DNA of 64,000 nucleotides from Methyloprofundus sedimenti (GTDB lineage Bacteria > Pseudomonadota > Gammaproteobacteria > Methylococcales > Methylomonadaceae). The stretch is taken from the NCBI RefSeq assembly GCF_002072955.1, contig NZ_LPUF01000001.1, positions 1,262,896 through 1,326,895 on the forward strand, read 5' to 3'. The position numbers were made by a program, and so were the translations under genes. The first letter of the stretch is position 1, and each line of letters begins with the position of its first letter. Positions 1 to 64,000 of this stretch are shown here, piece by piece. The notes under the pieces are model-generated. The model saw only the letters and a program-made list of their open reading frames with translations, was not told where the DNA came from and did not search any database.

Positions 1-326
1 TGGAGCTTTTACTTAGCTATGATTGGCCAGGTAATGTCCGGCAGTTACAAAATGTAGTTGAGCATGTGTCTGCTCTTGCAACTACCCCTATCGTTCCAGC
101 TAATCTGGTTGAAAAGGTTTTGCAGGAAAAGAACACTACTTTACAAGGCTTGAAAGAGGCTAAAACTCAATTTGAAAAAGACTATCTTGTCAGGTTGCTA
201 AGATCGGTTGATGGAAATGTCAGCCAGGCGGCGCGGCTAGCAAAGCGTAACCGTACTGAGTTTTATAAGTTACTGGATCGGCATCAATTAAAGCCAACGG
301 CATTTAAACAAATAAATGTCGAGTAA
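1..326 (+). CDS. glrR: GlrR-like sigma-54 response regulator, C-terminal part (5' end outside window)
   Basis: This is the tail of a sigma-54-dependent activator; the reading frame is open from base 3, so the gene starts before the window. The visible part has the end of the AAA+ ATPase domain (WPGNVRQLQN) and a C-terminal Fis-type helix-turn-helix (NVSQAARLAKRNRTEFYKLL). The HTH and the linker before it resemble E. coli GlrR (YfhA), the response regulator partnered with GlrK. As a family such proteins bind enhancers and remodel sigma-54 RNA polymerase when phosphorylated. The receiver domain is not visible, so the GlrR assignment rests on the C-terminus only. A hairpin terminator follows about 180 bases downstream. 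Confidence 0.8.
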   Translation, partial: ELLLSYDWPGNVRQLQNVVEHVSALATTPIVPANLVEKVLQEKNTTLQGLKEAKTQFEKDYLVRLLRSVDGNVSQAARLAKRNRTEFYKLLDRHQLKPTAFKQINVE

Positions 327-510
327 GCTTTCTATGTTAGGTTATGACCTCATGTCGTAAAAAGGCGACGCTGTATACGCTAAATTAGTAATAGGCGATG
401 TTCTCGTTTGAGGGATTTTAAGGTATTGTTGTTACTGTTCAGAGACCTTAAGAATGTGAGTTGAAAAGTAGTACGCTGATATTAATTATCTGCAGATTAG
501 TAAAACAATG

Positions 511-542
511 AAAACCTGGATTTTTAAATGAATCCAGGTTTT
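511..542. terminator. Bidirectional hairpin terminator
   Basis: A perfect 12-bp inverted repeat (AAAACCTGGATT / AATCCAGGTTTT) with an 8-base loop lies between the glrR-like gene and the convergent gene on the minus strand. The A-rich and T-rich arms fit termination from both sides. Confidence 0.8.
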
Positions 543-559
543 CATTTTAGAGGGCAAAA

Positions 560-889
560 TTAAAATTTATTTAATCCAGCTTTTGCTCCATCAATTGCAC
601 CATTAGTGCCTTCTTCAACGATAGAGTCAGTTGCAGCACCGCTTACTGCGCCATTAACGCCATCAGTGGCACTATCTGTTGCTACTTGTTTAGCCATATC
701 TGTAACAGATTGCTCTTCTACAGCGCTTGTTTGCTCAGAAACTTGTTCTGCTGTATCAGTTAGTTCTTGAGCGGAATCAGATGCAGCATCAATACTACTA
801 GAGGCGTTATTAGCATCCTCTAAGTCATATGCCATTGCATTTTGAAAGCTAAAAATGAATAAACTTGCGAAGATAATTTTTTTTAACAT
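560..889 (-). CDS. Small secreted low-complexity protein
   Basis: The family is not recognised. The 109-residue product starts with a clear signal peptide (MLKKIIFASLFIFSFQNAMA, cleavage after AMA). The mature part is acidic, rich in Ala, Ser, Thr, Asp and Glu, with no cysteine and few aromatics, and looks disordered or helical. An AAAGGAA ribosome-binding site precedes the ATG. It is a single gene with a terminator shared with its convergent neighbour. A periplasmic or surface role is likely, but no function can be assigned. Confidence 0.6.
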   Translation of the reverse strand: MLKKIIFASLFIFSFQNAMAYDLEDANNASSSIDAASDSAQELTDTAEQVSEQTSAVEEQSVTDMAKQVATDSATDGVNGAVSGAATDSIVEEGTNGAIDGAKAGLNKF

Positions 890-1444
890 TGTCTTTCCTT
901 TAAGTAATTAATTGTCACTCTTGACAGAGGGCTGTTAAGTATATTAATAAAAATCAATATCAGCTGCGCAACTTGTTTCAATTCCTGTATTTACGCTGCA
1001 CCAGGAATCCACGACTGGGTATTAATTAATATTATTTCTAGTAAGGCAGTTTTGATGCCAATTTATTTTCTATAAAATTATAGGCCTTTAGTATTGCATC
1101 AGAGGGGAGTTTAAACACTATAAATAAAAAATAGTTGTACTATTGTGAAGCTTATTTTTTACAGAACTGATTTTTTATTGGGCTTATAGCGTCGTGATAT
1201 AGCGACGACCAACTTAATTTTAAGAAATAGTTGTCAGTATATGGCGTAGTGAAATAGGTATTTCATTGCTGAGGCCTTTTTAATAGTCTCCCAAAAAAAC
1301 TGGATAATGATGCAGGTGGTCGTATTTGAGAGACATACGCTATTTGGAGAATGTAAACCATAGAAGAATTTATTAGCTTGGCTTGTCATCTTTATTTAAC
1401 ATTAGCAACGCATAATGTTCTTTTTTATAAAAATGAGAATGTAG
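890..1444. other. Intergenic region without recognisable gene
   Basis: About 550 bases of AT-rich sequence with stops in all frames. It presumably holds the promoter of the minus-strand secreted protein and that of the small gene starting at 1445. I see no convincing promoter pair, RNA fold or repeat. Confidence 0.5.
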
Positions 1445-1648
1445 ATGAAAGCAAACCATTATTTACAAAAACTGATTGTGGAAAGAATCTCAAATGATGA
1501 TGAATATCTTGGTATAGGTGCCGATTTGGGTCCGGAGGTTATTGATTTAATGAGTTTAAAAAAACAAACTATCGGTGATCATAATGCTTGTTGTTCAGAC
1601 AAACATGCGATAAAACTAGATGAGTATGAGTTGGCTATGGCCAGTTGA
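1445..1648 (+). CDS. Small hypothetical protein (67 aa)
   Basis: Not recognised. The product has no signal peptide or membrane segment. It is mixed-charge with one CC pair near residues 49-50. The ribosome-binding site is weak (GAGAATGTAG before the ATG). The main support for a real gene is the strong hairpin terminator about 70 bases after its stop. It could still be a chance ORF. Confidence 0.4.
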   Translation: MKANHYLQKLIVERISNDDEYLGIGADLGPEVIDLMSLKKQTIGDHNACCSDKHAIKLDEYELAMAS

Positions 1649-1718
1649 ATTAGTGCTTAAATATTTCGCGGCGGCACTTGCTAAAAAGGGCGCGTAGTCA
1701 GGATGTGGAGTTGCGTTC

Positions 1719-1760
1719 TGTGCCCTGGGCTTAAGTATTGTTAATTAAGCCCAGGGCACA
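1719..1760. terminator. Strong bidirectional hairpin terminator
   Basis: A perfect 16-bp inverted repeat (TGTGCCCTGGGCTTAA at 1719-1734, complement at 1745-1760) with a 10-base loop, followed by TTTC. It separates the small gene at 1445 from the convergent secreted-protein gene. Confidence 0.8.
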
Positions 1761-1779
1761 TTTCTGATGATGTAAAAGC

Positions 1780-2166
1780 CTATCTTTTGAGAAAATAATA
1801 AAGATAGTTACAATGTAAGATCATTTCATTACCTTCCAACTTTACGGCTTTACAGCGTTCAGTTTTTGATCTTCCTGGCTGGATTTGTTTTATGATCGCT
1901 CCACCTTCGACAGAGTATGTAACATCTACAGCTTTTATTCCATCGAGTCTTGGGTCAAATGCTGTAGACGTCAAGATGCCGTTATCGCGAAAGTTCCACT
2001 TATTTTGCACCATTTTCTTTTCTTTGTGTAAAGCAGGGGTTTCAGCATAAAGCTTCCATTCGCCTAGTATGACCGAGTTATCTTCCAGTGGAATTGTTTT
2101 TTCTGCGTAGGCCGACGAAACAAATAACACGCTAGCCAGAGTTAAGAGTTTTATTGTTTTTTTCAA
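1780..2166 (-). CDS. Secreted protein, possibly lipocalin-like
   Basis: A 128-residue protein with a signal peptide (KKTIKLLTLASVLFVSSAYA, cleavage after AYA). The mature part has alternating beta-strand-like stretches and a GEWKLY motif near its N-terminus, followed by KWNFRDNG. This layout is typical of small lipocalin-like periplasmic domains, but the match is by appearance only. Two cysteines near the C-terminus (RCKAVK, LHCNY) could form a disulfide. The start codon is TTG, chosen because GGAGA lies at the right spacing before it and no ATG fits. Confidence 0.6.
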   Translation of the reverse strand: MKKTIKLLTLASVLFVSSAYAEKTIPLEDNSVILGEWKLYAETPALHKEKKMVQNKWNFRDNGILTSTAFDPRLDGIKAVDVTYSVEGGAIIKQIQPGRSKTERCKAVKLEGNEMILHCNYLYYFLKR

Positions 2167-2345
2167 TTTTTGTCTCCAGACTGAGTTGATAATATTAGGA
2201 ATTTCTATAATAGCACGATAGAAATATCGGTCGAGTTTATTTTAAGTTCAGTAAACCTTATATTAGTTGTCTTGAATATTCCATTTTTACAACTAGGGTG
2301 GTAAAATAATAAGCTTAAAAATAATAATGAAAAGAGGTGGAAACT

Positions 2346-2702
2346 ATGAAATTTAATGTATTTTTTTTATTTGCTTTGCTATTTGTTTTTTCTAATCAAT
2401 TGCTTGCGGCAAGTGAGGGTTCATGGGTTACCGAAAATGTGACAGGCGACTTGAAGCCAACTGCTGGTTGTAAAGATATAGAACTGGCAAAAAAACAGAC
2501 TGCCCCAGGTAGTTACCGCTTCAATAAATATACAACTGAACTTTGTAATGGTAAAGGCTATGGTTGGGGAAAAATGAAAGTTGAAGATAATGGTGAAATG
2601 GTTTGCGAAGCTTGTGAAGGTGAATATGAAGGCATGGAAAAATACCGTTGTTTTATGAAGGATGTTACTGTGCAATGCAAGATAGTTAAGCGCGGTTTCT
2701 AA
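2346..2702 (+). CDS. Small secreted cysteine-rich protein
   Basis: The family is not recognised. The 118-residue product has a signal peptide (MKFNVFFLFALLFVFSNQLLA) and about 97 mature residues with six cysteines (GCKD, LCNG, VCEAC, YRCF, VQCK), so disulfides or metal binding in the periplasm are plausible. The ATG at 2346 is preferred over the in-frame GTG at 2337 because GAGGTGG overlaps the GTG and is correctly spaced for the ATG. A hairpin terminator follows 25 bases after the stop. Confidence 0.65.
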   Translation: MKFNVFFLFALLFVFSNQLLAASEGSWVTENVTGDLKPTAGCKDIELAKKQTAPGSYRFNKYTTELCNGKGYGWGKMKVEDNGEMVCEACEGEYEGMEKYRCFMKDVTVQCKIVKRGF

Positions 2703-2726
2703 CTGTCCTGATGTTTATCACAGTTT

Positions 2727-2762
2727 ATTGACTACCAGTTTTTAAACGAGTTGGTAGTCAAT
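2727..2762 (+). terminator. Hairpin terminator
   Basis: An 11-bp perfect stem (ATTGACTACCA / TGGTAGTCAAT) followed by TTTTC, just after the cysteine-rich secreted protein. Confidence 0.75.
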
Positions 2763-3098
2763 TTTCTTCTTCAGAAGAACTATTAAACCACTATTCTGAA
2801 CAAAAAATTGATAGAAAACAGGCTTGTCATGTCAGAGAGCGTATAGATAAAAAGTGAGGTAAATGAGGACAGAGACAACTTACATGTTATCCACTTACAT
2901 TTTGAAAAAACTGTTTTAAGACAATGATAATTTTGTCATGGACATCAAGTTAAAATCACTCAACTGACCAAGGACGTCGTGGCAATTTAGCGATAAAACA
3001 GGCTACCCCTTGGGTTTATTAATAATATATAGGGAAATGAGAATAGACTGCCCGGTCTTTTATAGGAGCTGGCAGTCTAATGAGCAATTATCAGTACA
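2763..3098. other. Intergenic region with a second hairpin
   Basis: No gene is seen. A 9-bp inverted repeat (TAGACTGCC 3044-3052 / GGCAGTCTA 3071-3079, 18-base loop) lies just past the stop of the minus-strand gene at 3099 and may terminate it. Confidence 0.45.
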
Positions 3099-3809
3099 TT
3101 AACCCTCAGACCCATCCGTAGGTGATGATTCTTTTTTATTAGCTCTGGACATGAAGGCCATGACCGAGAGAATCATGACTATGATAATAAAAGGAATCAG
3201 TATTTTATACGGGATGGCGCTTTCTTCTGATTCTAAACCTACAGAAAAAGGCAAGTGCGAATCGATAGTCTCTCCCTCGTTAAGTACGGTGACATGGAGT
3301 AGGTAATTGCCCACTCCATGTTGTCTAAAGTCAACTTTTGCATTAATTGTACCTTTTTTAATTTGCTCAGGGCTGTGGTAATACACCCGGGTTCCTTCCG
3401 GTTCTTTGGTAACCTCAAATTCAACTGTAGTTTGTCGCAGTTTCGACCCTTCATAATCAATTACCAAATCTGTTAATCCTGCTTCCGGGATGATATGACA
3501 AAAGCTTCTACCACCTGATAATGCAGGTGTGTAGGCTGAAAAATGGATGACTTCTTTACCTACAGATATTCGACAGGTATCTATTTCACCTTTTGCACCT
3601 CTATGCGCATTTGCAGTCAATGGTATTATCAGAATTAAACATAAAATAGATAATAATATGCGTGAGTTGTATCTAATTATGCCGGATATATCAGAAAAAA
3701 AACCAGAGCTATTTTTGTACCCTGTTGCATTATTGCATTGTACTCTTATTAAGTGAATAGCATTATTGCTATTATGATAAATCATTGAAGTTAAAGCTGA
3801 TTTTTTCAT
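3099..3809 (-). CDS. Membrane-anchored periplasmic protein with predicted N-terminal histidine
   Basis: No named family is recognised. The 236-residue product has an unusually long polar N-terminus (residues 1-50), a signal-peptide-like segment (51-68, ending LTANA), a periplasmic beta-rich domain (about 69-198) and a C-terminal membrane helix (202-221). If cleavage follows ANA, the mature protein starts HRGAKGE. Histidines at 89, 105, 145, 164, 172 and 185 and cysteines at 79 and 104 are available as metal ligands. Copper proteins such as PmoB, CopC and lytic monooxygenases also begin with His, so copper handling is a reasonable guess, not a finding. AGAGGA six bases before the ATG supports this start despite the long leader. 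Confidence 0.65.
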   Translation of the reverse strand: MKKSALTSMIYHNSNNAIHLIRVQCNNATGYKNSSGFFSDISGIIRYNSRILLSILCLILIIPLTANAHRGAKGEIDTCRISVGKEVIHFSAYTPALSGGRSFCHIIPEAGLTDLVIDYEGSKLRQTTVEFEVTKEPEGTRVYYHSPEQIKKGTINAKVDFRQHGVGNYLLHVTVLNEGETIDSHLPFSVGLESEESAIPYKILIPFIIIVMILSVMAFMSRANKKESSPTDGSEG

Positions 3810-4187
3810 GTCATATCCTCTTAAAATACAGGCATTCGTATTCTAAACAATAGAACACTGTCTGCGTTTAATGAAATTGAATTTCTATTCAATATTTATT
3901 TGGCCGGATGGTTATTTTACTGACAGGATTTAATGTCGGTGTTGTGCCCTCCAGCTCTTATTATGCCGAAGCTGTTGATTTATAAGCCTGAACTATTGTC
4001 AGGCTAGTGTGATCATAGGTTACAAAGCAATCACCAGTCAAATACTTAAGAAATTTTAGCGCTCTGAATTGTTTCTTATGCTAATATGCCGTAGGCTGAA
4101 ATAAGGTGTCGAAGAGCACTGTTTGTAGGGCCTAACTATAGCGTATAGCTATTTCTAAGTTCATTAAAAGTATTTACGAGGATTAAC
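3810..4187. other. Intergenic region
   Basis: About 380 bases with no ORF of note. A short stem (AGCCTGA at 3985 / TCAGGCT at 3999) is the only structure seen. It probably carries the promoters of the divergent genes on either side. Confidence 0.4.
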
Positions 4188-4310
4188 ATGACTGAACTAA
4201 TTTATATACTGACTATTCTTTATGCTCTCTATGTTATTGATAATGTAGTTGGAGATAAGTTGGTTTTATTCTTTGCTCTTTCAGCATTAGTTATTGGTAT
4301 AGTTCATTAA
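4188..4310 (+). CDS. 40-residue membrane protein
   Basis: A short ORF starting MTELIYILTILYALYVIDNV. It contains two hydrophobic stretches (residues about 4-17 and 25-39) separated by a DNVVGDK turn, consistent with a small hairpin membrane protein. A good ribosome-binding site (GAGGA, five-base spacing) precedes the ATG. Not recognised. It resembles in style the 51-residue membrane ORF at 23277, although the sequences are not clearly related. Confidence 0.5.
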   Translation: MTELIYILTILYALYVIDNVVGDKLVLFFALSALVIGIVH

Positions 4311-4607
4311 TGCCCGTTACTTTTGTTTAAAATGACGAGTGTATTTTCTTTTGTATAATAATCTAGCTACCGCATCGTTGTCTTGCAAAAGCATAATTTA
4401 CAATTTTTACTTAAGTAGATTTGACTATTCGTTCAATTTTTTTGCACAGGCGCATTTAATACTCGTTCATAATGAACTAGAACAAAAGCTTGAGCCAAGA
4501 GTTTCCATGGATATCGCTAATTTAGCAGGTATTTCATCTGCTTCCGAAATGCAGGTCAGATATGTTTACTTTAATCGGGGATTATCGGTTCAAAAAAAGG
4601 AGTTAAT

Positions 4608-4988
4608 TTGAGTTTAGTAAGACATGGTGTATCAATTGGCATAGCAAGAATAGATAATGAGTTTTTTCTATCCATAAAAGCATTTGGTAAACTCAAGCAT
4701 GAGGATTATTTGACAATTAATCCAATGATAGACTCAGCACTGGAAGGCGTTAAACATCCTTATATTAATGCATTAATTGACGGTTCTGAGTTTCAAGGCT
4801 GGGAATTAAGAGCTGCATGGGATGATTCAAAGCTAGACTTAAAGCATAGTCATAAATTTAGCAAGATTGCTATTTTTGGTAATAAGAAATGGCAAAAGTA
4901 TGCAGCAAAAATTGGTATCTGGTTTGTTTCAGGTGAAATTAAATACTTCGAAGATTCTGAGCAGGCAATAGCTTGGTTGCAGGAGTAA
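4608..4988 (+). CDS. SpoIIAA-like / STAS-fold protein
   Basis: A 126-residue soluble protein matching the SpoIIAA-like (DUF3478) pattern: an early beta strand (IARIDNEFFLSIKAFGKLKHEDY), a central IDGSEFQGWELRAAWDD segment, then FSKIAIFGNKKWQ, and a C-terminal EQAIAWLQE helix. Family members have a STAS-like alpha/beta fold, and their role is mostly unknown. The start is TTG at 4608, supported by AAAGGAG five bases upstream; the nearby ATG is out of frame. Confidence 0.75.
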   Translation: MSLVRHGVSIGIARIDNEFFLSIKAFGKLKHEDYLTINPMIDSALEGVKHPYINALIDGSEFQGWELRAAWDDSKLDLKHSHKFSKIAIFGNKKWQKYAAKIGIWFVSGEIKYFEDSEQAIAWLQE

Positions 4989-5171
4989 ATCTATGTGACT
5001 GTACTTATCTGTACTTATCCTTTGTTGTAATAGTCAACTATTCCGGCATATATCCTGCAGTGGTAATTTAGCAGGTTAGTTATTAGTCGCTAAATGATTT
5101 GCCTGGCGCATGGAGCATTACTATTAATGCACTCAAAAAAATTTAAGTCCTATTTTATCAATTAATTATTT

Positions 5172-6137
5172 ATGTCTACAATTCAGGCTCCATCACGTAC
5201 TACTCCCAGCACGCACCAGCGTAATGCCGAAAAATTATCTAGAATTCCAGTAAAAGTAGTGCCCAGCAATACAGTTTTACGTAAACCAGACTGGATTCGA
5301 ATTAAATTAACGGGCAATGAAGATGTGGTACGTATCAAAAAAACTTTGCGTGAAAACAAATTGCACAGTGTTTGTGAAGAAGCGGCTTGCCCAAATTTAA
5401 ATGAATGTTTTAGTTTAGGCACAGCAACTTTTATGATTATGGGTGATCTATGTACCAGGCGCTGTCCTTTTTGTGATGTAGCGCATGGAAAGCCCGAACC
5501 TTTAGATGTAAATGAACCTATAAATCTTGCTAAAACGGTCAAAGAATTAGCGCTTAATTATGTGGTGATCACTTCGGTTGATAGAGATGATTTAAGAGAT
5601 GGTGGGGCAGGGCATTTTGTTGCATGTGTAAAAGCGATCCGAGAGCAATCACCCGAAACTAAAATAGAAGTTTTGGTGCCTGATTTCAGAGGACGTGTCG
5701 TTGTTGCGTTAGAGCTGTTGCAGACTAGTCCTGTAGATGTGTTTAATCATAATCTGGAAACTATTCCTCGTTTATATAAGCAGGCTCGGCCGGGTTCTAA
5801 TTATCAACAATCTCTTGATTTGTTAAAAGCGCATCATGAAATATTGCCGGAAATACCCACAAAATCTGGACTGATGTTAGGTATAGGTGAAACTCAGGAA
5901 GAAGTGCTTGACGTAATGCGTGACTTGAGAGAGCATCATTGTTCAATTTTAACTTTGGGACAGTATCTGCAGCCGAGCACTGATCATTTAGCAGTTCAGC
6001 GCTATTTAACGCCGGAAGAATTTGATGAGTATGCCATGTTGGCTAAGCAAATGGGATTTAAGCAAGTTGCAAGCGGTCCGATGGTACGTTCGTCTTATCA
6101 TGCCGATGAGCAGGCGCGTGCGTTGCTAGCTAAATAA
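5172..6137 (+). CDS. lipA: Lipoyl synthase LipA
   Basis: A 321-residue radical SAM enzyme that inserts two sulfurs into octanoyl groups carried on lipoate-dependent proteins such as pyruvate dehydrogenase E2 and GcvH. Both [4Fe-4S] sites are visible: the auxiliary cluster cysteines C68, C73 and C79 ([12 protein letters not shown]), and the SAM cluster C94-x3-C98-x2-C101 (CTRRCPFC). The C-terminal RSSYHA segment supplies the conserved serine ligand of the auxiliary cluster. Length is normal. No lipB is adjacent. The gene is convergent with the crp homologue 30 bases away. Confidence 0.97.
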
Positions 6138-6169
6138 CTTCAATGGAGAGTCTGTGCTTCGTTATAGGG

Positions 6170-6826
6170 TTAACGAGATCCAAAGACAACGATAGTTTTA
6201 CCGTGGGCTGAAATTAATTGTTTGTCTTCCATTTCTTTTAAAATGCGCCCGACCATTTCTCTTGAGCAACCTACGATCCGACTGATTTCCTGGCGTGTTG
6301 TATGTAACTGCATGCCGTCAGGGTGGGTGATAGCATCAGGTTCTTTAGTTAAGTCCAGTAATGCACGGGCTACTCGTCCTTCAACATCTATAAATGCCAG
6401 GTCACAATATTTTCTACTTGTTATCAGCAGTCTGCAGGCGAGTTGTTCACCAAATAAAGTGAGTAAGTAGACTGCATGTTTGGCAAGTTCATTATGCATG
6501 GCTTGGTGTAGGCGAACATAACTGATTTCAGCGAGTTTACATGCTACGCGTGTTTTAACAGTGACCTGTCGATCGCCAGGAGGTTTAAAGACTCCAATCT
6601 CACCAATAAAGTCATTTTTATTAAGATATGCCAGAATAAGCTCATGCCCCTCTTCATCTTCAGCACACACACTGGTAGAGCCTTCGACTATATAGTGTAA
6701 GATATCACCTTTATCACCCGGTCGAATGATAGTAGTCTTAGCAGGATAGCTATGTAAATGACACAGCGTAAGTAATTTGGAAATAGCGACAATTTCTTCA
6801 GGACTTCTTGAGGAGTTGCTTATCAT
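6170..6826 (-). CDS. crp: CRP/Vfr-type transcription regulator
   Basis: A 218-residue member of the Crp/Fnr family, closest in pattern to CRP proper. It has an N-terminal cyclic-nucleotide-binding barrel, a long dimerisation helix, and a C-terminal winged helix with TRQEISRIVGCSREMVGRIL and ISAHGKTIVV, nearly the E. coli CRP recognition-helix sequence. The phosphate-binding cassette (FIGEIGVFKPPGDRQVTVK) differs from E. coli GELGLFEEGQERSAWVR but keeps the E and R, so cAMP binding is likely. No FNR-type cysteine set is present. The DNA target should be the TGTGA-N6-TCACA type. Confidence 0.92.
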   Translation of the reverse strand: MISNSSRSPEEIVAISKLLTLCHLHSYPAKTTIIRPGDKGDILHYIVEGSTSVCAEDEEGHELILAYLNKNDFIGEIGVFKPPGDRQVTVKTRVACKLAEISYVRLHQAMHNELAKHAVYLLTLFGEQLACRLLITSRKYCDLAFIDVEGRVARALLDLTKEPDAITHPDGMQLHTTRQEISRIVGCSREMVGRILKEMEDKQLISAHGKTIVVFGSR

Positions 6827-6983
6827 AAATAAATAAATTTGTTTTCAAACTTTGAAAAAGTACTTCCTCTAAATTTTAGTGTAACTGCATCAAAACTCCC
6901 TCACCCAAAAAAAGGGGATAATAGAAATGTTAAAATTAACAAATACATTTGCATATGATTAATTTTATCCTGATGCTAGAAAG

Positions 6984-7350
6984 TTAGAGTTGGTCGATAA
7001 GCCGGGTTTTGTCTTGGACAGTCATTCATCTAGGCCATAAGTCACCTTATAACTCAAGCGATCTACCCAGGAGCCGCGCGGGCCGCGCGTCTGCCCCTCT
7101 ATTTGATCTTGCTCCAGGTAGGGTTTACCATGCCGCTTCTGTTACCAGTCACGCGGTGCGCTCTTACCGCACCATTTCACCCTTACCCAGCCCATGAAAC
7201 TTGGTTTCATGGGCTGGGCGGTTTATTTTCTGCTGCACTTTCCGTAGACTTGCGCCTCCCAGATGTTATCTGGTACCTTGCCCTGTGGAGCCCGGACTTT
7301 CCTCTGTATTACTAAAGTTCAAGTAATACAGCGACTGTCTGACCAACTCT
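6984..7350 (-). ncRNA. rnpB: RNase P RNA (M1 RNA)
   Basis: On the minus strand this region reads as bacterial A-type RNase P RNA. The 5' end has GTTGGTCAGACAGTCGC, then GAGGAAAGTCCGGGCTCC (P4/J region), a GGTAAGGGTGAAATGGTG-type segment, GGTAAGAGCGCACCGCGTG, and the 3' end has CTAGATGAATGACTGTCC and AACCCGGCTTATCG. These are the universally conserved elements of the ribozyme that trims tRNA 5' leaders. The P12-like arm is extended by a hairpin of about 13 bp (CAGCCCATGAAAC). Ends are approximate. Apparent ORFs on the plus strand here are artefacts. Confidence 0.95.
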
Positions 7351-7466
7351 GTAAAATATTATAGCTGAATTTGACAGATAAAAAAGTATTAGTAATATTT
7401 TATGGATTGATTTGCTTGGGGTTGGTATGGATGGCTCTCGAATTATCAAGCATCATAATAAGAGAG

Positions 7467-8324
7467 TTATTCTTGAATTTCTGCTAACTCTAAAGCCGTT
7501 TGATAGAGTAGTTTTTTACGTGCGCCTGTAATCTCTACGGCTAATCTCACGGCTGTTTTAATTGAGCATTCAGTTAATAGCACTTGCAGTGTTTTTAATT
7601 GCTGGTCGCTTAATGAATCAGGTTTTTTTTCTATTTTGGAGCCGGAAACCATGATCACTAATTCCCCACGCTGCATGTTACTGTCTTGTGCAAACAGTTT
7701 AAGCATCTCTTGTATGCTAGTTTTTATAATAGTTTCGTGTAATTTTGTTATTTCGCGGGCAATTGCTATGTCATGATCTGCTGGTAATACACTAGCAAGG
7801 TCCTTTAGGCAGGCATCTATGCGATGGCAAGACTCATAGAATACCCATGTTGCAGTATTATTTTTCTGTTCTTCAAATAGACTGATTCGTGCGCTAGAGG
7901 TGCGAGGTAAAAAGCCTAGAAATGAAAATTGGGTAACAGCGAGCCCTGATGCAGATAAAGCGGCTATTAAGGCGCATGCTCCAGGTATTGGAGATACTTG
8001 AATGCCAGCCGTTTGTGCCAGAGCAACAACAGGCATACCAGGATCACTGATTAAAGGCGTCCCCGCATCTGAAATAATGGCAATTGAGGTGCCTTGAAGA
8101 ATTTGCTGAATTAAACTCTCTGCCTTTTGTTGTTCGTTGTGTTGATGAAGTGCGATGCAATGTGTTGTAATGCCATGGTGTTGTAGTAAGGTGCGTGCAT
8201 GTCTGGTATCCTCGGCGCAGATAAGATCGACCTGCTGTAATATTTCGATTGCCCTGATGCTAAAGTCGGCTAAATTGCCGATAGGTGTTGCTACAACATA
8301 TAATTTGCCATGCTGATTAGGCAT
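7467..8324 (-). CDS. rsmI: 16S rRNA 2'-O-ribose C1402 methyltransferase RsmI
   Basis: A 285-residue SAM-dependent tetrapyrrole-methylase-fold enzyme that methylates C1402 of 16S rRNA in the ribosomal P site. Diagnostic segments are VVATPIGNLADFS near the N-terminus, CAEDTRHARTLLQHHGI, SDAGTPLISDPG and PIPGACALIAALSASGL, followed by FLGFLPR. Length is typical. It is divergent from lpoA, the same arrangement as yraL-lpoA-yraN in enterobacteria. Confidence 0.97.
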   Translation of the reverse strand: MPNQHGKLYVVATPIGNLADFSIRAIEILQQVDLICAEDTRHARTLLQHHGITTHCIALHQHNEQQKAESLIQQILQGTSIAIISDAGTPLISDPGMPVVALAQTAGIQVSPIPGACALIAALSASGLAVTQFSFLGFLPRTSSARISLFEEQKNNTATWVFYESCHRIDACLKDLASVLPADHDIAIAREITKLHETIIKTSIQEMLKLFAQDSNMQRGELVIMVSGSKIEKKPDSLSDQQLKTLQVLLTECSIKTAVRLAVEITGARKKLLYQTALELAEIQE

Positions 8325-8430
8325 ACTAGAGTCCTGAAGTGAAAGTAATGGCTTAATAGTATACTTCGAGCAATTGAGACTGAGTAAAGAATTTTTCCAG
8401 GTTTAAGAAATGTAACTGATTGTGGTGTTT

Positions 8431-10350
8431 ATGAAACGATTTGCAGAGCTAATATTGAAAAGCCTGGCTATTAAAAAATTTTCGTTGCTTAGTGTGTTAC
8501 TGCTAATCTCAGGTTGTGCTTTGCACACTGGCGAACAAGATCCAATCGCTGTGATAGAGAGCGCTGAGGAACGCAAAGCTGGTCAGTTATTTGAGCAAGG
8601 TAATTATAGTGACGCAGCCTTGTTATATCAGCGTCTTGCACAAAAAACATCTGCGCGACAAAATATTTTACGGCTACAGGCTGCGCAGGCCTTTTTAAAA
8701 ATACCGTTGAATAATAAGGCAAAAATAACTCTTGAGTTAATTGCACCAGAAAAATTAAATAGCGGGCAGCGTAATCAATTTTATTTGATGTATGCACAAT
8801 TAAGCATAAATTCAGGCGATATTGAACGGGCTTTAGATTATTTAATGCGTATTTCTGTGCCTTCATTAAGTCGTACTCAAAAAACTGTTTATTTTAAAAT
8901 GACCGCCTTTACATATGCATTAACCGGGCAGATTGTTAAGAGTGTGCATGAAAGGATTGCATTAGATCTATACTTGTACACGGAGCAGGAGAAAGAGAGT
9001 AATAACAGTGCTATTTTAGAACTATTAAGTTTAATGCCAGAACACGTGCTGCAGGAGCAGCGTCAACAACAGCAGAAATCCATTGTTTATTCTGGATGGT
9101 TAGGTTTAGAGCAGACTAGGCGGGAATTTCCGGGTGGTACGCAACGGAAGCAAGCATTTAATGATTGGGGAGTTCGATACCCTGGACATCCAGCGCAAGT
9201 ATTAATTTCTTCTGGGTATTTTCTGGTTTCTGGTTTTCAATTGGCCAATGTGAGTGTTATAGCTGTATTATTACCAGAATCAGGTCCTTATAGTCCTTAT
9301 GCAGCAGCCTTGAAAGCAGGTTTTATCGAGGCGTATAAACGGCAAGAAAATATAGGCATGAGGCCAGATGTGCGTTTTTATGATACCCTGCAAACTGATA
9401 TTTCAGTAATATATAGAAAAGCAGTTGCAGACGGAGCGCAATTGGTTATAGGCCCGCTTAATAAAAAGTTTATTAAGGAACTGGCGGAGCGCAATGACTT
9501 TAGTGTGCCTGTAATGGCGCTCAATTATGTAGAAGGGCTGGTAAAATCTAATTTGTATCAATTTGCATTAAGTCCTATTGATGAAGTTCAGCAGGCGGTG
9601 AAGCAGGCAAGCAAAGCTGGGCATCGTAACGCAATAATTCTTGCCCCCAAAAATACTGAAGGCAAGCGCATGGAGCAGTATTTTCAGAATGCATGGGAAG
9701 TCTCGAGTGGGCATGTATTACAAATACAGCGGTTTAACCCGGGGGTGAAAGACTTTAGCTTTCCAGTGAGGGAAATGTTAGGTATTAATGAAAGTCAATA
9801 TAGATTTCAACGATTACAAAAAGTAATTGGCAATATTGAATATGAACCTAGACGAAGGCAGGATGTTGATGTGATATTTCTAGCCGCTAGTGAAAAAAAT
9901 GCGCGATTAATTAATCCGCAGTTTTATCATAATCGTGCTGGCTCTGTTGCTGTCTACGGCTTATCAAAGGTGTATCAAGGTCGTATGGATAAGAATAAGG
10001 ACATAGATCTTGAAGGTGTTACTTTCTGTACTATTCCCTGGTTATTTGATGAAACTTATCAGGGGAATTTAAGTATGTCATCTCTACAAGATATCTGGGC
10101 AAAGTTTCCAGAAAAGTATTTGAGCCTTTTTGCTTTTGGTATAGATGCATATGCAGTGGTTGCACACCTTAATGATTTGGCAACAATGCCATATTATGGT
10201 GCAACAGGTGGTTTGTTATTGAATGATCATAATCGTATTGAACGCCATTTGGCATGCGCCAAATTTAAAGGCGGGGAAGCCCTGGTAGTTGAATCAGCTG
10301 AAAAATATGATACAGAACTTCCTGCAGAAGCTATTTCGACGGTTAACTGA
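8431..10350 (+). CDS. lpoA: Penicillin-binding protein activator LpoA (outer-membrane lipoprotein)
   Basis: A 639-residue lipoprotein with lipobox LISGC (acylated Cys29). It has an N-terminal TPR-like helical domain (about 40-240) and a C-terminal periplasmic-binding-protein-like domain starting at VSVIAVLLPESGPYSPYAAALKAGF. In E. coli LpoA crosses the periplasm from the outer membrane and stimulates PBP1A. The ATG at 8431 is preferred to the GTG nine bases upstream because MKRF gives a normal charged n-region; no strong ribosome-binding site decides it. yraN begins 8 bases after the stop, so the two are probably cotranscribed. Confidence 0.93.
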   Translation: MKRFAELILKSLAIKKFSLLSVLLLISGCALHTGEQDPIAVIESAEERKAGQLFEQGNYSDAALLYQRLAQKTSARQNILRLQAAQAFLKIPLNNKAKITLELIAPEKLNSGQRNQFYLMYAQLSINSGDIERALDYLMRISVPSLSRTQKTVYFKMTAFTYALTGQIVKSVHERIALDLYLYTEQEKESNNSAILELLSLMPEHVLQEQRQQQQKSIVYSGWLGLEQTRREFPGGTQRKQAFNDWGVRYPGHPAQVLISSGYFLVSGFQLANVSVIAVLLPESGPYSPYAAALKAGFIEAYKRQENIGMRPDVRFYDTLQTDISVIYRKAVADGAQLVIGPLNKKFIKELAERNDFSVPVMALNYVEGLVKSNLYQFALSPIDEVQQAVKQASKAGHRNAIILAPKNTEGKRMEQYFQNAWEVSSGHVLQIQRFNPGVKDFSFPVREMLGINESQYRFQRLQKVIGNIEYEPRRRQDVDVIFLAASEKNARLINPQFYHNRAGSVAVYGLSKVYQGRMDKNKDIDLEGVTFCTIPWLFDETYQGNLSMSSLQDIWAKFPEKYLSLFAFGIDAYAVVAHLNDLATMPYYGATGGLLLNDHNRIERHLACAKFKGGEALVVESAEKYDTELPAEAISTVN

Positions 10351-10357
10351 TTATAGG

Positions 10358-10711
10358 ATGCAAACTAAATTTACGAATAGTATTCAGCAGGGTCGGTACT
10401 ATGAAGACCAAGCTTTAAGCTATCTTCTCGACCAAGGCCTGGAATTGGTAGCTCGAAATTACAGATGCAAATGGGGTGAGCTGGATTTGTTGATGCTAGA
10501 GCGGGGCGCGTTAATTATTGTAGAAGTGCGCTATAGAAAAAACAATCATTATGGCAGTGCTGTTGAAAGTGTGACAGCAAATAAGCAGGAGCGTATTGTC
10601 GCGGCGGCTAAACACTATATAATGACCTATAAAATAAATCAGCCGATTCGTTTTGATGTTCTAGCGATAACAGGAGATACTCAGACTGATTGGATTAAAA
10701 ACGCATTTTAA
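10358..10711 (+). CDS. yraN: YraN/UPF0102 family nuclease-fold protein
   Basis: A 117-residue protein with the UPF0102 signature: GRYYEDQALSYLLDQGLELVARNYRC, then KWGELDLLMLERGALIIVEVRYR, a PD-(D/E)xK-like core with E..D..E-V-K/R spacing. The usual EVK is EVR here, so the catalytic lysine is replaced in this position. Cellular role is unknown in most bacteria. The ATG at 10358 gives the usual family length and lies just after the lpoA stop; a longer in-frame start would overlap lpoA by about 60 bases. Confidence 0.92.
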   Translation: MQTKFTNSIQQGRYYEDQALSYLLDQGLELVARNYRCKWGELDLLMLERGALIIVEVRYRKNNHYGSAVESVTANKQERIVAAAKHYIMTYKINQPIRFDVLAITGDTQTDWIKNAF

Positions 10712-10714
10712 GCT

Positions 10715-11308
10715 ATGAGTTTGAAGAATAATATCAAGCAGCAAATCACTGAGAGTATACAGACGCAACAATTGGTTCTGGATGAGGTAAGTGAATATAT
10801 CGAGTGCGCTGCACAACAAATTGTGAATGCGCTATTGGCGGATAAAAAGATTTTAAGTTGTGGCAACGCTGCTTCAGTATCCAATGTGCAGTATTTTACT
10901 TCCATTATGATTAATCGATATGAACGTGTGCGTCCATCTTTGCCAGCAATATCATTGGTAAATGATGTGCAAATGATCACCTCAATAGCGAATACACAGC
11001 ACTATGATGATGTTTTTTCTAAACAATTGCGTGCATTAGGTCAGGCGGAGGATGTGTTATTAATCTATAGTGTGGAAGGTAGCGCTCTAAATCTAGTAAG
11101 GCTAATAAATGCTGCACATGAAAAACAAATAGCAGTGATTTTATTGGTAGGCGAAAATGAAACGACACTGCCCGCATTGCTTCATGAGGAAGACGTTTGT
11201 GTTAGTGTTCCTAGCCAGTCTGCGCAAAGAATTCATGAAGTGCACCTTTTGATTACCCATTGTTTGTGTGATTTAGTAGATAGTCAACTATTTGGTAATA
11301 CTTTTTAA
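10715..11308 (+). CDS. diaA: DiaA-like SIS-domain protein
   Basis: A 197-residue single-SIS protein related to GmhA. Position (yraN-diaA-dolP) and the C-terminus (SAQRIHEVHLLITHCLCDLVDSQLF) match DiaA, which binds DnaA and promotes initiation at oriC in E. coli. The usual GNGGSAADAQH segment reads GNAASVSNVQY, and the second loop is YSVEGSALN instead of STSGNS. Sugar-phosphate binding may therefore be weak or lost, which fits a regulatory rather than isomerase role. It starts 3 bases after the yraN stop. Confidence 0.88.
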   Translation: MSLKNNIKQQITESIQTQQLVLDEVSEYIECAAQQIVNALLADKKILSCGNAASVSNVQYFTSIMINRYERVRPSLPAISLVNDVQMITSIANTQHYDDVFSKQLRALGQAEDVLLIYSVEGSALNLVRLINAAHEKQIAVILLVGENETTLPALLHEEDVCVSVPSQSAQRIHEVHLLITHCLCDLVDSQLFGNTF

Positions 11309-11309
11309 T

Positions 11310-11900
11310 ATGAAACAAGGCTTGATATTTATTTTGATTTTTATGCTTACAGCATGTAGTAGTTTTGGGCATGGGTTGGCTGAGTTAACCGGACTTTCTT
11401 TTTTGCATGATAGGCGAGATAGTAAAGCTATAATGCTTGATGAACAAATTGAAGATAGTGCTGTTATGAATTTGCACGGACTGGATGAGATAAAAGATAA
11501 ATCACACTTTAATATTACTTCTTATAATGGTAAAGTACTCGTCACAGGTGAGGCAGAAACAGAAGATGTGCGTGAAATAATCATTGCTAATGTCAGGATT
11601 GTTTCGGGTGTAAAATTAGTTCATAACGAAATGATTGTCGGTCCGATTTCTAGTATGCAATCGCGTGGTGAAGATTCATTACTGACCATTAAGGTCAAAG
11701 ATGCTTTAGCTGAAATACAAGATAAACCAGGCTTTGACGCAACTCGGGTAAAAGTCATAACCGAAAATAAGGTAGTCTATCTGATGGGACTCGTTCATGA
11801 AGGAGAGGGGGTGACTGCAGCAGAAAAGGTACAAAATGTTGCAGGGGTGAAGAAAATTGTAACCGTTTTTGAATATATAGACTACCCCAGTAAAAAATAA
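11310..11900 (+). CDS. dolP: DolP/YraP dual BON-domain lipoprotein
   Basis: A 196-residue outer-membrane lipoprotein with lipobox MLTAC (Cys16) and two BON domains (about 45-110 and 125-195; each has the VxVxGxV-like strand pattern, e.g. KVLVTGEAET and KVVYLMGLVHEGEG). In E. coli DolP binds anionic phospholipid at division sites and supports envelope integrity. The ATG at 11310 begins one base after the diaA stop and gives a proper lipoprotein signal. It closes the lpoA-yraN-diaA-dolP operon. Confidence 0.93.
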   Translation: MKQGLIFILIFMLTACSSFGHGLAELTGLSFLHDRRDSKAIMLDEQIEDSAVMNLHGLDEIKDKSHFNITSYNGKVLVTGEAETEDVREIIIANVRIVSGVKLVHNEMIVGPISSMQSRGEDSLLTIKVKDALAEIQDKPGFDATRVKVITENKVVYLMGLVHEGEGVTAAEKVQNVAGVKKIVTVFEYIDYPSKK

Positions 11901-12102
11901 ACAAAGAAATTTGGAATGTTTCTTTACAGGCTAATTTTTTAATAGAGATTTCAATATTTATCATTAGGTAAATAGTGTGACTTACTGTTTATAAAGAAGA
12001 AGAATAAAATTATACAGTGAGAAAAAGGCTTAAGCTAAGCTTAAAAGGTGTGTGAATAGAGCGATTGGAGGTTAGTTAAAACTTTAATGCAGGCATTAGA
12101 GT

Positions 12103-12130
12103 TTGACATTAGACTGCTTTCTGTTTTAAA
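12103..12130 (+). promoter_or_regulatory. Candidate sigma-70 promoter for hps-hpi
   Basis: A consensus -35 box TTGACA (12103-12108) is followed after 16 bases by TTTAAA (12125-12130), a moderate -10. It would give a leader of about 55 bases before hps, in an otherwise gene-free 290-base gap. Spacing and position fit, but the -10 is weak. Confidence 0.45.
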
Positions 12131-12191
12131 GTTCTGTCCGCATAAAAATAAAAGTATGTAACAAAATTATAACTAAATCGGAGTACATAAC

Positions 12192-12833
12192 ATGGCAACA
12201 CCATTAATTCAAATGGCATTAGATTCACTAGATTTCGACGCAACTGTTGCACTTGCTGAGCAAGTAGCTGATTCTGTTGATATCTTCGAGATCGGTACAC
12301 CATGTATCAAACACAATGGTGTTAACTTAGTAAAAGAATTAAGAGCTAGATTTCCAAATCATTTACTTTTAGTTGACCTTAAAACAATGGATGCCGGAGA
12401 GTATGAGGCAACTCCTTTCTATGCGGCAGGTGCTGATATCTGTACGGTATTAGGTGTTTCAGGTTTAGCGACATGCACGGGTGTTATTAAAGCTGCAAAC
12501 GCACATGGCGCAGAGGCACAAATTGATTTAATTAATGTTGACGATAAAGCCGCTTGTGCAAGAGCATGTGCAGAAGCTGGCGCACAAATCGTTGGTGTGC
12601 ATACTGGTCTTGATGCACAAGCTGCTGGTCATACACCTTTCAATGACTTGGCATTAATTGCGGACCTAGGCTTAAGTGTTCGTGTTTCAGTTGCAGGTGG
12701 TATTAACCAGTCTACAGTTCAAGACGTAGTACGTGCAGGCGCAGACATTATTGTTGTTGGTGCAGCTATCTACGGTGCAGCATCTCCAGCAGAAGCGGCT
12801 CGCGAAATTCGTGAATTAGTTGACGCTGCATAA
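12192..12833 (+). CDS. hps: 3-Hexulose-6-phosphate synthase (RuMP pathway)
   Basis: A 213-residue aldolase of the orotidine-phosphate-decarboxylase superfamily that joins formaldehyde to ribulose 5-phosphate, giving hexulose 6-phosphate: the formaldehyde-fixing step of type I methanotrophs. Signature segments are QMALDSLDF at the N-terminus, the metal/substrate site DLKTMDAGEYE, and the phosphate-binding end VAGGINQSTVQDVVRAGADIIVVGAAIYGA. The length equals that of stand-alone HPS and it is not fused to the isomerase. AATCGGAGT upstream is the ribosome-binding site. hpi follows after 11 bases. Confidence 0.97.
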   Translation: MATPLIQMALDSLDFDATVALAEQVADSVDIFEIGTPCIKHNGVNLVKELRARFPNHLLLVDLKTMDAGEYEATPFYAAGADICTVLGVSGLATCTGVIKAANAHGAEAQIDLINVDDKAACARACAEAGAQIVGVHTGLDAQAAGHTPFNDLALIADLGLSVRVSVAGGINQSTVQDVVRAGADIIVVGAAIYGAASPAEAAREIRELVDAA

Positions 12834-12844
12834 GGGTTAATATT

Positions 12845-13378
12845 ATGCATCAACAACTTGTCGTAGATAAACTAACAAGCATTCTTTCAGCAACTGATGA
12901 TTCTTATGATGAAAAGTTGACGACAATGCTTGATAAAGCAAATCGTATTTTTCTTGCGGGAGCTGGTCGTTCTAAACTTGTGGGTAACTTTTTCGCCATG
13001 AGATTGGTGCACAGCGGTTACGACGTTAGTGTTGTAGGTGAAATTGTCACGCCAAGCATTAAACAAGGTGATTTATTAATCATTATTTCGGGCTCAGGTG
13101 AAACTGAACAATTGATTGCCTTTACAAAGAAAGCGAAAGGTGTTGGCGCTGATATTATGTTGATCTCAGCAAAAGGCGATTCGACTATCGGTGATTTAGC
13201 TGATGGCGTGTTCCAGATTGGTACTCCGGAGATGTATTCCAAAGTTAAGGGTATGCCAATGGGAACTGTATTTGAATTGTCAACATTATTATTTTTGGAA
13301 GCGACTATTTCCCATATCATTCATGATAAGGGTATTCCTGAAGAAATAATGAGAGAAAGACACGCTAACATGGAATAA
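12845..13378 (+). CDS. hxlB: 6-Phospho-3-hexuloisomerase (RuMP pathway)
   Basis: A 177-residue SIS-fold isomerase that converts hexulose 6-phosphate to fructose 6-phosphate. Visible motifs are FLAGAGRSKLVGNFFAMRL, GDLLIIISGSGETEQL (the SIS phosphate loop) and the C-terminal GIPEEIMRERHANME typical of PHI. It is translated directly after hps, so the toxic formaldehyde adduct is made and used by coupled enzymes. A strong terminator follows within 10 bases, ending this transcription unit. Confidence 0.97.
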   Translation: MHQQLVVDKLTSILSATDDSYDEKLTTMLDKANRIFLAGAGRSKLVGNFFAMRLVHSGYDVSVVGEIVTPSIKQGDLLIIISGSGETEQLIAFTKKAKGVGADIMLISAKGDSTIGDLADGVFQIGTPEMYSKVKGMPMGTVFELSTLLFLEATISHIIHDKGIPEEIMRERHANME

Positions 13379-13386
13379 CAAAAAAA

Positions 13387-13412
13387 CGAGTGGCAAAGCC
13401 ACTCGTTTTTTT
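13387..13412 (+). terminator. Rho-independent terminator of hps-hpi
   Basis: An 8-bp GC-rich stem CGAGTGGC / GCCACTCG with a 3-base loop, flanked by an A-run before and seven T after. Confidence 0.95.
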
Positions 13413-13432
13413 ATTGCTAGACAAAATCACAC

Positions 13433-13467
13433 AAATAGACATGAAGAAATCTCATGTCTATTTTTCG
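13433..13467 (+). terminator. Second hairpin between hpi and tkt
   Basis: A perfect 12-bp inverted repeat (AAATAGACATGA / TCATGTCTATTT, 7-base loop) followed by TTCG TTT. It lies only 20 bases beyond the first terminator and about 35 before tkt. It could be a back-up terminator, a processing site or a leader hairpin of the tkt transcript. Confidence 0.6.
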
Positions 13468-13499
13468 TTTAATAATTAAAAAAAACTCTGGAGAACAAT

Positions 13500-15485
13500 A
13501 TGTCTTCGCGTAGAGAACTTGCGAACGCCATACGCGCTTTAAGCATGGATGCTGTTCAAAAAGCAAAATCAGGTCATCCTGGTGCACCTATGGGTATGGC
13601 GGATATCGCCGAAGTATTGTGGAATGATCATTTAAAACATAACCCGACGAATCCTGAATGGGCTGATCGCGACCGTTTTGTTTTATCAAATGGTCATGGT
13701 TCAATGTTAATTTATTCGTTACTACATTTGACAGGCTATGACCTGCCTATGGATGAATTGAAAACATTCCGTCAATTACACTCAAAATGTGCGGGTCACC
13801 CTGAGTATGGATATGCACCTGGTATTGAAACAACAACAGGTCCTCTAGGCCAAGGCGTCACAAACGGAGTTGGTTTCGCAATGGCTGAGAAGCTCATGGC
13901 GAATCAATTCAATAAACCGGGTCATGACATTGTTGATCATAATACCTATGTTTTTTTGGGTGATGGATGTTTAATGGAAGGTGTTTCGCATGAGGCATGT
14001 TCATTAGCCGGTACCTGGGGCTTAGGTAAATTAATTGCTTTTTGGGATGATAACAACATCTCAATCGATGGTCATATTGATGCCTGGTATACTGATGACA
14101 CGGTTAAACGTTTTGAAGCGTATCAATGGCATGTACAATCGATAGATGGGCATGACTCAGATGCAATCAATGCGGCTATTGAAGCCGCTAAAAAAGTAAC
14201 TGATAAGCCTTCTCTAATTTGTTGTAAAACAATTATTGGTTTCGGTTCACCTAATAAGAGCGGTAGCCATGATTGTCATGGTGCGGCTTTGGGTGATGAA
14301 GAGGTTGCACTTACTCGTAAAGAGTTAGGCTGGGAGTCAGCTCCGTTTGAAATTCCTGCGGATATTTATGCAGGTTGGGATGGCAAAGAAAAAGGTAAGG
14401 CGGCTGAAAAAAGCTGGGATGCTAAATTTGCAGCCTATGCAAAAGAATTTCCAGAGTTAGCGGCAGAATTCAAACGTCGTATGGAGAAACAATTACCTGC
14501 AAACTGGAAAGCAGCAACTGATGCAATGATTGCTGATACTAACGAAAAAGCAGAATCATTAGCTTCTCGTCAAGCATCGCAAAAAATTATCGCTGCATTA
14601 GCACCTGTATTACCAGAATTCTTGGGTGGTTCTGCAGATTTAACAGGTTCAAATCTAACCAGTTGTGCAAGTTTTACGCATGTCGATGGTAAGAAACCAG
14701 GTAACTACATCTCTTATGGTGTACGTGAATTTGGTATGTACGGGATCATGAACGGTATGGCACTGCACGGTGGTTTAATGCCATTCGGTGGTACTTTTCA
14801 TATGTTCTCTGACTATGCAAAAAGCGCGTTCCGCATGGCTGCATTGATGAAAATCCGTACGGTTGCTGTTTTAACTCATGACTCTATCGGTCAAGGTGAA
14901 GACGGTCCTACTCATCAACCTATTGAAAATACATCTGCAATGCGTTACATTCCTAATATGGATGTATGGCGCCCTGCAGATTCTGTTGAAGTTGCTGTTG
15001 CCTGGACTGCGGCTGTTGAGCGTTTAGATGGCCCATCTAGCTTAGTATTAAGTCGTCAAGGTATTCCTGGTCGTAAACATGATGTTGCTGATTTTGCAGC
15101 TATGCGCAAAGGTGCATATGTGTTATCAGAAGCTAAAGGTAATGCACAGGTTATCTTAATTGCAACAGGTTCTGAAGTTGATTTGGCCGCTAAGGCTCAA
15201 GAAGCTTTGGCAGCTGAGGGAATCCATGCACGTGTTGTTTCTATGCCATCCACTAACGTGTTTGATCGTCAAGATCAAGCGTACAAAGATAGCGTCTTAA
15301 CTCCAGGCGTTAAACGTGTTGCAATTGAAGCGGGTGTAACTGACTTCTGGCGTAAATATGTTGGCCTGGAAGGTGGTGTTGTTGGTATCGATACATTTGG
15401 TGAATCTGCACCAGGTGGGGTATTGATGGAATACTTCGGCTTTACAGTTGAAAACGTTGTTAAGACTGTAAAAGAAGTTTTATAA
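13500..15485 (+). CDS. tkt: Transketolase
   Basis: A 661-residue thiamine-diphosphate enzyme moving two-carbon units between pentose and hexose phosphates; in the RuMP cycle it regenerates ribulose 5-phosphate. Visible features: [19 protein letters not shown] at the N-terminus, the ThDP motif [18 protein letters not shown] ... [11 protein letters not shown], and the catalytic segment [17 protein letters not shown] with [23 protein letters not shown] ribosome-binding site precedes the ATG. It is the first gene of the unit tkt-(two repeat-motif genes), between terminators. Confidence 0.98.
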
Positions 15486-15525
15486 TCTAAATACGTATTG
15501 AAGTAGTTTTACCTCATTTACGAAT

Positions 15526-15557
15526 AGCCACTGATTAGTTATACTTGATCAGTGGCT
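15526..15557 (+). terminator. Hairpin after tkt
   Basis: A 10-bp stem AGCCACTGAT / ATCAGTGGCT with a 12-base loop between tkt and the following gene. It lacks a clean T-run, so it may attenuate rather than end transcription. Confidence 0.55.
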
Positions 15558-15590
15558 TGATTCGTTTCTTACTACCTATAGGTGAATTGC

Positions 15591-16292
15591 GTGAAAAAAA
15601 ATAATATAAAGAAAGGCATATTTACTGCCTTGTTACTTGCCAGTCCTTTCGTGACGGCAGGTACTCAATATCCGGCAGCTGATTTTCAACCCAAGGTTGT
15701 CTATCAAGATGAAAGTTATCAACATCAAAGTTCTGAATCATCTAACGCTACCAGTAATTCTTCAAGTAGTGAAAAATCAAAAGCAGATGCAAATTATCCT
15801 GCAGCGACTTTTCAACCTGAAGTGTTATATATCGATAAAGATTACAAGCATAATGCTGGATCAATACCAAGTAAATCGGTTCCACTAAAAAAGTCTACCG
15901 AAAAAGTGGCTTATGCTGCAGAAGAAAATAAGGCGGTAGCAGAGGAATCATCAATGAATCCATTGTTTGCTATTGTTGTCTTGGGCGTTGCTTTTTTCCT
16001 TTATAGTAAACAATCCAAAGGGACTGCTAAACCTAAAAAAACTGTTGTATCAAGAAGACAGACTCATTCAGGAAATTTTCGTAATGCTAATGGTGACAGT
16101 GGCGTAGCTAAATACTTGCAGAATAAGGTACCCAAACTTTCTAGTGTTGATAAATATTTACAAGCAAACCAGTCTGCACCTAAATCAGGCGTTGCAAAAT
16201 ACGTTGCAAGAAGAGTTGTAGCCGCAAAACAAGCAGCTTCTGAAAAAGTAACTGGTGTAGAAAAATACATGCGCAACCAAAATCGGGGATAA
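15591..16292 (+). CDS. Membrane-anchored protein with four GVxKY motifs (unknown family)
   Basis: Not recognised. The 233-residue product has a signal peptide (about 1-23, ending VTA). Its extracytoplasmic part carries two copies of YPAAxFQPxVxYxDxxYxH (27-45, 69-87) around a Ser-rich linker. A single membrane helix (123-140) is followed by a strongly basic stretch (SKQSKGTAKPKK), implying a cytoplasmic tail. The tail holds four motifs: SGVAKYL 170, SSVDKYL 184, SGVAKYV 199, TGVEKYM 221. The next gene, 5 bases on, encodes a soluble protein with eight such motifs and a similar VAKYxAxxxVAxKQA end. I infer a membrane-tethered member of a multivalent pair. The GTG at 15591 is chosen because AGGTGA lies at the right distance upstream. 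Confidence 0.75.
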   Translation: MKKNNIKKGIFTALLLASPFVTAGTQYPAADFQPKVVYQDESYQHQSSESSNATSNSSSSEKSKADANYPAATFQPEVLYIDKDYKHNAGSIPSKSVPLKKSTEKVAYAAEENKAVAEESSMNPLFAIVVLGVAFFLYSKQSKGTAKPKKTVVSRRQTHSGNFRNANGDSGVAKYLQNKVPKLSSVDKYLQANQSAPKSGVAKYVARRVVAAKQAASEKVTGVEKYMRNQNRG

Positions 16293-16297
16293 TTAAT

Positions 16298-16957
16298 ATG
16301 GGATTTTTATCAGGTATTTTTTCCAGCAAACAAACTAGACAAGATATCTATCGTGATGATTTAGAAGAATCATCAAATGAAGGATTAACTAGTGTAGCTA
16401 AATATATACAAACTCAAACCAGTAAACCTGTTGAGCATGGTAGCTATTCGAAAAAGTTAAGTGGCGTTGGTGAGTATATAAATACTCATAATGCTAGATC
16501 GGTAGAACTTACTAGAGCTGAAAAGGACGTGATAAATGCCCGCATTAATGAGACGATAGAACTAAGAAAAATAGAGGAGAGCTTGATGAGTGCAGAAAAT
16601 GAAAAATTAAGTGGTGTGGCTAGGTATGTTGAGAGTCAGGCACAAGCCATAAGAGAGGCTCAAGAAGCAGCTGGAACTGTAACCGGTGTTGCAAAATATG
16701 TATCAAATTTAATTGAAAATAAACCTGTTATTACTGGTGTTTCAAGATATTTGTTTAATCGTGTTGATGCGCAGGTAAGTAGTGTTGATAGATATGTGAT
16801 TAATAAGTCTCTAGCGGATAAAAATAAGCCAGTGAAGGTCATTATTCCACCGTCAAGTGTGACGAGATATTTAGAAAGCAGACCTACAATGTTGACTAGC
16901 AGTGTTGCAAAGTATATTGCAAAACAAATAGTTGCAGGAAAACAGGCAGTTGCCTAA
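16298..16957 (+). CDS. Soluble protein with eight [ST][GS]VxxY motifs (unknown family)
   Basis: Not recognised. The 219-residue product has no signal peptide or membrane helix. The motif occurs at residues 31 (TSVAKYI), 55 (SGVGEYI), 105 (SGVARYV), 129 (TGVAKYV), 146 (TGVSRYL), 161 (SSVDRYV), 186 (SSVTRYL) and 201 (SSVAKYI), separated by irregular 7-44-residue linkers, one of them a charged helix-like stretch (70-103). Irregular spacing argues against a solenoid fold and for separate short binding sites, as in scaffold proteins such as CsoS2 or EPYC1; that comparison is by analogy only. The C-terminus parallels the upstream protein. Position in the RuMP cluster suggests partner enzymes such as Tkt, Tal, Hps or Hpi, untested. 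Confidence 0.75.
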   Translation: MGFLSGIFSSKQTRQDIYRDDLEESSNEGLTSVAKYIQTQTSKPVEHGSYSKKLSGVGEYINTHNARSVELTRAEKDVINARINETIELRKIEESLMSAENEKLSGVARYVESQAQAIREAQEAAGTVTGVAKYVSNLIENKPVITGVSRYLFNRVDAQVSSVDRYVINKSLADKNKPVKVIIPPSSVTRYLESRPTMLTSSVAKYIAKQIVAGKQAVA

Positions 16958-16961
16958 TTAG

Positions 16962-16990
16962 TTTATCCTGTAAGTTCCTTACAGGATAAA
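16962..16990 (+). terminator. Terminator after the repeat-motif genes
   Basis: A perfect 13-bp stem TTTATCCTGTAAG / CTTACAGGATAAA with a TTC loop, immediately after the second repeat-motif gene. The T-run is short (TTGCTTT). Confidence 0.8.
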
Positions 16991-17004
16991 TTGCTTTGTA
17001 TAAA

Positions 17005-17032
17005 TTACTTTCGGCTACCAGGCCGAAAGTAA
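17005..17032. repeat. Second hairpin in the pre-tal region
   Basis: A perfect 11-bp inverted repeat TTACTTTCGGC / GCCGAAAGTAA with a 6-base loop. No T-run follows on the plus strand. It lies 14 bases after the previous hairpin. Confidence 0.7.
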
Positions 17033-17068
17033 CAAATACAATGTATAGCTTTATCTCATGCCATATTA

Positions 17069-17114
17069 AAATCTGTTTTCCTTAATTTCGTCGTATATTA
17101 AGGAAAACAGATTT
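17069..17114. repeat. Third, 18-bp hairpin in the pre-tal region
   Basis: A perfect 18-bp inverted repeat starting AAATCTGTTTTCCTTAAT with a 10-base loop. It is the longest perfect stem I found in the window. Three such hairpins occupy half of the 370-base gap before tal; the rest shows no gene. A TTGACT-N16-TACAAT pair at 17284-17311 is a possible tal promoter but would leave a very short leader. Confidence 0.75.
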
Positions 17115-17329
17115 AACCTCTGCGACAGCTTTTTTATTGCTTGTATGTCTCTAAGATACAATTTCATTATGAATAGTACAATTTTTGTGAAGAGGCAGCC
17201 GTCCCGGGTGGAATTTTTACAAATTTGGTAAATAGCAAAGATTTCAAAGCTAATCAGTATCCGTTAACGCAGTTTTAAAATGTGTTGACTTATTTTAACT
17301 ATAATTACAATATTTAAAGGTATCTAACA

Positions 17330-18313
17330 ATGGCTAATTACTTAGACCAACTTAAAGCAGTAACTGTTGCTGTCGCTGACACAGGCGATATCGGTGCAAT
17401 TGAAAAATTTACACCACGTGATGCTACGACGAATCCTTCATTGATTACTGCTGCTGCACAAATGCCACAATATCAAGGTATTGTTGATGATACTTTGAAA
17501 GCAGCTCGTACGACGCTTGGTGCCTCCGCTTCTGCATCTGAAGTTGTAGGATTGGCATTTGACCGTTTAGCAGTATCTTTCGGTTTAAAAATTCTTGAAA
17601 TCGTTCCGGGTCGAGTTTCTACAGAAGTTGACGCTCGTTTATCTTATGACACAGATGCTACGATTGCTAAAGGTCGTGATTTAATTGCGCAATACGAAGC
17701 TGCTGGTATAGATCGTAAGCGTATCCTGATTAAAGTTGCAGCTACATGGGAAGGGATTCAGGCAGCTAAAGTGCTGGAAAAAGAAGGAATCCATACTAAT
17801 TTAACATTGGTATTCGGCTTACATCAGGCAATCGCATGTGCTGAAAATGGCATTACTTTGATTTCTCCTTTTGTTGGACGTATTCTAGACTGGTATAAAA
17901 AAGATACTGGTCGTGATTCATACGAGCCAGCTGAAGATCCTGGTGTGGTTTCAGTAACTGAAATTTTCAACTATTACAAAAAATTCGGTTTTAAAACTGA
18001 AGTTATGGGTGCAAGCTTCCGTAATATTGGTGAAATTACTGAATTAGCTGGATGTGATTTATTAACGATTTCTCCAGGATTACTGGATGAATTGCAATCA
18101 ACTGAAGGTGTATTGCCTATCAAGCTAGATGCTGTTAAAGCACAAGCTATGAATATTGCAGAAATCAATGTTGATAAAGCGACATTTGATAAAATGCATG
18201 CTGAAAACCGTATGGCAACAGAAAAACTTAAAGAAGGTATTACAGGCTTTGAAAAAGCACTTATACTTTTAGAAGAGGTATTGGCAGCTCGTCTTGCTGA
18301 ATTAGAAGCTTAA
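17330..18313 (+). CDS. tal: Transaldolase
   Basis: A 327-residue class I aldolase of the TalB type that transfers dihydroxyacetone units between sugar phosphates, completing pentose regeneration in the RuMP cycle. The Schiff-base lysine is K135 in [25 protein letters not shown] near residue 31, [20 protein letters not shown], and the phosphate site [15 protein letters not shown] are all present. AAAGG upstream is the ribosome-binding site. It is a single-gene unit between hairpins and a strong terminator. Confidence 0.98.
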
Positions 18314-18335
18314 TAGTTTAATTAAGTCATCTAGG

Positions 18336-18362
18336 AAAAGGCCTACAACGTAGGCCTTTTTT
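18336..18362 (+). terminator. Rho-independent terminator of tal
   Basis: An 11-bp stem AAAAGGCCTAC / GTAGGCCTTTT with an AAC loop and a T-run. Its symmetry would also serve the convergent metG. Confidence 0.93.
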
Positions 18363-18480
18363 ATGTCTGAAAGAAAAGTGTAGATTTCCAGTAGATGGCT
18401 AACAGTAGTGCAGATAGAGATTTATTGGTTTACATTTTTATTGCTGCATAGCAAAATTTAACTCAAGCTTTACTATATGC

Positions 18481-20499
18481 TTACTTAACTCTCATTCCGG
18501 CAATGGCTCCATCATCCGGGTGGAGCACCCATAATTCTTCGCCACCTGGTCCTGCAGCAAGAACCATACCTTCAGACAGACCAAACTTCATTTTACGTGG
18601 CTTTAAATTGGCGACGACTACCGTTAATTTGCCTTCTAGATCTTCGGGTTGATAGGCCGATTTAATGCCCGCAAAAACATTTCTGGTTTCATCGCCAATA
18701 TCAACAGTTAATTGTAATAACTTGTTGGCACCTTTTACGTGTTCAGCTTTAATGATTTTAGCGATGCGCAAATCAATTTTTGCAAAATCATCAAATTCGA
18801 TTTCATCCGCAATCGGATCAAACTTGTTTGCTACTGGTTCAGCTATTTTTTGCAGGTTTTCTTTGGAGTCTTCTACTATGGCAGCAATTTTTGTTTCGTC
18901 TACCCTTGTCATTAAAGCTTTAAAAGTCTTTATTTTATGGTCTAGTAAAGGCTCAGCTGCACTGGGCCAGGACTGTTCAGGGATATTTAAAAAATCTTCA
19001 CTTTCAATTGCTAATACTGGAAGTACTGGTTTTAAATAAGCGACTAATAAGCGGAACAGGTTAATACCCATAGAGCAAATATCGTGTAATTCCCGATCTT
19101 TTCCATCCTCTTTGGCAACTAGCCAAGGTTTTTTCTCATCTATGTATTGATTAGCTTTATCGGCGAGAGCCATAATTTCACGCATCGCTTTTCCGTATTC
19201 GCGTGATTCATATAAAGCAGCGATTTCTTCACTTGCAAGAGTGAATTGTTGGAATAATTCAGGTTCTGAACAATGAGCAGATAATTGATCATCAAAACGT
19301 TTTTTGATAAATCCACTACAGCGGCTAGCTATGTTAACGACTTTGCCCACTAGGTCGGAATTTACTCGCTGAGTAAAGTCTTCAAAACTCAAATCAATAT
19401 CATCAACACCTGAACTGAGTTTAGCTGCAAAATAATAACGTAAATATTCAGGATTCAAGTGGTCTAAATAAGTACGAGCTTTGATAAAAGTACCGCGCGA
19501 TTTAGACATTTTTTCACCGTTAACGGTTAGAAATCCATGTGCAAAGACTGCGCTAGGGGTTCTAAAATTTGCCCCTGCTAGCATTGCCGGCCAAAATAAG
19601 GCATGGAAGTAGATAATATCTTTACCAATAAAATGATATAACTCTGCTTTGCTATCCTTTCCCCAAAACTCATCAAAATCGAGATTTTGTTTAGAGCAGA
19701 AGTTTTTAAAACTAGCCATATACCCGATTGGAGCATCTAGCCAGACATAAAAATATTTGCCTGGAGCATCAGGGATTTCAAAGCCAAAATAAGGAGCATC
19801 GCGCGATATGTCCCATTCCTGTAGACCACTTTCTAGCCATTCAGCTAGTTTATTACTGACTTCTGCCTGTAAATGGCCCTCAGTAGTCGTCCATGTTTTG
19901 AGCATTTCATTAAAATCAGCGAGTTTGAAAAAATAATGTATTGAGTCTTTTTCTATAGGTTTTTCACCTGAGACTGCAGAAATCGCGTTTTTTAGTTCGT
20001 TAGGTGAGTATGTGGCTCCACAAGACTCGCAATTATCACCGTATTGATCTTTAGCATTACATTTTGGACAATCGCCTTTAATAAAACGATCAGGTAAAAA
20101 CATTTTTTTAACTGGATCGTAAGCCTGGGTAATATTCCGTGAAGTAATATGACCATCATCGCGAAGGCGTTCATAAATTAAACTGGAAAAATACTTGTTT
20201 TCTTCTGAATGAGTGCTGTGATAGTTATCAAACTGAATGCCAAATTCTATAAAGTCACTTAAATGTTCTATACCAACTTGGGCAATTAATTCTTCAGGTT
20301 TAATGCCTTCACGGTCAGCTTTTAGCATAATAGGCGTGCCATGGGCATCATCAGCACACACGTAGTAGCATTGATTGCCACGTTGTTTTTGAAAACGAGA
20401 CCAGATGTCAGTCTGTATATATTCGACTAAATGGCCTAAGTGGATAGGTCCATTGGCATAGGGCAGTGCACTGGTGATAAGAATTTTTCGATGTGGCAT
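18481..20499 (-). CDS. metG: Methionyl-tRNA synthetase
   Basis: A 672-residue class I synthetase charging tRNA-Met. It has the HIGH-type motif HLGH in [15 protein letters not shown], a zinc knuckle CPKC ... CESCG (about 145-165), KMSKS in [13 protein letters not shown] (about 330), and the C-terminal EMAP/Trbp111-type tRNA-binding domain ([20 protein letters not shown] onwards, about 570-672) used for dimerisation. It is divergent from mrp/apbC, a common gammaproteobacterial arrangement. Confidence 0.98.
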
Positions 20500-20677
20500 A
20501 ACGAATTAAGTCTGTTTAGGATTTGTGGCAAAATAATCAGTTATTATGGCATAAATTAGTTTATTATTTCGAGCTGAAATCTGATATTGAACAGGAAAAC
20601 TAGAAAGTTACACAATAACCTAGTAAAATACTAGGTTATTAACTTATTTATAACACTGCTGCGATGGAGTAGCTAAA

Positions 20678-21769
20678 ATGTCGATGATTGAAAAAGCAGA
20701 TATAGAAGACTTATTAAAAAATATTATTGATCCAAATGTTGAAACTGACTTAATGAGTGCGCATTCAGTAAAATCAATTGATGTCCATGGTGGGCATGTG
20801 CTGGTTAATATAGAATTAGGCTATCCAGCAAAAAGTTTTATTGATGGGTTCAAGCTGCAAATTACCGACCAAATTTTAGCACTCGAAGGTGTCAGTTCAG
20901 CGGATGTCAATATTATTGTTAATATTGTTACACATGGTGTACAGAATAATCTTAAACCTATTGCCAATATAAAAAACATTATCGCTATTGCATCGGGTAA
21001 AGGTGGCGTTGGTAAATCTACAACTTCAGTAAACCTTGCTTTGGCTCTGGCGGCAGAGGGGGCTAATGTGGGTATTCTGGATGCTGATATTTATGGTCCA
21101 AGTATCCCAACTATGCTCGGTTTATCGGGTTACCCTGAAAGTCAGGATAATAAAACCATGATGCCAAAAGTTTCTTATGGTATCCAGACTATTTCAATTG
21201 GCTATTTAATCGAGCCAGACCAGCCAATGATCTGGAGAGGCCCTATGGTAACTAATGCCTTGCAGCAATTATTAAATGATACCAACTGGTCGAATGTAGA
21301 TTATCTGATTGTTGATTTACCACCAGGGACTGGAGATATTCAGCTGACACTGTCACAGCAAATTCCAGTCAGTGGCGCTGTTATCGTGACTACGCCCCAG
21401 GATATAGCGCTAATCGATGCGCAGCGTGGTTTAGGGATGTTTGAAAAAGTCAATGTTCCTGTTTTAGGTATTGTGGAAAATATGAGTATGCATATCTGCA
21501 GCGAATGTGGCCATGAAGAAGCTATTTTTGGCTCGGGTGGCGGGATGGCGATGGCTGAGAAAAATAATTTAGAGTTGTTAGGCTCTCTACCACTGGATAT
21601 ACATATACGCCAGTTTGCTGACAGTGGAAGGCCCACGGTTGTAGCTGATCCTAATGGCCGAGCAACTGAAATCTATAAAGAAATTGCGCGCAAAATGTCT
21701 GCTAAATTAGCACTGAAAAGTAAAGATTATAGTAGTAAATTCCCTAATATTGTTGTGCAGAATACTTAA
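20678..21769 (+). CDS. apbC: Mrp/ApbC iron-sulfur cluster carrier ATPase
   Basis: A 363-residue P-loop protein that binds and passes on [4Fe-4S] clusters. It has an N-terminal MIP18/DUF59 domain (1-90), a deviant Walker A GKGGVGKST (107-115), DLPPGTGD, and the cluster-binding CxxC at C274-C277 (HICSECGHEE). Length and order are those of bacterial Mrp with the fused DUF59 domain. It is divergent from metG and convergent with fabI. Confidence 0.95.
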   Translation: MSMIEKADIEDLLKNIIDPNVETDLMSAHSVKSIDVHGGHVLVNIELGYPAKSFIDGFKLQITDQILALEGVSSADVNIIVNIVTHGVQNNLKPIANIKNIIAIASGKGGVGKSTTSVNLALALAAEGANVGILDADIYGPSIPTMLGLSGYPESQDNKTMMPKVSYGIQTISIGYLIEPDQPMIWRGPMVTNALQQLLNDTNWSNVDYLIVDLPPGTGDIQLTLSQQIPVSGAVIVTTPQDIALIDAQRGLGMFEKVNVPVLGIVENMSMHICSECGHEEAIFGSGGGMAMAEKNNLELLGSLPLDIHIRQFADSGRPTVVADPNGRATEIYKEIARKMSAKLALKSKDYSSKFPNIVVQNT

Positions 21770-21781
21770 AGACTGGATAGT

Positions 21782-21816
21782 CTTATACTTCGCGCGATGA
21801 GCGTGCGAAGTATAAG
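21782..21816. repeat. Palindromic element, short form
   Basis: A 12-bp perfect inverted repeat CTTATACTTCGC / GCGAAGTATAAG, extended inward to about 15 bp (CGCGCG / CGTGCG), between convergent apbC and fabI. The arms equal the outer ends of the 169-bp element at 26944 (TATACTTCGCGCG and CGTGCGAAGTATA). It may serve as the terminator for both genes. Confidence 0.7.
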
Positions 21817-21832
21817 TCAAAAGGGATATCTA

Positions 21833-22615
21833 TCAGGATGCGGCAATCCCTGCAATATTGTAACCACAGTCTACATAAGTGATTTCGCCTGTGACACCTG
21901 AAGCTAAATCAGAGCAGAGAAACGCAGCTACATTGCCGACTTCTTCAATGGTGACATTTTTCTTTAAAGGTGCAGTATCGGCGGCTTTGCTTAACATTGA
22001 CTTGAAATTGTTAATACCGGCAGAAGCTAATGTTTTAATAGGCCCCGCAGAAACAGCGTTAACTCTTGTTCCTTCAGCGCCTAAGGCAACGGCCATATAA
22101 CGTACATTGGCTTCCAGACTTGCTTTAGCAACTCCCATGACATTGTAGTTAGGAATTGCACGTTCAGCGCCCAGATAGCTAAGAGTCAGTAGTGAACCAT
22201 TACGCCCCGCCATCATTTCTCGTCCTGCACTCGCTAAAGCGGTAAAGCTGTATGAGCTTATATCGTGGGCAATCCTAAAGTTTTCGCGTGTTGTCGCAGA
22301 GACAAAATCACCATCCAGTGCTTCACGAGGTGCAAAAGCGACAGAATGCACAATACAATCCAGTCCATCCCATTGTTTACCCAATTCGGTGAATACCTTG
22401 TCAATTTGCTCGTCACTACTGACATCACATTCAATAGTGATATTAGAATCACATTCTGCAGCCATCTTCTCTACGCGGCCCTGTAATTTATCATTTTGAA
22501 ACGTAAAGGCGAGTTCGGCACCTTCGCGGTACATCGCTTGAGCAATGCCCCAAGCAATTGAGCGGTTGCTGGCCAAACCAACAATTAATACGCGTTTGCC
22601 TTGCATAAATCCCAT
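21833..22615 (-). CDS. fabI: Enoyl-[acyl-carrier-protein] reductase (NADH)
   Basis: A 260-residue short-chain dehydrogenase that reduces the trans-2 double bond in each fatty-acid elongation round; the target of triclosan-type inhibitors. Cofactor motif [16 protein letters not shown] (FabI type rather than TGxxxGIG). Catalytic Y147 (SYLGA), Y157 and K164 ([11 protein letters not shown]) are in the FabI arrangement. C-terminal [16 protein letters not shown] is typical. Length is normal. Confidence 0.97.
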
Positions 22616-22742
22616 TTTTATTTCTCCAGTGAGTGTTAAAAAGTGTTGTTTGTTAAGTATCTATGAGCAGTGTTCAGAAATCCAGTTTTAGTCAAAGCAT
22701 TTAAGTGCCTGGAAAAAGACATCGCTGCAAGTAAATCGGTCT

Positions 22743-23126
22743 TTAATCAATTTTATCCTCAGTGACTACAATTTCATCATCACTGTGATGAGTAGAAGGC
22801 AAGTTTAGATTGCGTCGCACTTCTAAAATGAACTCTAAACCGATGGGTGAAAAGACGTTTTTTCCGATAGACTGTAAGCTAAGCGCTGTCATCATCGTGG
22901 CCTTTTGAAAATCAGAGCATTTGCGCATCATAACAGAGAAAATATAGAGAGCACTTTCTGCAGTTATTTCTTCGCTGTTAATCATATATTGCGCTATTTC
23001 GGTAAGTTGTATATAGGCCTTTATTCTTTTTTTGCGATTAATAAAACCTATAGAAGGCATATTATCGATAAGTTTCTCGTAGGCATCCGTCGTTCTTTCT
23101 TCTAAGCTGATATCTTCTTCTAACAT
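22743..23126 (-). CDS. Hypothetical protein (127 aa)
   Basis: Not recognised. A soluble, mainly helical, acidic protein with no signal peptide. Residues 20-90 (INRKKRIKAYIQLTEIAQYM ... SALYIFSVMMRKC) look like a helical bundle, and the acidic tail (DDEIVVTEDKID) is probably flexible. It is a single gene downstream of the fabI start with no clear partner. Confidence 0.6.
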   Translation of the reverse strand: MLEEDISLEERTTDAYEKLIDNMPSIGFINRKKRIKAYIQLTEIAQYMINSEEITAESALYIFSVMMRKCSDFQKATMMTALSLQSIGKNVFSPIGLEFILEVRRNLNLPSTHHSDDEIVVTEDKID

Positions 23127-23276
23127 AGAGGGGAATAAAATTCTTTTGTTCTAAAATTGGAAACAATAAGTTTGAAAATGAGTATATTGTTGTTTAATTT
23201 ATTGCAGCGTAAAATAGCTAGCAAATGAAAGGTCAACATTTAGCCTTTTCACAGCGTATTTTAACAGGATATTAAC

Positions 23277-23432
23277 ATGACAAACCTTAATAGAGACATA
23301 ACAACTGCTACTTTATTTGTTGCCGGACTGTGGGGCTTCATTACAGGCCAGTTTATTATATCAACGGTATTATTTGCTAGTGCAACTGTTTTGAGCAATA
23401 TCACCACAAAAGCTGAGTTATCTAAGTTATAG
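23277..23432 (+). CDS. 51-residue membrane protein
   Basis: A short ORF starting MTNLNRDITTATLFVAGLWG. It has two hydrophobic stretches (about 11-24 and 26-41) around a TGQ turn and a polar C-terminus (TTKAELSKL). CAGGATATT is a fair ribosome-binding site, and a T-tailed hairpin terminator follows about 115 bases after the stop. Together they support a real small gene. Function unknown. Confidence 0.55.
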   Translation: MTNLNRDITTATLFVAGLWGFITGQFIISTVLFASATVLSNITTKAELSKL

Positions 23433-23545
23433 AATTTATTTAAGCTGAAACCCTATAGCAGCCTTGAACTTAGGCAGAAATATGATTTAGCACTTTAGTT
23501 TTTTAGCCTTCCTCGTGTGAAAAAGTATTCAATGCTCTTTATCTT

Positions 23546-23580
23546 GCCCTCTTTACCTTTTGGTATAGGGGGCTTTTTTT
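23546..23580 (+). terminator. Rho-independent terminator
   Basis: Stem GCCCTCTTTACC / GGTATAGGGGGC with one internal mismatch and a 4-base loop, followed by eight T. It is the natural end of the small membrane-protein gene at 23277. Confidence 0.8.
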
Positions 23581-23719
23581 TGCTTGAGAAAAAACTGTCT
23601 TGATGACGTGATTAAGTTAAAATCTCGTTGTTAACTGGCTCATGGCTTTATTCATATGGGTTATTAAATTTTCCATGTTAATATATTCATTTGTATGGAC
23701 TTAAGGTATCAAGTGCTTA

Positions 23720-24646
23720 ATGAATCAACAACTTATTGAGCTAGAGTACAAATTGGGTGTGTCAAGGTTAGACAAAATTGACGAACCATTTATACAAGAG
23801 CGAGGAATAGAGCTTTGGTTAAAGCGAGATGATTTATTACATCCTGTTATTTCGGGTAATAAATGGCGTAAATTAAAATATATTCTGGATCACGCCTTAT
23901 CATTAAATACGCGAAAGATAATTTCTATGGGAGGAGCTTATTCTAATCATTTGCATGCCCTGGCTTATGTTGGCAACAAATTAGGTATAGAAACGCAAGG
24001 AAAAATTCGTGGTGAGCGACCTGAGGTTTTGAATCCAAGTTTATTAGATATGTCTGAATGGGGCATGTCTTTGGAGTTTGTCTCGCGTAGTGAGTATCGT
24101 CAACTCAGAACGTATAAGCAAAATAGATTTTTGCCATCATTAATACCTGCTGAGTATTGGCTGCCTGAAGGGGGATCTATAGAGTTGGCATTACAAGGTG
24201 TTGCTGAATTAGTCGATGAAATTGATATAGCTTATGATGTGCTTTGTGTGCCCTGTGGTACTGCAACTACCCTGGCCGGACTTATCAGTGCAGTGCCCGC
24301 AAATAAAAGAGTACATGGCTTTGCTGCCTTAAAGGGAGCAGATTTTCTAGCTGATGAGGTAAAAACGTTATTAAAGCACACTGACTGTCATGATGTTGAC
24401 TGGTTGATTCATTTACAATATCACTTTGGTGGTTTCGCAAAAATAACACCTGCTCTAGGTTTTTTTATACAACAGTTTGAGCAAACGCATAGTATAAAAT
24501 TAGAGCCTGTGTATACGGGGAAAATGCTCTATGGGATTTATGATTTAATAAGACAAGGCTACTTTACATCCGGACAAAAAATTATTGCACTCCATACAGG
24601 GGGATTGCAAGGTAATAGAGGTTTTACAACTAAATATTCAGGCTAA
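23720..24646 (+). CDS. D-cysteine desulfhydrase / ACC deaminase family PLP enzyme
   Basis: A 308-residue fold-type II PLP enzyme. The PLP lysine lies in SGNKWRKLKYIL (residues 45-56), followed by the SMGGAYSNHLHALAYVG stretch that contacts the substrate and cofactor, and a C-terminal HTGGLQG phosphate/base loop. The family covers ACC deaminases and D-cysteine desulfhydrases. The shorter length and SNH (rather than SNQ of ACC deaminases) favour the desulfhydrase side, but substrate cannot be read from sequence. ppk1 begins 22 bases downstream. Confidence 0.85.
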   Translation: MNQQLIELEYKLGVSRLDKIDEPFIQERGIELWLKRDDLLHPVISGNKWRKLKYILDHALSLNTRKIISMGGAYSNHLHALAYVGNKLGIETQGKIRGERPEVLNPSLLDMSEWGMSLEFVSRSEYRQLRTYKQNRFLPSLIPAEYWLPEGGSIELALQGVAELVDEIDIAYDVLCVPCGTATTLAGLISAVPANKRVHGFAALKGADFLADEVKTLLKHTDCHDVDWLIHLQYHFGGFAKITPALGFFIQQFEQTHSIKLEPVYTGKMLYGIYDLIRQGYFTSGQKIIALHTGGLQGNRGFTTKYSG

Positions 24647-24668
24647 AAGGAAACGGGTATATAAAACA

Positions 24669-26768
24669 ATGGCAGAAAATACAGAAAATACTGAAGTGCT
24701 AGATGAAATTAATTTAAGTGATCCGTCACTATATTTTAATCGTGAATTGAGTCTTTTGGAGTTTAATGTCCGTGTTTTGGCGCAAGCAAAAAATGAAGAC
24801 TTGCCTTTACTGGAGCGTTTAAATTATTTATGTATTTCTTGCTCTAATTTAGATGAGTTTTATGAGGTCAGAGTCGCTAGTGTTATTCAATTAGCTAGCA
24901 TAGATCCGTGTGCAACCATGAGTGATGGCTTGAATGCACAAGAGCAACTGGATGCAATTGCACCAAAAGCACATGAATTTGTGAGTGAGCAATATCGAGT
25001 ACTAAATGAATTACTTATCCCGCAGTTAGCCAAGGAAAACATTCGTTTTATTCGTCGGCATAAGTGGACGGATAAACAAAGGGAATGGTTGAAAATATTT
25101 TTTCACGAAGAGTTATTGCCCATTTTAACGCCAGTTGGCCTGGATTCAGCGCACCCGTTTCCCCGGATATTAAATAAAAGTTTAAATTTCATTATTTCTT
25201 TAACCGGAAAAGATGCCTTTGGGCGTAATAGTGGACGTGCGATTTTACAAGCTCCAAGAGCTTTACCGAGAATTATCCAGCTACCGAGCGAAGAAACAGG
25301 TAGCGGTCAATATGACTTTGTATTTTTATCATCTATTATTCATGCTTTTGTTGATGAATTATTCAATGGCATGACGGTTAAATGTTGCCATCAGTTTAGA
25401 GTGACACGAAATAGCGATCTTTTTGTCGATGATGATGCTATTGATGATTTACTGAATGCTGTAGAAGGTGAATTAGCCATGCGTAATTACGGTGATGAAG
25501 TGCGTTTGGAAATTGATGCTGACTGTACTGAAGGGACGGTTGAATTTCTAGCAAAACGCTTTGGCATTACTGAAGATCAAGTTTTTTTAGTGAATGGCCC
25601 GGTTAATTTAAGCCGCGTACAAGAAATATCAAGTCTGGTAGACCGTCCTGAATTAAAATTTCCACCTTATACACCGTCAACGCCTAGTCAGCTAGGGCGT
25701 AATAAGAACTATTTTGATGCGATTAAAAATCAGGATATTTTGTTGCATCATCCCTATGAGTCTTTTGCACCAGTAGTTGAATTTATCCGCCAGGCCGCTC
25801 AAGACCCTGATGTTTTGGCAATTAAACAAACACTGTATCGAACCAGTACTGATTCACCTATAGTGAATGCTTTGTTAAAAGCAGCACAGGCAGGTAAAGA
25901 AGTCACGGTGGTTATTGAGTTACGCGCGCGCTTTGATGAGAAGGCTAATATTACCCTGGCTGCAAAATTACAAGATGCAGCAGTCCATGTGGTGTATGGT
26001 GTAGTCGGGTATAAGACCCACGCTAAGATGTGTTTAGTAGTGCGTAAAGAAGGTAAGCAATTTAAGGATTATGTGCACTTGGGAACCGGTAATTATCACC
26101 CTAATACCGCACGATTTTACACAGATTACGGCTTGTTTTCGAATAATCATGAGTTAGGCGAGGATGTAAGAAAAATATTTGTCCAGTTGACTAGCCTGGG
26201 AAAGGTGACTAAGTTAAATAAATTGTTGCAGTCTCCATTTACTTTACATAAGGGTTTATTGGAAAAAATTGAAAGAGAGATTGGAATTGCCAAAAAAGGT
26301 AAGCCTGCAAAAATTATTTTTAAAGTAAATTCGGTTGTTGAAGATAAACTAATTCAGGCTTTATACCGGGCTTCTCAGTCAGGAGTTGAGGTTAAATTAA
26401 TTGTGCGTGGTATTTGTTCATTAAGACCGGGTATTAAAGGCGTTTCTGAAAATATAGAAGTACGTTCCATTATAGGAAGGTTTTTAGAGCATACTCGCGT
26501 CTATATGTTTGAGAATGGTGGAGATCCAGAGGTTTATTGCGCTAGTGCGGATGTCATGAGTCGTAATATGTTCAATCGAGTCGAGGCCTGTTTTCCGATC
26601 GAAAAAAAGCAATTAAAAACTCGGATCCTGGATGATCTGGCTGCATATTTAAAAGATAATGCGAGTTCATGGATAATGCAAAGTGATGGCAGTTATATAC
26701 AGAGCGTAGCTGAGGGAGACGTTTATCAAGTTCAAAAGGCATTGATGGAACAGTACTCTGCTAACTAA
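24669..26768 (+). CDS. ppk1: Polyphosphate kinase 1
   Basis: A 699-residue enzyme that reversibly polymerises the ATP gamma-phosphate into polyphosphate. N-terminal domain ELSLLEFNVRVLAQAKNEDLPLLERL, then the PPK core with HPYESFAPVVEFI, LYRTSTDSPIVNALLKAAQAGK, and the phosphohistidine region GYKTHAKMCLVVR. The C-terminal PLD-like domain has GTGNYHPNTARFYTDYG and RNMFNRVEACFP. The ATG at 24669 is preferred; upstream in-frame codons would overlap the desulfhydrase-family gene. Confidence 0.96.
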   Translation: MAENTENTEVLDEINLSDPSLYFNRELSLLEFNVRVLAQAKNEDLPLLERLNYLCISCSNLDEFYEVRVASVIQLASIDPCATMSDGLNAQEQLDAIAPKAHEFVSEQYRVLNELLIPQLAKENIRFIRRHKWTDKQREWLKIFFHEELLPILTPVGLDSAHPFPRILNKSLNFIISLTGKDAFGRNSGRAILQAPRALPRIIQLPSEETGSGQYDFVFLSSIIHAFVDELFNGMTVKCCHQFRVTRNSDLFVDDDAIDDLLNAVEGELAMRNYGDEVRLEIDADCTEGTVEFLAKRFGITEDQVFLVNGPVNLSRVQEISSLVDRPELKFPPYTPSTPSQLGRNKNYFDAIKNQDILLHHPYESFAPVVEFIRQAAQDPDVLAIKQTLYRTSTDSPIVNALLKAAQAGKEVTVVIELRARFDEKANITLAAKLQDAAVHVVYGVVGYKTHAKMCLVVRKEGKQFKDYVHLGTGNYHPNTARFYTDYGLFSNNHELGEDVRKIFVQLTSLGKVTKLNKLLQSPFTLHKGLLEKIEREIGIAKKGKPAKIIFKVNSVVEDKLIQALYRASQSGVEVKLIVRGICSLRPGIKGVSENIEVRSIIGRFLEHTRVYMFENGGDPEVYCASADVMSRNMFNRVEACFPIEKKQLKTRILDDLAAYLKDNASSWIMQSDGSYIQSVAEGDVYQVQKALMEQYSAN

Positions 26769-26943
26769 ATTTCTGCGTGCAGGGTTGAGCTATCAGTTTT
26801 TTGCTTATAGAAAGTATCTTATTAATTTCTTCAGAGCTTAAGTTTTTACACAAGCATCCTGAAAATAAGTCCTCACAAAGTAGAGCTGATAAATTTTCAC
26901 TGTATGATATTGGAACTATTTGGTAAAGTTCTTTCTATCTTAG

Positions 26944-27112
26944 ATGTATACTTCGCGCGGTGACGGTTGCGGATTTTATAACGAGTCGATTTTTGTTGAG
27001 AGCAAGGCGCTGAAACAGGCGCATAGCTAGCTACGCAATTGTTTCAGTAACGCAGCTATCTGCAAAAAGCGGCCGATAGGAAACCGCAACCGTGGCCGTG
27101 CGAAGTATACAT
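26944..27112. mobile_element. 169-bp inverted-repeat element (MITE-like) with a 53-base palindromic core
   Basis: The ends are 29-base inverted repeats (26944-26972 against 27084-27112, 26 of 29 matching; outermost ATGTATACTTCGC). The middle contains a hairpin core at 27003-27055 (CAAGGCG ... AACGCAG) that also occurs at 44992-45044. The short palindrome at 21782 has the same outer arms. No protein is encoded. A non-autonomous transposon-like repeat is the simplest reading; the transposase that would move it is not in the window. Confidence 0.7.
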
Positions 27113-29278
27113 ATTACAAATAAAAATTCCTTTACAGTGACTTACCTATTTAAAATCGTCTTTTTTATTTTAAGCTTCTCAAGTTTATCTGCCTGTAATG
27201 ATCTGGTACTTAACAGCCCTTATCCGGCATCTGCAGAAAAAAATCAGTCTGTTTTGTATTCGTCATTTTCAGAACGCCCACGGCATTTAGATCCTGCAAA
27301 GTCCTATAGTTCCAATGAATATACATTTATAGGTCAAATCTATGAACCACCTTTTCAGTATCATTATTTGAAACGCCCTTATGAGCTTGAGCCGTTAACA
27401 GCCACTCAAATGCCTGAGGTTACTTATATGGATAGTTCGGAAAAGGAATTAGCCATGGACGCACCCGCAGATGAAATCGCTTTTTCCGATTATATTATTG
27501 AGATCAAGCCGGGTATTAAATTTCAACCTCATGCTGCCCTGGCCAGAAATCAAAAGGGCGAGTACTTATATCATAAGTTAAAGCAAACGCAACTGTCTGA
27601 TATCAATGTGCTCAGCGATTTTACCCGGACTGGAACACGCGAATTAACTGCTGCAGACTACGTACATCAGATTAAACGACTGGTGCACCCTCAAATTTCC
27701 TCACCTATTAACGAGCTAATGAAGCAATATATTGCCGGTTTGGATGATTATGCAGTAACGATAAAAGATAAACCACTTCTAGCGCTAGAAGATTATGCGA
27801 TTAGTGGTGTACAAGTGTTAGATAAATACCGTTATAAAATACGTATTAAAGGTAAATATCCGCAATTTATTTATTGGCTGGCGATGCCATTTTTTGCGCC
27901 TATGCCTTGGGAGGCGGATGCCTTTTACAGTCAGCAAGGCTTGATTGATAAAAATATAACGCTGGATTGGCAGCCGTTGGGTACCGGTCCTTTTATGCTT
28001 GAGGAAAATAACCCAAATCTGCGCATGGTTATGCTTAAAAATCCAAATTATCATGCCGCTTTTTATCCGCAAGAAGGTGAGCCAGGTGACAAAGAAAAAG
28101 GTCTGTTACAAGATGCTGGAAAGCGCTTGCCTTTAATTGATAAGGCTGTTTATCAATTGGAAAAGGAAACGATTCCTTACTGGAATAAGTTTCTCCAGGG
28201 TTATTACGACGCCTCGGGTATCGCATCAGATAGTTTTGATCAGGCTGTGCAATTTACAGGAGGTGGCGAGCTTGGTTTGACACCTTCAATGCAGGATAAA
28301 GGCATACAATTACAAACCGTAGTTACCAGTTCAATTTTTTATATGGGCTTTAATATGCTCGACTCGGTCGTTGGCGGCGATAGCGAACAGGCGCGTAAGT
28401 TACGCCTCGCTATTTCTATTGCTATAGATTATGAAGAATATATTTCTATTTTTATGAATGGGCGTGGTGTCGCGGCGCACGGTGTGATTCCACCTGAAAT
28501 TTTTGGTTTTCATGCTGGAGAGCAGGGTATTAATCCTTACGTCTATGACTGGGATGGTAAGCAGGCACGGCGCAAACCTTTGCAGACGGCCATGCAGTTA
28601 ATGCAGGAAGCGGGTTATGCGGAGGGTATTGATAAAAAAACCGGTGAAGCCCTGATTTTATATTTAGATACAGCAGCCAGTGGCCCTGATGATAGAGCGC
28701 GTCTGAACTGGTATCGTAAGCAATTTTCTAAATTAGGCATACAATTAGTTATTAGAGCAACCGACTACAATCGTTTCCAGCAGAAAATGCTCAATGGTAA
28801 TGCGCAAATTTTTATGTGGGGCTGGAATGCGGATTACCCTGATCCGGAAAACTTCTTTTTCCTTTTATATGGTCCGAATGGCAAAGTTACGCATGGTGGA
28901 GAAAATGCGGTAAATTATCAAAACAGGGATTTTGATCGTTTATTTAAGCAAATGAGTTATATGGAAAATACCCCGGAACGTTTAGCTATGGTCAAAGAAA
29001 TGCAGGAAATAATTCGCCATGATGCACCGTGGGTTTATGGGTTTCATCCCAAAAGTTTTTCCTTATCTCATAACTGGTACTACAATTTAAAGCCTAATTT
29101 AATGGCTAATAATAAATTAAAATATCAGCGTATAGATCCGAAACAACGTGAAATTTTGCGCAAACAGTGGAATCAGCCAGTTTTATGGCCGATTGTGTTG
29201 GTAGTTTTTTTAATAGTCCTGTTAGTTCTACCTGCGGTTCGAAGTTTTCAACGACGTGCCAAGGAGACTATTAAATAA
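27092..29278 (+). CDS. ABC transporter substrate-binding lipoprotein, peptide type (SBP family 5)
   Basis: A 728-residue extracytoplasmic solute-binding protein of the oligopeptide/YejA class. It has a lipoprotein-like signal (FKIVFFILSFSSLSAC), RHLDPAKSYSSNEYTFIGQIYEP, a central LGTGPFMLEENNP segment and FMWGWNADYPDPENFFFLL, all usual for family 5. A C-terminal hydrophobic segment (PVLWPIVLVVFLIVLLVLP, about 702-720) is unusual and could anchor it in the inner membrane. The first in-frame start (GTG) lies inside the right arm of the repeat element; a GTG at 27137 gives a more normal signal peptide. Neither has a good ribosome-binding site. The permease gene overlaps the stop by one base. Confidence 0.85.
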   Translation: MAVRSIHITNKNSFTVTYLFKIVFFILSFSSLSACNDLVLNSPYPASAEKNQSVLYSSFSERPRHLDPAKSYSSNEYTFIGQIYEPPFQYHYLKRPYELEPLTATQMPEVTYMDSSEKELAMDAPADEIAFSDYIIEIKPGIKFQPHAALARNQKGEYLYHKLKQTQLSDINVLSDFTRTGTRELTAADYVHQIKRLVHPQISSPINELMKQYIAGLDDYAVTIKDKPLLALEDYAISGVQVLDKYRYKIRIKGKYPQFIYWLAMPFFAPMPWEADAFYSQQGLIDKNITLDWQPLGTGPFMLEENNPNLRMVMLKNPNYHAAFYPQEGEPGDKEKGLLQDAGKRLPLIDKAVYQLEKETIPYWNKFLQGYYDASGIASDSFDQAVQFTGGGELGLTPSMQDKGIQLQTVVTSSIFYMGFNMLDSVVGGDSEQARKLRLAISIAIDYEEYISIFMNGRGVAAHGVIPPEIFGFHAGEQGINPYVYDWDGKQARRKPLQTAMQLMQEAGYAEGIDKKTGEALILYLDTAASGPDDRARLNWYRKQFSKLGIQLVIRATDYNRFQQKMLNGNAQIFMWGWNADYPDPENFFFLLYGPNGKVTHGGENAVNYQNRDFDRLFKQMSYMENTPERLAMVKEMQEIIRHDAPWVYGFHPKSFSLSHNWYYNLKPNLMANNKLKYQRIDPKQREILRKQWNQPVLWPIVLVVFLIVLLVLPAVRSFQRRAKETIK

Positions 29279-30255
29279 TGTTTAACTATATTCTGCGGCG
29301 TTTTTTATATGCTTTTCCTTTATTATTGGGGGTTAATATCCTGACCTTTGTTTTGTTCTTTATTGTAAATAGTCCTGATGATATGGCGAGAATGCAATTG
29401 GGCCAGAAGCATGTCACAGCAAAGGCGATAGATAACTGGAAGCAGCAACGGGGTTATAATTTGCCTCTACTGATCAATCAAAATGAAGCGGGAGTGGATA
29501 AAATTACAAACACTATTTTTTATCAAAAATCTTTGCGCTTATTCGCTTTTGATTTTGGTATTTCGGATAGTGGCAGAAATATAGGCAAGGATATACAGCA
29601 ACGAATGTGGCCCAGCTTAGCTGTTGCTTTACCCACTCTAGTGGTCGGTTTATTGATTAATATCAGTGTTGCTTTAATGATGGTTATGTTTCGGCAAAGC
29701 TATCTGGAGTTTAGCATCATCGTGCTGTGTATCATTATTATGTCGATCTCCTCTTTATTTTATATTATCGGTGGCCAGTTTGTAGTCGGAAAACTAATGA
29801 TGCTAGTACCGATTTCTGGTTATGATACCGGGATAAATGCTTATAAGTTTCTTATTTTACCGGTACTTATAAGCGTAGTGTCTGGCGTAGGAGCTGGGGC
29901 GCGCTGGTATCGCACTTTATTTTTAGAAGAAATAGAACAGGATTATGTGCGTACCGCGCGTGCAAAAGGGCTGACTGAAACACAGGTATTATTTAAACAT
30001 GTATTAAAAAACGCCATGATTCCAATTTTAACGGGCGTAGTGGTCGTGCTGCCGCTATTGTTTATGGGCAGTTTGATTACCGAGTCATTCTTCAGTATTC
30101 CAGGTTTAGGCAGTTATACTATTGATGCTATAAACAGTCAGGATTTTGCTATTGTCAGAGCTATGGTTTTTCTGGGGTCTGTGCTTTATATTATTGGCTT
30201 ATTGTTAACCGATATTTCTTATACCATAGTCGATCCTCGCGTGCGCTTATCTTGA
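29278..30255 (+). CDS. ABC transporter permease, oligopeptide type
   Basis: A 325-residue integral membrane protein of the OppB/DppB/YejB class with about six membrane helices. The N-terminus MFNYILRRFLYAFPLLLGVN is typical. The cytoplasmic EAA loop is ARTARAKGLTETQVLFKHVLKNAMIP, the contact for the ATPase, followed by SIPGLGSYTIDAI. Its ATG overlaps the binding-protein stop (TAATG), so translation is probably coupled. The second permease and ATPase expected in this transporter type are not next to it. Confidence 0.92.
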   Translation: MFNYILRRFLYAFPLLLGVNILTFVLFFIVNSPDDMARMQLGQKHVTAKAIDNWKQQRGYNLPLLINQNEAGVDKITNTIFYQKSLRLFAFDFGISDSGRNIGKDIQQRMWPSLAVALPTLVVGLLINISVALMMVMFRQSYLEFSIIVLCIIIMSISSLFYIIGGQFVVGKLMMLVPISGYDTGINAYKFLILPVLISVVSGVGAGARWYRTLFLEEIEQDYVRTARAKGLTETQVLFKHVLKNAMIPILTGVVVVLPLLFMGSLITESFFSIPGLGSYTIDAINSQDFAIVRAMVFLGSVLYIIGLLLTDISYTIVDPRVRLS

Positions 30256-30348
30256 AAATCTGGCCTGTAGAGGACGGGGCTGTTCACGGTGAATCGTGAT
30301 AGACTTGTCATTTTCTACTAATACCCTACTTGATATACAACCGCATCC

Positions 30349-30370
30349 GTGGCTGCGCGAAGTATATACA
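30349..30370. repeat. Right-end remnant of the inverted-repeat element
   Basis: The bases around GTGGCTGCGCGAAGTATATA, with CCGCATCC before them, match the right arm of the element at 26944-27112 (CCGCAACCGTGGCCGTGCGAAG). The left half is not recognisable upstream. It sits between the permease gene and the next gene. Confidence 0.55.
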
Positions 30371-30390
30371 TTAACCATGCGAGATATCAA

Positions 30391-30870
30391 ATGGATAGTC
30401 GAGATAAATTCGAACAGCTAGCGCGAGAATTTGATTTAAAACCAGTGGACTTTTACTTTCTGGATCTTATTCCATTAATCGAAGTGATGTGGATAGATGG
30501 AAAAAATCAGCAGAGCGAGTTAAATATTCTGTATCAGTTTGTACTTGAACATATCGCATATTTAGATAGGGCAGCAGGTGCTTATATTCTCACTGTTGAG
30601 GATGCCAATGATTTTCTGGATCGTTTTGCTCACCACCACCCCCCGCAAAAACTATTAACAGAGTTACATGATATTATTGCTAAAGAAACGGGCATTGTAG
30701 AGCACCGTAAAAAGAATATACTTGAGTATTGTCTTGATATTTCAGCCGCCTGTGTCCTTCATTATCCCTATGGTATCCGTGAAAGAATTCGGCATGACGA
30801 AAAAGAATTTTTGTTGAAGTTATTTGCTGAATTTAATATTTCTCCAAAAAAATCCGTTGAATTTTTGTAA
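30391..30870 (+). CDS. TerB-like helical protein
   Basis: A 159-residue all-helical protein. The segment FYFLDLIPLIEVMWIDGKNQQSELNILYQFV has the pattern of TerB-type domains (helix, acidic DGK/E turn, helix). These often bind metals or sit in stress modules, but the match is by pattern only. The ATG at 30391 is chosen; the longer in-frame GTG start lies in the repeat remnant and would add a repeat-encoded N-terminus. No operon partner is evident. Confidence 0.6.
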   Translation: MDSRDKFEQLAREFDLKPVDFYFLDLIPLIEVMWIDGKNQQSELNILYQFVLEHIAYLDRAAGAYILTVEDANDFLDRFAHHHPPQKLLTELHDIIAKETGIVEHRKKNILEYCLDISAACVLHYPYGIRERIRHDEKEFLLKLFAEFNISPKKSVEFL

Positions 30871-31016
30871 TGTTCTTAGCTGCAACGATTGATTTATCAG
30901 AGTAGATGCCCCCATGTATTTTTATGTAGCATGGCATTTGGAGTATGTACTGTTAATAAGTATTTGTTTTGCGTAAAATACCTTTAAATTTTTTAATATT
31001 AGGAAATAGATTTATT

Positions 31017-31619
31017 ATGAATAACAAAGCAATGGCATTGGCTATAGGTCTCACCGCATTATCAAATATCCAGCATACAGCACAGGCTGCTAATATTGAT
31101 GCAGGAAAAGATGCTTTTGAAAGCTGCAGAGGCTGTCATAGCGCACCGGGGTATAGCAATGTTTACCCTACTTATTATGTACCTAAAATAGGAGGACAGG
31201 TTGCCGCATATACTGTCGCAGCTTTAACCGCTTATAAAGAATCAAATCGTCCGCACGGCACAATGAAGGCAAACAGCTATGGTCTATCAGAGCAAAAGAT
31301 AGAAAATATTGCGGCATATTTGGCAACCATAACGGATGGCTCAACAAAAGCCAATGCAAACGGCGGTGATGCAGCGAACGGTGAAAAATTAGCCGCTTCT
31401 TGCCTGGCTTGCCACAATGACGATACTAAAGCAGGCGCGACTAACCCACGATTAGCTGGACAGCATGCAAATTACATGGAAAGAGCGATGCGGCAATATC
31501 AATCTGGTGAACGTAAAAATGCGCTAATGCAATCAATGGTGCAAGGACTATCTCCTGATGAGATAAAAGATATCGCTGCATATTTCACTAGCTTAAAAGG
31601 TTTAACTGCTACAAAATAA
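31017..31619 (+). CDS. Cytochrome c4-type dihaem protein
   Basis: A 200-residue periplasmic cytochrome with a signal peptide (MNNKAMALAIGLTALSN ... AQA) and two haem-binding sites, CRGCH (37-41) and CLACH (129-133). Each is followed by a Met-containing segment (GTMKANSYGL; ALMQSMVQGLS) that supplies the sixth iron ligand. The duplicated fold is that of cytochrome c4, an electron carrier between the bc1 complex and terminal oxidases. The ATG at 31017 gives the proper signal peptide. A terminator follows. Confidence 0.92.
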   Translation: MNNKAMALAIGLTALSNIQHTAQAANIDAGKDAFESCRGCHSAPGYSNVYPTYYVPKIGGQVAAYTVAALTAYKESNRPHGTMKANSYGLSEQKIENIAAYLATITDGSTKANANGGDAANGEKLAASCLACHNDDTKAGATNPRLAGQHANYMERAMRQYQSGERKNALMQSMVQGLSPDEIKDIAAYFTSLKGLTATK

Positions 31620-31628
31620 GTGCGTCTA

Positions 31629-31659
31629 AAACGGGCAGATAGTGTTAATCTGCCTGTTT
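31629..31659 (+). terminator. Terminator after cytochrome c4
   Basis: Stem AAACGGGCAGAT / ATCTGCCTGTTT with one G-T pair and a 7-base loop, starting 10 bases after the stop codon. Confidence 0.75.
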
Positions 31660-31776
31660 GACATTCCCATATAGCACAGGGCATTAATGTTGCAGCGATC
31701 ATGCTAATACAACAGCTAATGCTCCTAGCAAAGCTATATATTCAATAGTCTGAAACAATATTAAGAGAAACGATAA

Positions 31777-32061
31777 ATGGCAGAGACAGTAGAAGAGCTA
31801 ACAGTGACCTATGAAGATGATGGTATAGAAACCGTCAAAGAACTAGACAAAAAAGTATTAACAAAAGGCGCATGGGCAACCGTTATCTATCGTTATAAAG
31901 ACTGGAATCGAAGTAAAGAAGAATACAGTCCGGATAAGTTTACTATACGTCGATATCAAAAGAGGGATGGGGAGTACCAACAAAAATCAAAATTCAATAT
32001 CTCCAGCGAAAAGCAGGCCAGAGAGATTATTACAGCTTTACAAGACTGGTTAGCAGAGTAA
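31777..32061 (+). CDS. Conserved-looking hypothetical protein (94 aa)
   Basis: Not recognised by name. A small soluble protein: acidic N-terminus, then strand-rich WATVIYRYKDWNRSKEEYSPDKF and TIRRYQKRDGEYQQKSKFNI, then a helix (SEKQAREIITALQDWLAE). The beta-then-helix layout suggests a compact single domain. AAGAGA eight bases before the ATG is the ribosome-binding site. It is the last gene before the defence island. Confidence 0.65.
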   Translation: MAETVEELTVTYEDDGIETVKELDKKVLTKGAWATVIYRYKDWNRSKEEYSPDKFTIRRYQKRDGEYQQKSKFNISSEKQAREIITALQDWLAE

Positions 32062-32500
32062 CAATTCGCCTGCTAGCCACGAAAAATCAGTTGTTTTTCT
32101 GTTTTCATCCTTCGTCAAGCGCCTGGGATGAAATAGCATGTCCACAACACGCTTCTTCTTTTTCGGCTATCGTTTTAACACGCGCCCTACAAGTCTATTG
32201 AATGTCCCGTCTTAAGTTTGTAGCCAATTTTGTTTGGGCTTCCCCATTTTTACCAATGCTGTATATTAATTTCCCCGAAATTTTTCGCGTCCTGTTTCCT
32301 TCTCCAAAGGAAGAATGCATGGATGTAGAAAAAATGTATTACAAGAACGTAAGGAACGATTAATACTTATATTAATTACCTCATTCACTATTTGTGGTGA
32401 CTTCACCATATCCGTTTTTTGAAGGTAAAATAACCTTCAATAGACGATTTAGGACTACTTTTTAAAAGTAGTGCACACAGAAAATGGACTCACCACTTTA
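32062..32500. other. Intergenic region at the left edge of the defence island, with a palindrome before hsdM
   Basis: No gene is found in about 440 bases. A 19-base palindrome (ACTACTTTTTAAAAGTAGT, 32454-32472) lies about 30 bases before the hsdM start, and a small hairpin (GAAGGT / ACCTTC) is at about 32420-32438. The palindrome is a possible operator or start-region structure. No tRNA or direct repeat marking an integration site is visible. Confidence 0.4.
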
Positions 32501-34937
32501 ATGGCAATAAAAAAGAACCAACTTTACTCTTCACTCTGGGCGAGCTGCGATGAACTGCGTGGCGGTATGGATGCTTCTCAATACAAGGATTATGTACTGA
32601 CACTGCTATTTATGAAGTATGTGTCCGATAAATATGCGGGTGATCCACATGGCATGATTGAGGTGCCAGAAGGGGGGGGCTTACACTGACTTAATCGCAT
32701 TAAAAAACGATAAAGAAATTGGCGATAAAATTAACAAAATTATCGGTAAATTAGTAGAAGTCAATGACCTCAAAGGTGTCATTGATGTGGCTGACTTTAA
32801 TGATGAAGATAAACTCGGTAAAGGTAAGGATATGGTGGACCGCCTTACCAAGTTGGTGGGCATCTTTCAGAGCTTAAATTTTACAGCTAATCGTGTTGAA
32901 GGTGATGATCTGCTGGGTGATGCTTACGAATACTTAATGCGCCATTTCGCAACGGATTCAGGAAAAAGTAAGGGGCAGTTTTACACGCCTTCTGAAGTTT
33001 CTCGTATTCTTGCTAAAGTCGTGGGTATTACGGATAAAACGAATCAGAATCAAACTGTCTATGATCCCACTTGTGGTTCAGGTTCATTATTATTGAAAGC
33101 GGCTGATGAAGCACCGCGTGGTCTGACGATTTATGGTCAGGAAATGGATAATGCGACGGCTGCCTTAGCACGCATGAACATGATTTTGCATGATAATGTG
33201 TCGGCCAAAATTTGGCAGGACAATACTTTAGCCAGCCCACAGTGGAAAGATGCTAACGGTAATCTAAAAACCTTTGATTTTGCTGTCGCTAATCCGCCAT
33301 TCTCGTTTAAATCATGGAGTAGTGGTATTAATCTCATTAATGATGAATTTAAGCGTTTTGAATACGGTGTGCCACCTGATAAAAACGGTGATTTTGCTTT
33401 CTTATTGCATATTCTTAAATCACTTAAAAGCACCGGTAAAGGCGCAGTTATTTTACCGCATGGGGTTTTATTCCGAGGCAATGCCGAAGCGCGTATTCGT
33501 GAGAAATTAATTCATCAAGGTTATATCAAAGGCATTATTGGCTTACCTGCTAATCTCTTTTACGGGACAGGTATACCCGCGTGTATTATCGTCATGGATA
33601 AAGAGTATGCCAGTGCAAGAGCCTTCAGCCAAGATAAAAAGCAATGCATTTTTATGATCGATGCCAGCAAAGGGTTTATTAAGGACGGTAATAAAAATAG
33701 GTTACGCAGTCAGGATATTCATAAAGTAGTCGATGTTTTTACCAAACAACTCGAACTCCCACGTTTCAGCCGCATGGTTAGTTTTAGTGAAATTGCCACT
33801 AACGACTATAACTTAAATATTCCGCGCTATATTGATTCCAGTGAACCTGAAGACCTGCATGATTTAAGTGCTCATTTATCAGGTGGTATACCTAATCGTG
33901 ATATTGATGCGCTGGATAGCTATTGGCAAGTCTTTCCCAGTATTAGAGCTTCGCTATTCAAGCCAGCTCGTGAAGGCTATAGTGATTCGCTTATTGAGGC
34001 GAGTCAGGTCAAAACCAGCATTCTCAATCACCCTGAATTTAAAGCGTTTGCAGAGACGTCATTAGCCATTTTTACCCAATGGAAAAAAAACGCCCAGCTT
34101 AAAGATATTACCCAAGGCGATAAACCCAAAGCATTGATAGAGCGTATTTCTGAAAGTTTGTTAAATGATTATGTGGCTGCCGATTTACTCAGTAAATACG
34201 ACATCTATCAAATCTTAATGAATTACTGGGAAGAAGTCATGCAGGATGATGTTTATGTGTTAACTCAGGATGGCTGGGCCGCAGCTAAACAATTGCGTGA
34301 ATTGGTGGCTAAAAAAGGTGAGAAATTAAAAGAAACCCCTGACCTGATTATTAATAAAGCCAAATACAAAGCTGAATTAATTTCCCCTGCGTTAATTGTT
34401 AAGCGTTATTTTCAGACCGAACAAACCGCACTTGAAAAACTACAAACCAAATTAGACACCGCGACTCAAACGCTGGAAAGTTTTATAGAAGAACATAATG
34501 GCGAAGAGGGTTTATTAGTCGATGCACAAACTGATGCAGGGAAAATAACTAAAGCCAGTGTCGCCACGCGATTAAAACTAGCGATAGATGCCGATGAGAT
34601 TAAGGTTTTAAATCAGTGTAAACAATGGATTGAGGCAGAGGCCAAAGCCAAGCAAGCCGTTAAAGACGCACAGGAAAAACTGGATAAGCAGGTTTTTACT
34701 AAATATCCTGAGTTGACGGAAGAAGACATTAAAACGCTGGTGGTTGATGATAAATGGCTCGCTACTTTAGAATCCAATATTCAGGCAGAGATTGAACGCG
34801 TTACCCAGCAGTTAGCTAATCGAGTGAAAACACTGGAAGAGCGCTATGCAGAACCAATGCCGCAAATTACTGAAGAAGTGAGCGAGTTGTCGGCTAAAGT
34901 GGCTGAGCATTTGCAGCGGATGGGGTTGGCGTGGTGA
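32501..34937 (+). pseudogene. hsdM: Type I restriction-modification methyltransferase subunit HsdM, split by a G8 run
   Basis: The N6-adenine methyltransferase subunit of a type I system. The N-terminal helical domain (SLWASCDELRGGMDASQYKD) is in one frame up to 32690; the catalytic part continues in another frame from about 32671, with the SAM motif DPTCGSGSLLLKA and catalytic NPPF (AVANPPFSFKSW). The switch is at eight G (32672-32679): with seven, the frame is continuous (EGGAYTDLIALK) and encodes a protein of about 810 residues. A long charged coiled-coil-like C-terminus (about 600-760 of the second part) precedes hsdS. Either a phase-variable gene in its off state, a real mutation, or a base-calling error. 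Confidence 0.9.
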
Positions 34938-36199
34938 TAAATGAGGCGCAGGCTAAATATTTAAATACTGGCGAATCGAAAAATCCAATATTAGAAAAGA
35001 TTGTTTGCCCTAAAGGTTATAAGCTGACTGAGGTTGGGGTGATTCCAAGTGATTGGAATACATATAGGATATCAGATGTTGTAGATAAAATTGTTGGTGG
35101 GGGGACTCCAAGCAGGAATATTCCAGAATATTGGGGAAATGCAATCCCGTGGGTTACGGTTAAAGATTTTACTACTTTTAATCCAAATCAGGCGCAGGAG
35201 TATATATCAAAAAAAGGACTGTTAAATAGCTCAAGTAACCTCATACCAAAAGGTGTATTAATTACATCAACAAGAATGGCTCTTGGAAAAGCTGTTATTT
35301 ATGATGTTGATGTTTCTATAAACCAAGACTTAAAAGCAGTTTTCCCCAAAAAAATATTGGACACCAAGTTTTTATATTATTGGTTCCAAAAAAATGCTGA
35401 TTTAATTGAAGAGCTTGGAAGTGGAAGCACTGTCAAAGGTATATCTTTATCTGATTTAAGAGGAATGATTTTTGTTACACCTCTAGTGGCTGAGCAAGCA
35501 ACCATAGCCAAAGCCTTATCTGATATAGATGCCTTAATCATCTCATTAGAAAAGCTCATAGCAAAAAAACAAGCGATCAAAACCGCCACTATGCAACAAC
35601 TGCTAACAGGCAAAAAACGCTTGCCAGGCTTTGGTGAAGGAAAAGTCTATAAACAGACTGAGCTGGGTGAGATTCCTGAGGATTGGGAAATAAAACCGCT
35701 TGGAGAAATATTAAAAATTAGGCATGGTAAAAGTCAAAAAGAAGTAATTGACGATAATGGTGTGTATCCGATTCTTGCAACTGGTGGAGAAATTGGTCGA
35801 ACGAATATAGCTTTATATTCAAAGCCTTCTGTTTTAATTGGTAGAAAGGGAACAATAGACGTACCTAGATATATGAATTCACCCTTTTGGACTGTTGATA
35901 CTTTGTTTTATTCTGAAATAAATAACAACTCTGATGCTAAATATATATTTTATAAATTTGGATTTATTGATTGGTATTCGTATAGCGAAGCTTCTGGAGT
36001 TCCTAGTTTAAATGCTGCAACAATTGAAAAAATTCTTCAAGTATTACCATCTAGTAAAGATGAACAAATAGCAATTTCAGATGTAATAACAAATTTTGAT
36101 GAAGACATTAAGCTGTTGCAAGTTCAATTGGTTAAAACACAACAAATCAAACAAGGCATGATGCAAGAATTACTAACAGGCGCGAATTCAAGCAATTAA
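34931..36199 (+). CDS. hsdS: Type I restriction-modification specificity subunit HsdS, 3' end altered by IS30
   Basis: A 422-residue DNA-recognition subunit with two target-recognition domains, each opening with E(V/L)GxIPxDW (about residues 35 and 240). Each ends in a helical spacer of the type EQxAI..L..ID..I..L, then MQxLLTG (LLTGKKRLPG between the halves, ELLTGANSSN at the end). It starts with GTG overlapping the hsdM stop by 7 bases. Its last codons and stop come from the inserted IS30; the original end, GGKTRLI, is found on the far side of the element at 37271-37297. The change is small, so HsdS is probably still functional. Confidence 0.92.
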   Translation: MVINEAQAKYLNTGESKNPILEKIVCPKGYKLTEVGVIPSDWNTYRISDVVDKIVGGGTPSRNIPEYWGNAIPWVTVKDFTTFNPNQAQEYISKKGLLNSSSNLIPKGVLITSTRMALGKAVIYDVDVSINQDLKAVFPKKILDTKFLYYWFQKNADLIEELGSGSTVKGISLSDLRGMIFVTPLVAEQATIAKALSDIDALIISLEKLIAKKQAIKTATMQQLLTGKKRLPGFGEGKVYKQTELGEIPEDWEIKPLGEILKIRHGKSQKEVIDDNGVYPILATGGEIGRTNIALYSKPSVLIGRKGTIDVPRYMNSPFWTVDTLFYSEINNNSDAKYIFYKFGFIDWYSYSEASGVPSLNAATIEKILQVLPSSKDEQIAISDVITNFDEDIKLLQVQLVKTQQIKQGMMQELLTGANSSN

Positions 36200-37272
36200 T
36201 GCAACACCCTGTGATTTATTTATATCAACCCCCGTTATTTGGCAAAATACTTCCCATGGAGTTCTGTAATTTAACCCTTTTCTTGGACGATGATTAAGTG
36301 CTGTAATGGCACTATCAACCTCATCTTGAGTTACCTTATCCAAAGGTTCTTTTTTAGGGAAGTATTGCCTTAATAAGCCATTGTGGTTTTCATTTAAACC
36401 TCGTTGCCACGAATGATACGGTTTGGCAAAATAAGTGCCGCAGTCAAGTGTTTTTGCAATGGCTTCATGCCCACAAAACTCACGTCCATTATCAAAGGTA
36501 ATCGTGTGAACCCAACGTTTAAAAGGCTCAAGAGCATTGATAATCGCCTCTTTCGTTAATTCAGATTCTTTACGCTCAATTGAGATGGCGAAGTTGAGCT
36601 TTGAGACCCGTTCAGTCAGCGTCACCAATACGCCTTTATGTCCTTTACCGATAACAGTATCTGCTTCCCAATCACCTAAACGCGTTTTATCATCAACCAC
36701 TTGTGGTCGCTCATCAATATCAACACGGCTGGGTATCGTTCCGCGATAATCATTTTTTCCATATCGCTTACGATAAGGTTTGGCTTGATGCCTCAAATAA
36801 GTATACAAATCGCCACCGGCTGCTTTGTTAGCTAAAATATAACGGTAAATAGTCTCATGACTGACGGAGTCCTTACCTTGTTGTTTTAAGCGTCCTGAAA
36901 TACAGTCAGGGCTCCATTTCTCTTTGATTAAAGGCGTTATTATCTGTTGTAACTCAGCCGTCATCTTGATGTTTTTGGGCTTATCAATATGGCGTTGTTT
37001 AGCTATTCTCTCAGCTTGCTTGTAACGATAACCACACTGACCTGTATTACGCGTAATTTCACGTCCAATAGTCGATTTATGACGCCCCAATGTGATGGCT
37101 ATTTGATTCTTAGAAACGCCTTGTTTTAGTTGCGTATAAATGTAAAATCTTTCCTCTTGGGTTAGATGGTTAAACGTGTTCATTGAGCACCTCTTTTTAG
37201 TTTCAGGTTTTAGTCGACGGAAACTATACCATCTAACCCTTTAAAGAGGTGTTGCAGTTATTATATGAATTC
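36184..37272 (-). mobile_element. IS30-family insertion sequence
   Basis: A complete IS with one transposase gene. Inner parts of the terminal inverted repeats are TGCAACACC (36200-36208) and GGTGTTGCA (37248-37256). GAATTC lies exactly 10 bases outside each, so it is either the target duplication or part of the repeat. Removing one copy restores a sensible hsdS end, which supports target duplication. Confidence 0.88.
36188..37183 (-). CDS. IS30-family transposase
   Basis: A 331-residue DDE transposase. The N-terminal HTH (LTQEERFYIYTQLKQGVSKN, IAITLGRHKSTIGREITRN) is the IS30 hallmark. Catalytic residues are in LGDWEADTVIG, ITFDNGREF and GLNENHNGLLRQYFPK. It is intact and full length, so the element may be active. 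It overlaps the altered end of hsdS by 12 bases on the opposite strand. Confidence 0.95.
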   Translation of the reverse strand: MNTFNHLTQEERFYIYTQLKQGVSKNQIAITLGRHKSTIGREITRNTGQCGYRYKQAERIAKQRHIDKPKNIKMTAELQQIITPLIKEKWSPDCISGRLKQQGKDSVSHETIYRYILANKAAGGDLYTYLRHQAKPYRKRYGKNDYRGTIPSRVDIDERPQVVDDKTRLGDWEADTVIGKGHKGVLVTLTERVSKLNFAISIERKESELTKEAIINALEPFKRWVHTITFDNGREFCGHEAIAKTLDCGTYFAKPYHSWQRGLNENHNGLLRQYFPKKEPLDKVTQDEVDSAITALNHRPRKGLNYRTPWEVFCQITGVDINKSQGVALIA

Positions 37273-37297
37273 GGGAGGTAAAACACGTTTAATTTAG
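37267..37297 (+). pseudogene. Detached 3' end of hsdS
   Basis: Read from the GAATTC on the right of the IS, the codons give NSGGKTRLI then TAG. Type I specificity subunits commonly end LLTGKTRLV/I, so this is the original C-terminus separated from hsdS by the IS30 copy. Confidence 0.75.
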
Positions 37298-37329
37298 CCG
37301 TTTTAAGTAAAAATGCTAGAATTTCACTT

Positions 37330-38474
37330 ATGGCTACTGAATATGCACAGATTAAACCCGAAAATATTCGTTGGGCGCGTGAACGCGCTCAGTTGAGTAT
37401 TGCTGTGCTTGCAAAAAAACTGCATGTAGCAGAAGAAAAATTACTGGATTGGGAAAGTGGCGAACAAAAAATCACCTTTAAGCAAGCTCAAAAATTAGCC
37501 GATCAGTTGCTTATTCCTTTTGCCTATTTGTTTCTAAATCACTTCCATGAAGAGCCATACCTATTCCTGATTTACGCACTCTGGAAAACCAAGGCGTTAA
37601 TGTAGCAAGTATTGAGTTACGCAAAATCATTGCTAATGTTCAGGAGCAACAGCAATGGTATAAGGATTATTGTATTGCTCAAGGCGTTACGCAACACAAT
37701 ATTGGTAAACGGTTTGACTTTGAAAGTCCTGTTGCCGATATTGTTGCAGATATGCGTAGCCAACTTAACATGCAGAAAAGTCAACGCAAAGGAAGCTGGG
37801 AAGACTTTTTAAGATTGCTGATTAAGAAAATAGAGGCGCTCGGTATTTTAGTGATGCGGCAAGGCGATTTAGGCCATCATAGCAAACCTTTATCTGTTGA
37901 TGAGTTTCGTGGTTTTGCCATTTTTGATGAGATAGCCCCTGTTATTTTTATTAATCAGGCTGATGTGCCAAGTGCCCGGCTTTTTACATTAATTCATGAA
38001 CTGGCACATATCTGGATTGGCATGAGTGGCGTTTCTGATGCCGCTGTGCAAACGGATCAAAAAGTAGAGGTTTTGTGTAATGCCATTGCTGCTGAGTTTC
38101 TTGTTCCTGCCGGTGAAATTTTAGGCTTATGGCATGAATACGATAACTGGACTGATAACTTGCCTACGTTAAAATCTCATTTCCATGTTAGTGAATGGGT
38201 ATTAGTACGACGCGCATTAACACTGAAGTTGATTGAGTACACTGAGTATATTCGTTACATCAATAAACTGAAGCAAGATTATATAAATCGCTCTAAACAG
38301 GAGAGTGGCGGTCCCACTTATTATCTCACCAAAAAAAGCCAATTGAGTGAGCGTTTTTCTCGTGCCATTGTCGCGGAAGCATTAAGTGGGCGTGTTTTGT
38401 TACGAGATGCGGGGCATATCTTAAAAATGAAGCCAAATAATATCGTTAAGTTTGCTAAGGAGCTGGGCGTTTGA
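37330..38474 (+). pseudogene. XRE-family HTH / ImmA-IrrE metallopeptidase protein, frameshifted
   Basis: Two frames make one gene of about 380 codons. The first (37330 to about 37557) has an XRE helix-turn-helix (IRWARERAQLSIAVLAKKLHV) and KITFKQAQKLADQLLIPFAYLFL. The second resumes at about 37560 with PIPDLRTLENQGVNVASIEL and carries the zinc protease motif HELAH (37995-38009) with a late glutamate (NAIAAEFLVP). One base is missing around 37558. Such proteins act as repressor and antitoxin partners of PIN-type toxins like the next gene, which overlaps this one by 4 bases. Either decayed or a sequencing error. Confidence 0.85.
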
Positions 38475-38932
38475 AGTATCTTTTAGATTCTAATACTTAT
38501 ATTCAGGCGAAAAATTTTTATTACGATATGACATTTTGCCCTGCCTATTGGCACTGGCTGGATTTACAGTATTCTGAAGGATTTATAGCAAGTATTAAGA
38601 GTGTTTACGATGAATTGGCAGACTATGGTGATGATTTGACTGATTGGGTAAAGGATAGGAAAGATCAATTTGTCTCGATTGCTGATAACGCAACACAAGA
38701 AAAGTATATTGAAATCGTTCAATATGTTTATGATTTAGAAAACAAGAATCCTGTTAAAGTTGGTAACTTTTTAAATAAAGCGGATCCCTGGTTAATCGCC
38801 AAAGCGTGTACTACAGGTGTAGAGTTAGTGACGCATGAAAGGAGAGTGCCTGAAAATAGTAAGGATATAAAAATACCTAATATTTGCGATGTATTTGGTG
38901 TGAGCTATCTTTCAACTTTCCAGTTATTATAA
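38471..38932 (+). CDS. DUF4411 PIN-like toxin candidate
   Basis: A 153-residue protein starting with KYLLDSNTYIQAKNFYY, the DUF4411 pattern. DUF4411 proteins have a PIN-like nuclease fold and are usually encoded directly after XRE-ImmA proteins, as here (start TTG within GTTTGA, four-base overlap). Acidic residues fitting a PIN active site are D6, the DE of VYDELADYGDD, and D in NKADPWLIAKA. It is probably the toxin half of the module. No independent test is available. Confidence 0.8.
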   Translation: MKYLLDSNTYIQAKNFYYDMTFCPAYWHWLDLQYSEGFIASIKSVYDELADYGDDLTDWVKDRKDQFVSIADNATQEKYIEIVQYVYDLENKNPVKVGNFLNKADPWLIAKACTTGVELVTHERRVPENSKDIKIPNICDVFGVSYLSTFQLL

Positions 38933-38985
38933 GAACTTCAAGCTCAGTTTGTATTAAAGGCTGATTAATGTTGTATAGCTGAAAG

Positions 38986-39144
38986 TCATTTTGCCAGTGA
39001 CAGATTCTGAAACTTACTGTTTTTAGATTTTAAGGTGGTTTCGAGTTCTTTGATAGATTGCCCTGTTTCTATTGCGGTAGAACTTGCAACTGCACGAATG
39101 ATGCGATCTATTAGTTGTTTGTCAGCTGAAACTTTTGTTTTCAT
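38986..39144 (-). CDS. Small hypothetical protein (52 aa)
   Basis: Starts MKTKVSADKQLIDRIIRAVA. A short charged helical protein with the feel of an antitoxin or DNA-binding fragment, but not recognised. AGAG lies before the ATG. It is divergent from abiEi and shares the intergenic region with the palindrome at 39232. An upstream in-frame start would extend it by 22 residues and is less likely. Confidence 0.4.
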   Translation of the reverse strand: MKTKVSADKQLIDRIIRAVASSTAIETGQSIKELETTLKSKNSKFQNLSLAK

Positions 39145-39231
39145 AGCAAACTCTAAAAAGAATGAAAGTTGTCTATTATACGCTGGAAAAGCGCTGTCAT
39201 ATACAAACAAATCATATTGCTTATATTGCTA

Positions 39232-39267
39232 TTTTGTCAGAAAAAGACTATTATTTTTCTGACAAAA
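39232..39267. promoter_or_regulatory. Palindrome upstream of abiEi, candidate operator
   Basis: A perfect 14-bp inverted repeat TTTTGTCAGAAAAA / TTTTTCTGACAAAA with an 8-base spacer, ending 16 bases before the abiEi start. AbiEi antitoxins repress their own operon by binding inverted repeats at the promoter, so this is the expected place for an operator. Confidence 0.65.
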
Positions 39268-39283
39268 TTATTTATTTATAATA

Positions 39284-39892
39284 ATGCAAGCCATTGAAGA
39301 TAAAGTTATAAATCGTATTTATGGTAAAGGAAGGGGTTGGGCATTCTTCAAGAATGACTTTGTTGACCTTGGTAGTGCCGATGCCATTGATAAGGCATTA
39401 AGCCGTTTAACTAAAAGCCAGCGCATACGCAGAGTTATGAGGGGTATTTATGATTATCCAAAATACAGTCGTTTGTTAGAGCAACAGTTAAGCCCTGATA
39501 TAGATAAAGTTGCTCAGGCATTGGCCCGTAAATTTGGCTGGACTATACAGGTATCAGGCAATGCAGCATTAAATATACTGGGTTTATCAACACAGGTGCC
39601 AACTCGATATCTTTATCTTTCTGATGGTCAGAGTAAAACTTATCAAGTTGATGGTGTTGAATTGAGCTTTAAGAAAACAGCACTTAAAGACATGGGACTG
39701 AAATTGTCTGAAAGCGCTTTATTGGTACAAGCTTTAAAAACAAGAGGGCAACAAAGTATCAACTTGTCTGAAAAGCAAAAAATATTAGCTTATTTTCCTA
39801 AAGAAAAACATTCAACTATTCTAAAAGATACCCAGTACATGACCAGTTGGGTATATGAACAGATTAAACAGATTTTTGAGGTAAAGGGATGA
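39284..39892 (+). CDS. abiEi: AbiEi-type antitoxin/regulator (DUF6088 family)
   Basis: A 202-residue protein with an N-terminal winged helix (RIYGKGRGWAFFKNDFVDLG ... ALSRLTKSQRIRRVMRGIYDYP) and a C-terminal domain with QVSGNAALNILGLSTQVPTRYLYLSDG. This is the DUF6088/AbiEi pattern of type IV toxin-antitoxin systems in phage defence. As a family the protein represses its operon. It overlaps the toxin gene by 4 bases (ATGA). Confidence 0.88.
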   Translation: MQAIEDKVINRIYGKGRGWAFFKNDFVDLGSADAIDKALSRLTKSQRIRRVMRGIYDYPKYSRLLEQQLSPDIDKVAQALARKFGWTIQVSGNAALNILGLSTQVPTRYLYLSDGQSKTYQVDGVELSFKKTALKDMGLKLSESALLVQALKTRGQQSINLSEKQKILAYFPKEKHSTILKDTQYMTSWVYEQIKQIFEVKG

Positions 39893-40869
39893 AAGGGGTT
39901 GCTGATTTAACTGCTCAGGAGCGTAGTGAGTTATTTAATGAAACGGCTATAAGAAAGGGAATAATACCCGCAGCGGCAGAAAAGGATTTTTGGATATGCT
40001 GGGTGTTGATGAAAATTTATACTCACCCTCGTTTATCAGAGCTATTACGATTTAAAGGTGGTACATCACTTTCTAAATGTTTTGGTGTGATTGAGCGATT
40101 TTCTGAAGATATTGATTTGATATTGGATTGGACTGAATTGACGCGTACAGACCCAACTCAGGAACGTAGTAAAACTCAACAATCTAAAATAAACCTGGAA
40201 ATAAACAGTCAGGCACAGAGTTTTATTAAGCATGAGTTGCTGCCCTTAATTCAAGCGGAAGTGGAAGGTTATTGTCAGGCAGAAATAGATGAGAATGATC
40301 CACATACTATTAATGTTAGTTATCAGCCTTCTTTTTCAACTCATTATTTACGTGATCAAATTCGGTTAGAGATAGGTCCATTGGCAGAAATGGTACCGTT
40401 TGGTCATTATTCGGTAAAGCCTTATGCGGCGGAAGAATTCCCTGTATTGTTTAAACAGCCCTGTGTGGAATTAGATGCCATTAAACCTGAAAGGACATTT
40501 TGGGAAAAAGTAACTATTTTACATGCTGAAGCACATCGCCCAGCTAACAAACCACAACCTTGCCGTTATTCTCGGCATTATTATGATGTTTACAGGATGT
40601 TAGGGACAGAAATTGAACAGGTTGCTTTGGAAAATATTGAGTTATTGGAAGATGTTGTAAAGTTTAAGAAGAGGTTTTATTACAGTGCCTGGGCAAATTA
40701 TGATCTTGCGGTTTTATCAACAATAAGATTAGTTCCAGAAGATAAAGTTATGGCGAGCCTGAAAGCTGATTATGCAGACATGCGAGAGATGATCTTTGGC
40801 GATTATCCTTCGTTGGAAGTTATTATGACGGCAATCAGCGTATTTGAAACACGTTTAAATCAGTTGTAA
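39889..40869 (+). CDS. abiEii: AbiEii/AbiGii-family nucleotidyltransferase toxin
   Basis: A 326-residue nucleotidyltransferase-fold toxin. The core motif GGTSLSK (57-63) with SEDIDL (72-77) gives the G-S and D-x-D metal/nucleotide site. The family signature KPERTFWEKVTILHAEAHRP and the RYSRHYYDVYRM helix follow. Related toxins add nucleotides to tRNA 3' ends and stop growth during phage infection. Complete and in an overlapping operon with abiEi. Confidence 0.92.
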   Translation: MKGVADLTAQERSELFNETAIRKGIIPAAAEKDFWICWVLMKIYTHPRLSELLRFKGGTSLSKCFGVIERFSEDIDLILDWTELTRTDPTQERSKTQQSKINLEINSQAQSFIKHELLPLIQAEVEGYCQAEIDENDPHTINVSYQPSFSTHYLRDQIRLEIGPLAEMVPFGHYSVKPYAAEEFPVLFKQPCVELDAIKPERTFWEKVTILHAEAHRPANKPQPCRYSRHYYDVYRMLGTEIEQVALENIELLEDVVKFKKRFYYSAWANYDLAVLSTIRLVPEDKVMASLKADYADMREMIFGDYPSLEVIMTAISVFETRLNQL

Positions 40870-40957
40870 TACGAATAAATATTGAAATGTTTAATGGATT
40901 TTTGATTTTTTAGGGGATTTACCATGCTGTTAATATCTTTATTGAAAGGTCGCTAAT

Positions 40958-43900
40958 ATGAGTGATGTCGGCCAGCGTGAACGCATAACCCAGAATCGAG
41001 TTGTTAGACTGTTTCAGGATGACTTAGGATATGATTATCTTGGTGATTGGAAGGATCGAGAAAATAACCGCAATGTAGAGCCTGAATTATTGACAGCTTG
41101 GTTGCGTAAGCAAGGCGTGAACGATGCTTTAATTGGTAAGGCGCTACGCCAACTGGATACTGAATCTGCCTTAGGTGAAGGTAAAAAACTTTATTATGCT
41201 AATAAAGAGGTGTATCGCTTATTGCGTTATGGCATAAAAGATAAACAAGGGGCGGGATTACAAAATGAAACTATCTGGTTAATTGACTGGAAACACCCTG
41301 AAAATAACGATTTTGCCATTGCAGAAGAAGTTTCTGTTAAAGGTGAAAATAAAAAACGCCCTGATATTGTTCTGTATGTAAATGGTATTGCCTTAGGAGT
41401 CATCGAGCTTAAGCGTTCCAGTGTTTCCATCGGTGAAGGCATTAGGCAAAACCTTGATAATCAGAATAAGGGTTTTATCCGTAACTTTTTCACGACTATG
41501 CAGTTGGTCATGGCTGGCAATGATACTCAGGGTATTCGCTATGGCACGATTGAAACACCCGAAAAATATTATCTTACCTGGAAAGAAGACGTAGAAAATC
41601 GTTACGATAATCCGCTTGATTTTGATATTAGCCGACTGTGTAATAAATCGCGATTCTTAGAAATTATTCATGATTTTATTGTTTTTGATGCGGGAGTAAA
41701 AAAGACCTGCCGCCATAATCAATATTTTGGAGTACAGGCAGCCCAACAGCATGTATTTAATCGGGAGGGTGGAATTATCTGGCATACGCAAGGATCAGGT
41801 AAAAGCTTAACGATGGTATGGCTGGCAAAGTGGATACGCGAAAATGTCAGTGATGGACGGGTATTAATTATTACGGATCGATCCGAGCTTGATGAACAAA
41901 TAGAAAAAGTGTTTAAAGGCGTGGATGAAGCTATTTATCGGACTGAAAGTGGTGCTGATTTGCTGGCGACACTGAATGAAAACGATGAATGGCTGATGTG
42001 TTCCTTAGTGCATAAATTTGGTCGCCAGGGAGAGAGTGACGAAGATGATAATGAATCAACCAGGTCATTTATTGAGGAGTTAAAGGCAAAGCTACCTACA
42101 AATTTTAAGCCAAAAGGTGAATTGTTTGTATTTGTCGATGAATGCCATCGAACCCAGTCAGGTAAGCTGCATGAGGCAATGAAAGCCATATTGCCAAACG
42201 CTTTGTTTATTGGTTACACAGGTACGCCGCTGCTAAAGAAAGACAAAAAGAAATCGATAGAAGTCTTTGGTGGGTATATCCATACCTATAAGTTTAATGA
42301 AGCAGTCAAGGATGGTGTGGTTCTTGACTTGCGGTATGAAGCGCGCGATATAGATCAGAACCTAACCTCTGAGAAGAAAGTAGATGAGTGGTTTGAGGCT
42401 AAAACACGCGGTCTGTCTAATCTTGCGAAGATTCAGCTTAAGCAGAAATGGGGCACGATGCAAAAAGTGCTTTCGAGTAAATCGCGTTTAGAGCAGATTG
42501 TTAGTGATATTTTATTGGATATGGAAATTAGACCTCGATTAATGGATGGTCGAGGCAATGCAATGCTGGTTTGCACCAGTATTTATCAGGCCTGTAAAGT
42601 GTACGAGATGTTTTGTCACTCAGGTTTGGCAGGCAAATGTGCGATTGTCACCAGTTATAAGCCGTCTGCTGTGGATATTAAAGGTGAGGAGACGGGTGAA
42701 GGCCTTACTGAAAAATTACACCAATACGCGATATATCGGAAAATGTTGGCTGATTATTTTGAACAGCCAGAAGATAAAGCCGTTAACCTCATTGAGAAAT
42801 TTGAAAAAGAAGTAAAACAAAAATTTATTGATGAACCAGGACAAATGCGCTTGCTTATCGTAGTCGATAAATTGTTAACAGGATTTGATGCGCCATCAGC
42901 GACTTATTTATATATCGACAAACAGATGCAAGACCATAGCCTGTTTCAGGCCATTTGTCGTGTCAATCGCCTGGATGGGAATGATAAAGAGTACGGTTAT
43001 ATTATTGATTATAAAGACCTGTTTAATCAATTAAAAAACACGATTGATGACTATACGACGGGGGCATTAGACGGTTACGATGCGGATGATGTTGCGGGTT
43101 TATTGACGGATCGATTGGAAAAAGCGAAAGAAAAACTAGATCAAGCATTAGAAACGGTTAAAGCCTTATGTGAATCGGTCATGGAGCCGCGAGGTACTGC
43201 TGATTATTTGTATTATTTTTGTGCAAAAGATGTATCTGATAAAAATGCATTAGCGAACAATGAACCCTTGCGTATAACGCTGTATCAGACTGTTTCAGCA
43301 TTAATTAGAGCCTATGGGAACGTAGCGAATGAAATGATTGACGCAGGGTATTCTGAAGCAGAATGTATTGCAATTAAAAATGACGTTGTTCATTTTGAAA
43401 AAGTGCGTGATGAAGTAAAGCTGGCAAGTGGTGATTTATTGGATATGAAGCGGTATGAGCCAGCAATGCGTCATTTGCTCGATATGTATATTCGCGCTGA
43501 AGAAAGTACCCCGCTGATTGATTTTGACGAAATGGGCTTGATTGAATTAATTGTTGAAAAAGGCGATGCGGCACTTGATGCATTACCTGATAGCATTAAG
43601 AAAAATCCTGAGTCGATGGCAGAAACCATTGAAAACAATATGCGTAAAACCATTATTGATGAGAACCCAGTTAACCCAAAATATTATGAAAGAATGTCTG
43701 AGTTACTGGATGCTTTGATTTTAGAACGTCGCAAACAGGCTATTACTTATAAGGAGTATCTGGAGAAAATTAAGGCGCTTGCAAAGCAAGTTATTAAACC
43801 AGAAAGTGTGTGTCCTACTGCATACCCTCAAGTTATTGATTCGTCGGCAAAGCGAGCGTTGTACGATAACCTGGATAAAAACGAAGTGCTTGCTGTAAAA

Positions 43901-44059
43901 ATTGATACCGCTATCCGTTATACCAAAAAAGAAGATTGGGTTGGTGACCGCATTAAAGAGCTTGAGGTGGCTAATGCTATTCGCAATGAATCCGCAGGAT
44001 ATGATGTTGATATAGCCTCGGTAATGGAGTTAGCAAAGAATCAACGAGAGTATAAATAG
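40958..44059 (+). CDS. hsdR: Type I restriction enzyme R subunit HsdR
   Basis: A 1033-residue motor/nuclease subunit. The N-terminal PD-(D/E)xK nuclease has D136 (RPDIVLY) and E150-x-K152 (VIELKR). The helicase has Walker A GSGKS (279-283), the DEAD-like box DECH (394-397) and TGTPLL. Later motifs are LLIVVDKLLTGFDAP and FQAICRVNRLDG. The C-terminal helical part joins the methyltransferase core. It is separated from hsdM-hsdS by about 4.8 kb of IS and toxin-antitoxin genes. A methyltransferase that is off with HsdR still encoded is harmless only because HsdR needs HsdM and HsdS to cut. Confidence 0.96.
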   Translation: MSDVGQRERITQNRVVRLFQDDLGYDYLGDWKDRENNRNVEPELLTAWLRKQGVNDALIGKALRQLDTESALGEGKKLYYANKEVYRLLRYGIKDKQGAGLQNETIWLIDWKHPENNDFAIAEEVSVKGENKKRPDIVLYVNGIALGVIELKRSSVSIGEGIRQNLDNQNKGFIRNFFTTMQLVMAGNDTQGIRYGTIETPEKYYLTWKEDVENRYDNPLDFDISRLCNKSRFLEIIHDFIVFDAGVKKTCRHNQYFGVQAAQQHVFNREGGIIWHTQGSGKSLTMVWLAKWIRENVSDGRVLIITDRSELDEQIEKVFKGVDEAIYRTESGADLLATLNENDEWLMCSLVHKFGRQGESDEDDNESTRSFIEELKAKLPTNFKPKGELFVFVDECHRTQSGKLHEAMKAILPNALFIGYTGTPLLKKDKKKSIEVFGGYIHTYKFNEAVKDGVVLDLRYEARDIDQNLTSEKKVDEWFEAKTRGLSNLAKIQLKQKWGTMQKVLSSKSRLEQIVSDILLDMEIRPRLMDGRGNAMLVCTSIYQACKVYEMFCHSGLAGKCAIVTSYKPSAVDIKGEETGEGLTEKLHQYAIYRKMLADYFEQPEDKAVNLIEKFEKEVKQKFIDEPGQMRLLIVVDKLLTGFDAPSATYLYIDKQMQDHSLFQAICRVNRLDGNDKEYGYIIDYKDLFNQLKNTIDDYTTGALDGYDADDVAGLLTDRLEKAKEKLDQALETVKALCESVMEPRGTADYLYYFCAKDVSDKNALANNEPLRITLYQTVSALIRAYGNVANEMIDAGYSEAECIAIKNDVVHFEKVRDEVKLASGDLLDMKRYEPAMRHLLDMYIRAEESTPLIDFDEMGLIELIVEKGDAALDALPDSIKKNPESMAETIENNMRKTIIDENPVNPKYYERMSELLDALILERRKQAITYKEYLEKIKALAKQVIKPESVCPTAYPQVIDSSAKRALYDNLDKNEVLAVKIDTAIRYTKKEDWVGDRIKELEVANAIRNESAGYDVDIASVMELAKNQREYK

Positions 44060-44060
44060 C

Positions 44061-44810
44061 TTGGCAATTATTACAAAAAATACTGGCCAAGAAAAAGCGC
44101 AGATAGTTGTGCTTGGCATGACTGTTGACGTGGTTCGCAAAGATATTAAAAACCTTCACCTGGGGGTTTATCCACCCGAAGGGCATGTGCGCGTTGCTGT
44201 GCCTTGGCATGTAACTGATGAAAGGGTGAGATTGGCGGTTATTTCCAAGTTAGCCTGGATTAGAAAGCAGCAAGCTGATTTTAAACAACAGCCCCGCCAA
44301 TCTGAGCGTGAAATGGTAACGGGTGAAAGTCACTATTTCATGGGTAAGCGATATTTGTTAGAAGTGATTGAGCGCACTGGAAAACACCTGCTTGAGCTGA
44401 ATGGTAATCATAAATTCTTGCTTTATGTAAAACCTAATACGAGTATTGAAAATCGGCAGTTAGTTTTGAATGAGTGGTATCGAGAGCAGCTAAAAGAGCG
44501 TATTCCTGATTTATTAAGTCACTGGCAAGAAAAAATTGGGGTTGTCAGTCACGATTGGGGGGTTAAACAAATGAAAACTAAATGGGGCAGTTGTAACATT
44601 GCCGCCAAACGCATTTGGTTGAATCTGGAATTAGCTAAAAAGCCGCCCGAATGCCTGGAATATATTTTGGTTCACGAATTGGTTCATTTGTTAGAGCGAC
44701 ACCATAATGATCGCTTTAGGGCGCATATGGATCATTTTATGCCAAACTGGAGGCTCTATCGTGATATGTTGAACTCTTCTCCTTTGGGGCATGAGGCCTG
44801 GAAATATTAA
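44061..44810 (+). CDS. YgjP-like (DUF45) zinc metallopeptidase
   Basis: A 249-residue predicted zinc protease with HELVH (205-209) plus a downstream HH (214-215) as third ligand, and the family's KWGSCN (174-179). The TTG start lies one base after the hsdR stop, so it belongs to the restriction operon. YgjP-type genes are often attached to type I systems; a role in controlling HsdR turnover is plausible but unproven. Confidence 0.9.
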   Translation: MAIITKNTGQEKAQIVVLGMTVDVVRKDIKNLHLGVYPPEGHVRVAVPWHVTDERVRLAVISKLAWIRKQQADFKQQPRQSEREMVTGESHYFMGKRYLLEVIERTGKHLLELNGNHKFLLYVKPNTSIENRQLVLNEWYREQLKERIPDLLSHWQEKIGVVSHDWGVKQMKTKWGSCNIAAKRIWLNLELAKKPPECLEYILVHELVHLLERHHNDRFRAHMDHFMPNWRLYRDMLNSSPLGHEAWKY

Positions 44811-45238
44811 GGAATCAGAATTCAATAATACCCGAGAGCACTGCCAGTCCTTGAGAACTCTCAGTGCTTTGGCTTCCAGAGATTTCGTATTGTATTAAAT
44901 CCGCACTTTTACGTTTAGGTTTTATCAGATATGTTTAGGCCGCGCGCAATCAATAACCTACCTCATATTGCGCAGGATTTTTGTTTGTCTTCAAGGCGTA
45001 GAAATAGGCACATAGCTGGCTACGTAACTATTTCTACAACGCAGAAGACGGACAAAAAGACTAACAAGATGGGTGGGGTATTTGTTGCGAGTTGCCTTAG
45101 TTGTTGTTTTGATTATTGCTAATACTACGGCACTTTAAATCATGTGCTTTGGTTTTATACGCTGATGGATTGTCCATCAGTATATTCTTATGATCAGTAT
45201 TTTGGACATTACTGGACAGCTCCCTCGTATATTAAAAA
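44811..45238. other. Intergenic region with hairpins at the right edge of the island
   Basis: No gene is supported. AGCACTG (44837) / CAGTGCT (44862) followed by TTT may end the hsdR operon. GCGCAAT (44944) / ATTGCGC (44967) is a further short stem. The palindromic repeat at 44978-45058 fills the middle. Apparent ORFs here run through the repeat and are not credible. Confidence 0.5.
44978..45058. repeat. Second copy of the 53-base palindromic core element
   Basis: Outer arms TTTTTGTTTGTCTTC / GAAGACGGACAAAAA (13 of 15 paired) enclose a 53-base core (44992-45044) equal in length to that at 27003-27055 and identical at 42 of 53 positions. The inner stem is TAGAAATA / TATTTCTA here and CTGAAACA / TGTTTCAG in the other copy: the bases differ but the pairing is kept. 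Confidence 0.75.
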
Positions 45239-45877
45239 TCAGGCAAATAACATATTACGCATTCGCTGAAAAACAGTAGGTTTTAACAGCTTTTTTATAT
45301 GCAGCGTATCACCCGCATCAGGCGCAATTCCCTGTAACTTATCAAATAACTCTTCAGCCTGTTCCATTTGCTGTTTTTGAATATAATATTCGCAAATAAC
45401 AGACGTCAAGCCGGTGTATTCGGTAATATGAAATTGATTTCTTTTCGGGTAAAGTGTTTTTAATTCGAAATGACTGGCAAAAATTTTGGGGATTTCATCG
45501 GGATTATTTTCAGCTAAACATAAGCGTGCATAATTACACCGTGCAAATATATTTTTTGGGTTTTTCTGATAATTCTCGGCGATAATCTGTTTTTGTTTGT
45601 TTGGATCTACGCGCCCGTAAGCGATGGCCAGGCAGCTATAAATTAAGGGCAGAGGGTAGTTTTTTTTTAACTCCAACAGTCTCGGAATCGCTTCAGCGCC
45701 ATTAATAGCCGCTATTTCTGAGAGGCTGTTAAATTCATCTTGAATTTCTTGTGGGAGATTACGAAAGCGTTGATCTAAAATAGGCGCAGCGGTTAGTTCA
45801 TATGACTCTTCATTGACTTTATTGTGGCTAGCGATGTTTGCTGCTGCTCTGCTGGCAGTTCTGGTTCTTTTTGACAT
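45239..45877 (-). CDS. TPR-like hypothetical protein
   Basis: A 212-residue soluble protein with a basic N-terminus (MSKRTRTASRAAANIASHNK). Helical repeats resembling tetratricopeptide units follow: LPLIYSCLAIAYGRV ..., NPKNIFARCNYARLCLAENN ..., TSVICEYYIQKQQMEQAEEL. No catalytic motif is visible. A protein-interaction role is likely. The specific family is not recognised. Confidence 0.65.
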   Translation of the reverse strand: MSKRTRTASRAAANIASHNKVNEESYELTAAPILDQRFRNLPQEIQDEFNSLSEIAAINGAEAIPRLLELKKNYPLPLIYSCLAIAYGRVDPNKQKQIIAENYQKNPKNIFARCNYARLCLAENNPDEIPKIFASHFELKTLYPKRNQFHITEYTGLTSVICEYYIQKQQMEQAEELFDKLQGIAPDAGDTLHIKKLLKPTVFQRMRNMLFA

Positions 45878-45927
45878 ACGGATTGTTTTTTAAGGTGTAT
45901 AGCTCTATAAATAATTGTAGAGTGATT

Positions 45928-46119
45928 TTACTCGAACAGGTCGATATCAGGTTTTAAATTAGGCCATTTGCTGAAAGCAAAGAACCATATCATAACAATA
46001 TTCAAGATGGGGATTAACAGGCATAAAACAAAATATTTCGGATAGCCTGCTTTTTCCAGAATTTTACTGCCTAGCCATAAAGTAAACAGCATAAACAAGA
46101 AAATTAACAAATATTCCAT
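45928..46119 (-). CDS. Small membrane protein, KAGY...WPNLK type (second of tandem pair)
   Basis: A 63-residue protein with two membrane helices around an EKAGYPKY turn, ending AFSKWPNLKPDIDLF. The KAGY and WPNLK positions match the upstream neighbour, so the two are tandem paralogues. Its ATG overlaps the neighbour's stop (TAATG), so translation is coupled. Function unknown. Confidence 0.65.
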   Translation of the reverse strand: MEYLLIFLFMLFTLWLGSKILEKAGYPKYFVLCLLIPILNIVMIWFFAFSKWPNLKPDIDLFE

Positions 46120-46319
46120 TACTCTTGCTCCTCAATTTTTAAGTTAGGCCAGGGAAGTAAAGCGAGCTGCAAAAATATTAAAAGTAGCCCAAGGCCTGGC
46201 AAAAAAACTAACAGGCCCCAGGCAGGATGGTAGCCTGCTTTTTTATAGATTAAGCACACCGGAACAAGTATCATTAGGCCAACTATTACCAGACGTCCGA
46301 ATTCGGGAAAGATAAACAT
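46119..46319 (-). CDS. Small membrane protein, KAGY...WPNLK type (first of tandem pair)
   Basis: A 66-residue protein with two hydrophobic helices around KKAGYHPAW and the ending LLPWPNLKIEEQE. It aligns over most of its length with the 63-residue product of the next gene. The pair may form a heteromeric small membrane complex, which is inference only. Not recognised. Confidence 0.65.
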   Translation of the reverse strand: MFIFPEFGRLVIVGLMILVPVCLIYKKAGYHPAWGLLVFLPGLGLLLIFLQLALLPWPNLKIEEQE

Positions 46320-46399
46320 TGATTACTCCGCTAAATAATTTCAGTATAAGGCTAGCAATAGCAAGGCTAATGATGCCAGGTATCAACTGCTTGCATTGC

Positions 46400-47422
46400 T
46401 TACTGTTTACTGTACTCGATTTGAATTCGTTCCATCAAGTAACACAGACAATCCTGACGAATAACACGCTCATCCAGTGTGAGCATCGACGGCATGGTGT
46501 TACGCTTTATTTGTAATTGTTTATTGACTATTTTGAAAAATTGCTTAGTGACATCGACACCGTGTTCATCAGTAGCAAATATAGGCATCGTGTTGTCGGT
46601 TTGCACTGATCCAAGGCATGACCCCGCTGAAATCTCAGTAAAATTCATGCGATCTATTCCTGCGTCAAATAATAATTCTGCATGACAATCACTAAAACTA
46701 AACGAACTATCCTGTTTGATTTTAACCTGCGCAGTGGTGTGGAATAAATCTATATCTTGCATATGGACTGGATGCGTTGCTAATTCAGTTAGGTGGAGAC
46801 AGTCTTTTAGATAGGTATAAGCATGATCAACCCCATATTGTTGCGCAGGGCGACCGCATTCCAACGTAACCGCAGGACAGAGTTCGGCAAAAGCTGCCGA
46901 TTGTACGCCGAGAGGCCTTAAAAAATAAACCACTAAACGACCAAATAGATTAGCCAGTTGTAAATAGCGATTATCCAGCTTGTTAATACAAGCATAATGC
47001 GGGTTTAAGCCAGTATTATTATGAATATCAATACTGGCAAAAACATTTTTTGCACGCATAATCTCGACTATCTGACTTGCCATCTGAGTTTCTGGACAAT
47101 TAGCTATATCGGTTCCAGGCCAGATACGATTGAAATCAGGCTGCGAATCTAGTCTTCGTAATCCCAGTGCTGCAGCACGTGTGTTACCAAAAAAAATGGA
47201 TAAAGAACGGGGCAGGCGCTGTTGAGCATATTGATTTAATAGGCGCTGTACTGTCCGAAATCCAGTTGTTTCATTACCATGTAACAAGGCAGAGATAAAT
47301 AAAGGGTGAGGGTTTTTTCCTGGTAAATGCAGCAGGGTAGGCTCTGGAAAAAGTGCATGTAAATCTTTTGCCTCACAGCTAAGAAGCGCCTCGGGATAGG
47401 TGTCTATTTGTTGGAGTTGCAT
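46400..47422 (-). CDS. M14-family zinc peptidase (succinylglutamate desuccinylase/aspartoacylase-like)
   Basis: A 340-residue protein with the M14 zinc ligands HGNE (LLHGNETTGF, about residues 48-52) and a later DIHNNTG. Catalytic Glu is probably in VTLECGRP. The fold belongs to the carboxypeptidase/aspartoacylase group, and the substrate is unknown. It lies 4 bases downstream of the glutamate-cysteine ligase-like gene on the same strand. I infer a shared pathway around a glutamyl-amide or small peptide. Confidence 0.85.
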   Translation of the reverse strand: MQLQQIDTYPEALLSCEAKDLHALFPEPTLLHLPGKNPHPLFISALLHGNETTGFRTVQRLLNQYAQQRLPRSLSIFFGNTRAAALGLRRLDSQPDFNRIWPGTDIANCPETQMASQIVEIMRAKNVFASIDIHNNTGLNPHYACINKLDNRYLQLANLFGRLVVYFLRPLGVQSAAFAELCPAVTLECGRPAQQYGVDHAYTYLKDCLHLTELATHPVHMQDIDLFHTTAQVKIKQDSSFSFSDCHAELLFDAGIDRMNFTEISAGSCLGSVQTDNTMPIFATDEHGVDVTKQFFKIVNKQLQIKRNTMPSMLTLDERVIRQDCLCYLMERIQIEYSKQ

Positions 47423-47426
47423 GGTG

Positions 47427-48893
47427 TTAAGATATTTCCCACTGACTAACAGGTATTTCCGAATACTGATGTTCTAAATAAGCTTGGGTCATATTCTGTA
47501 AACTCGCGTTAGGCAGTTGCATAAACTGGCGCTGCCACTGACTGCCGGTTTGTTTATTGGCAATACGTTGTTCAATAATACCTAAATAAAAATCAATATC
47601 TTTTGCATCAGTCTTTAATGATTGTAGACCTTTTCTTGCCCTGGGCAATAATTCAGCCTGAATTAATTTTTGTAAATTTTGCTTGCTGTCATCAAACCAC
47701 ACGATATTACTATCCAGGCCAAAACGTGCCGCTTGATAAAAATTGTCTTTTGCCTGAGTAAAGGGTAGGGGAATGTCGGTAGCCATAATTTCAGTACTTA
47801 AATTCATCGTCAACCCATAATAAAAAGCGGCATTGGCGATGGAGTCAATAATAGTGGGTCCTGCCGAAGGCGTACGGTGTTCAATTCTGATATGCGGAGT
47901 ATTATCGGCATCAAAACCAATTAAAGGTCTGTTCCAGCGCCAGATAGTGCCATTATGCAATCGTAAATGTTCAAATTTTTCAATTGGGTCATCAAAGAGT
48001 TCAGGGAGCAATATGGGGAAATGCTCAAGGTTTTCCTGGAAACATTCCATTATAGAAGCACGGGCATAATCAGAACCAAAACTGACACGTTTTAACGGGC
48101 CGTGTATAGCTCCACCGTATCCCCCCGTTTCTATAGCCTGTTCAAAGAGTGGAATGCGTGACTCATGCCAAAGGTTTTTACCGAATAAATAAGGAGCGTT
48201 GGCACAACTGGCCACAATAGCTGCAGAAGCAATGATGGAAGCATTATAAAAATGATGTGCTTGATTCAGTGGGACCTGAGTATGTAATTGTAAGGATGTG
48301 GTAGCTGCTTCCAGCATGACATCATAATGGTCAAATTTTAAATGCTCCAGACCAACGATATCCAGATTAATCGGTTTACCGCGTGCTTTGAGAATTTGTT
48401 CATTTAACACCCGATAGCGATTCATATCTGACATATTAGATAAAGTCATGGCAGAGGGTTTTAGCGTCGGTAATGTGCCTATGATAAGAATGTGATTACC
48501 CAGTTCTTTTGCATGGTGACAGGACTTGTCCCAGGTTGCTAATAAATCTTTGTGCAAAGAACTGAATACATCAGCCGTTAAACTTTTAGGGATACCATTA
48601 AGTTCAATATTGAATTTCGCTAATTCAGGAAAGGCCAGTGGGTCATTCAGATTTTGCAGAAAGGAGACATTATTAGGCGCAGCCTGCATATTATCGTCAA
48701 TCAGCCATGCTTCTATTTCAAAACCAGCTATAGGGGGTAATTCTGAACACTGTTTGTGCTCGATTAATTCTTTTAAAAGCTGAGTTTCCTCGATTAATTT
48801 TTGATGAAAAAGATCGAAGTGATCATCATTAAAAAGAGTTAAGTTGATTTCCTGCCCCATAAATTGACCCTGCGTCCTGACGGTTTTATACAT
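47427..48893 (-). CDS. Glutamate-cysteine ligase family 2 (GCS2/YbdK-like) protein
   Basis: A 488-residue carboxylate-amine ligase. Family features are the N-terminal FEIEAWLID (E-x-E metal site), FNIELNGIP, a TALPT-like GTLPTLKPSAMTL, and the HTQVPLNQAHHFYNAS and EHRTPSAGPTIIDS segments. GCS2 enzymes link glutamate to an amine such as cysteine using ATP. The true substrate may differ from cysteine because this long form pairs with an M14 hydrolase instead of glutathione synthetase. Confidence 0.85.
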   Translation of the reverse strand: MYKTVRTQGQFMGQEINLTLFNDDHFDLFHQKLIEETQLLKELIEHKQCSELPPIAGFEIEAWLIDDNMQAAPNNVSFLQNLNDPLAFPELAKFNIELNGIPKSLTADVFSSLHKDLLATWDKSCHHAKELGNHILIIGTLPTLKPSAMTLSNMSDMNRYRVLNEQILKARGKPINLDIVGLEHLKFDHYDVMLEAATTSLQLHTQVPLNQAHHFYNASIIASAAIVASCANAPYLFGKNLWHESRIPLFEQAIETGGYGGAIHGPLKRVSFGSDYARASIMECFQENLEHFPILLPELFDDPIEKFEHLRLHNGTIWRWNRPLIGFDADNTPHIRIEHRTPSAGPTIIDSIANAAFYYGLTMNLSTEIMATDIPLPFTQAKDNFYQAARFGLDSNIVWFDDSKQNLQKLIQAELLPRARKGLQSLKTDAKDIDFYLGIIEQRIANKQTGSQWQRQFMQLPNASLQNMTQAYLEHQYSEIPVSQWEIS

Positions 48894-49175
48894 TAAAAGA
48901 GTTTTGCTGCTTTACATTATGCGGCGTAGAACTGGTATTAAACCGCTAACCTCGATGTTATTTGCACTTGATTTTGATTGAAGTCTGTTCAGAAACGGGT
49001 ATAAATCGCTTTTTAGTGAAGTTCAGTTAAAAGATAACTCAATATTCCCAAGACCGCAATAGCTACCAATGAAACGAATAGTGATTGAAATATATGGTTC
49101 GGCTAGGTAAGTGCCATTCGGCCCAGGTTCATTTTAATTATGATTTAATTAAAGTTAACCTGTCACCAATTCTTT

Positions 49176-50135
49176 CTACATGTGCTCAATCAATCTGCAT
49201 GCCATAAGGCGCATGGTATGGCTTTTAATGATATTTCCCGATTTCAGGAAATTAAAGCGGAGTTCTCGTATAGCCGGGTTTTTTTCTGAAGGTGGATTAA
49301 CATAGCTCAATGCCAGACGAGCATAAGCCAGAACTTCACCGTGTTCGAATATGCGATCAATAGTTAAATCAGCCGCATTAAGGTCTCGCTGCTTTTTGTC
49401 TTGAACGCTAAACCAACCAGTCACCGGCGACGGATTAAATGCATACACATGTGATAAGCGGGGAATGAATTTTCCTTGCTCATCCATTGCAGGAAAAGAG
49501 TAAGCAAGGTGCTGGGCGAGGCCACCCCCCAGAGAATGACCACAGGCAAACAGTTTGATTTCCCTGTCATGTAATTGGCGCTTTACTAAAGCCGTAGCCA
49601 ATTCTTTTCCAACTTCTTCGGCAACCAGTGTGTACTGATCCCGATGCCAGGGAACGAAAAGTAAAAACCATCTCAGGTTAGTTATCCAGTCACGTAAGCT
49701 TTTGAATTCGGTACCGCGAAAGACGACTGAAATAATTTTCGGATCGGTGTTTTTTTCCCAGACTTCAACATATAAACCTTTATCGCGTGCCTTAATGATT
49801 AGTTCCTGCGAGGGAAAATCATCCCACATTGTCCACGTTGAAGGGAGTGGCAGTAGTACTCTTTCTTTAGCGTTACAAGCTGTTTGGAAAGCTTCAGGCG
49901 ATGCTTGTGGAATGCGTAAAACTCTGTCTTCATCCAAAGGTTCATTGTCACTCTCTGCTTTCCAGTCCCTTATATAGACATTTTCACATTGCACAGCATA
50001 TTCCCAAAGTGTTCCGGCCAGCCTAGATACTTTTATAGCAGGACTAAATTTACGCTTTCCCGGTTCGCGAACCAGGACTTCATCATGCGCCTGGTCAAAA
50101 AAGTTATTGAAAAAAGCAGTTGTCTCTTTAGTCAT
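49176..50135 (-). CDS. Class 3 lipase-like alpha/beta hydrolase
   Basis: A 319-residue hydrolase with nucleophile elbow GHSLGGG (Ser201) and the oxyanion segment VVFRGTE (138-144), as in lipase class 3. AFNPSPVTGW follows in the usual place. Catalytic Asp and His should lie downstream (candidates D in AADLTIDR and H in KSHTMRLM). No signal peptide is seen, so it would act in the cytosol or on the inner membrane face. GAGGATT precedes the ATG. Confidence 0.85.
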   Translation of the reverse strand: MTKETTAFFNNFFDQAHDEVLVREPGKRKFSPAIKVSRLAGTLWEYAVQCENVYIRDWKAESDNEPLDEDRVLRIPQASPEAFQTACNAKERVLLPLPSTWTMWDDFPSQELIIKARDKGLYVEVWEKNTDPKIISVVFRGTEFKSLRDWITNLRWFLLFVPWHRDQYTLVAEEVGKELATALVKRQLHDREIKLFACGHSLGGGLAQHLAYSFPAMDEQGKFIPRLSHVYAFNPSPVTGWFSVQDKKQRDLNAADLTIDRIFEHGEVLAYARLALSYVNPPSEKNPAIRELRFNFLKSGNIIKSHTMRLMACRLIEHM

Positions 50136-50411
50136 AATCTTAATCCTCGAGTGTTAAGCTGGTGCAGCCTGACTTAATAATAGTTTCGATTTGGTTTTTT
50201 AGCCAGTAACTTAAGATGGGATATTTCTGCGCTTGTAGGCTGGACTTCAGCTTGCTAAAGCCCGCTCTAAAAAGGCGAATTAAACCTGCCAGACATAAAT
50301 CGGGATAGTGTATGTTTTGATATTATGTACGCGCCGAAGCATTGCCTGTCATTTCTGGTGGAAAATATTACGCGATTAAATGAGGTGGGGTTAGCAATCG
50401 AGAGTGGGTGT

Positions 50412-50681
50412 TCAAGATAATTTATCTAACCACTCATTTAGTTGCTCTGCATCATCAAATTGATAACGTTCCATAATGCGTCTGGGAAGTGGCCAGAATT
50501 CAATAATTTCGTCAGTAAATTCATGCACAGTGGTCTTATATTTTACTAAAATATCTACAGCTTCAAGGGCATCATGTTTATTTGCCATGTCATGGCCATG
50601 TAATTGTGCATTGGCTAAAGAGCTGTTTTTCCGTTTAGTTGAGAATAATTGAGAACTGAATTGTTGTAATGATAAAGTCAT
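50412..50681 (-). CDS. Hypothetical protein (89 aa)
   Basis: Not recognised. Soluble, no signal peptide; the C-terminal part (EIIEFWPLPRRIMERYQFDDAEQLNEWLDKLS) is helical and acidic. GAGGT lies eight bases before the ATG. It is a single gene between the lipase and the radical SAM gene. Confidence 0.55.
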   Translation of the reverse strand: MTLSLQQFSSQLFSTKRKNSSLANAQLHGHDMANKHDALEAVDILVKYKTTVHEFTDEIIEFWPLPRRIMERYQFDDAEQLNEWLDKLS

Positions 50682-50920
50682 GGCATGTTACCTCATTGTT
50701 ATTATTTTAGCGGGCTGCATTATGATGCAATAGCGATAATTAAACTGTGGTAAATAACATAGTTTCACTAGCTGCTTGGCATTCTAGTTTTAAAGGTACC
50801 AGAGAGTCAATGAAAAATAGTGTATTGCATAGTTTAATTAAATCATGCCGTATATCTTTCGCAACACTAAGCTGTATTTGGGCTACAATTGTATGCGATA
50901 TTGCTGATTAGGAGGTGGGT

Positions 50921-52567
50921 ATGATTGAGAGAATTGGCCATAAAGCAGTTCTGATCTATCCAGAATTTGATACTCAGGATACCTTCTGGAGTTATGCAAA
51001 AAGCCTGAAAATGTATGCTCCTCCTGGTGAATTTGGACTGCCAAAGCGATTATTACCTCCACTGGGATTAATGGGTTTATTCAATCATCTTAAACCTTAT
51101 TATGATGAGTTATGCCTGATTGATAAAAATATTGATCCCAGATCGATCAGTGAATTCATAGATGACGCTGATCATGTTTATATAGGTGGGATGATGGCCC
51201 AGGAGCAAAGCTTGATAAAGCTTGCTCTGGAAGTAAAAAAAGTCAAAAAAGTTTTAATTGTCGGTGGAACTGCGATTAGTCCGCAGTCGCCGCTGATGCA
51301 AATTGCCGATCATTTGCTGGAAAACGAAGCTGAAGGAGTCATCGATGAGTTATTGGAAGGGCTAGGCAAGGGTAACGCGAAAAAATATTACAAAGGTGGA
51401 TTTAATTCGCCAGAAAATTTTTTTCAACCGGATTACGCGGCAATTAATATGCAAAATTATGTGCATATGGCCGTGCAAATCAGTCGCGGTTGTCCCGAAC
51501 GTTGTGAGTTTTGTGATATTCCTTCCCGCTTTGGTAAAGCATTTCGAGTCACTCCCTGGCAAAAAACCGAACAATCCTTTCAGCAGATGAAAGATCTAGG
51601 CTGGACCGGACAGGTTTTTATAGTTGATGATAATTTTATTGGTCATCCACGAAAAGCACTGGAAGTACTTAAAAGCCTGTATAAAATCGGCGAGAAAATC
51701 GGCTACCATCATCCCAAATACACTGAACTCACTTTGCGACTTGCCGATGAATCGCCGGTGATGGCCGAATTACGGCACTGGTTTCATAAAGCAAATTTTA
51801 TCAATGGATTTTATGGCGTAGAAACCCCCAATGAAGCCTCCTTACTAGAAACGGATAAACGCCAGAATCTTCGCGGTGAGCGTAGCCTGGTGGAAAAATT
51901 AAGATTTATATCCGAACAAACTGGTGCCGGTGTGATGATGGGTATGATTTATGGCTTTGATCATGATAGTGATGAGTCCGTGCAGGAGTTTATTGATTTT
52001 GTAAATGCCAGCCATGCGCCTATTGTGATGGCTGGATTGTTAAATGCATTGCCTTGTACGCCCTTAATCACTCGAATGCAGAGAGAAGGGCGCATGATTA
52101 AGGCCAGCAGTGGTAATAATTCCGATGGTATTATTAACTTTATTCCATACAATTTTTCAGTGCAGCAGGCAGAACAAAATTATCTGCGTATTCTGCAAGG
52201 CATTTATCACCCGCAGGCATATTTTAAACGGGTAATGAGGCATCTGGAATTGATTGACCCCGATTTACAAAGTAATTACCGGGCTGGCAATGAGTCTTTG
52301 GCTTATTTATATAAAATCCTTTCAAAGAAGCATGCGCTCACTTATTGGCGGTATTTACCAGCTGCGTTGACAATCGCAAACAGACGCTGTGGTTTTAATA
52401 CCCCTGGATATATAGCGATAGTAGCGGAATTCTTTTCTCTTTGCGGGCAATATACGCATTTCAGTAGCCAAATAAACGCGCAACGGAAAAATATTGCACA
52501 GCGTAATTATTCAGACTCGCAGAGCATTTCATGGCGCGAGCTGCAGGTAAAGGAAATGGAAGCCTGA
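50921..52567 (+). CDS. B12-binding-type radical SAM protein (DUF4070)
   Basis: A 548-residue protein with an N-terminal cobalamin-binding-like Rossmann domain (about 1-150; VLIVGGTAISPQSPL), a radical SAM core with C191-x3-C195-x2-C198 (RGCPERCEFC) and a C-terminal DUF4070-like region (about 390-530). This architecture covers methylases and ring-forming enzymes, including hopanoid methylases HpnP/HpnR of methanotrophs; I cannot place it in either. The DxHxxG cobalamin base motif is not obvious. ATG at 50921 is chosen because GGAGG ends five bases before it. Confidence 0.85.
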   Translation: MIERIGHKAVLIYPEFDTQDTFWSYAKSLKMYAPPGEFGLPKRLLPPLGLMGLFNHLKPYYDELCLIDKNIDPRSISEFIDDADHVYIGGMMAQEQSLIKLALEVKKVKKVLIVGGTAISPQSPLMQIADHLLENEAEGVIDELLEGLGKGNAKKYYKGGFNSPENFFQPDYAAINMQNYVHMAVQISRGCPERCEFCDIPSRFGKAFRVTPWQKTEQSFQQMKDLGWTGQVFIVDDNFIGHPRKALEVLKSLYKIGEKIGYHHPKYTELTLRLADESPVMAELRHWFHKANFINGFYGVETPNEASLLETDKRQNLRGERSLVEKLRFISEQTGAGVMMGMIYGFDHDSDESVQEFIDFVNASHAPIVMAGLLNALPCTPLITRMQREGRMIKASSGNNSDGIINFIPYNFSVQQAEQNYLRILQGIYHPQAYFKRVMRHLELIDPDLQSNYRAGNESLAYLYKILSKKHALTYWRYLPAALTIANRRCGFNTPGYIAIVAEFFSLCGQYTHFSSQINAQRKNIAQRNYSDSQSISWRELQVKEMEA

Positions 52568-52583
52568 ATTCATTAAAGTTAGT

Positions 52584-55500
52584 TCAGGACAATTTCTTCA
52601 GCATTGCTTTTACAATCACAATAGCGTCATCATAAGCATATTGTTCGATCAGTTTTTCCAGAGGTTTAAGTTGTCTGGCTTCGCTACTTGTACCCATACG
52701 GTCTACTATGTCTTCCAGAACATCTACAGCATCGGCATCGTCTTCCAGCAGTAATTTTAGTAGTTTCTCGAATAAGGAGATTTGCTCTGCTGCTGTGATT
52801 TCTTGGGTGTTTATTGAATCCGGCTCCTGTACTTGCTGGATTTGCTTCAGGCTTTCCAGTACCGGTGTTAATACGGCTATCACTTCATCAAGCAAGACTT
52901 CAAGCTCGGCATTATCTGCTTTTGATTGGCAAGCCAGTTCGAGAGCCTGGGCCGCTTTTTGTATTTCATGGGCACCAATATTTCCGGCGACACCTTTTAA
53001 GGTATGCGCCACTCGTGTTGCTGCGGCAACATCATCGCTCAATAGTGCCTGATGGAATTTTTCTGTAAAGTTTTGTTCGCTGTCCAGGAATTTAAGCAGT
53101 AAACGACGGTAAAGCTTTTTGTTTCCCTGGGTAATGGCTAGTCCTGCTTTGCAGTCGATACCGTTTAACTCCGGGAGCTCTGGCTCAGGTTCTTTTTGTG
53201 TTTGTATCGCGCTCGCCCTGGGTAGATATGTTTGATTTACAGCAGGTGTCGGGCTGATCCATTTGGCCATGGTAACAAACATTTCCGCAACATTAATGGG
53301 TTTGCTGATGTGATCATTCATGCCTGCCTGCCTGGCATGCTCGATATCACTGGACATGGCATTGGCGGTCATGGCGATAATGGGCAGTTGTTTGCCAATT
53401 TCTAGTTCACGGATGATTTTTGTCGCGCAATAACCATCCATGACAGGCATCTGAATATCCATTAACACGCCATCAAAGCTTTGCTGCTGGATTATATCTA
53501 CGGCTTCCTGTCCGTTTTCAGCGAGTGTGACATTAATACCGCTATTTGATAATAGCTCCAGAGCCAGTTCCTGATTTATTTCATTATCTTCAACCAATAG
53601 AATATTGGCACCACGTAAATGTCTGAGTGCTTCTGTATAACCTTCTTGACGCACATTACGTCGGGAATTTGAGGGTATATTGCGCCCAAAGGCTCGCATA
53701 ATGGTATCGAATAGAAAAGAGGCATTGGTTGGTTTGGTCAATACGTTTAAGTGCTCTATATCTTTGGCCTTTTCCGTCAGTTCCTCCTTGTCATAGGCAG
53801 TCACCATGATGATAGCCGGTATCTTGCTTACCTTGGGATCATTCTGAAGCTTGCGTATAGCTTCCACCCCATCCATCCCTGGCATTTTCCAGTCCATAAT
53901 AACCAGGTCATAGGCATGTCCTTGCTGCTCCGCCTGTTCAACTTTTTCTATGGCTTCCAGACCGGAAGTCACACTTGTCGTTGTATAGTCAAATGATTCC
54001 AGAATACCAGAAATAATTTCTCTGGCGCTTTTGTTATCATCAACAACCAGTACACTCAGGTGTTCTGGTATGTTAATTTTTCCGCTTTGTATAATGTTTT
54101 CAGCGATACCAAAAACTGCGCTGAATGAAAATGTAGTACCTTGCCCAAGTTCGCTTTCTACCCAGATTTCGCCATCCATCATCTCGGTCAGTTTTTTACA
54201 AATCACCAGACCCAGACCGGTACCGCCAAATTTTCGTGTGGTAGAACCGTCAGCCTGAACAAATGACTGGAATAATTTTTTCTGCTGTTCTTTGGTCATG
54301 CCTATGCCAGTGTCACGAATCGAGAACTGAATTTTAATGTGCTTTGCATCCGATTCCAGAACCCGGGTAGATAGCACTACTTCGCCATGTTCGGTGAATT
54401 TGACGGCATTGTTACCCAGATTGATTAATATCTGCCCCAGGCGTAAAGGATCACCCTTTAAAGCCATAGGCATCTTTGGGTCTATATCAAAAAGTAATTC
54501 CAGGCCGCTTTCTTCTGTTTTTAAGCTCAATAAATTAGCCATGTTTTCCAAAACATCTTCAAAGCGGAAGTCGATGTTTTCCATATCCATTTTGCCAGCT
54601 TCGATCTTGGAAAAATCCAGAATATCATTGATAATTCCCAGTAATGCTTCTGCTGAACGATTAACTTTTTCTATATAATTACGCTGTTTGCGATCTAAAT
54701 CAGTTTTTAATGCCAGGTATGACATACCGATAATAGCATTCATTGGGGTACGTATTTCATGGCTCATATTAGCCAAAAAGTCTGACTTACTCTGGTTCGC
54801 TTCTTCTGCTGCATATTGTGCAATTTCGGCTGTTTCCTGGGCCAGTTTGAGCTCGGTAATATCAGTGAGTGAACCTGCAGCACGATACGATTTACCTGTG
54901 TTATCACGTAGCGACATGCCTCGCATATGAAACCAGCGATATTCACCGCTCCTGGTTAGTAAGCGATATTCCACATCGTAAGCTACATTTTTTTGCAGGT
55001 GCGCCGAAAAAGCGGCAAGTGTTTTTTCACGATCATCAGGATGCAAGTTATTGATCCAGGATTTCAGGACATTAGGGAAATCCTTAGTACTCATATACCC
55101 GAGCATTTCTCTGAAGCGTTCAGAATACCAAATTTCTCCGCTGGGAATATCATAATCCCATAAACCTACGCCACTGCCGGCAACTGTTAAGTCAAAGCGT
55201 TGTTCACTTTGTAGTAAAGCCAATTCAGCCTGCTTACGCTCGGTGATGTCGATCAGAATGCCTATTATTCCAGCAGATTTTCCATCACCTAAAGTAAAGA
55301 TTGTGCGCCAGTATATAATGTCAGCAGTCCGTCCGGTTTGAGTGGTGATTGCAATTTCTTCATGCGTGGAGCCATTTTTGTTTTTCATAGCCAGATTGGC
55401 CTGATAAAATGCTTGTTTTGTAGCTTCCGAATAAAAATCAAGAGCTGTAGCTGGCAGGCCTAAATAATCCTCACGCTGAATATTAAAAAAATGCTCATAC

Positions 55501-57497
55501 GCTCTATTGCAACTACTGAACTTTTGTTGTTCATTAAATACGAAAATAGGATTGGGAATAGCATCCAGCAATGCAGTTTGATAGGCCAACAGTTCATAGT
55601 GCTCAATTTCTCTCAAGCCTGCACGGCGTAGATAAAAGGCCAGCATACTGGAGAGGATAAAGATCGCGGTGGGTAAATGTAGGCTATCTGAACTCCATGC
55701 TGGATATAAATTTGAGCTGGCTGATTTGGCAGTTATTTTCCATTCTCTATCTGCGAAGCGCATAGTTTCTTCAGTCTGGTATACATGCTGGGTGTATGCG
55801 TTAGTGATGTCTTGATTATTTGTCGAGTGTGGGGCTGTATGCAAATATAAAAACTGCTCTTCAGTTGTGTTGTTATCCTGAAATTCTATATCCAGCCCTG
55901 ACATTCTTGCATGCCGCGAAAGGATCGCTTCAATCATTTGACCCACATTCAATATCGCCACGGCAAAACCTTTGAATGATTGTTGGCGTTGATCTGCAGT
56001 TGCGATAGGTGAGTTTTGTTTAAAAACCGGTAGATAAATAATAAATTCATTATTGTTTCTAGTGGATTGAAATAATTGTTGCCGAAGTGATGCTGTAGGC
56101 GCATTCGTTATGACAGACTTCATCATACTTTTAAATATTTGCGGGTTGCTGCCCAGATCAAAACCAAGAACTTTTATATTTGCATTTAACGGTTCTACAT
56201 AATAAACAGGGTAATACCATTTGTGTTGATGTTCTTGAATAATATTGCCCTGTGTATTTTGATCGATAAAAGAAAAATCAATCTTTAATGTTTCTTTAGC
56301 CCTTTTTTCATAGGCTGCACGTTCATCATTTGATACTTTAGGTACCCATTCTAATGCTGTGATGCCAGGATATTGTTTGGTTAGTCGTGCAACCAGAAGA
56401 TGAAATTCATTTCTGTCGATAAAATCGGAAGAATCAAAGCCGGCGCGAATACTGTATAAAGATTCAAGATAAGGTGTAATACCGTATTCGATAGATTGCA
56501 CATGGCTTTTGACTGCAGCCCTGAATTTGTTATATACGGTTTCCTGAAAGTGATGATGTAGCAGGCTAAAGAGAGAAAGCCCTAAAAAAAGCCCGGTAGC
56601 AAGAACAACAACTGGCATGTAGGTGAGAAGTATGGCTGTGCGCTGTTGGCTGTCGCGTAACAGTACCGAGCGGCTTACATAGACTAAAATCAGCGAAAGA
56701 ACTGTACCTAGAAGAAGCACACTATTACTTGCCAGTGCGTTATAACTGGCGTATTCAAATTTCTCAGGAGTCTGGGCAATGAGTGCTTGCCAGAAGGCCA
56801 GTGTCATCGTAAGAGAGGCAATACCTATAGGAAAATAAAGCCACTTTGGCTTACCCTGATAATACTGCTTTTCCTGGTGCCAGGCAAAAGCAAACAGGCC
56901 CAGACCAAGAATGATAAAACCCAGAGTGGTGTGAATAGCCATTTTAGATAAATGCCCCCACCCATAAGCCGTTTCCAAGCCTGCAAAGTAACCGGTAAAA
57001 GCAACGATGCCTAAGCCTGCAATGATGACTCCCAAGGTACCTAAGGCGCCATTAGTATAGTTTTTCTGCTTAAATAGGCAGGCTAGCAAAATACTCAGAC
57101 CCGTTAAAGCAAAACACAAAGCAGTATTCGGTGCAATACGTCCCGGTTGAATGATTTCTATATTGACATAATGTTCCATAAATAGCTGATCTATGGATAA
57201 GTCTACGCCTGCAATATATTGAACTAAGGTTGCAAAGCTGAGTAAAAATGTTAAAGATCCCAATAAGAGGGTAATAAAAAAACGATTGAAAGCCAGGGTA
57301 AGCAAGCCTAGACCCGCTAAAACAAAACTTAAGGCAGTGTTATACTGCATTGGCACAAAGGCCGAATTGACTTGAATCAGCTCCAGATTATGTGTGTACC
57401 AGCCGGTCAGGACGAGCAGTCCTAATAACAGGGACAAGGTGCCTGAAATAATCACGCAGGAAAACGAAAAAGAGCGCTTGGAAAGTTTTGTTTGCAT
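52584..57497 (-). CDS. Hybrid sensor histidine kinase with CHASE, PAS, two receivers and HPt
   Basis: A 1637-residue membrane sensor. The N-terminus has about eight membrane helices (15-270), another helix near 290, a periplasmic CHASE domain (about 320-600; [20 protein letters not shown]), a further helix near 625, and two PAS domains (about 650-900). The kinase core has H913 in [16 protein letters not shown] and an ATPase domain ([12 protein letters not shown]). Receivers have D1202 ([12 protein letters not shown]) and D1347 ([12 protein letters not shown]). The HPt domain has H1498 (AHTLKGVAG). All phosphorelay residues are present. It is divergent from a receiver-domain gene 240 bases away, its likely partner. 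Confidence 0.93.
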
Positions 57498-57738
57498 ATT
57501 TATTAATGACCTTTATCCATGGTTGAACTAAGAAAATTTGTTTCCTGAGCATTAAAAGTGACAGCTTAACAAAGCACCGCGAAGTATCTAACCACATAGT
57601 TTTTATCAAAACAGTCGACAGGTTATAATTAAACAATCGAAAAAGGGAAAAGAAAAATCAATATCTATTCTAGTATGACACTTATAAATATTAAAGAAAC
57701 TCCGCCGTGCAATGCTATTTACCTTAGTCAGGAATCGC

Positions 57739-58668
57739 ATGATGAATGACTTTCAACCGACTGTGCTAATAGTGGATGACACGCCAGCAAACATACAGCT
57801 ATTAAACGGCATGCTACGAGGACTATATAAGGTGAAGGCTGCAACTAGTGGTGAAAAAGCACTTAAAATTGCTCATACAGAACCGCGGCCAGATATTATT
57901 TTACTGGATATTATGATGCCTGAAATGGATGGCTATGAAGTTTGTAGACAACTTAAGTCTTCGACGTACACGGCGGCAATACCGGTCATTTTTATTACTG
58001 CAAAAGCCGGAGTTGAAGACGAACAACATGGGTTTTCTTTAGGGGCTGTGGATTATGTCACCAAGCCATTCAATCCTGATATTGTCAAAACCCGAGTCCG
58101 GACACATTTAGAATTATATGCTCAACAGCAAACATTGTATGCTGAAAACAAACAGTTAAAACAGCGTATTGCTAACAAATTCTGTGATTATATAGAAGCA
58201 GAAATAGTCAGTATCCTGGCTGCCGGGGAAAGTGACGGAACTGAATTTAAATCAACGCTGCGCTGGAATTTACATACCGATAAAGCCGATAAAAAAATAG
58301 AAAATGCCTGTCTTAAAACAGTTGCTGCCTTTCTAAACAGCGATAGTGGCGTATTATTGGTCGGCGTGGATGATAATGGGAATATATTGGGGCTGGAACA
58401 GGACGGATTTGCCAGTGAAGACAAGCTGCTATTGCACTGGAACAGCCTGTTAAAATCGCATATAGGCATCGAATTTATGCAGCTTATACGTTCACAGATC
58501 AATAATTTTGCGGGGCAGCGTATTTTATTAGTGCAATGTCTACGTTCATCAAAGCCGGTATTTTTTCGCCGGGATAATGACGAGATATTTTATGTGCGCA
58601 CTGGTAACGGAACCAACCAGCTTAAACCCAGCGAAGTCCTCGCATATCTTGATCAGCGTGAGAGTTGA
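57739..58668 (+). CDS. Response regulator with C-terminal AlbA/Schlafen-type domain
   Basis: A 309-residue protein. Residues 1-125 are a receiver domain with the acidic pair D13-D14, phosphoacceptor D57 (IILLDIMMPEMDG) and K in YVTKPFNPD. A short coiled-coil (about 125-150) leads to an AlbA_2/Schlafen-like domain (about 155-300): EFKSTLRWNL, AAFLNSDSGVLLVGVDDNGNILGLE, YVRTGNGTNQLKPSE. AlbA_2 domains bind nucleic acid or occur in defence and stress proteins; fusion to a receiver is uncommon. The start at 57739 follows AGGA; a longer start at 57712 is possible. Confidence 0.85.
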   Translation: MMNDFQPTVLIVDDTPANIQLLNGMLRGLYKVKAATSGEKALKIAHTEPRPDIILLDIMMPEMDGYEVCRQLKSSTYTAAIPVIFITAKAGVEDEQHGFSLGAVDYVTKPFNPDIVKTRVRTHLELYAQQQTLYAENKQLKQRIANKFCDYIEAEIVSILAAGESDGTEFKSTLRWNLHTDKADKKIENACLKTVAAFLNSDSGVLLVGVDDNGNILGLEQDGFASEDKLLLHWNSLLKSHIGIEFMQLIRSQINNFAGQRILLVQCLRSSKPVFFRRDNDEIFYVRTGNGTNQLKPSEVLAYLDQRES

Positions 58669-58690
58669 GGGCACTGATTACTCAAAAGAC

Positions 58691-59119
58691 ATGAATGCAA
58701 CAACAGCATTTAGACTCTCCTATATAACTTTGGCGGTGACTGATTTCACCCGGATGTATGCTTTTTATCAGTCACTTGGCTTTCCCTTGCATAAGCTTGG
58801 CAACAATCCTGAACAGCCCTTTGCCATGTTTGCAATGGGGAGTGTGGTACTGGCCTTATATCCAAAAGCCTTATTGGCAAAACAGGCCGGCTGCAAAATT
58901 GAAGGTCAGAATACGACTATGTCACTGTCCTTAAATGTTGCGCATAAAAGCCGGGTTGATGCTGTCCTGAATTTGGCAACTGCACATGGCGCGACGATAA
59001 CCCGGCGGCCTTTTCAGCCGGAATGGGGTGGTTACTGTGGCTATTTTAAAGATCCCGAAGGTAATTTATGGGAAATTGTCTTTCATGAAAACTATCAGTT
59101 GACGCAAGCCCATAGTTAA
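58691..59119 (+). CDS. VOC-superfamily (glyoxalase/bleomycin-resistance-like) protein
   Basis: A 142-residue protein with two beta-alpha-beta-beta-beta units: LSYITLAVTDFTRMYAFYQSLGFPLH and the C-terminal GGYCGYFKDPEGNLWEIVFHENY, the usual VOC ending with a metal-binding Glu. The substrate is unknown. The ATG at 58691 gives a standard VOC length; upstream in-frame codons would overlap the receiver-AlbA gene. It lies 22 bases after that gene and is probably cotranscribed. Confidence 0.88.
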   Translation: MNATTAFRLSYITLAVTDFTRMYAFYQSLGFPLHKLGNNPEQPFAMFAMGSVVLALYPKALLAKQAGCKIEGQNTTMSLSLNVAHKSRVDAVLNLATAHGATITRRPFQPEWGGYCGYFKDPEGNLWEIVFHENYQLTQAHS

Positions 59120-59293
59120 ATGTGACTTAGAGTGGCTATGGAGCCACTAATAATGACCTGCTTTCTATGTGGTGTGCGGGGGAGGCGACATAAGATCTAA
59201 TAAAGAATAGCCGGATTTGGCTCAGAGCGCTTAAAAACGCTGCTACCTTTGATTAGGGTAAGTCTGTTGCATGCAACAGCGATAAATTTTTCG

Positions 59294-59357
59294 ATAAGGG
59301 ATAGGCTTTTGCTAAAAAAATGCGTTGATTTAGTGTAGGCTAAAGCCTGTCCCTTAT
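59294..59357. repeat. Inverted repeat downstream of bfr
   Basis: ATAAGGGATAGGCTTTTGC (59294-59312) pairs with the complement at 59339-59357 with two mismatches across 19 bases, with a 26-base loop. It ends 5 bases before the bfr stop on the minus strand. It may be a terminator or small mobile repeat. Confidence 0.6.
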
Positions 59358-59362
59358 ATGAA

Positions 59363-59827
59363 TTACATTTGCGATTGCAAGTAATTTTCTATGCCGACTT
59401 TATCTATTAACTCTAGCTGAGTTTCAATCCAGTCTACATGCTCTTCTTCACTGTCCAGTATATGGGTAAATAATTCACGAGAAACAAAGTCACTGACTTT
59501 TTCACAGTACTCAATGGCTTCACGCAGTAATGGAATAGCTATAAGCTCTAATTTTAAGTCACAATTAAGCATTTCTTTTGGATTTTCACCAATCAGAATT
59601 TTGCCAATATTTTGCAGATTAGGCAGACCGTCAAGAAATAAAATGCGCTCAATTAGCATATCAGCATGCTTCATTTCGTCAATTGACTCGTGATATTCCT
59701 TTTCGTTCAGTTTTGAAAATCCCCAGTTTTTATACATTCTGGCATGTAAAAAATATTGGTTAATAGCCGTTAATTCGTTTTCTAATGCTTTATTAAGGAA
59801 TTCAATGACTTTAGTATCGCCTTGCAT
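59363..59827 (-). CDS. bfr: Bacterioferritin
   Basis: A 154-residue iron-storage protein that forms 24-mers with haem between subunits. Ferroxidase ligands E18, E51 and H54 and haem ligand M52 are present ([31 protein letters not shown]), along with [20 protein letters not shown] and [12 protein letters not shown]. Length is normal. It follows bfd by 27 bases on the same strand. Confidence 0.96.
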
Positions 59828-59854
59828 AATGTTATCCAGGATAGATTGAGAAAG

Positions 59855-60046
59855 CTAAATAATAACGGGTATTTCAGTCGAAGGCACACTATTTTTATTA
59901 ACTAACTCACGCACATGACGATTGCATTTTCCACAGCTAGAGCCTACGCCTAGACATTGATACAGTTCTTTGCGCGTATTCATACCATTATCAATAGCAG
60001 TTTGAAGCTGCGAATCAGTCACTGCTTTGCAAACACAAATATACAT
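59855..60046 (-). CDS. bfd: Bacterioferritin-associated ferredoxin
   Basis: A 63-residue [2Fe-2S] protein with ligands C4, C6, C38 and C41 (MYICVCKAVTDSQL; SSCGKCNRHV). Bfd delivers electrons to bacterioferritin to release stored iron. It is the first gene of bfd-bfr, with a Fur-box-like site about 30 bases upstream, which fits induction under iron shortage. Confidence 0.95.
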   Translation of the reverse strand: MYICVCKAVTDSQLQTAIDNGMNTRKELYQCLGVGSSCGKCNRHVRELVNKNSVPSTEIPVII

Positions 60047-60076
60047 CCAGGAACCTCATTTATAAATATTTGTAAT

Positions 60077-60095
60077 AATGATAACAATTCTCATT
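60077..60095 (-). promoter_or_regulatory. Fur-box-like site upstream of bfd
   Basis: AATGATAACAATTCTCATT, a 19-base imperfect palindrome close to the Fur consensus (GATAATGATAATCATTATC), sits in the bfd promoter region. Role inferred from the iron-linked genes it precedes. Confidence 0.65.
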
Positions 60096-60681
60096 TAGAA
60101 GTAAAGCGATATTTATAAATTTTCCCATATCTTGTAAACAATGCCGATTTTTTACAGGTTTCTTCTAGCCTGTGCTGGTTTTTTAGCGGCGCTTAGTGCG
60201 CTAATTCATGCCTGTAAAAGAGCTTAAGATGCGGTAAAAAAACAAAATGTTTTGTTGACACTGAGTGATGGTTTCTGATTTTTTGACACTCATTATTTTT
60301 ATCAATCGTGTCTGGGGCACCTTGGATCTTTGATTTTCGGGAGTTGTAGTTGACATAAGAATTAAAAAGAATTACTTTAGCAGTTAATTTTCGTAATTAA
60401 TTGAATAACTTCAATTATCAGGTAAATTTCACAGGATAAAATGAATAGCAGGTCAATGCATTTGATTTTCAGGGTTAATACGACAAGGAAACAGGGCAAA
60501 AAGTCAGGATAAATATCTTGTCAAATGTGCTTGGATTGTCGGTGAATACTGTGGAATATCAGGACGAATGTGCTTGTATATAATATAGTTATGTGTCTTT
60601 ATCAAATATTTTAGCTTTATATTCGAACTGGTGAATTCGGATATAATTTTTATATTTCACCAACAATCATGAGTAAAGAGT
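60096..60681. other. Intergenic region upstream of the cold-shock gene
   Basis: About 580 gene-free bases. TTTTACAGG near 60150 can pair with CCTGTAAAA at 60211, enclosing TTAGCG / CGCTAA. A TATAAT (60642-60647) lies 35 bases before csp but has no good -35 box. Cold-shock genes often have long structured leaders, so part of this region may be transcribed. Confidence 0.4.
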
Positions 60682-60888
60682 ATGAGTAAAGGTACAGTTA
60701 AATGGTTCAATGCCGATAAAGGTTTCGGTTTCATTACACCTGAAGATGGCAGTAAAGATTTGTTTGTTCATCATTCCGAAATTCAGGCAGGCGGTGGATA
60801 CGCAACATTGAATGATGGTCAGGCTGTTGAATTTGAAGTTGGCCAGGGTCAAAAAGGCCCATGTGCAAATAAAGTGGTACCAATTTAG
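60682..60888 (+). CDS. CspA-family cold-shock protein
   Basis: A 68-residue single-strand nucleic-acid-binding protein with RNP1 KGFGFITP and RNP2 LFVHHSEI, as in CspA/CspE. It starts [18 protein letters not shown], and its length is standard. Such proteins melt mRNA structure; whether it is cold-induced cannot be told. Confidence 0.95.
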
Positions 60889-60912
60889 ACTGCAACATAT
60901 AACGAATAAGGT

Positions 60913-60944
60913 TAGATTGTGATCGCGAAGCGAACCACAATCTA
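60913..60944. repeat. Hairpin downstream of the cold-shock gene
   Basis: TAGATTGTG / CACAATCTA (9 bp) with an inner TCGC-GAA-GCGA stem. No T-run follows. It lies between the csp stop and the intron fragment. It may be the old csp terminator or the point where the intron fragment ends. Confidence 0.55.
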
Positions 60945-60948
60945 GGAG

Positions 60949-61508
60949 CCAATGAGGTCGGTATCTGAGGTATCTGACCCTGGTTATTCCTGATCTTATC
61001 AACATCAGGCCCTGCCTCATTGGATCTTACCTTTTTTCATGACTCGTATTTGATACGAAATATTCCACCGATGCAAGATCCATAGGTGATGGATTCATGA
61101 CGCGTCTGGTATTCAATTCCTCGATAGACGTTTGGGCAACTCACGAGCAGCTCCTTACCACACTGCCTTCAGATATTTTCCCAACTAAGTGATTGAGTTC
61201 TCGTCCTCGGCTGACTTCTGCTCAGTTAATGTGCACATTCGCAGGTTCTGTTCCACAGCCGTCGTTAAGCAAGTAACTTAGGCAGGCAGCTCTACCCGGG
61301 TTAGAGCATGATCTTTCTCTGCACAACCACAGCATTTACCATTTCACAGCAATACAGGTGGACTTCGTCATGTTGTGCTGACTCGACAAATGCGGTTCGG
61401 TCTTAACTATGCTGTTATTATTCATTGGCTCGCAGATTTGCACTTAAGCTTTTTTCATAATGTACAGGGGACTTGCACCCCATTAGATCATGCTCATGCC
61501 GGGTGCAC
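60949..61508 (-). mobile_element. Group II intron 5' fragment (domain I region), no reverse transcriptase
   Basis: On the minus strand the sequence opens with GTGCACCCGGCATGAGC and ATGGGGTGCAAGTCCCC, close to the GUGCG-CCCGGCAUG 5' ends of bacterial group II introns. It continues with the domain I-like GTGCACATTAACTGAGCAGA and GTCAGCCGAGG. A long stem CCAATGAGG / CCTCATTGG is at 60949-61023. I find no domain V (AGC triad, GAAA loop) and no intron-encoded reverse transcriptase, so it is a truncated, inactive copy. The assignment is by remembered pattern; ends are approximate. Confidence 0.6.
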
Positions 61509-61716
61509 TCAAAGTGCTTCAGTCAGATATTTTTGAGAGGATAAAGCCATCTCTAAAATACGCCTGAACGACGGGTTATGTGAATAGGGACCTACTATAA
61601 TTATGTAGAAGTTCAGAAACATGAAGAGTATGATGATTAAGTGCACTTTACAGTGCTAAAAGAACAACTACGAGTGATGTAGTTATGGATTAATTTATTT
61701 TAATTTGAGGGAAATC

Positions 61717-62376
61717 ATGGCTAACGTGAACACAGATAAATTGTTAGAAAACAATAAACTATATGCGAGTGGTCAGGAAGTGCATAAATCATCTCATCCT
61801 GGAAAACAACCGATTAATCCAGCTAAACATGTGGCTGTTGTGGCTTGTATGGATGCGCGCCTTGATGTTGAAGACTTACTTGGCTTACAAACTGGAGATG
61901 CTCATATCATCCGTAATGCAGGAGGGGTTATAACCGATGATGCAATCCGTTGCCTGATTATCTCGCACCATCTACTTAACACTAATGAAATTATATTAAT
62001 CCACCACACACGTTGTGGTATGTTAGCTTTTACCGACGACCTGCTTAAAGCTGGATTGGAAGGTGACCCAGCGGCTGAGGCGCTACTTGGGCAAGCTACA
62101 GGACGCAAATTTACAAGCTGCCACGACAGCTCTTCAACACCTGCCCAGTTTCATGCCTTTCGTGGTCCACTCGAAGCGCTTGATTCACCACGTAATGAGC
62201 AGCAAACTGAGCGTCTGACCTGGGATGTAAGGCGATCAATATCCAGAGTTATGAATCATCCATGGATACCTACAGAAGGGCCTGATGCTTCGACTGTGCG
62301 AGGATTTATCTATGATGTTGATACAGGAAAACTTGAGGAAGTGAGCTACCCAGGGCCGATGGGTACGTTCGGCTAG
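61717..62376 (+). CDS. Beta-class carbonic anhydrase
   Basis: A 219-residue zinc enzyme interconverting CO2 and bicarbonate. Zinc ligands C44, H97 and C100 lie in [10 protein letters not shown] and HHTRCGM, with the D46-R48 dyad present and RNAGG at 66-70. No signal peptide, so cytoplasmic. It could supply bicarbonate for carboxylations or handle CO2 from C1 oxidation. ATG at 61717 is chosen because GAGGGA precedes it. Confidence 0.94.
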
Positions 62377-62925
62377 ACTCTGATGATAACCCCAGGTCAG
62401 TAAACGAAGAAGCGTTAAGATGTCATGGAGTCAACTATTTGATTTGTAAAGGAATCTATGCCAAATATTTCCTTATTTTTACGATATTGAAAGGCAATGG
62501 CAAGACCTATTGGACTCGAATTTCCTGGTGAACTCTAACATTTAACTCCCCGTGACAATCGCAGGGAAGATAGATAAGAGCAAGACACTGATAGAAAAAC
62601 TTTTTAATTGTCATGTTCAATATTCATCTTGATCGTTGAGTTGAAAAAAGGTATTTTTGAAATATTGAATTTGTAAGCGGAGACTTGATCGACTAGAATT
62701 TTGTATTAGATAAGCTTTTTTTTCAGGATTAACTGTATTATAGGAAACACAGTTATATCCAGTATGCAGTTAAAGCTTAACTATAAATTTCTTATTATTC
62801 GATCATATGAGTCGCACTGGTAGCCGAATTATTCCCTGTTCCCTTCATTTTTGATTCTACTTGAATTAGGTTGGATACATATCAACAATGGTTTAATACT
62901 TTCATTTCAGTTTGAGGCAAATCAC
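62377..62925. other. Intergenic region containing a transposase relic
   Basis: No intact gene. The stretch 62497-62604 is a decayed REP-associated transposase start, described separately. The remaining bases to 62925 are AT-rich without recognised structure and should hold the promoter of the secreted protein gene at 62926. Confidence 0.5.
62497..62604 (+). pseudogene. Relic of a REP-associated tyrosine transposase (RAYT/TnpA-REP), N-terminal part
   Basis: In one frame: MARPIGLEFPGEL, stop, HLTPRDNRREDR, stop, EQDTDRKTF. RAYT proteins typically begin MARPLRxEFPGALYHVTxRG(D/N)RRExI followed by DDxDRxxFL. The spacing agrees, with a stop where the conserved Tyr (LYH) should be. Only the first 36 codons can be followed. 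It is clearly non-functional. RAYTs mobilise small palindromic REP sequences. Confidence 0.7.
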
Positions 62926-63570
62926 ATGAGAAATTTACTTTATTTATTTGCTCTATTTACCCTGTCCTTAAATATACCACTTGCTGCCGACAACATAATA
63001 AAAAATGCATCGGACATCCGCTTTACTGGACGATTGACAAGTGGACTGGCCTGTACCCAGGATTGCAGCAATTGTTGTACGGGTAATATGGTTGAAGATT
63101 ACAGTAAGACATTAAATATTAATATAGGAAGTTCGGCAATTGACCTGTCAGAAATCTATAACGATGGCCTAGATCACGCCATCAATGGCTACTTTTATCA
63201 AATCACCGATTCCTGCGAAGTGGGAAATTGCTCCTTATTTCATATTACTTCGATCGATCAACCGGATTTGCCCTTATACAATTCCCAGGCAGATTATTTA
63301 ACAATACCTTCTGTTCTTGTCGATGACAATAAACTTTATCAGGTAGATCTAAGCGGCCCTTTTATAATAACAAGTGCAGTGGAAATTGCAGGTGTGGGTG
63401 AGGACTGCAGTAAAGAACAACAGTGCGCAGAAGGTTATTCGTGCATCAGTTATTTTGGAATTGCAGGCAATGAATTAAAGAGCTGCGAAATATCCTGCGA
63501 AAATACTCATTGTCCAATAGGCCAGAGTTGTATCAGTATTGCAGATGGACCGCAGAATATCTGCCAATGA
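62926..63570 (+). CDS. Secreted cysteine-rich protein
   Basis: A 214-residue protein with a signal peptide (MRNLLYLFALFTLSLNIPLAA). The N-terminal half (about 22-150) is beta-rich with a CTQDCSNCC cluster. The C-terminal half has EGF/Dickkopf-like cysteine spacing: GEDCSKEQQCAEGYSCISYF ... CEISCENTHCPIGQSCIS. The pattern is usual for extracellular disulfide-rich modules. The family is not recognised. GAGG eight bases before the ATG supports this start over one 75 bases upstream. Confidence 0.7.
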   Translation: MRNLLYLFALFTLSLNIPLAADNIIKNASDIRFTGRLTSGLACTQDCSNCCTGNMVEDYSKTLNINIGSSAIDLSEIYNDGLDHAINGYFYQITDSCEVGNCSLFHITSIDQPDLPLYNSQADYLTIPSVLVDDNKLYQVDLSGPFIITSAVEIAGVGEDCSKEQQCAEGYSCISYFGIAGNELKSCEISCENTHCPIGQSCISIADGPQNICQ

Positions 63571-63604
63571 AAATACTGAAAGTAGGGACGTTGTTTAGTC
63601 TGAT

Positions 63605-64000
63605 TTGGAATGCGAGTTTATTGATGGAGGTAATGTAAAAGCGCATCAGCATAGCATTGGTGCTGCATTTGGACAAGAAAGTACTATTGGGAAAGCTATC
63701 GCAGGAAATGCAAGCAAAATTCATATGGTTGCTGATTCCTGTGGCCTTCCAATCCATTTCTTAGTAACAGGCGGTGAAGTTCATGTCTGCAAGCACGCTC
63801 CAACATTAGCCGCAGAATGACCAAGGCTGATTATATTATTGCAGACAGAGGGTATCACCGCGAGGACTTACGTCCTCCACTTAATGATAAAATCACAATT
63901 TTTGTCATCTCCGAAAAAAATTCAATAAAGGGAAATGAAAATATAGATAGGTATTTGTATAAATATCTTCATCTGTTTGAAAATGTTTTTGTACGGCCTG
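63605..64000 (+). pseudogene. IS5-family transposase remnant, frameshifted and truncated
   Basis: The first frame (63605-63820) reads IDGGNVKAHQHSIGA ... NASKIHMVADSCGLPIHFLVTGGEVH, the first-aspartate region of IS5-type DDE transposases. After a stop, another frame continues TKADYIIADRGYHRED ... YLYKYLHLFENVFVRP to the window edge, with the second Asp in IIADRGY. The N-terminal part is missing and the frame is broken, so the copy is dead. Confidence 0.85.

Follow-up and report, generated by a model that had tools for sequence, protein, structure and literature searches.

It has long been asked how methanotrophs, which make toxic formaldehyde in their periplasm, keep it flowing to an enzyme in the cytosol, and the locus described here raises a specific question: what do two adjacent genes, P1 and P2, do among the RuMP genes, when their products carry several copies of one short motif? 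We have analysed the window (the whole stretch of 64,000 nucleotides around the locus) together with related genomes, and have confirmed a conserved, hps-linked family of multi-motif proteins. These proteins look like an undescribed scaffold for the formaldehyde-capturing pathway of methane- and methanol-eating bacteria.

P1 and P2 in the RuMP gene cluster

All coordinates given for genes and parts of the locus lie on the forward strand of the window. The hps gene (3-hexulose-6-phosphate synthase, 12192..12833), which encodes the proposed main docking partner, was recognised by TIGR03128 above cut-off at G000:C1:1275102-1275716. Its neighbours hpi (6-phospho-3-hexuloisomerase, 12845..13378), tkt (transketolase, 13500..15485) and tal (transaldolase, 17330..18313) were named by eye and by the order conserved in related clusters. 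As the original prediction stated, P1 (15591..16292) and P2 (16298..16957) are both present as open reading frames between tkt and tal, with hps and hpi upstream, and P2 begins 5 bases after P1. The P1 start at GTG 15591, behind an AGGTG box, is more plausible than the alternative upstream GTG at 15582. Since the G+C content is 37.5% for P1 and 36.2% for P2, against 39.3% for the window, the two genes do not look foreign. Two hairpins were found as consensus matches only, one of 13 pairs between tkt and P1 (15526..15557) and one of 16 pairs 3' of P2 (16959..16993), the latter a possible terminator; by eye, the gap between P2 and tal (16959-17130) holds strong inverted repeats, one of which matches the terminator pattern.

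Exact pattern counts have given four copies of [ST][GS]VxxY[ILVM] in P1 and eight in P2, the same numbers as first reported, while 20,000 residue shuffles per protein give a mean of 0.0053 motifs for P1 and 0.0074 for P2, with maxima of 1 and 2. The related C-termini noticed earlier are also there (AKYVARRVVAAKQAA and AKYIAKQIVAGKQAVA). P1 reads as a secreted-then-anchored protein with a cytosolic motif tail. Its signal peptide and its single membrane helix (15954..16004), both claimed before, were read by eye from the sequence with no predictor, and a TM-like segment ahead of the motifs is found in 58 of 59 P1-type proteins. The putative cytosolic tail (16098..16271) has its motifs at 16098, 16140, 16185 and 16251. 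In the part predicted to be periplasmic we have found two YPAAxFQPxVxY repeats, which the first description did not mention, namely YPAADFQPKVVY (15669..15704) and YPAATFQPEVLY (15795..15830); in the 14 P1 proteins of alignment A2, YPA..F.P is invariant in the first and PA..F.P in the second. P2 is apparently a soluble protein, with a short aromatic and hydrophobic N-terminal segment (MGFLSGIFSSK, 16298..16330) ahead of a motif region (16388..16918) with motifs at 16388, 16460, 16610, 16682, 16733, 16778, 16853 and 16898.

No family of Pfam or NCBIfam reaches its cut-off in P1 or P2. The best of the weak matches are to U1snRNP70_N (E 0.018) and BHD_2 (E 0.033) in Pfam, to AryK in NCBIfam (E 0.0068, 14.7 of 850 bits) and to PbeC in PADLOC (E 0.0085); all fall below the curated cut-off where one exists, and were taken as chance. 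The search of solved structures has given no match for P1 and a single one for P2, NusA, with an E value of 0.31; an AF2 model of P2 built from two sequences has a pLDDT of 36.6, too low to be informative about the fold. The Phasin_2 profile (PF09361) has 0 matches in the window's genome, and there is no relative among 13 pattern matches in viral contigs. In the window's genome a degenerate motif pattern matches 48 times, against 58 times for the reversed control; 9 of the 48 matches fall in P1 and P2 within 0.8 kb, and another pair, 0.6 kb apart, lies on opposite strands of contig C3.

Conservation and valency of the motif

Motif statistics come from a set of 75 distinct proteins classed as P2-like; the set includes a few that are Cys/His-tailed or are P1 proteins with diverged YPA repeats. 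Over 661 motifs with full flanks, the residues are T (62%) or S (38%), G (71%) or S (15%), V (100%), A (44%) or E (25%), K (62%) or R (27%), Y (99%), and L (58%), I (21%) or V (12%), with Q at +9 in 59%. The constancy of Val and Tyr is informative, as the search pattern would equally have accepted Ile in place of Val and Phe in place of Tyr; it placed no demand on the K/R and Q positions. In a helix-moment test, the consensus motif peptide was not separated from its shuffles, and one natural motif peptide scored higher.

The P2-like proteins range from 97 to 544 residues and carry 3-22 motifs each (n=75), while 48 of 52 P1-type proteins carry 3 or 4. The distance between motifs varies from 13 to 105 residues, with peaks at 20 (170 cases) and at 15-17 (207 cases). 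The linkers are thus irregular, as had been claimed, although over many relatives they are not random. At the level of sequence, such variable number and spacing speak against one continuous repeat domain. The mean fraction of Phe and Trp in 77 P2-like proteins is 0.072 before the first motif and 0.0036 after it, and the most hydrophobic 15-mer falls within the start segment in 42 of the 77 (16.7 expected). Because of both signals, P2 may touch a membrane or itself by its start.

Distribution of the motif proteins and co-occurrence with Hps

With P2 as the single query sequence, 166 of 201 genomes of family f1 gave a match. With a profile built from 17 P2 proteins (alignment A1), motif proteins are found in 203 of 251 genomes of the window's order, in 52 of 57 genomes of a second family (f10), in 6 of 369 genomes of the class, and in 1 of 398 in a phylum sample, which is the window's own genome. 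A profile match indicates a motif protein, which need not be P2: the tail of P1 with its motifs is matched as well, as is a long kinase in f10.

In the class sample, Hps (TIGR03128) exceeds its cut-off in 6 of 369 genomes, and these are the same 6 that have motif proteins. Weak TIGR03128 matches below the cut-off occur in 332 of the 369; the best of them (G539, 111.6 of 200 bits) comes without a motif match. As the 6 positive genomes derive from two lineages only, the independent events of co-occurrence are few.

In ten f10 genomes the P1 profile matched in the motif tail only, from which we draw that the putative tether (P1) goes with the window's order, and that soluble motif proteins are common to f10 too. 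From the genes seen, f10 appears to be Methylophaga-like, and its members look like methanol users rather than methanotrophs. Genus g32 is probably Methylococcus-like by the genes seen and by its tandem RuMP duplication; such a duplication is described for the M. capsulatus genome in the consulted part of PMC517821. A search of a collection of genome contigs gave one locus, from a named Methylobacter MAG (L087), which is 100% identical to L048 over the protein. Two loci assigned to different families (L058 and L059; G216:C1 and G202:C285) show near-identical score and spacing, which suggests a contaminant contig.

Gene neighbourhood

We have fetched 101 regions around profile matches, chosen to span genera and not at random, some genomes being sampled several times. 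Of the 141 motif proteins in these chosen regions, 130 have hps, hpi, tkt or tal no more than 3 kb away; that is, the homologues are not scattered without a link to RuMP genes. The link to RuMP genes that had been foreseen therefore stands, although the tie is to hps more than to tkt and tal.

The usual order in f1 is hps-hpi-tkt-P1-P2-tal (two sets of 20 regions). In variants, repeated hps-hpi units have P2 ahead of them or in their midst (L045, L050, L106, L246, L253, L258, L259), or P1 has no adjoining P2 (e.g. L091, L094, L096, L101). L246 (1699-17938) has hps-hpi-tkt in tandem triplicate, with P2 after the first and second units, and P1 and then tal after the third; P2 has thus been amplified along with these genes. 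Most of the f4 regions read have P1 immediately ahead of hps-hpi (e.g. L100, L102, L103, L104, L324, L328-L330, L333-L336), while in L325 and L331 it lies between tkt and tal; L324 has an extra protein of 56 residues with three motifs between P1 and hps. In f10, the order hps, P2-like, tal, hps, hpi, with P2 between a stand-alone hps and tal and no tkt in the region, is seen in 19 of 20 regions, and the twentieth (L244) has a weak short match between tal and hpi. From the gene orders of f1, f4 and f10 it follows that hps is the most constant neighbour. The two g12 regions examined show hps, tkt, a short P1 and P2 in that order, and neither hpi nor tal occurs over 19 kb; the short P1 lacks the motif, and what follows its repeats is too short for a membrane helix. 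Near the RuMP cluster of two f10 genomes there is also a protein with two receivers and GGDEF (L123 3891-5201, L125 14403-15737).

The 11 of 141 proteins beyond 3 kb are six Cys/His-tailed proteins, a ChpA-like kinase (L124), L097, L098, L099, and L256, where P2 is at the contig start. A further protein (L322), with two motifs, a signal peptide and a membrane helix, also lies away from RuMP genes; being below the threshold of the counting script, it is not among the 141. Together with L097, L098 and L099 it belongs to f4.

Motif proteins away from RuMP genes, and Hps without motif proteins

The P2 profile matches within a reading frame of over 700 residues in 34 of 57 f10 genomes. In nine regions chosen for such long-frame matches, the frame encodes a ChpA-like hybrid kinase (L124 8745-14852; L313-L320), which has 4-9 motif copies, mostly in one linker, where shuffles give 0.03-0.06. 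Pfam has confirmed Hpt, HATPase, CheW and receiver domains in L124, and the other eight kinases were equated with it by length and motif place, three of them also by their neighbours, by eye.

The six Cys/His-tailed proteins (L088 9442-10272; L092 9137-10102; L224 8478-9374; L323 6779-7555; L326 6776-7633; L327 6590-7483) begin like P2, carry 4-7 motifs and share a conserved Cys/His segment at the C-terminus, and their regions contain no RuMP gene; the two that were scanned show no Pfam family over cut-off. As both the kinase and the Cys/His-tailed proteins carry the same motif, a receptor consisting of Hps alone does not readily fit.

On the other hand, we have tested 26 motif-negative genomes for Hps (20 of the 48 negatives of the order, G163, and five of f10), and it is above cut-off in 8. 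Two of these genomes are cut at the locus: G131 has the beginning of P1 at a contig end, and G698 has hps at one. The real exceptions so far, with Hps and without motif proteins, are five f6 genomes, that is, 5 of 5 motif-negative f6 genomes tested, and G221 of f4. Five of these exceptions were read around hps (four of f6 and G221) and showed no motif protein there, and G221 has no match to the P1 profile. Since Hps is present in these six motif-negative genomes, RuMP works without motif proteins. Among the five motif-negative f10 genomes, four are also without Hps above cut-off, three of the four being 75-86% complete.

The three f6 genomes searched with the P1 profile have a P1-like protein which it matches over signal peptide, repeats and helix and not over the motif tail. 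In two such proteins (L310 7223-7867, L312 6850-7470), the tail shows an acidic stretch and a basic tip, and a mutS-like gene is nearby, by eye. Small secreted proteins with YPAxxFxP repeats also occur separately, in the window's own genome (L056 9907-10251, contig C2) and at L296, L297, L299, L300 and L304. Their neighbours are ABC-transporter genes in three f1 genomes and, in three of f4, a formate-tetrahydrofolate ligase gene; Pfam has confirmed one ATPase and one ligase.

A putative scaffold for formaldehyde assimilation

The explanation that we prefer, and to which we give about an even chance, is that P1 and P2 are the two parts of a multivalent scaffold, which P1 would tether and which would gather RuMP enzymes, most likely Hps. 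The evidence supports it in part: the link to RuMP genes and the co-occurrence with Hps speak for it, while the kinase, the Cys/His-tailed proteins and the Hps-only genomes speak against an exclusive role in RuMP.

We infer binding, its partner, clustering and an effect on formaldehyde as follows. One RuMP enzyme would dock to the motif, [ST]-[GS]-V-x-[KR]-Y-[LIV]-x-x-Q, a short peptide that probably forms a two-turn helix. The best candidate partner would be Hps, because it is the neighbour common to f1, f4 and f10 and because, in the class sample, Hps and motif proteins occur in the same genomes; given the kinase and the Cys/His-tailed proteins, the range of partners may be wider. Hps is oligomeric, so the soluble P2 with its many motifs would cross-link it into a cluster. 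P1, held by its helix in the inner or intracytoplasmic membrane, would offer usually 3 or 4 motifs to the cytosol, and its YPAxxFxP repeats would fix its position from the periplasmic side. The enzyme cluster would thereby be tethered near the site where periplasmic methanol dehydrogenase releases formaldehyde.

The main alternative is that the motif docks to a receptor outside RuMP, such as a polar or chemosensory hub, to which P1 and P2 would bring RuMP gene products or membrane regions. The gene order would then be read as co-regulation, and a shared neighbourhood may indeed reflect no more than that. We consider this rather unlikely. It would account for the motif cluster in the linker of the ChpA-like kinases (4-9 copies in the nine chosen regions), for the frequency of the long-frame matches (>700 residues) in f10 and for the Cys/His-tailed proteins away from RuMP genes. 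However, 0 of the 363 class genomes outside the Hps set match the profile, though other pilus chemosensory systems are expected there, and one degenerate pattern has revealed no other multi-motif cluster in the window's own genome.

It is improbable, in our estimate, that P1 and P2 serve to organise intracytoplasmic membranes, P1 spanning them and P2 spacing the stacked sheets, with a link to RuMP by operon only. P1 looks membrane-bound and is found only in the window's order (with ten f10 genomes tested), and the N-terminus of P2 is hydrophobic and aromatic, which speaks for this role. Yet P2-like proteins have the same link with hps in f10, whose members are apparently not methanotrophs by the genes seen, so that intracytoplasmic membranes may not be needed for the link; the invariant Tyr and Val, moreover, suggest recognition of a protein over binding of lipid.

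We put just as little weight on P1 as a transmembrane sensor, whose YPAxxFxP repeats would sense the periplasmic state and whose motif tail would signal to P2 and the RuMP enzymes, for regulation and not scaffolding. The topology of P1, the existence of small secreted proteins that have YPAxxFxP repeats of their own and adjoin transporter or FTHFS genes, and the motif-bearing kinase of f10 are in line with it, but neither P1 nor P2 matches a signalling family of Pfam above cut-off, and up to 22 motifs would be unusual for a signal relay. Finally, a low-complexity or selfish repeat expansion without defined function would explain why copy number and length vary, and is very hard to believe for proteins kept beside hps in f1, f4 and f10, with Val and Tyr invariant while the linkers differ.

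Comparison with known systems

CsoS2, the scaffold of the alpha-carboxysome, and EPYC1, the linker of the algal pyrenoid, are low-complexity proteins with several motif copies which work with a carbon-fixing enzyme. P1 and P2 resemble them in repeating a short motif along a low-complexity chain (4 and 8 copies; 3-22 in relatives), in the tie between the putative scaffold gene and that of the client enzyme (130/141 within 3 kb; the same 6/369 genomes), and in the proposed multivalent gathering. They differ in that they would serve RuMP genes and not Rubisco, by putative binding, and in that the membrane-anchored partner carries the same motif. Pfam holds a CsoS2 profile, and hmmscan against Pfam-A with E up to 1 has given no match to that family for P1 or P2. 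Diatom pyrenoid component 2 (PF25195, DPC2) matches 4 of 6 motif proteins scanned with 15.3-18.7 bits (best E 0.0024), which is below the curated cut-off of 70 bits and was taken as resemblance; it is not listed for the window's P1 and P2 at E up to 1.

Orita et al. are said to have engineered Hps-Hpi fusions in 2007. These would have the same aim as the scaffold proposed here, that is, to keep RuMP enzymes together, although they are artificial and covalent, whereas P1 and P2 are separate natural proteins with putative docking motifs. If true, a natural scaffold for RuMP enzymes would be a part that synthetic methylotrophy could take over as it stands. According to Ferenci, Strom and Quayle (1974), Hps is reportedly particulate or membrane-associated in Methylococcus capsulatus and soluble in other methylotrophs. 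Such a particulate Hps would fit P1 as a tether: a membrane protein with putative docking motifs in the cytosol, encoded beside hps, could explain it.

The ChpA-type kinase of type IV pili, so named by its domains and neighbours, bears the same motif in f10 (4-9 copies); unlike it, neither P1 nor P2 has a kinase, Hpt or CheW domain by Pfam. That a chemosensory kinase carries the motif is a hint that metabolism and motility could be connected. A shared docking code, with [ST]GVxKYL on the membrane anchor, the soluble scaffold and the pilus chemosensory kinase of f10, and with a hub of clustered formaldehyde-fixing enzymes that would both tie the pathway to the membrane and recruit the kinase, thereby coupling C1 flux directly to movement, is a speculation that we regard as decidedly unlikely.

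By title or abstract start, the matches listed for the open-licence literature include no report of a natural RuMP scaffold or of these proteins, and proteins of the P1 or P2 type are not mentioned in the consulted parts of PMC5802761, PMC6548844, PMC6373157, PMC517821, PMC13108547, PMC8879981 and PMC9445010.

As for the docking surface, we have compared Hps and Hpi between regions with and without motif proteins. Glu108 of Hps is present in 95 of 95 sequences from motif-positive regions, many of them closely related, and is replaced by Trp (4) or Gln (1) in 5 motif-negative sequences from two lineages. Similarly, Leu78 of Hpi is found in 67 of 69 motif-positive sequences, against Phe in the 5 motif-negative ones. 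The two columns are a lead at most to a docking surface. Concerning the operons themselves, the part of PMC13108547 consulted describes a CRISPRi screen of M. capsulatus in which guides against the RuMP operons MCA3040-45 and MCA3046-50 gave negative fitness scores.
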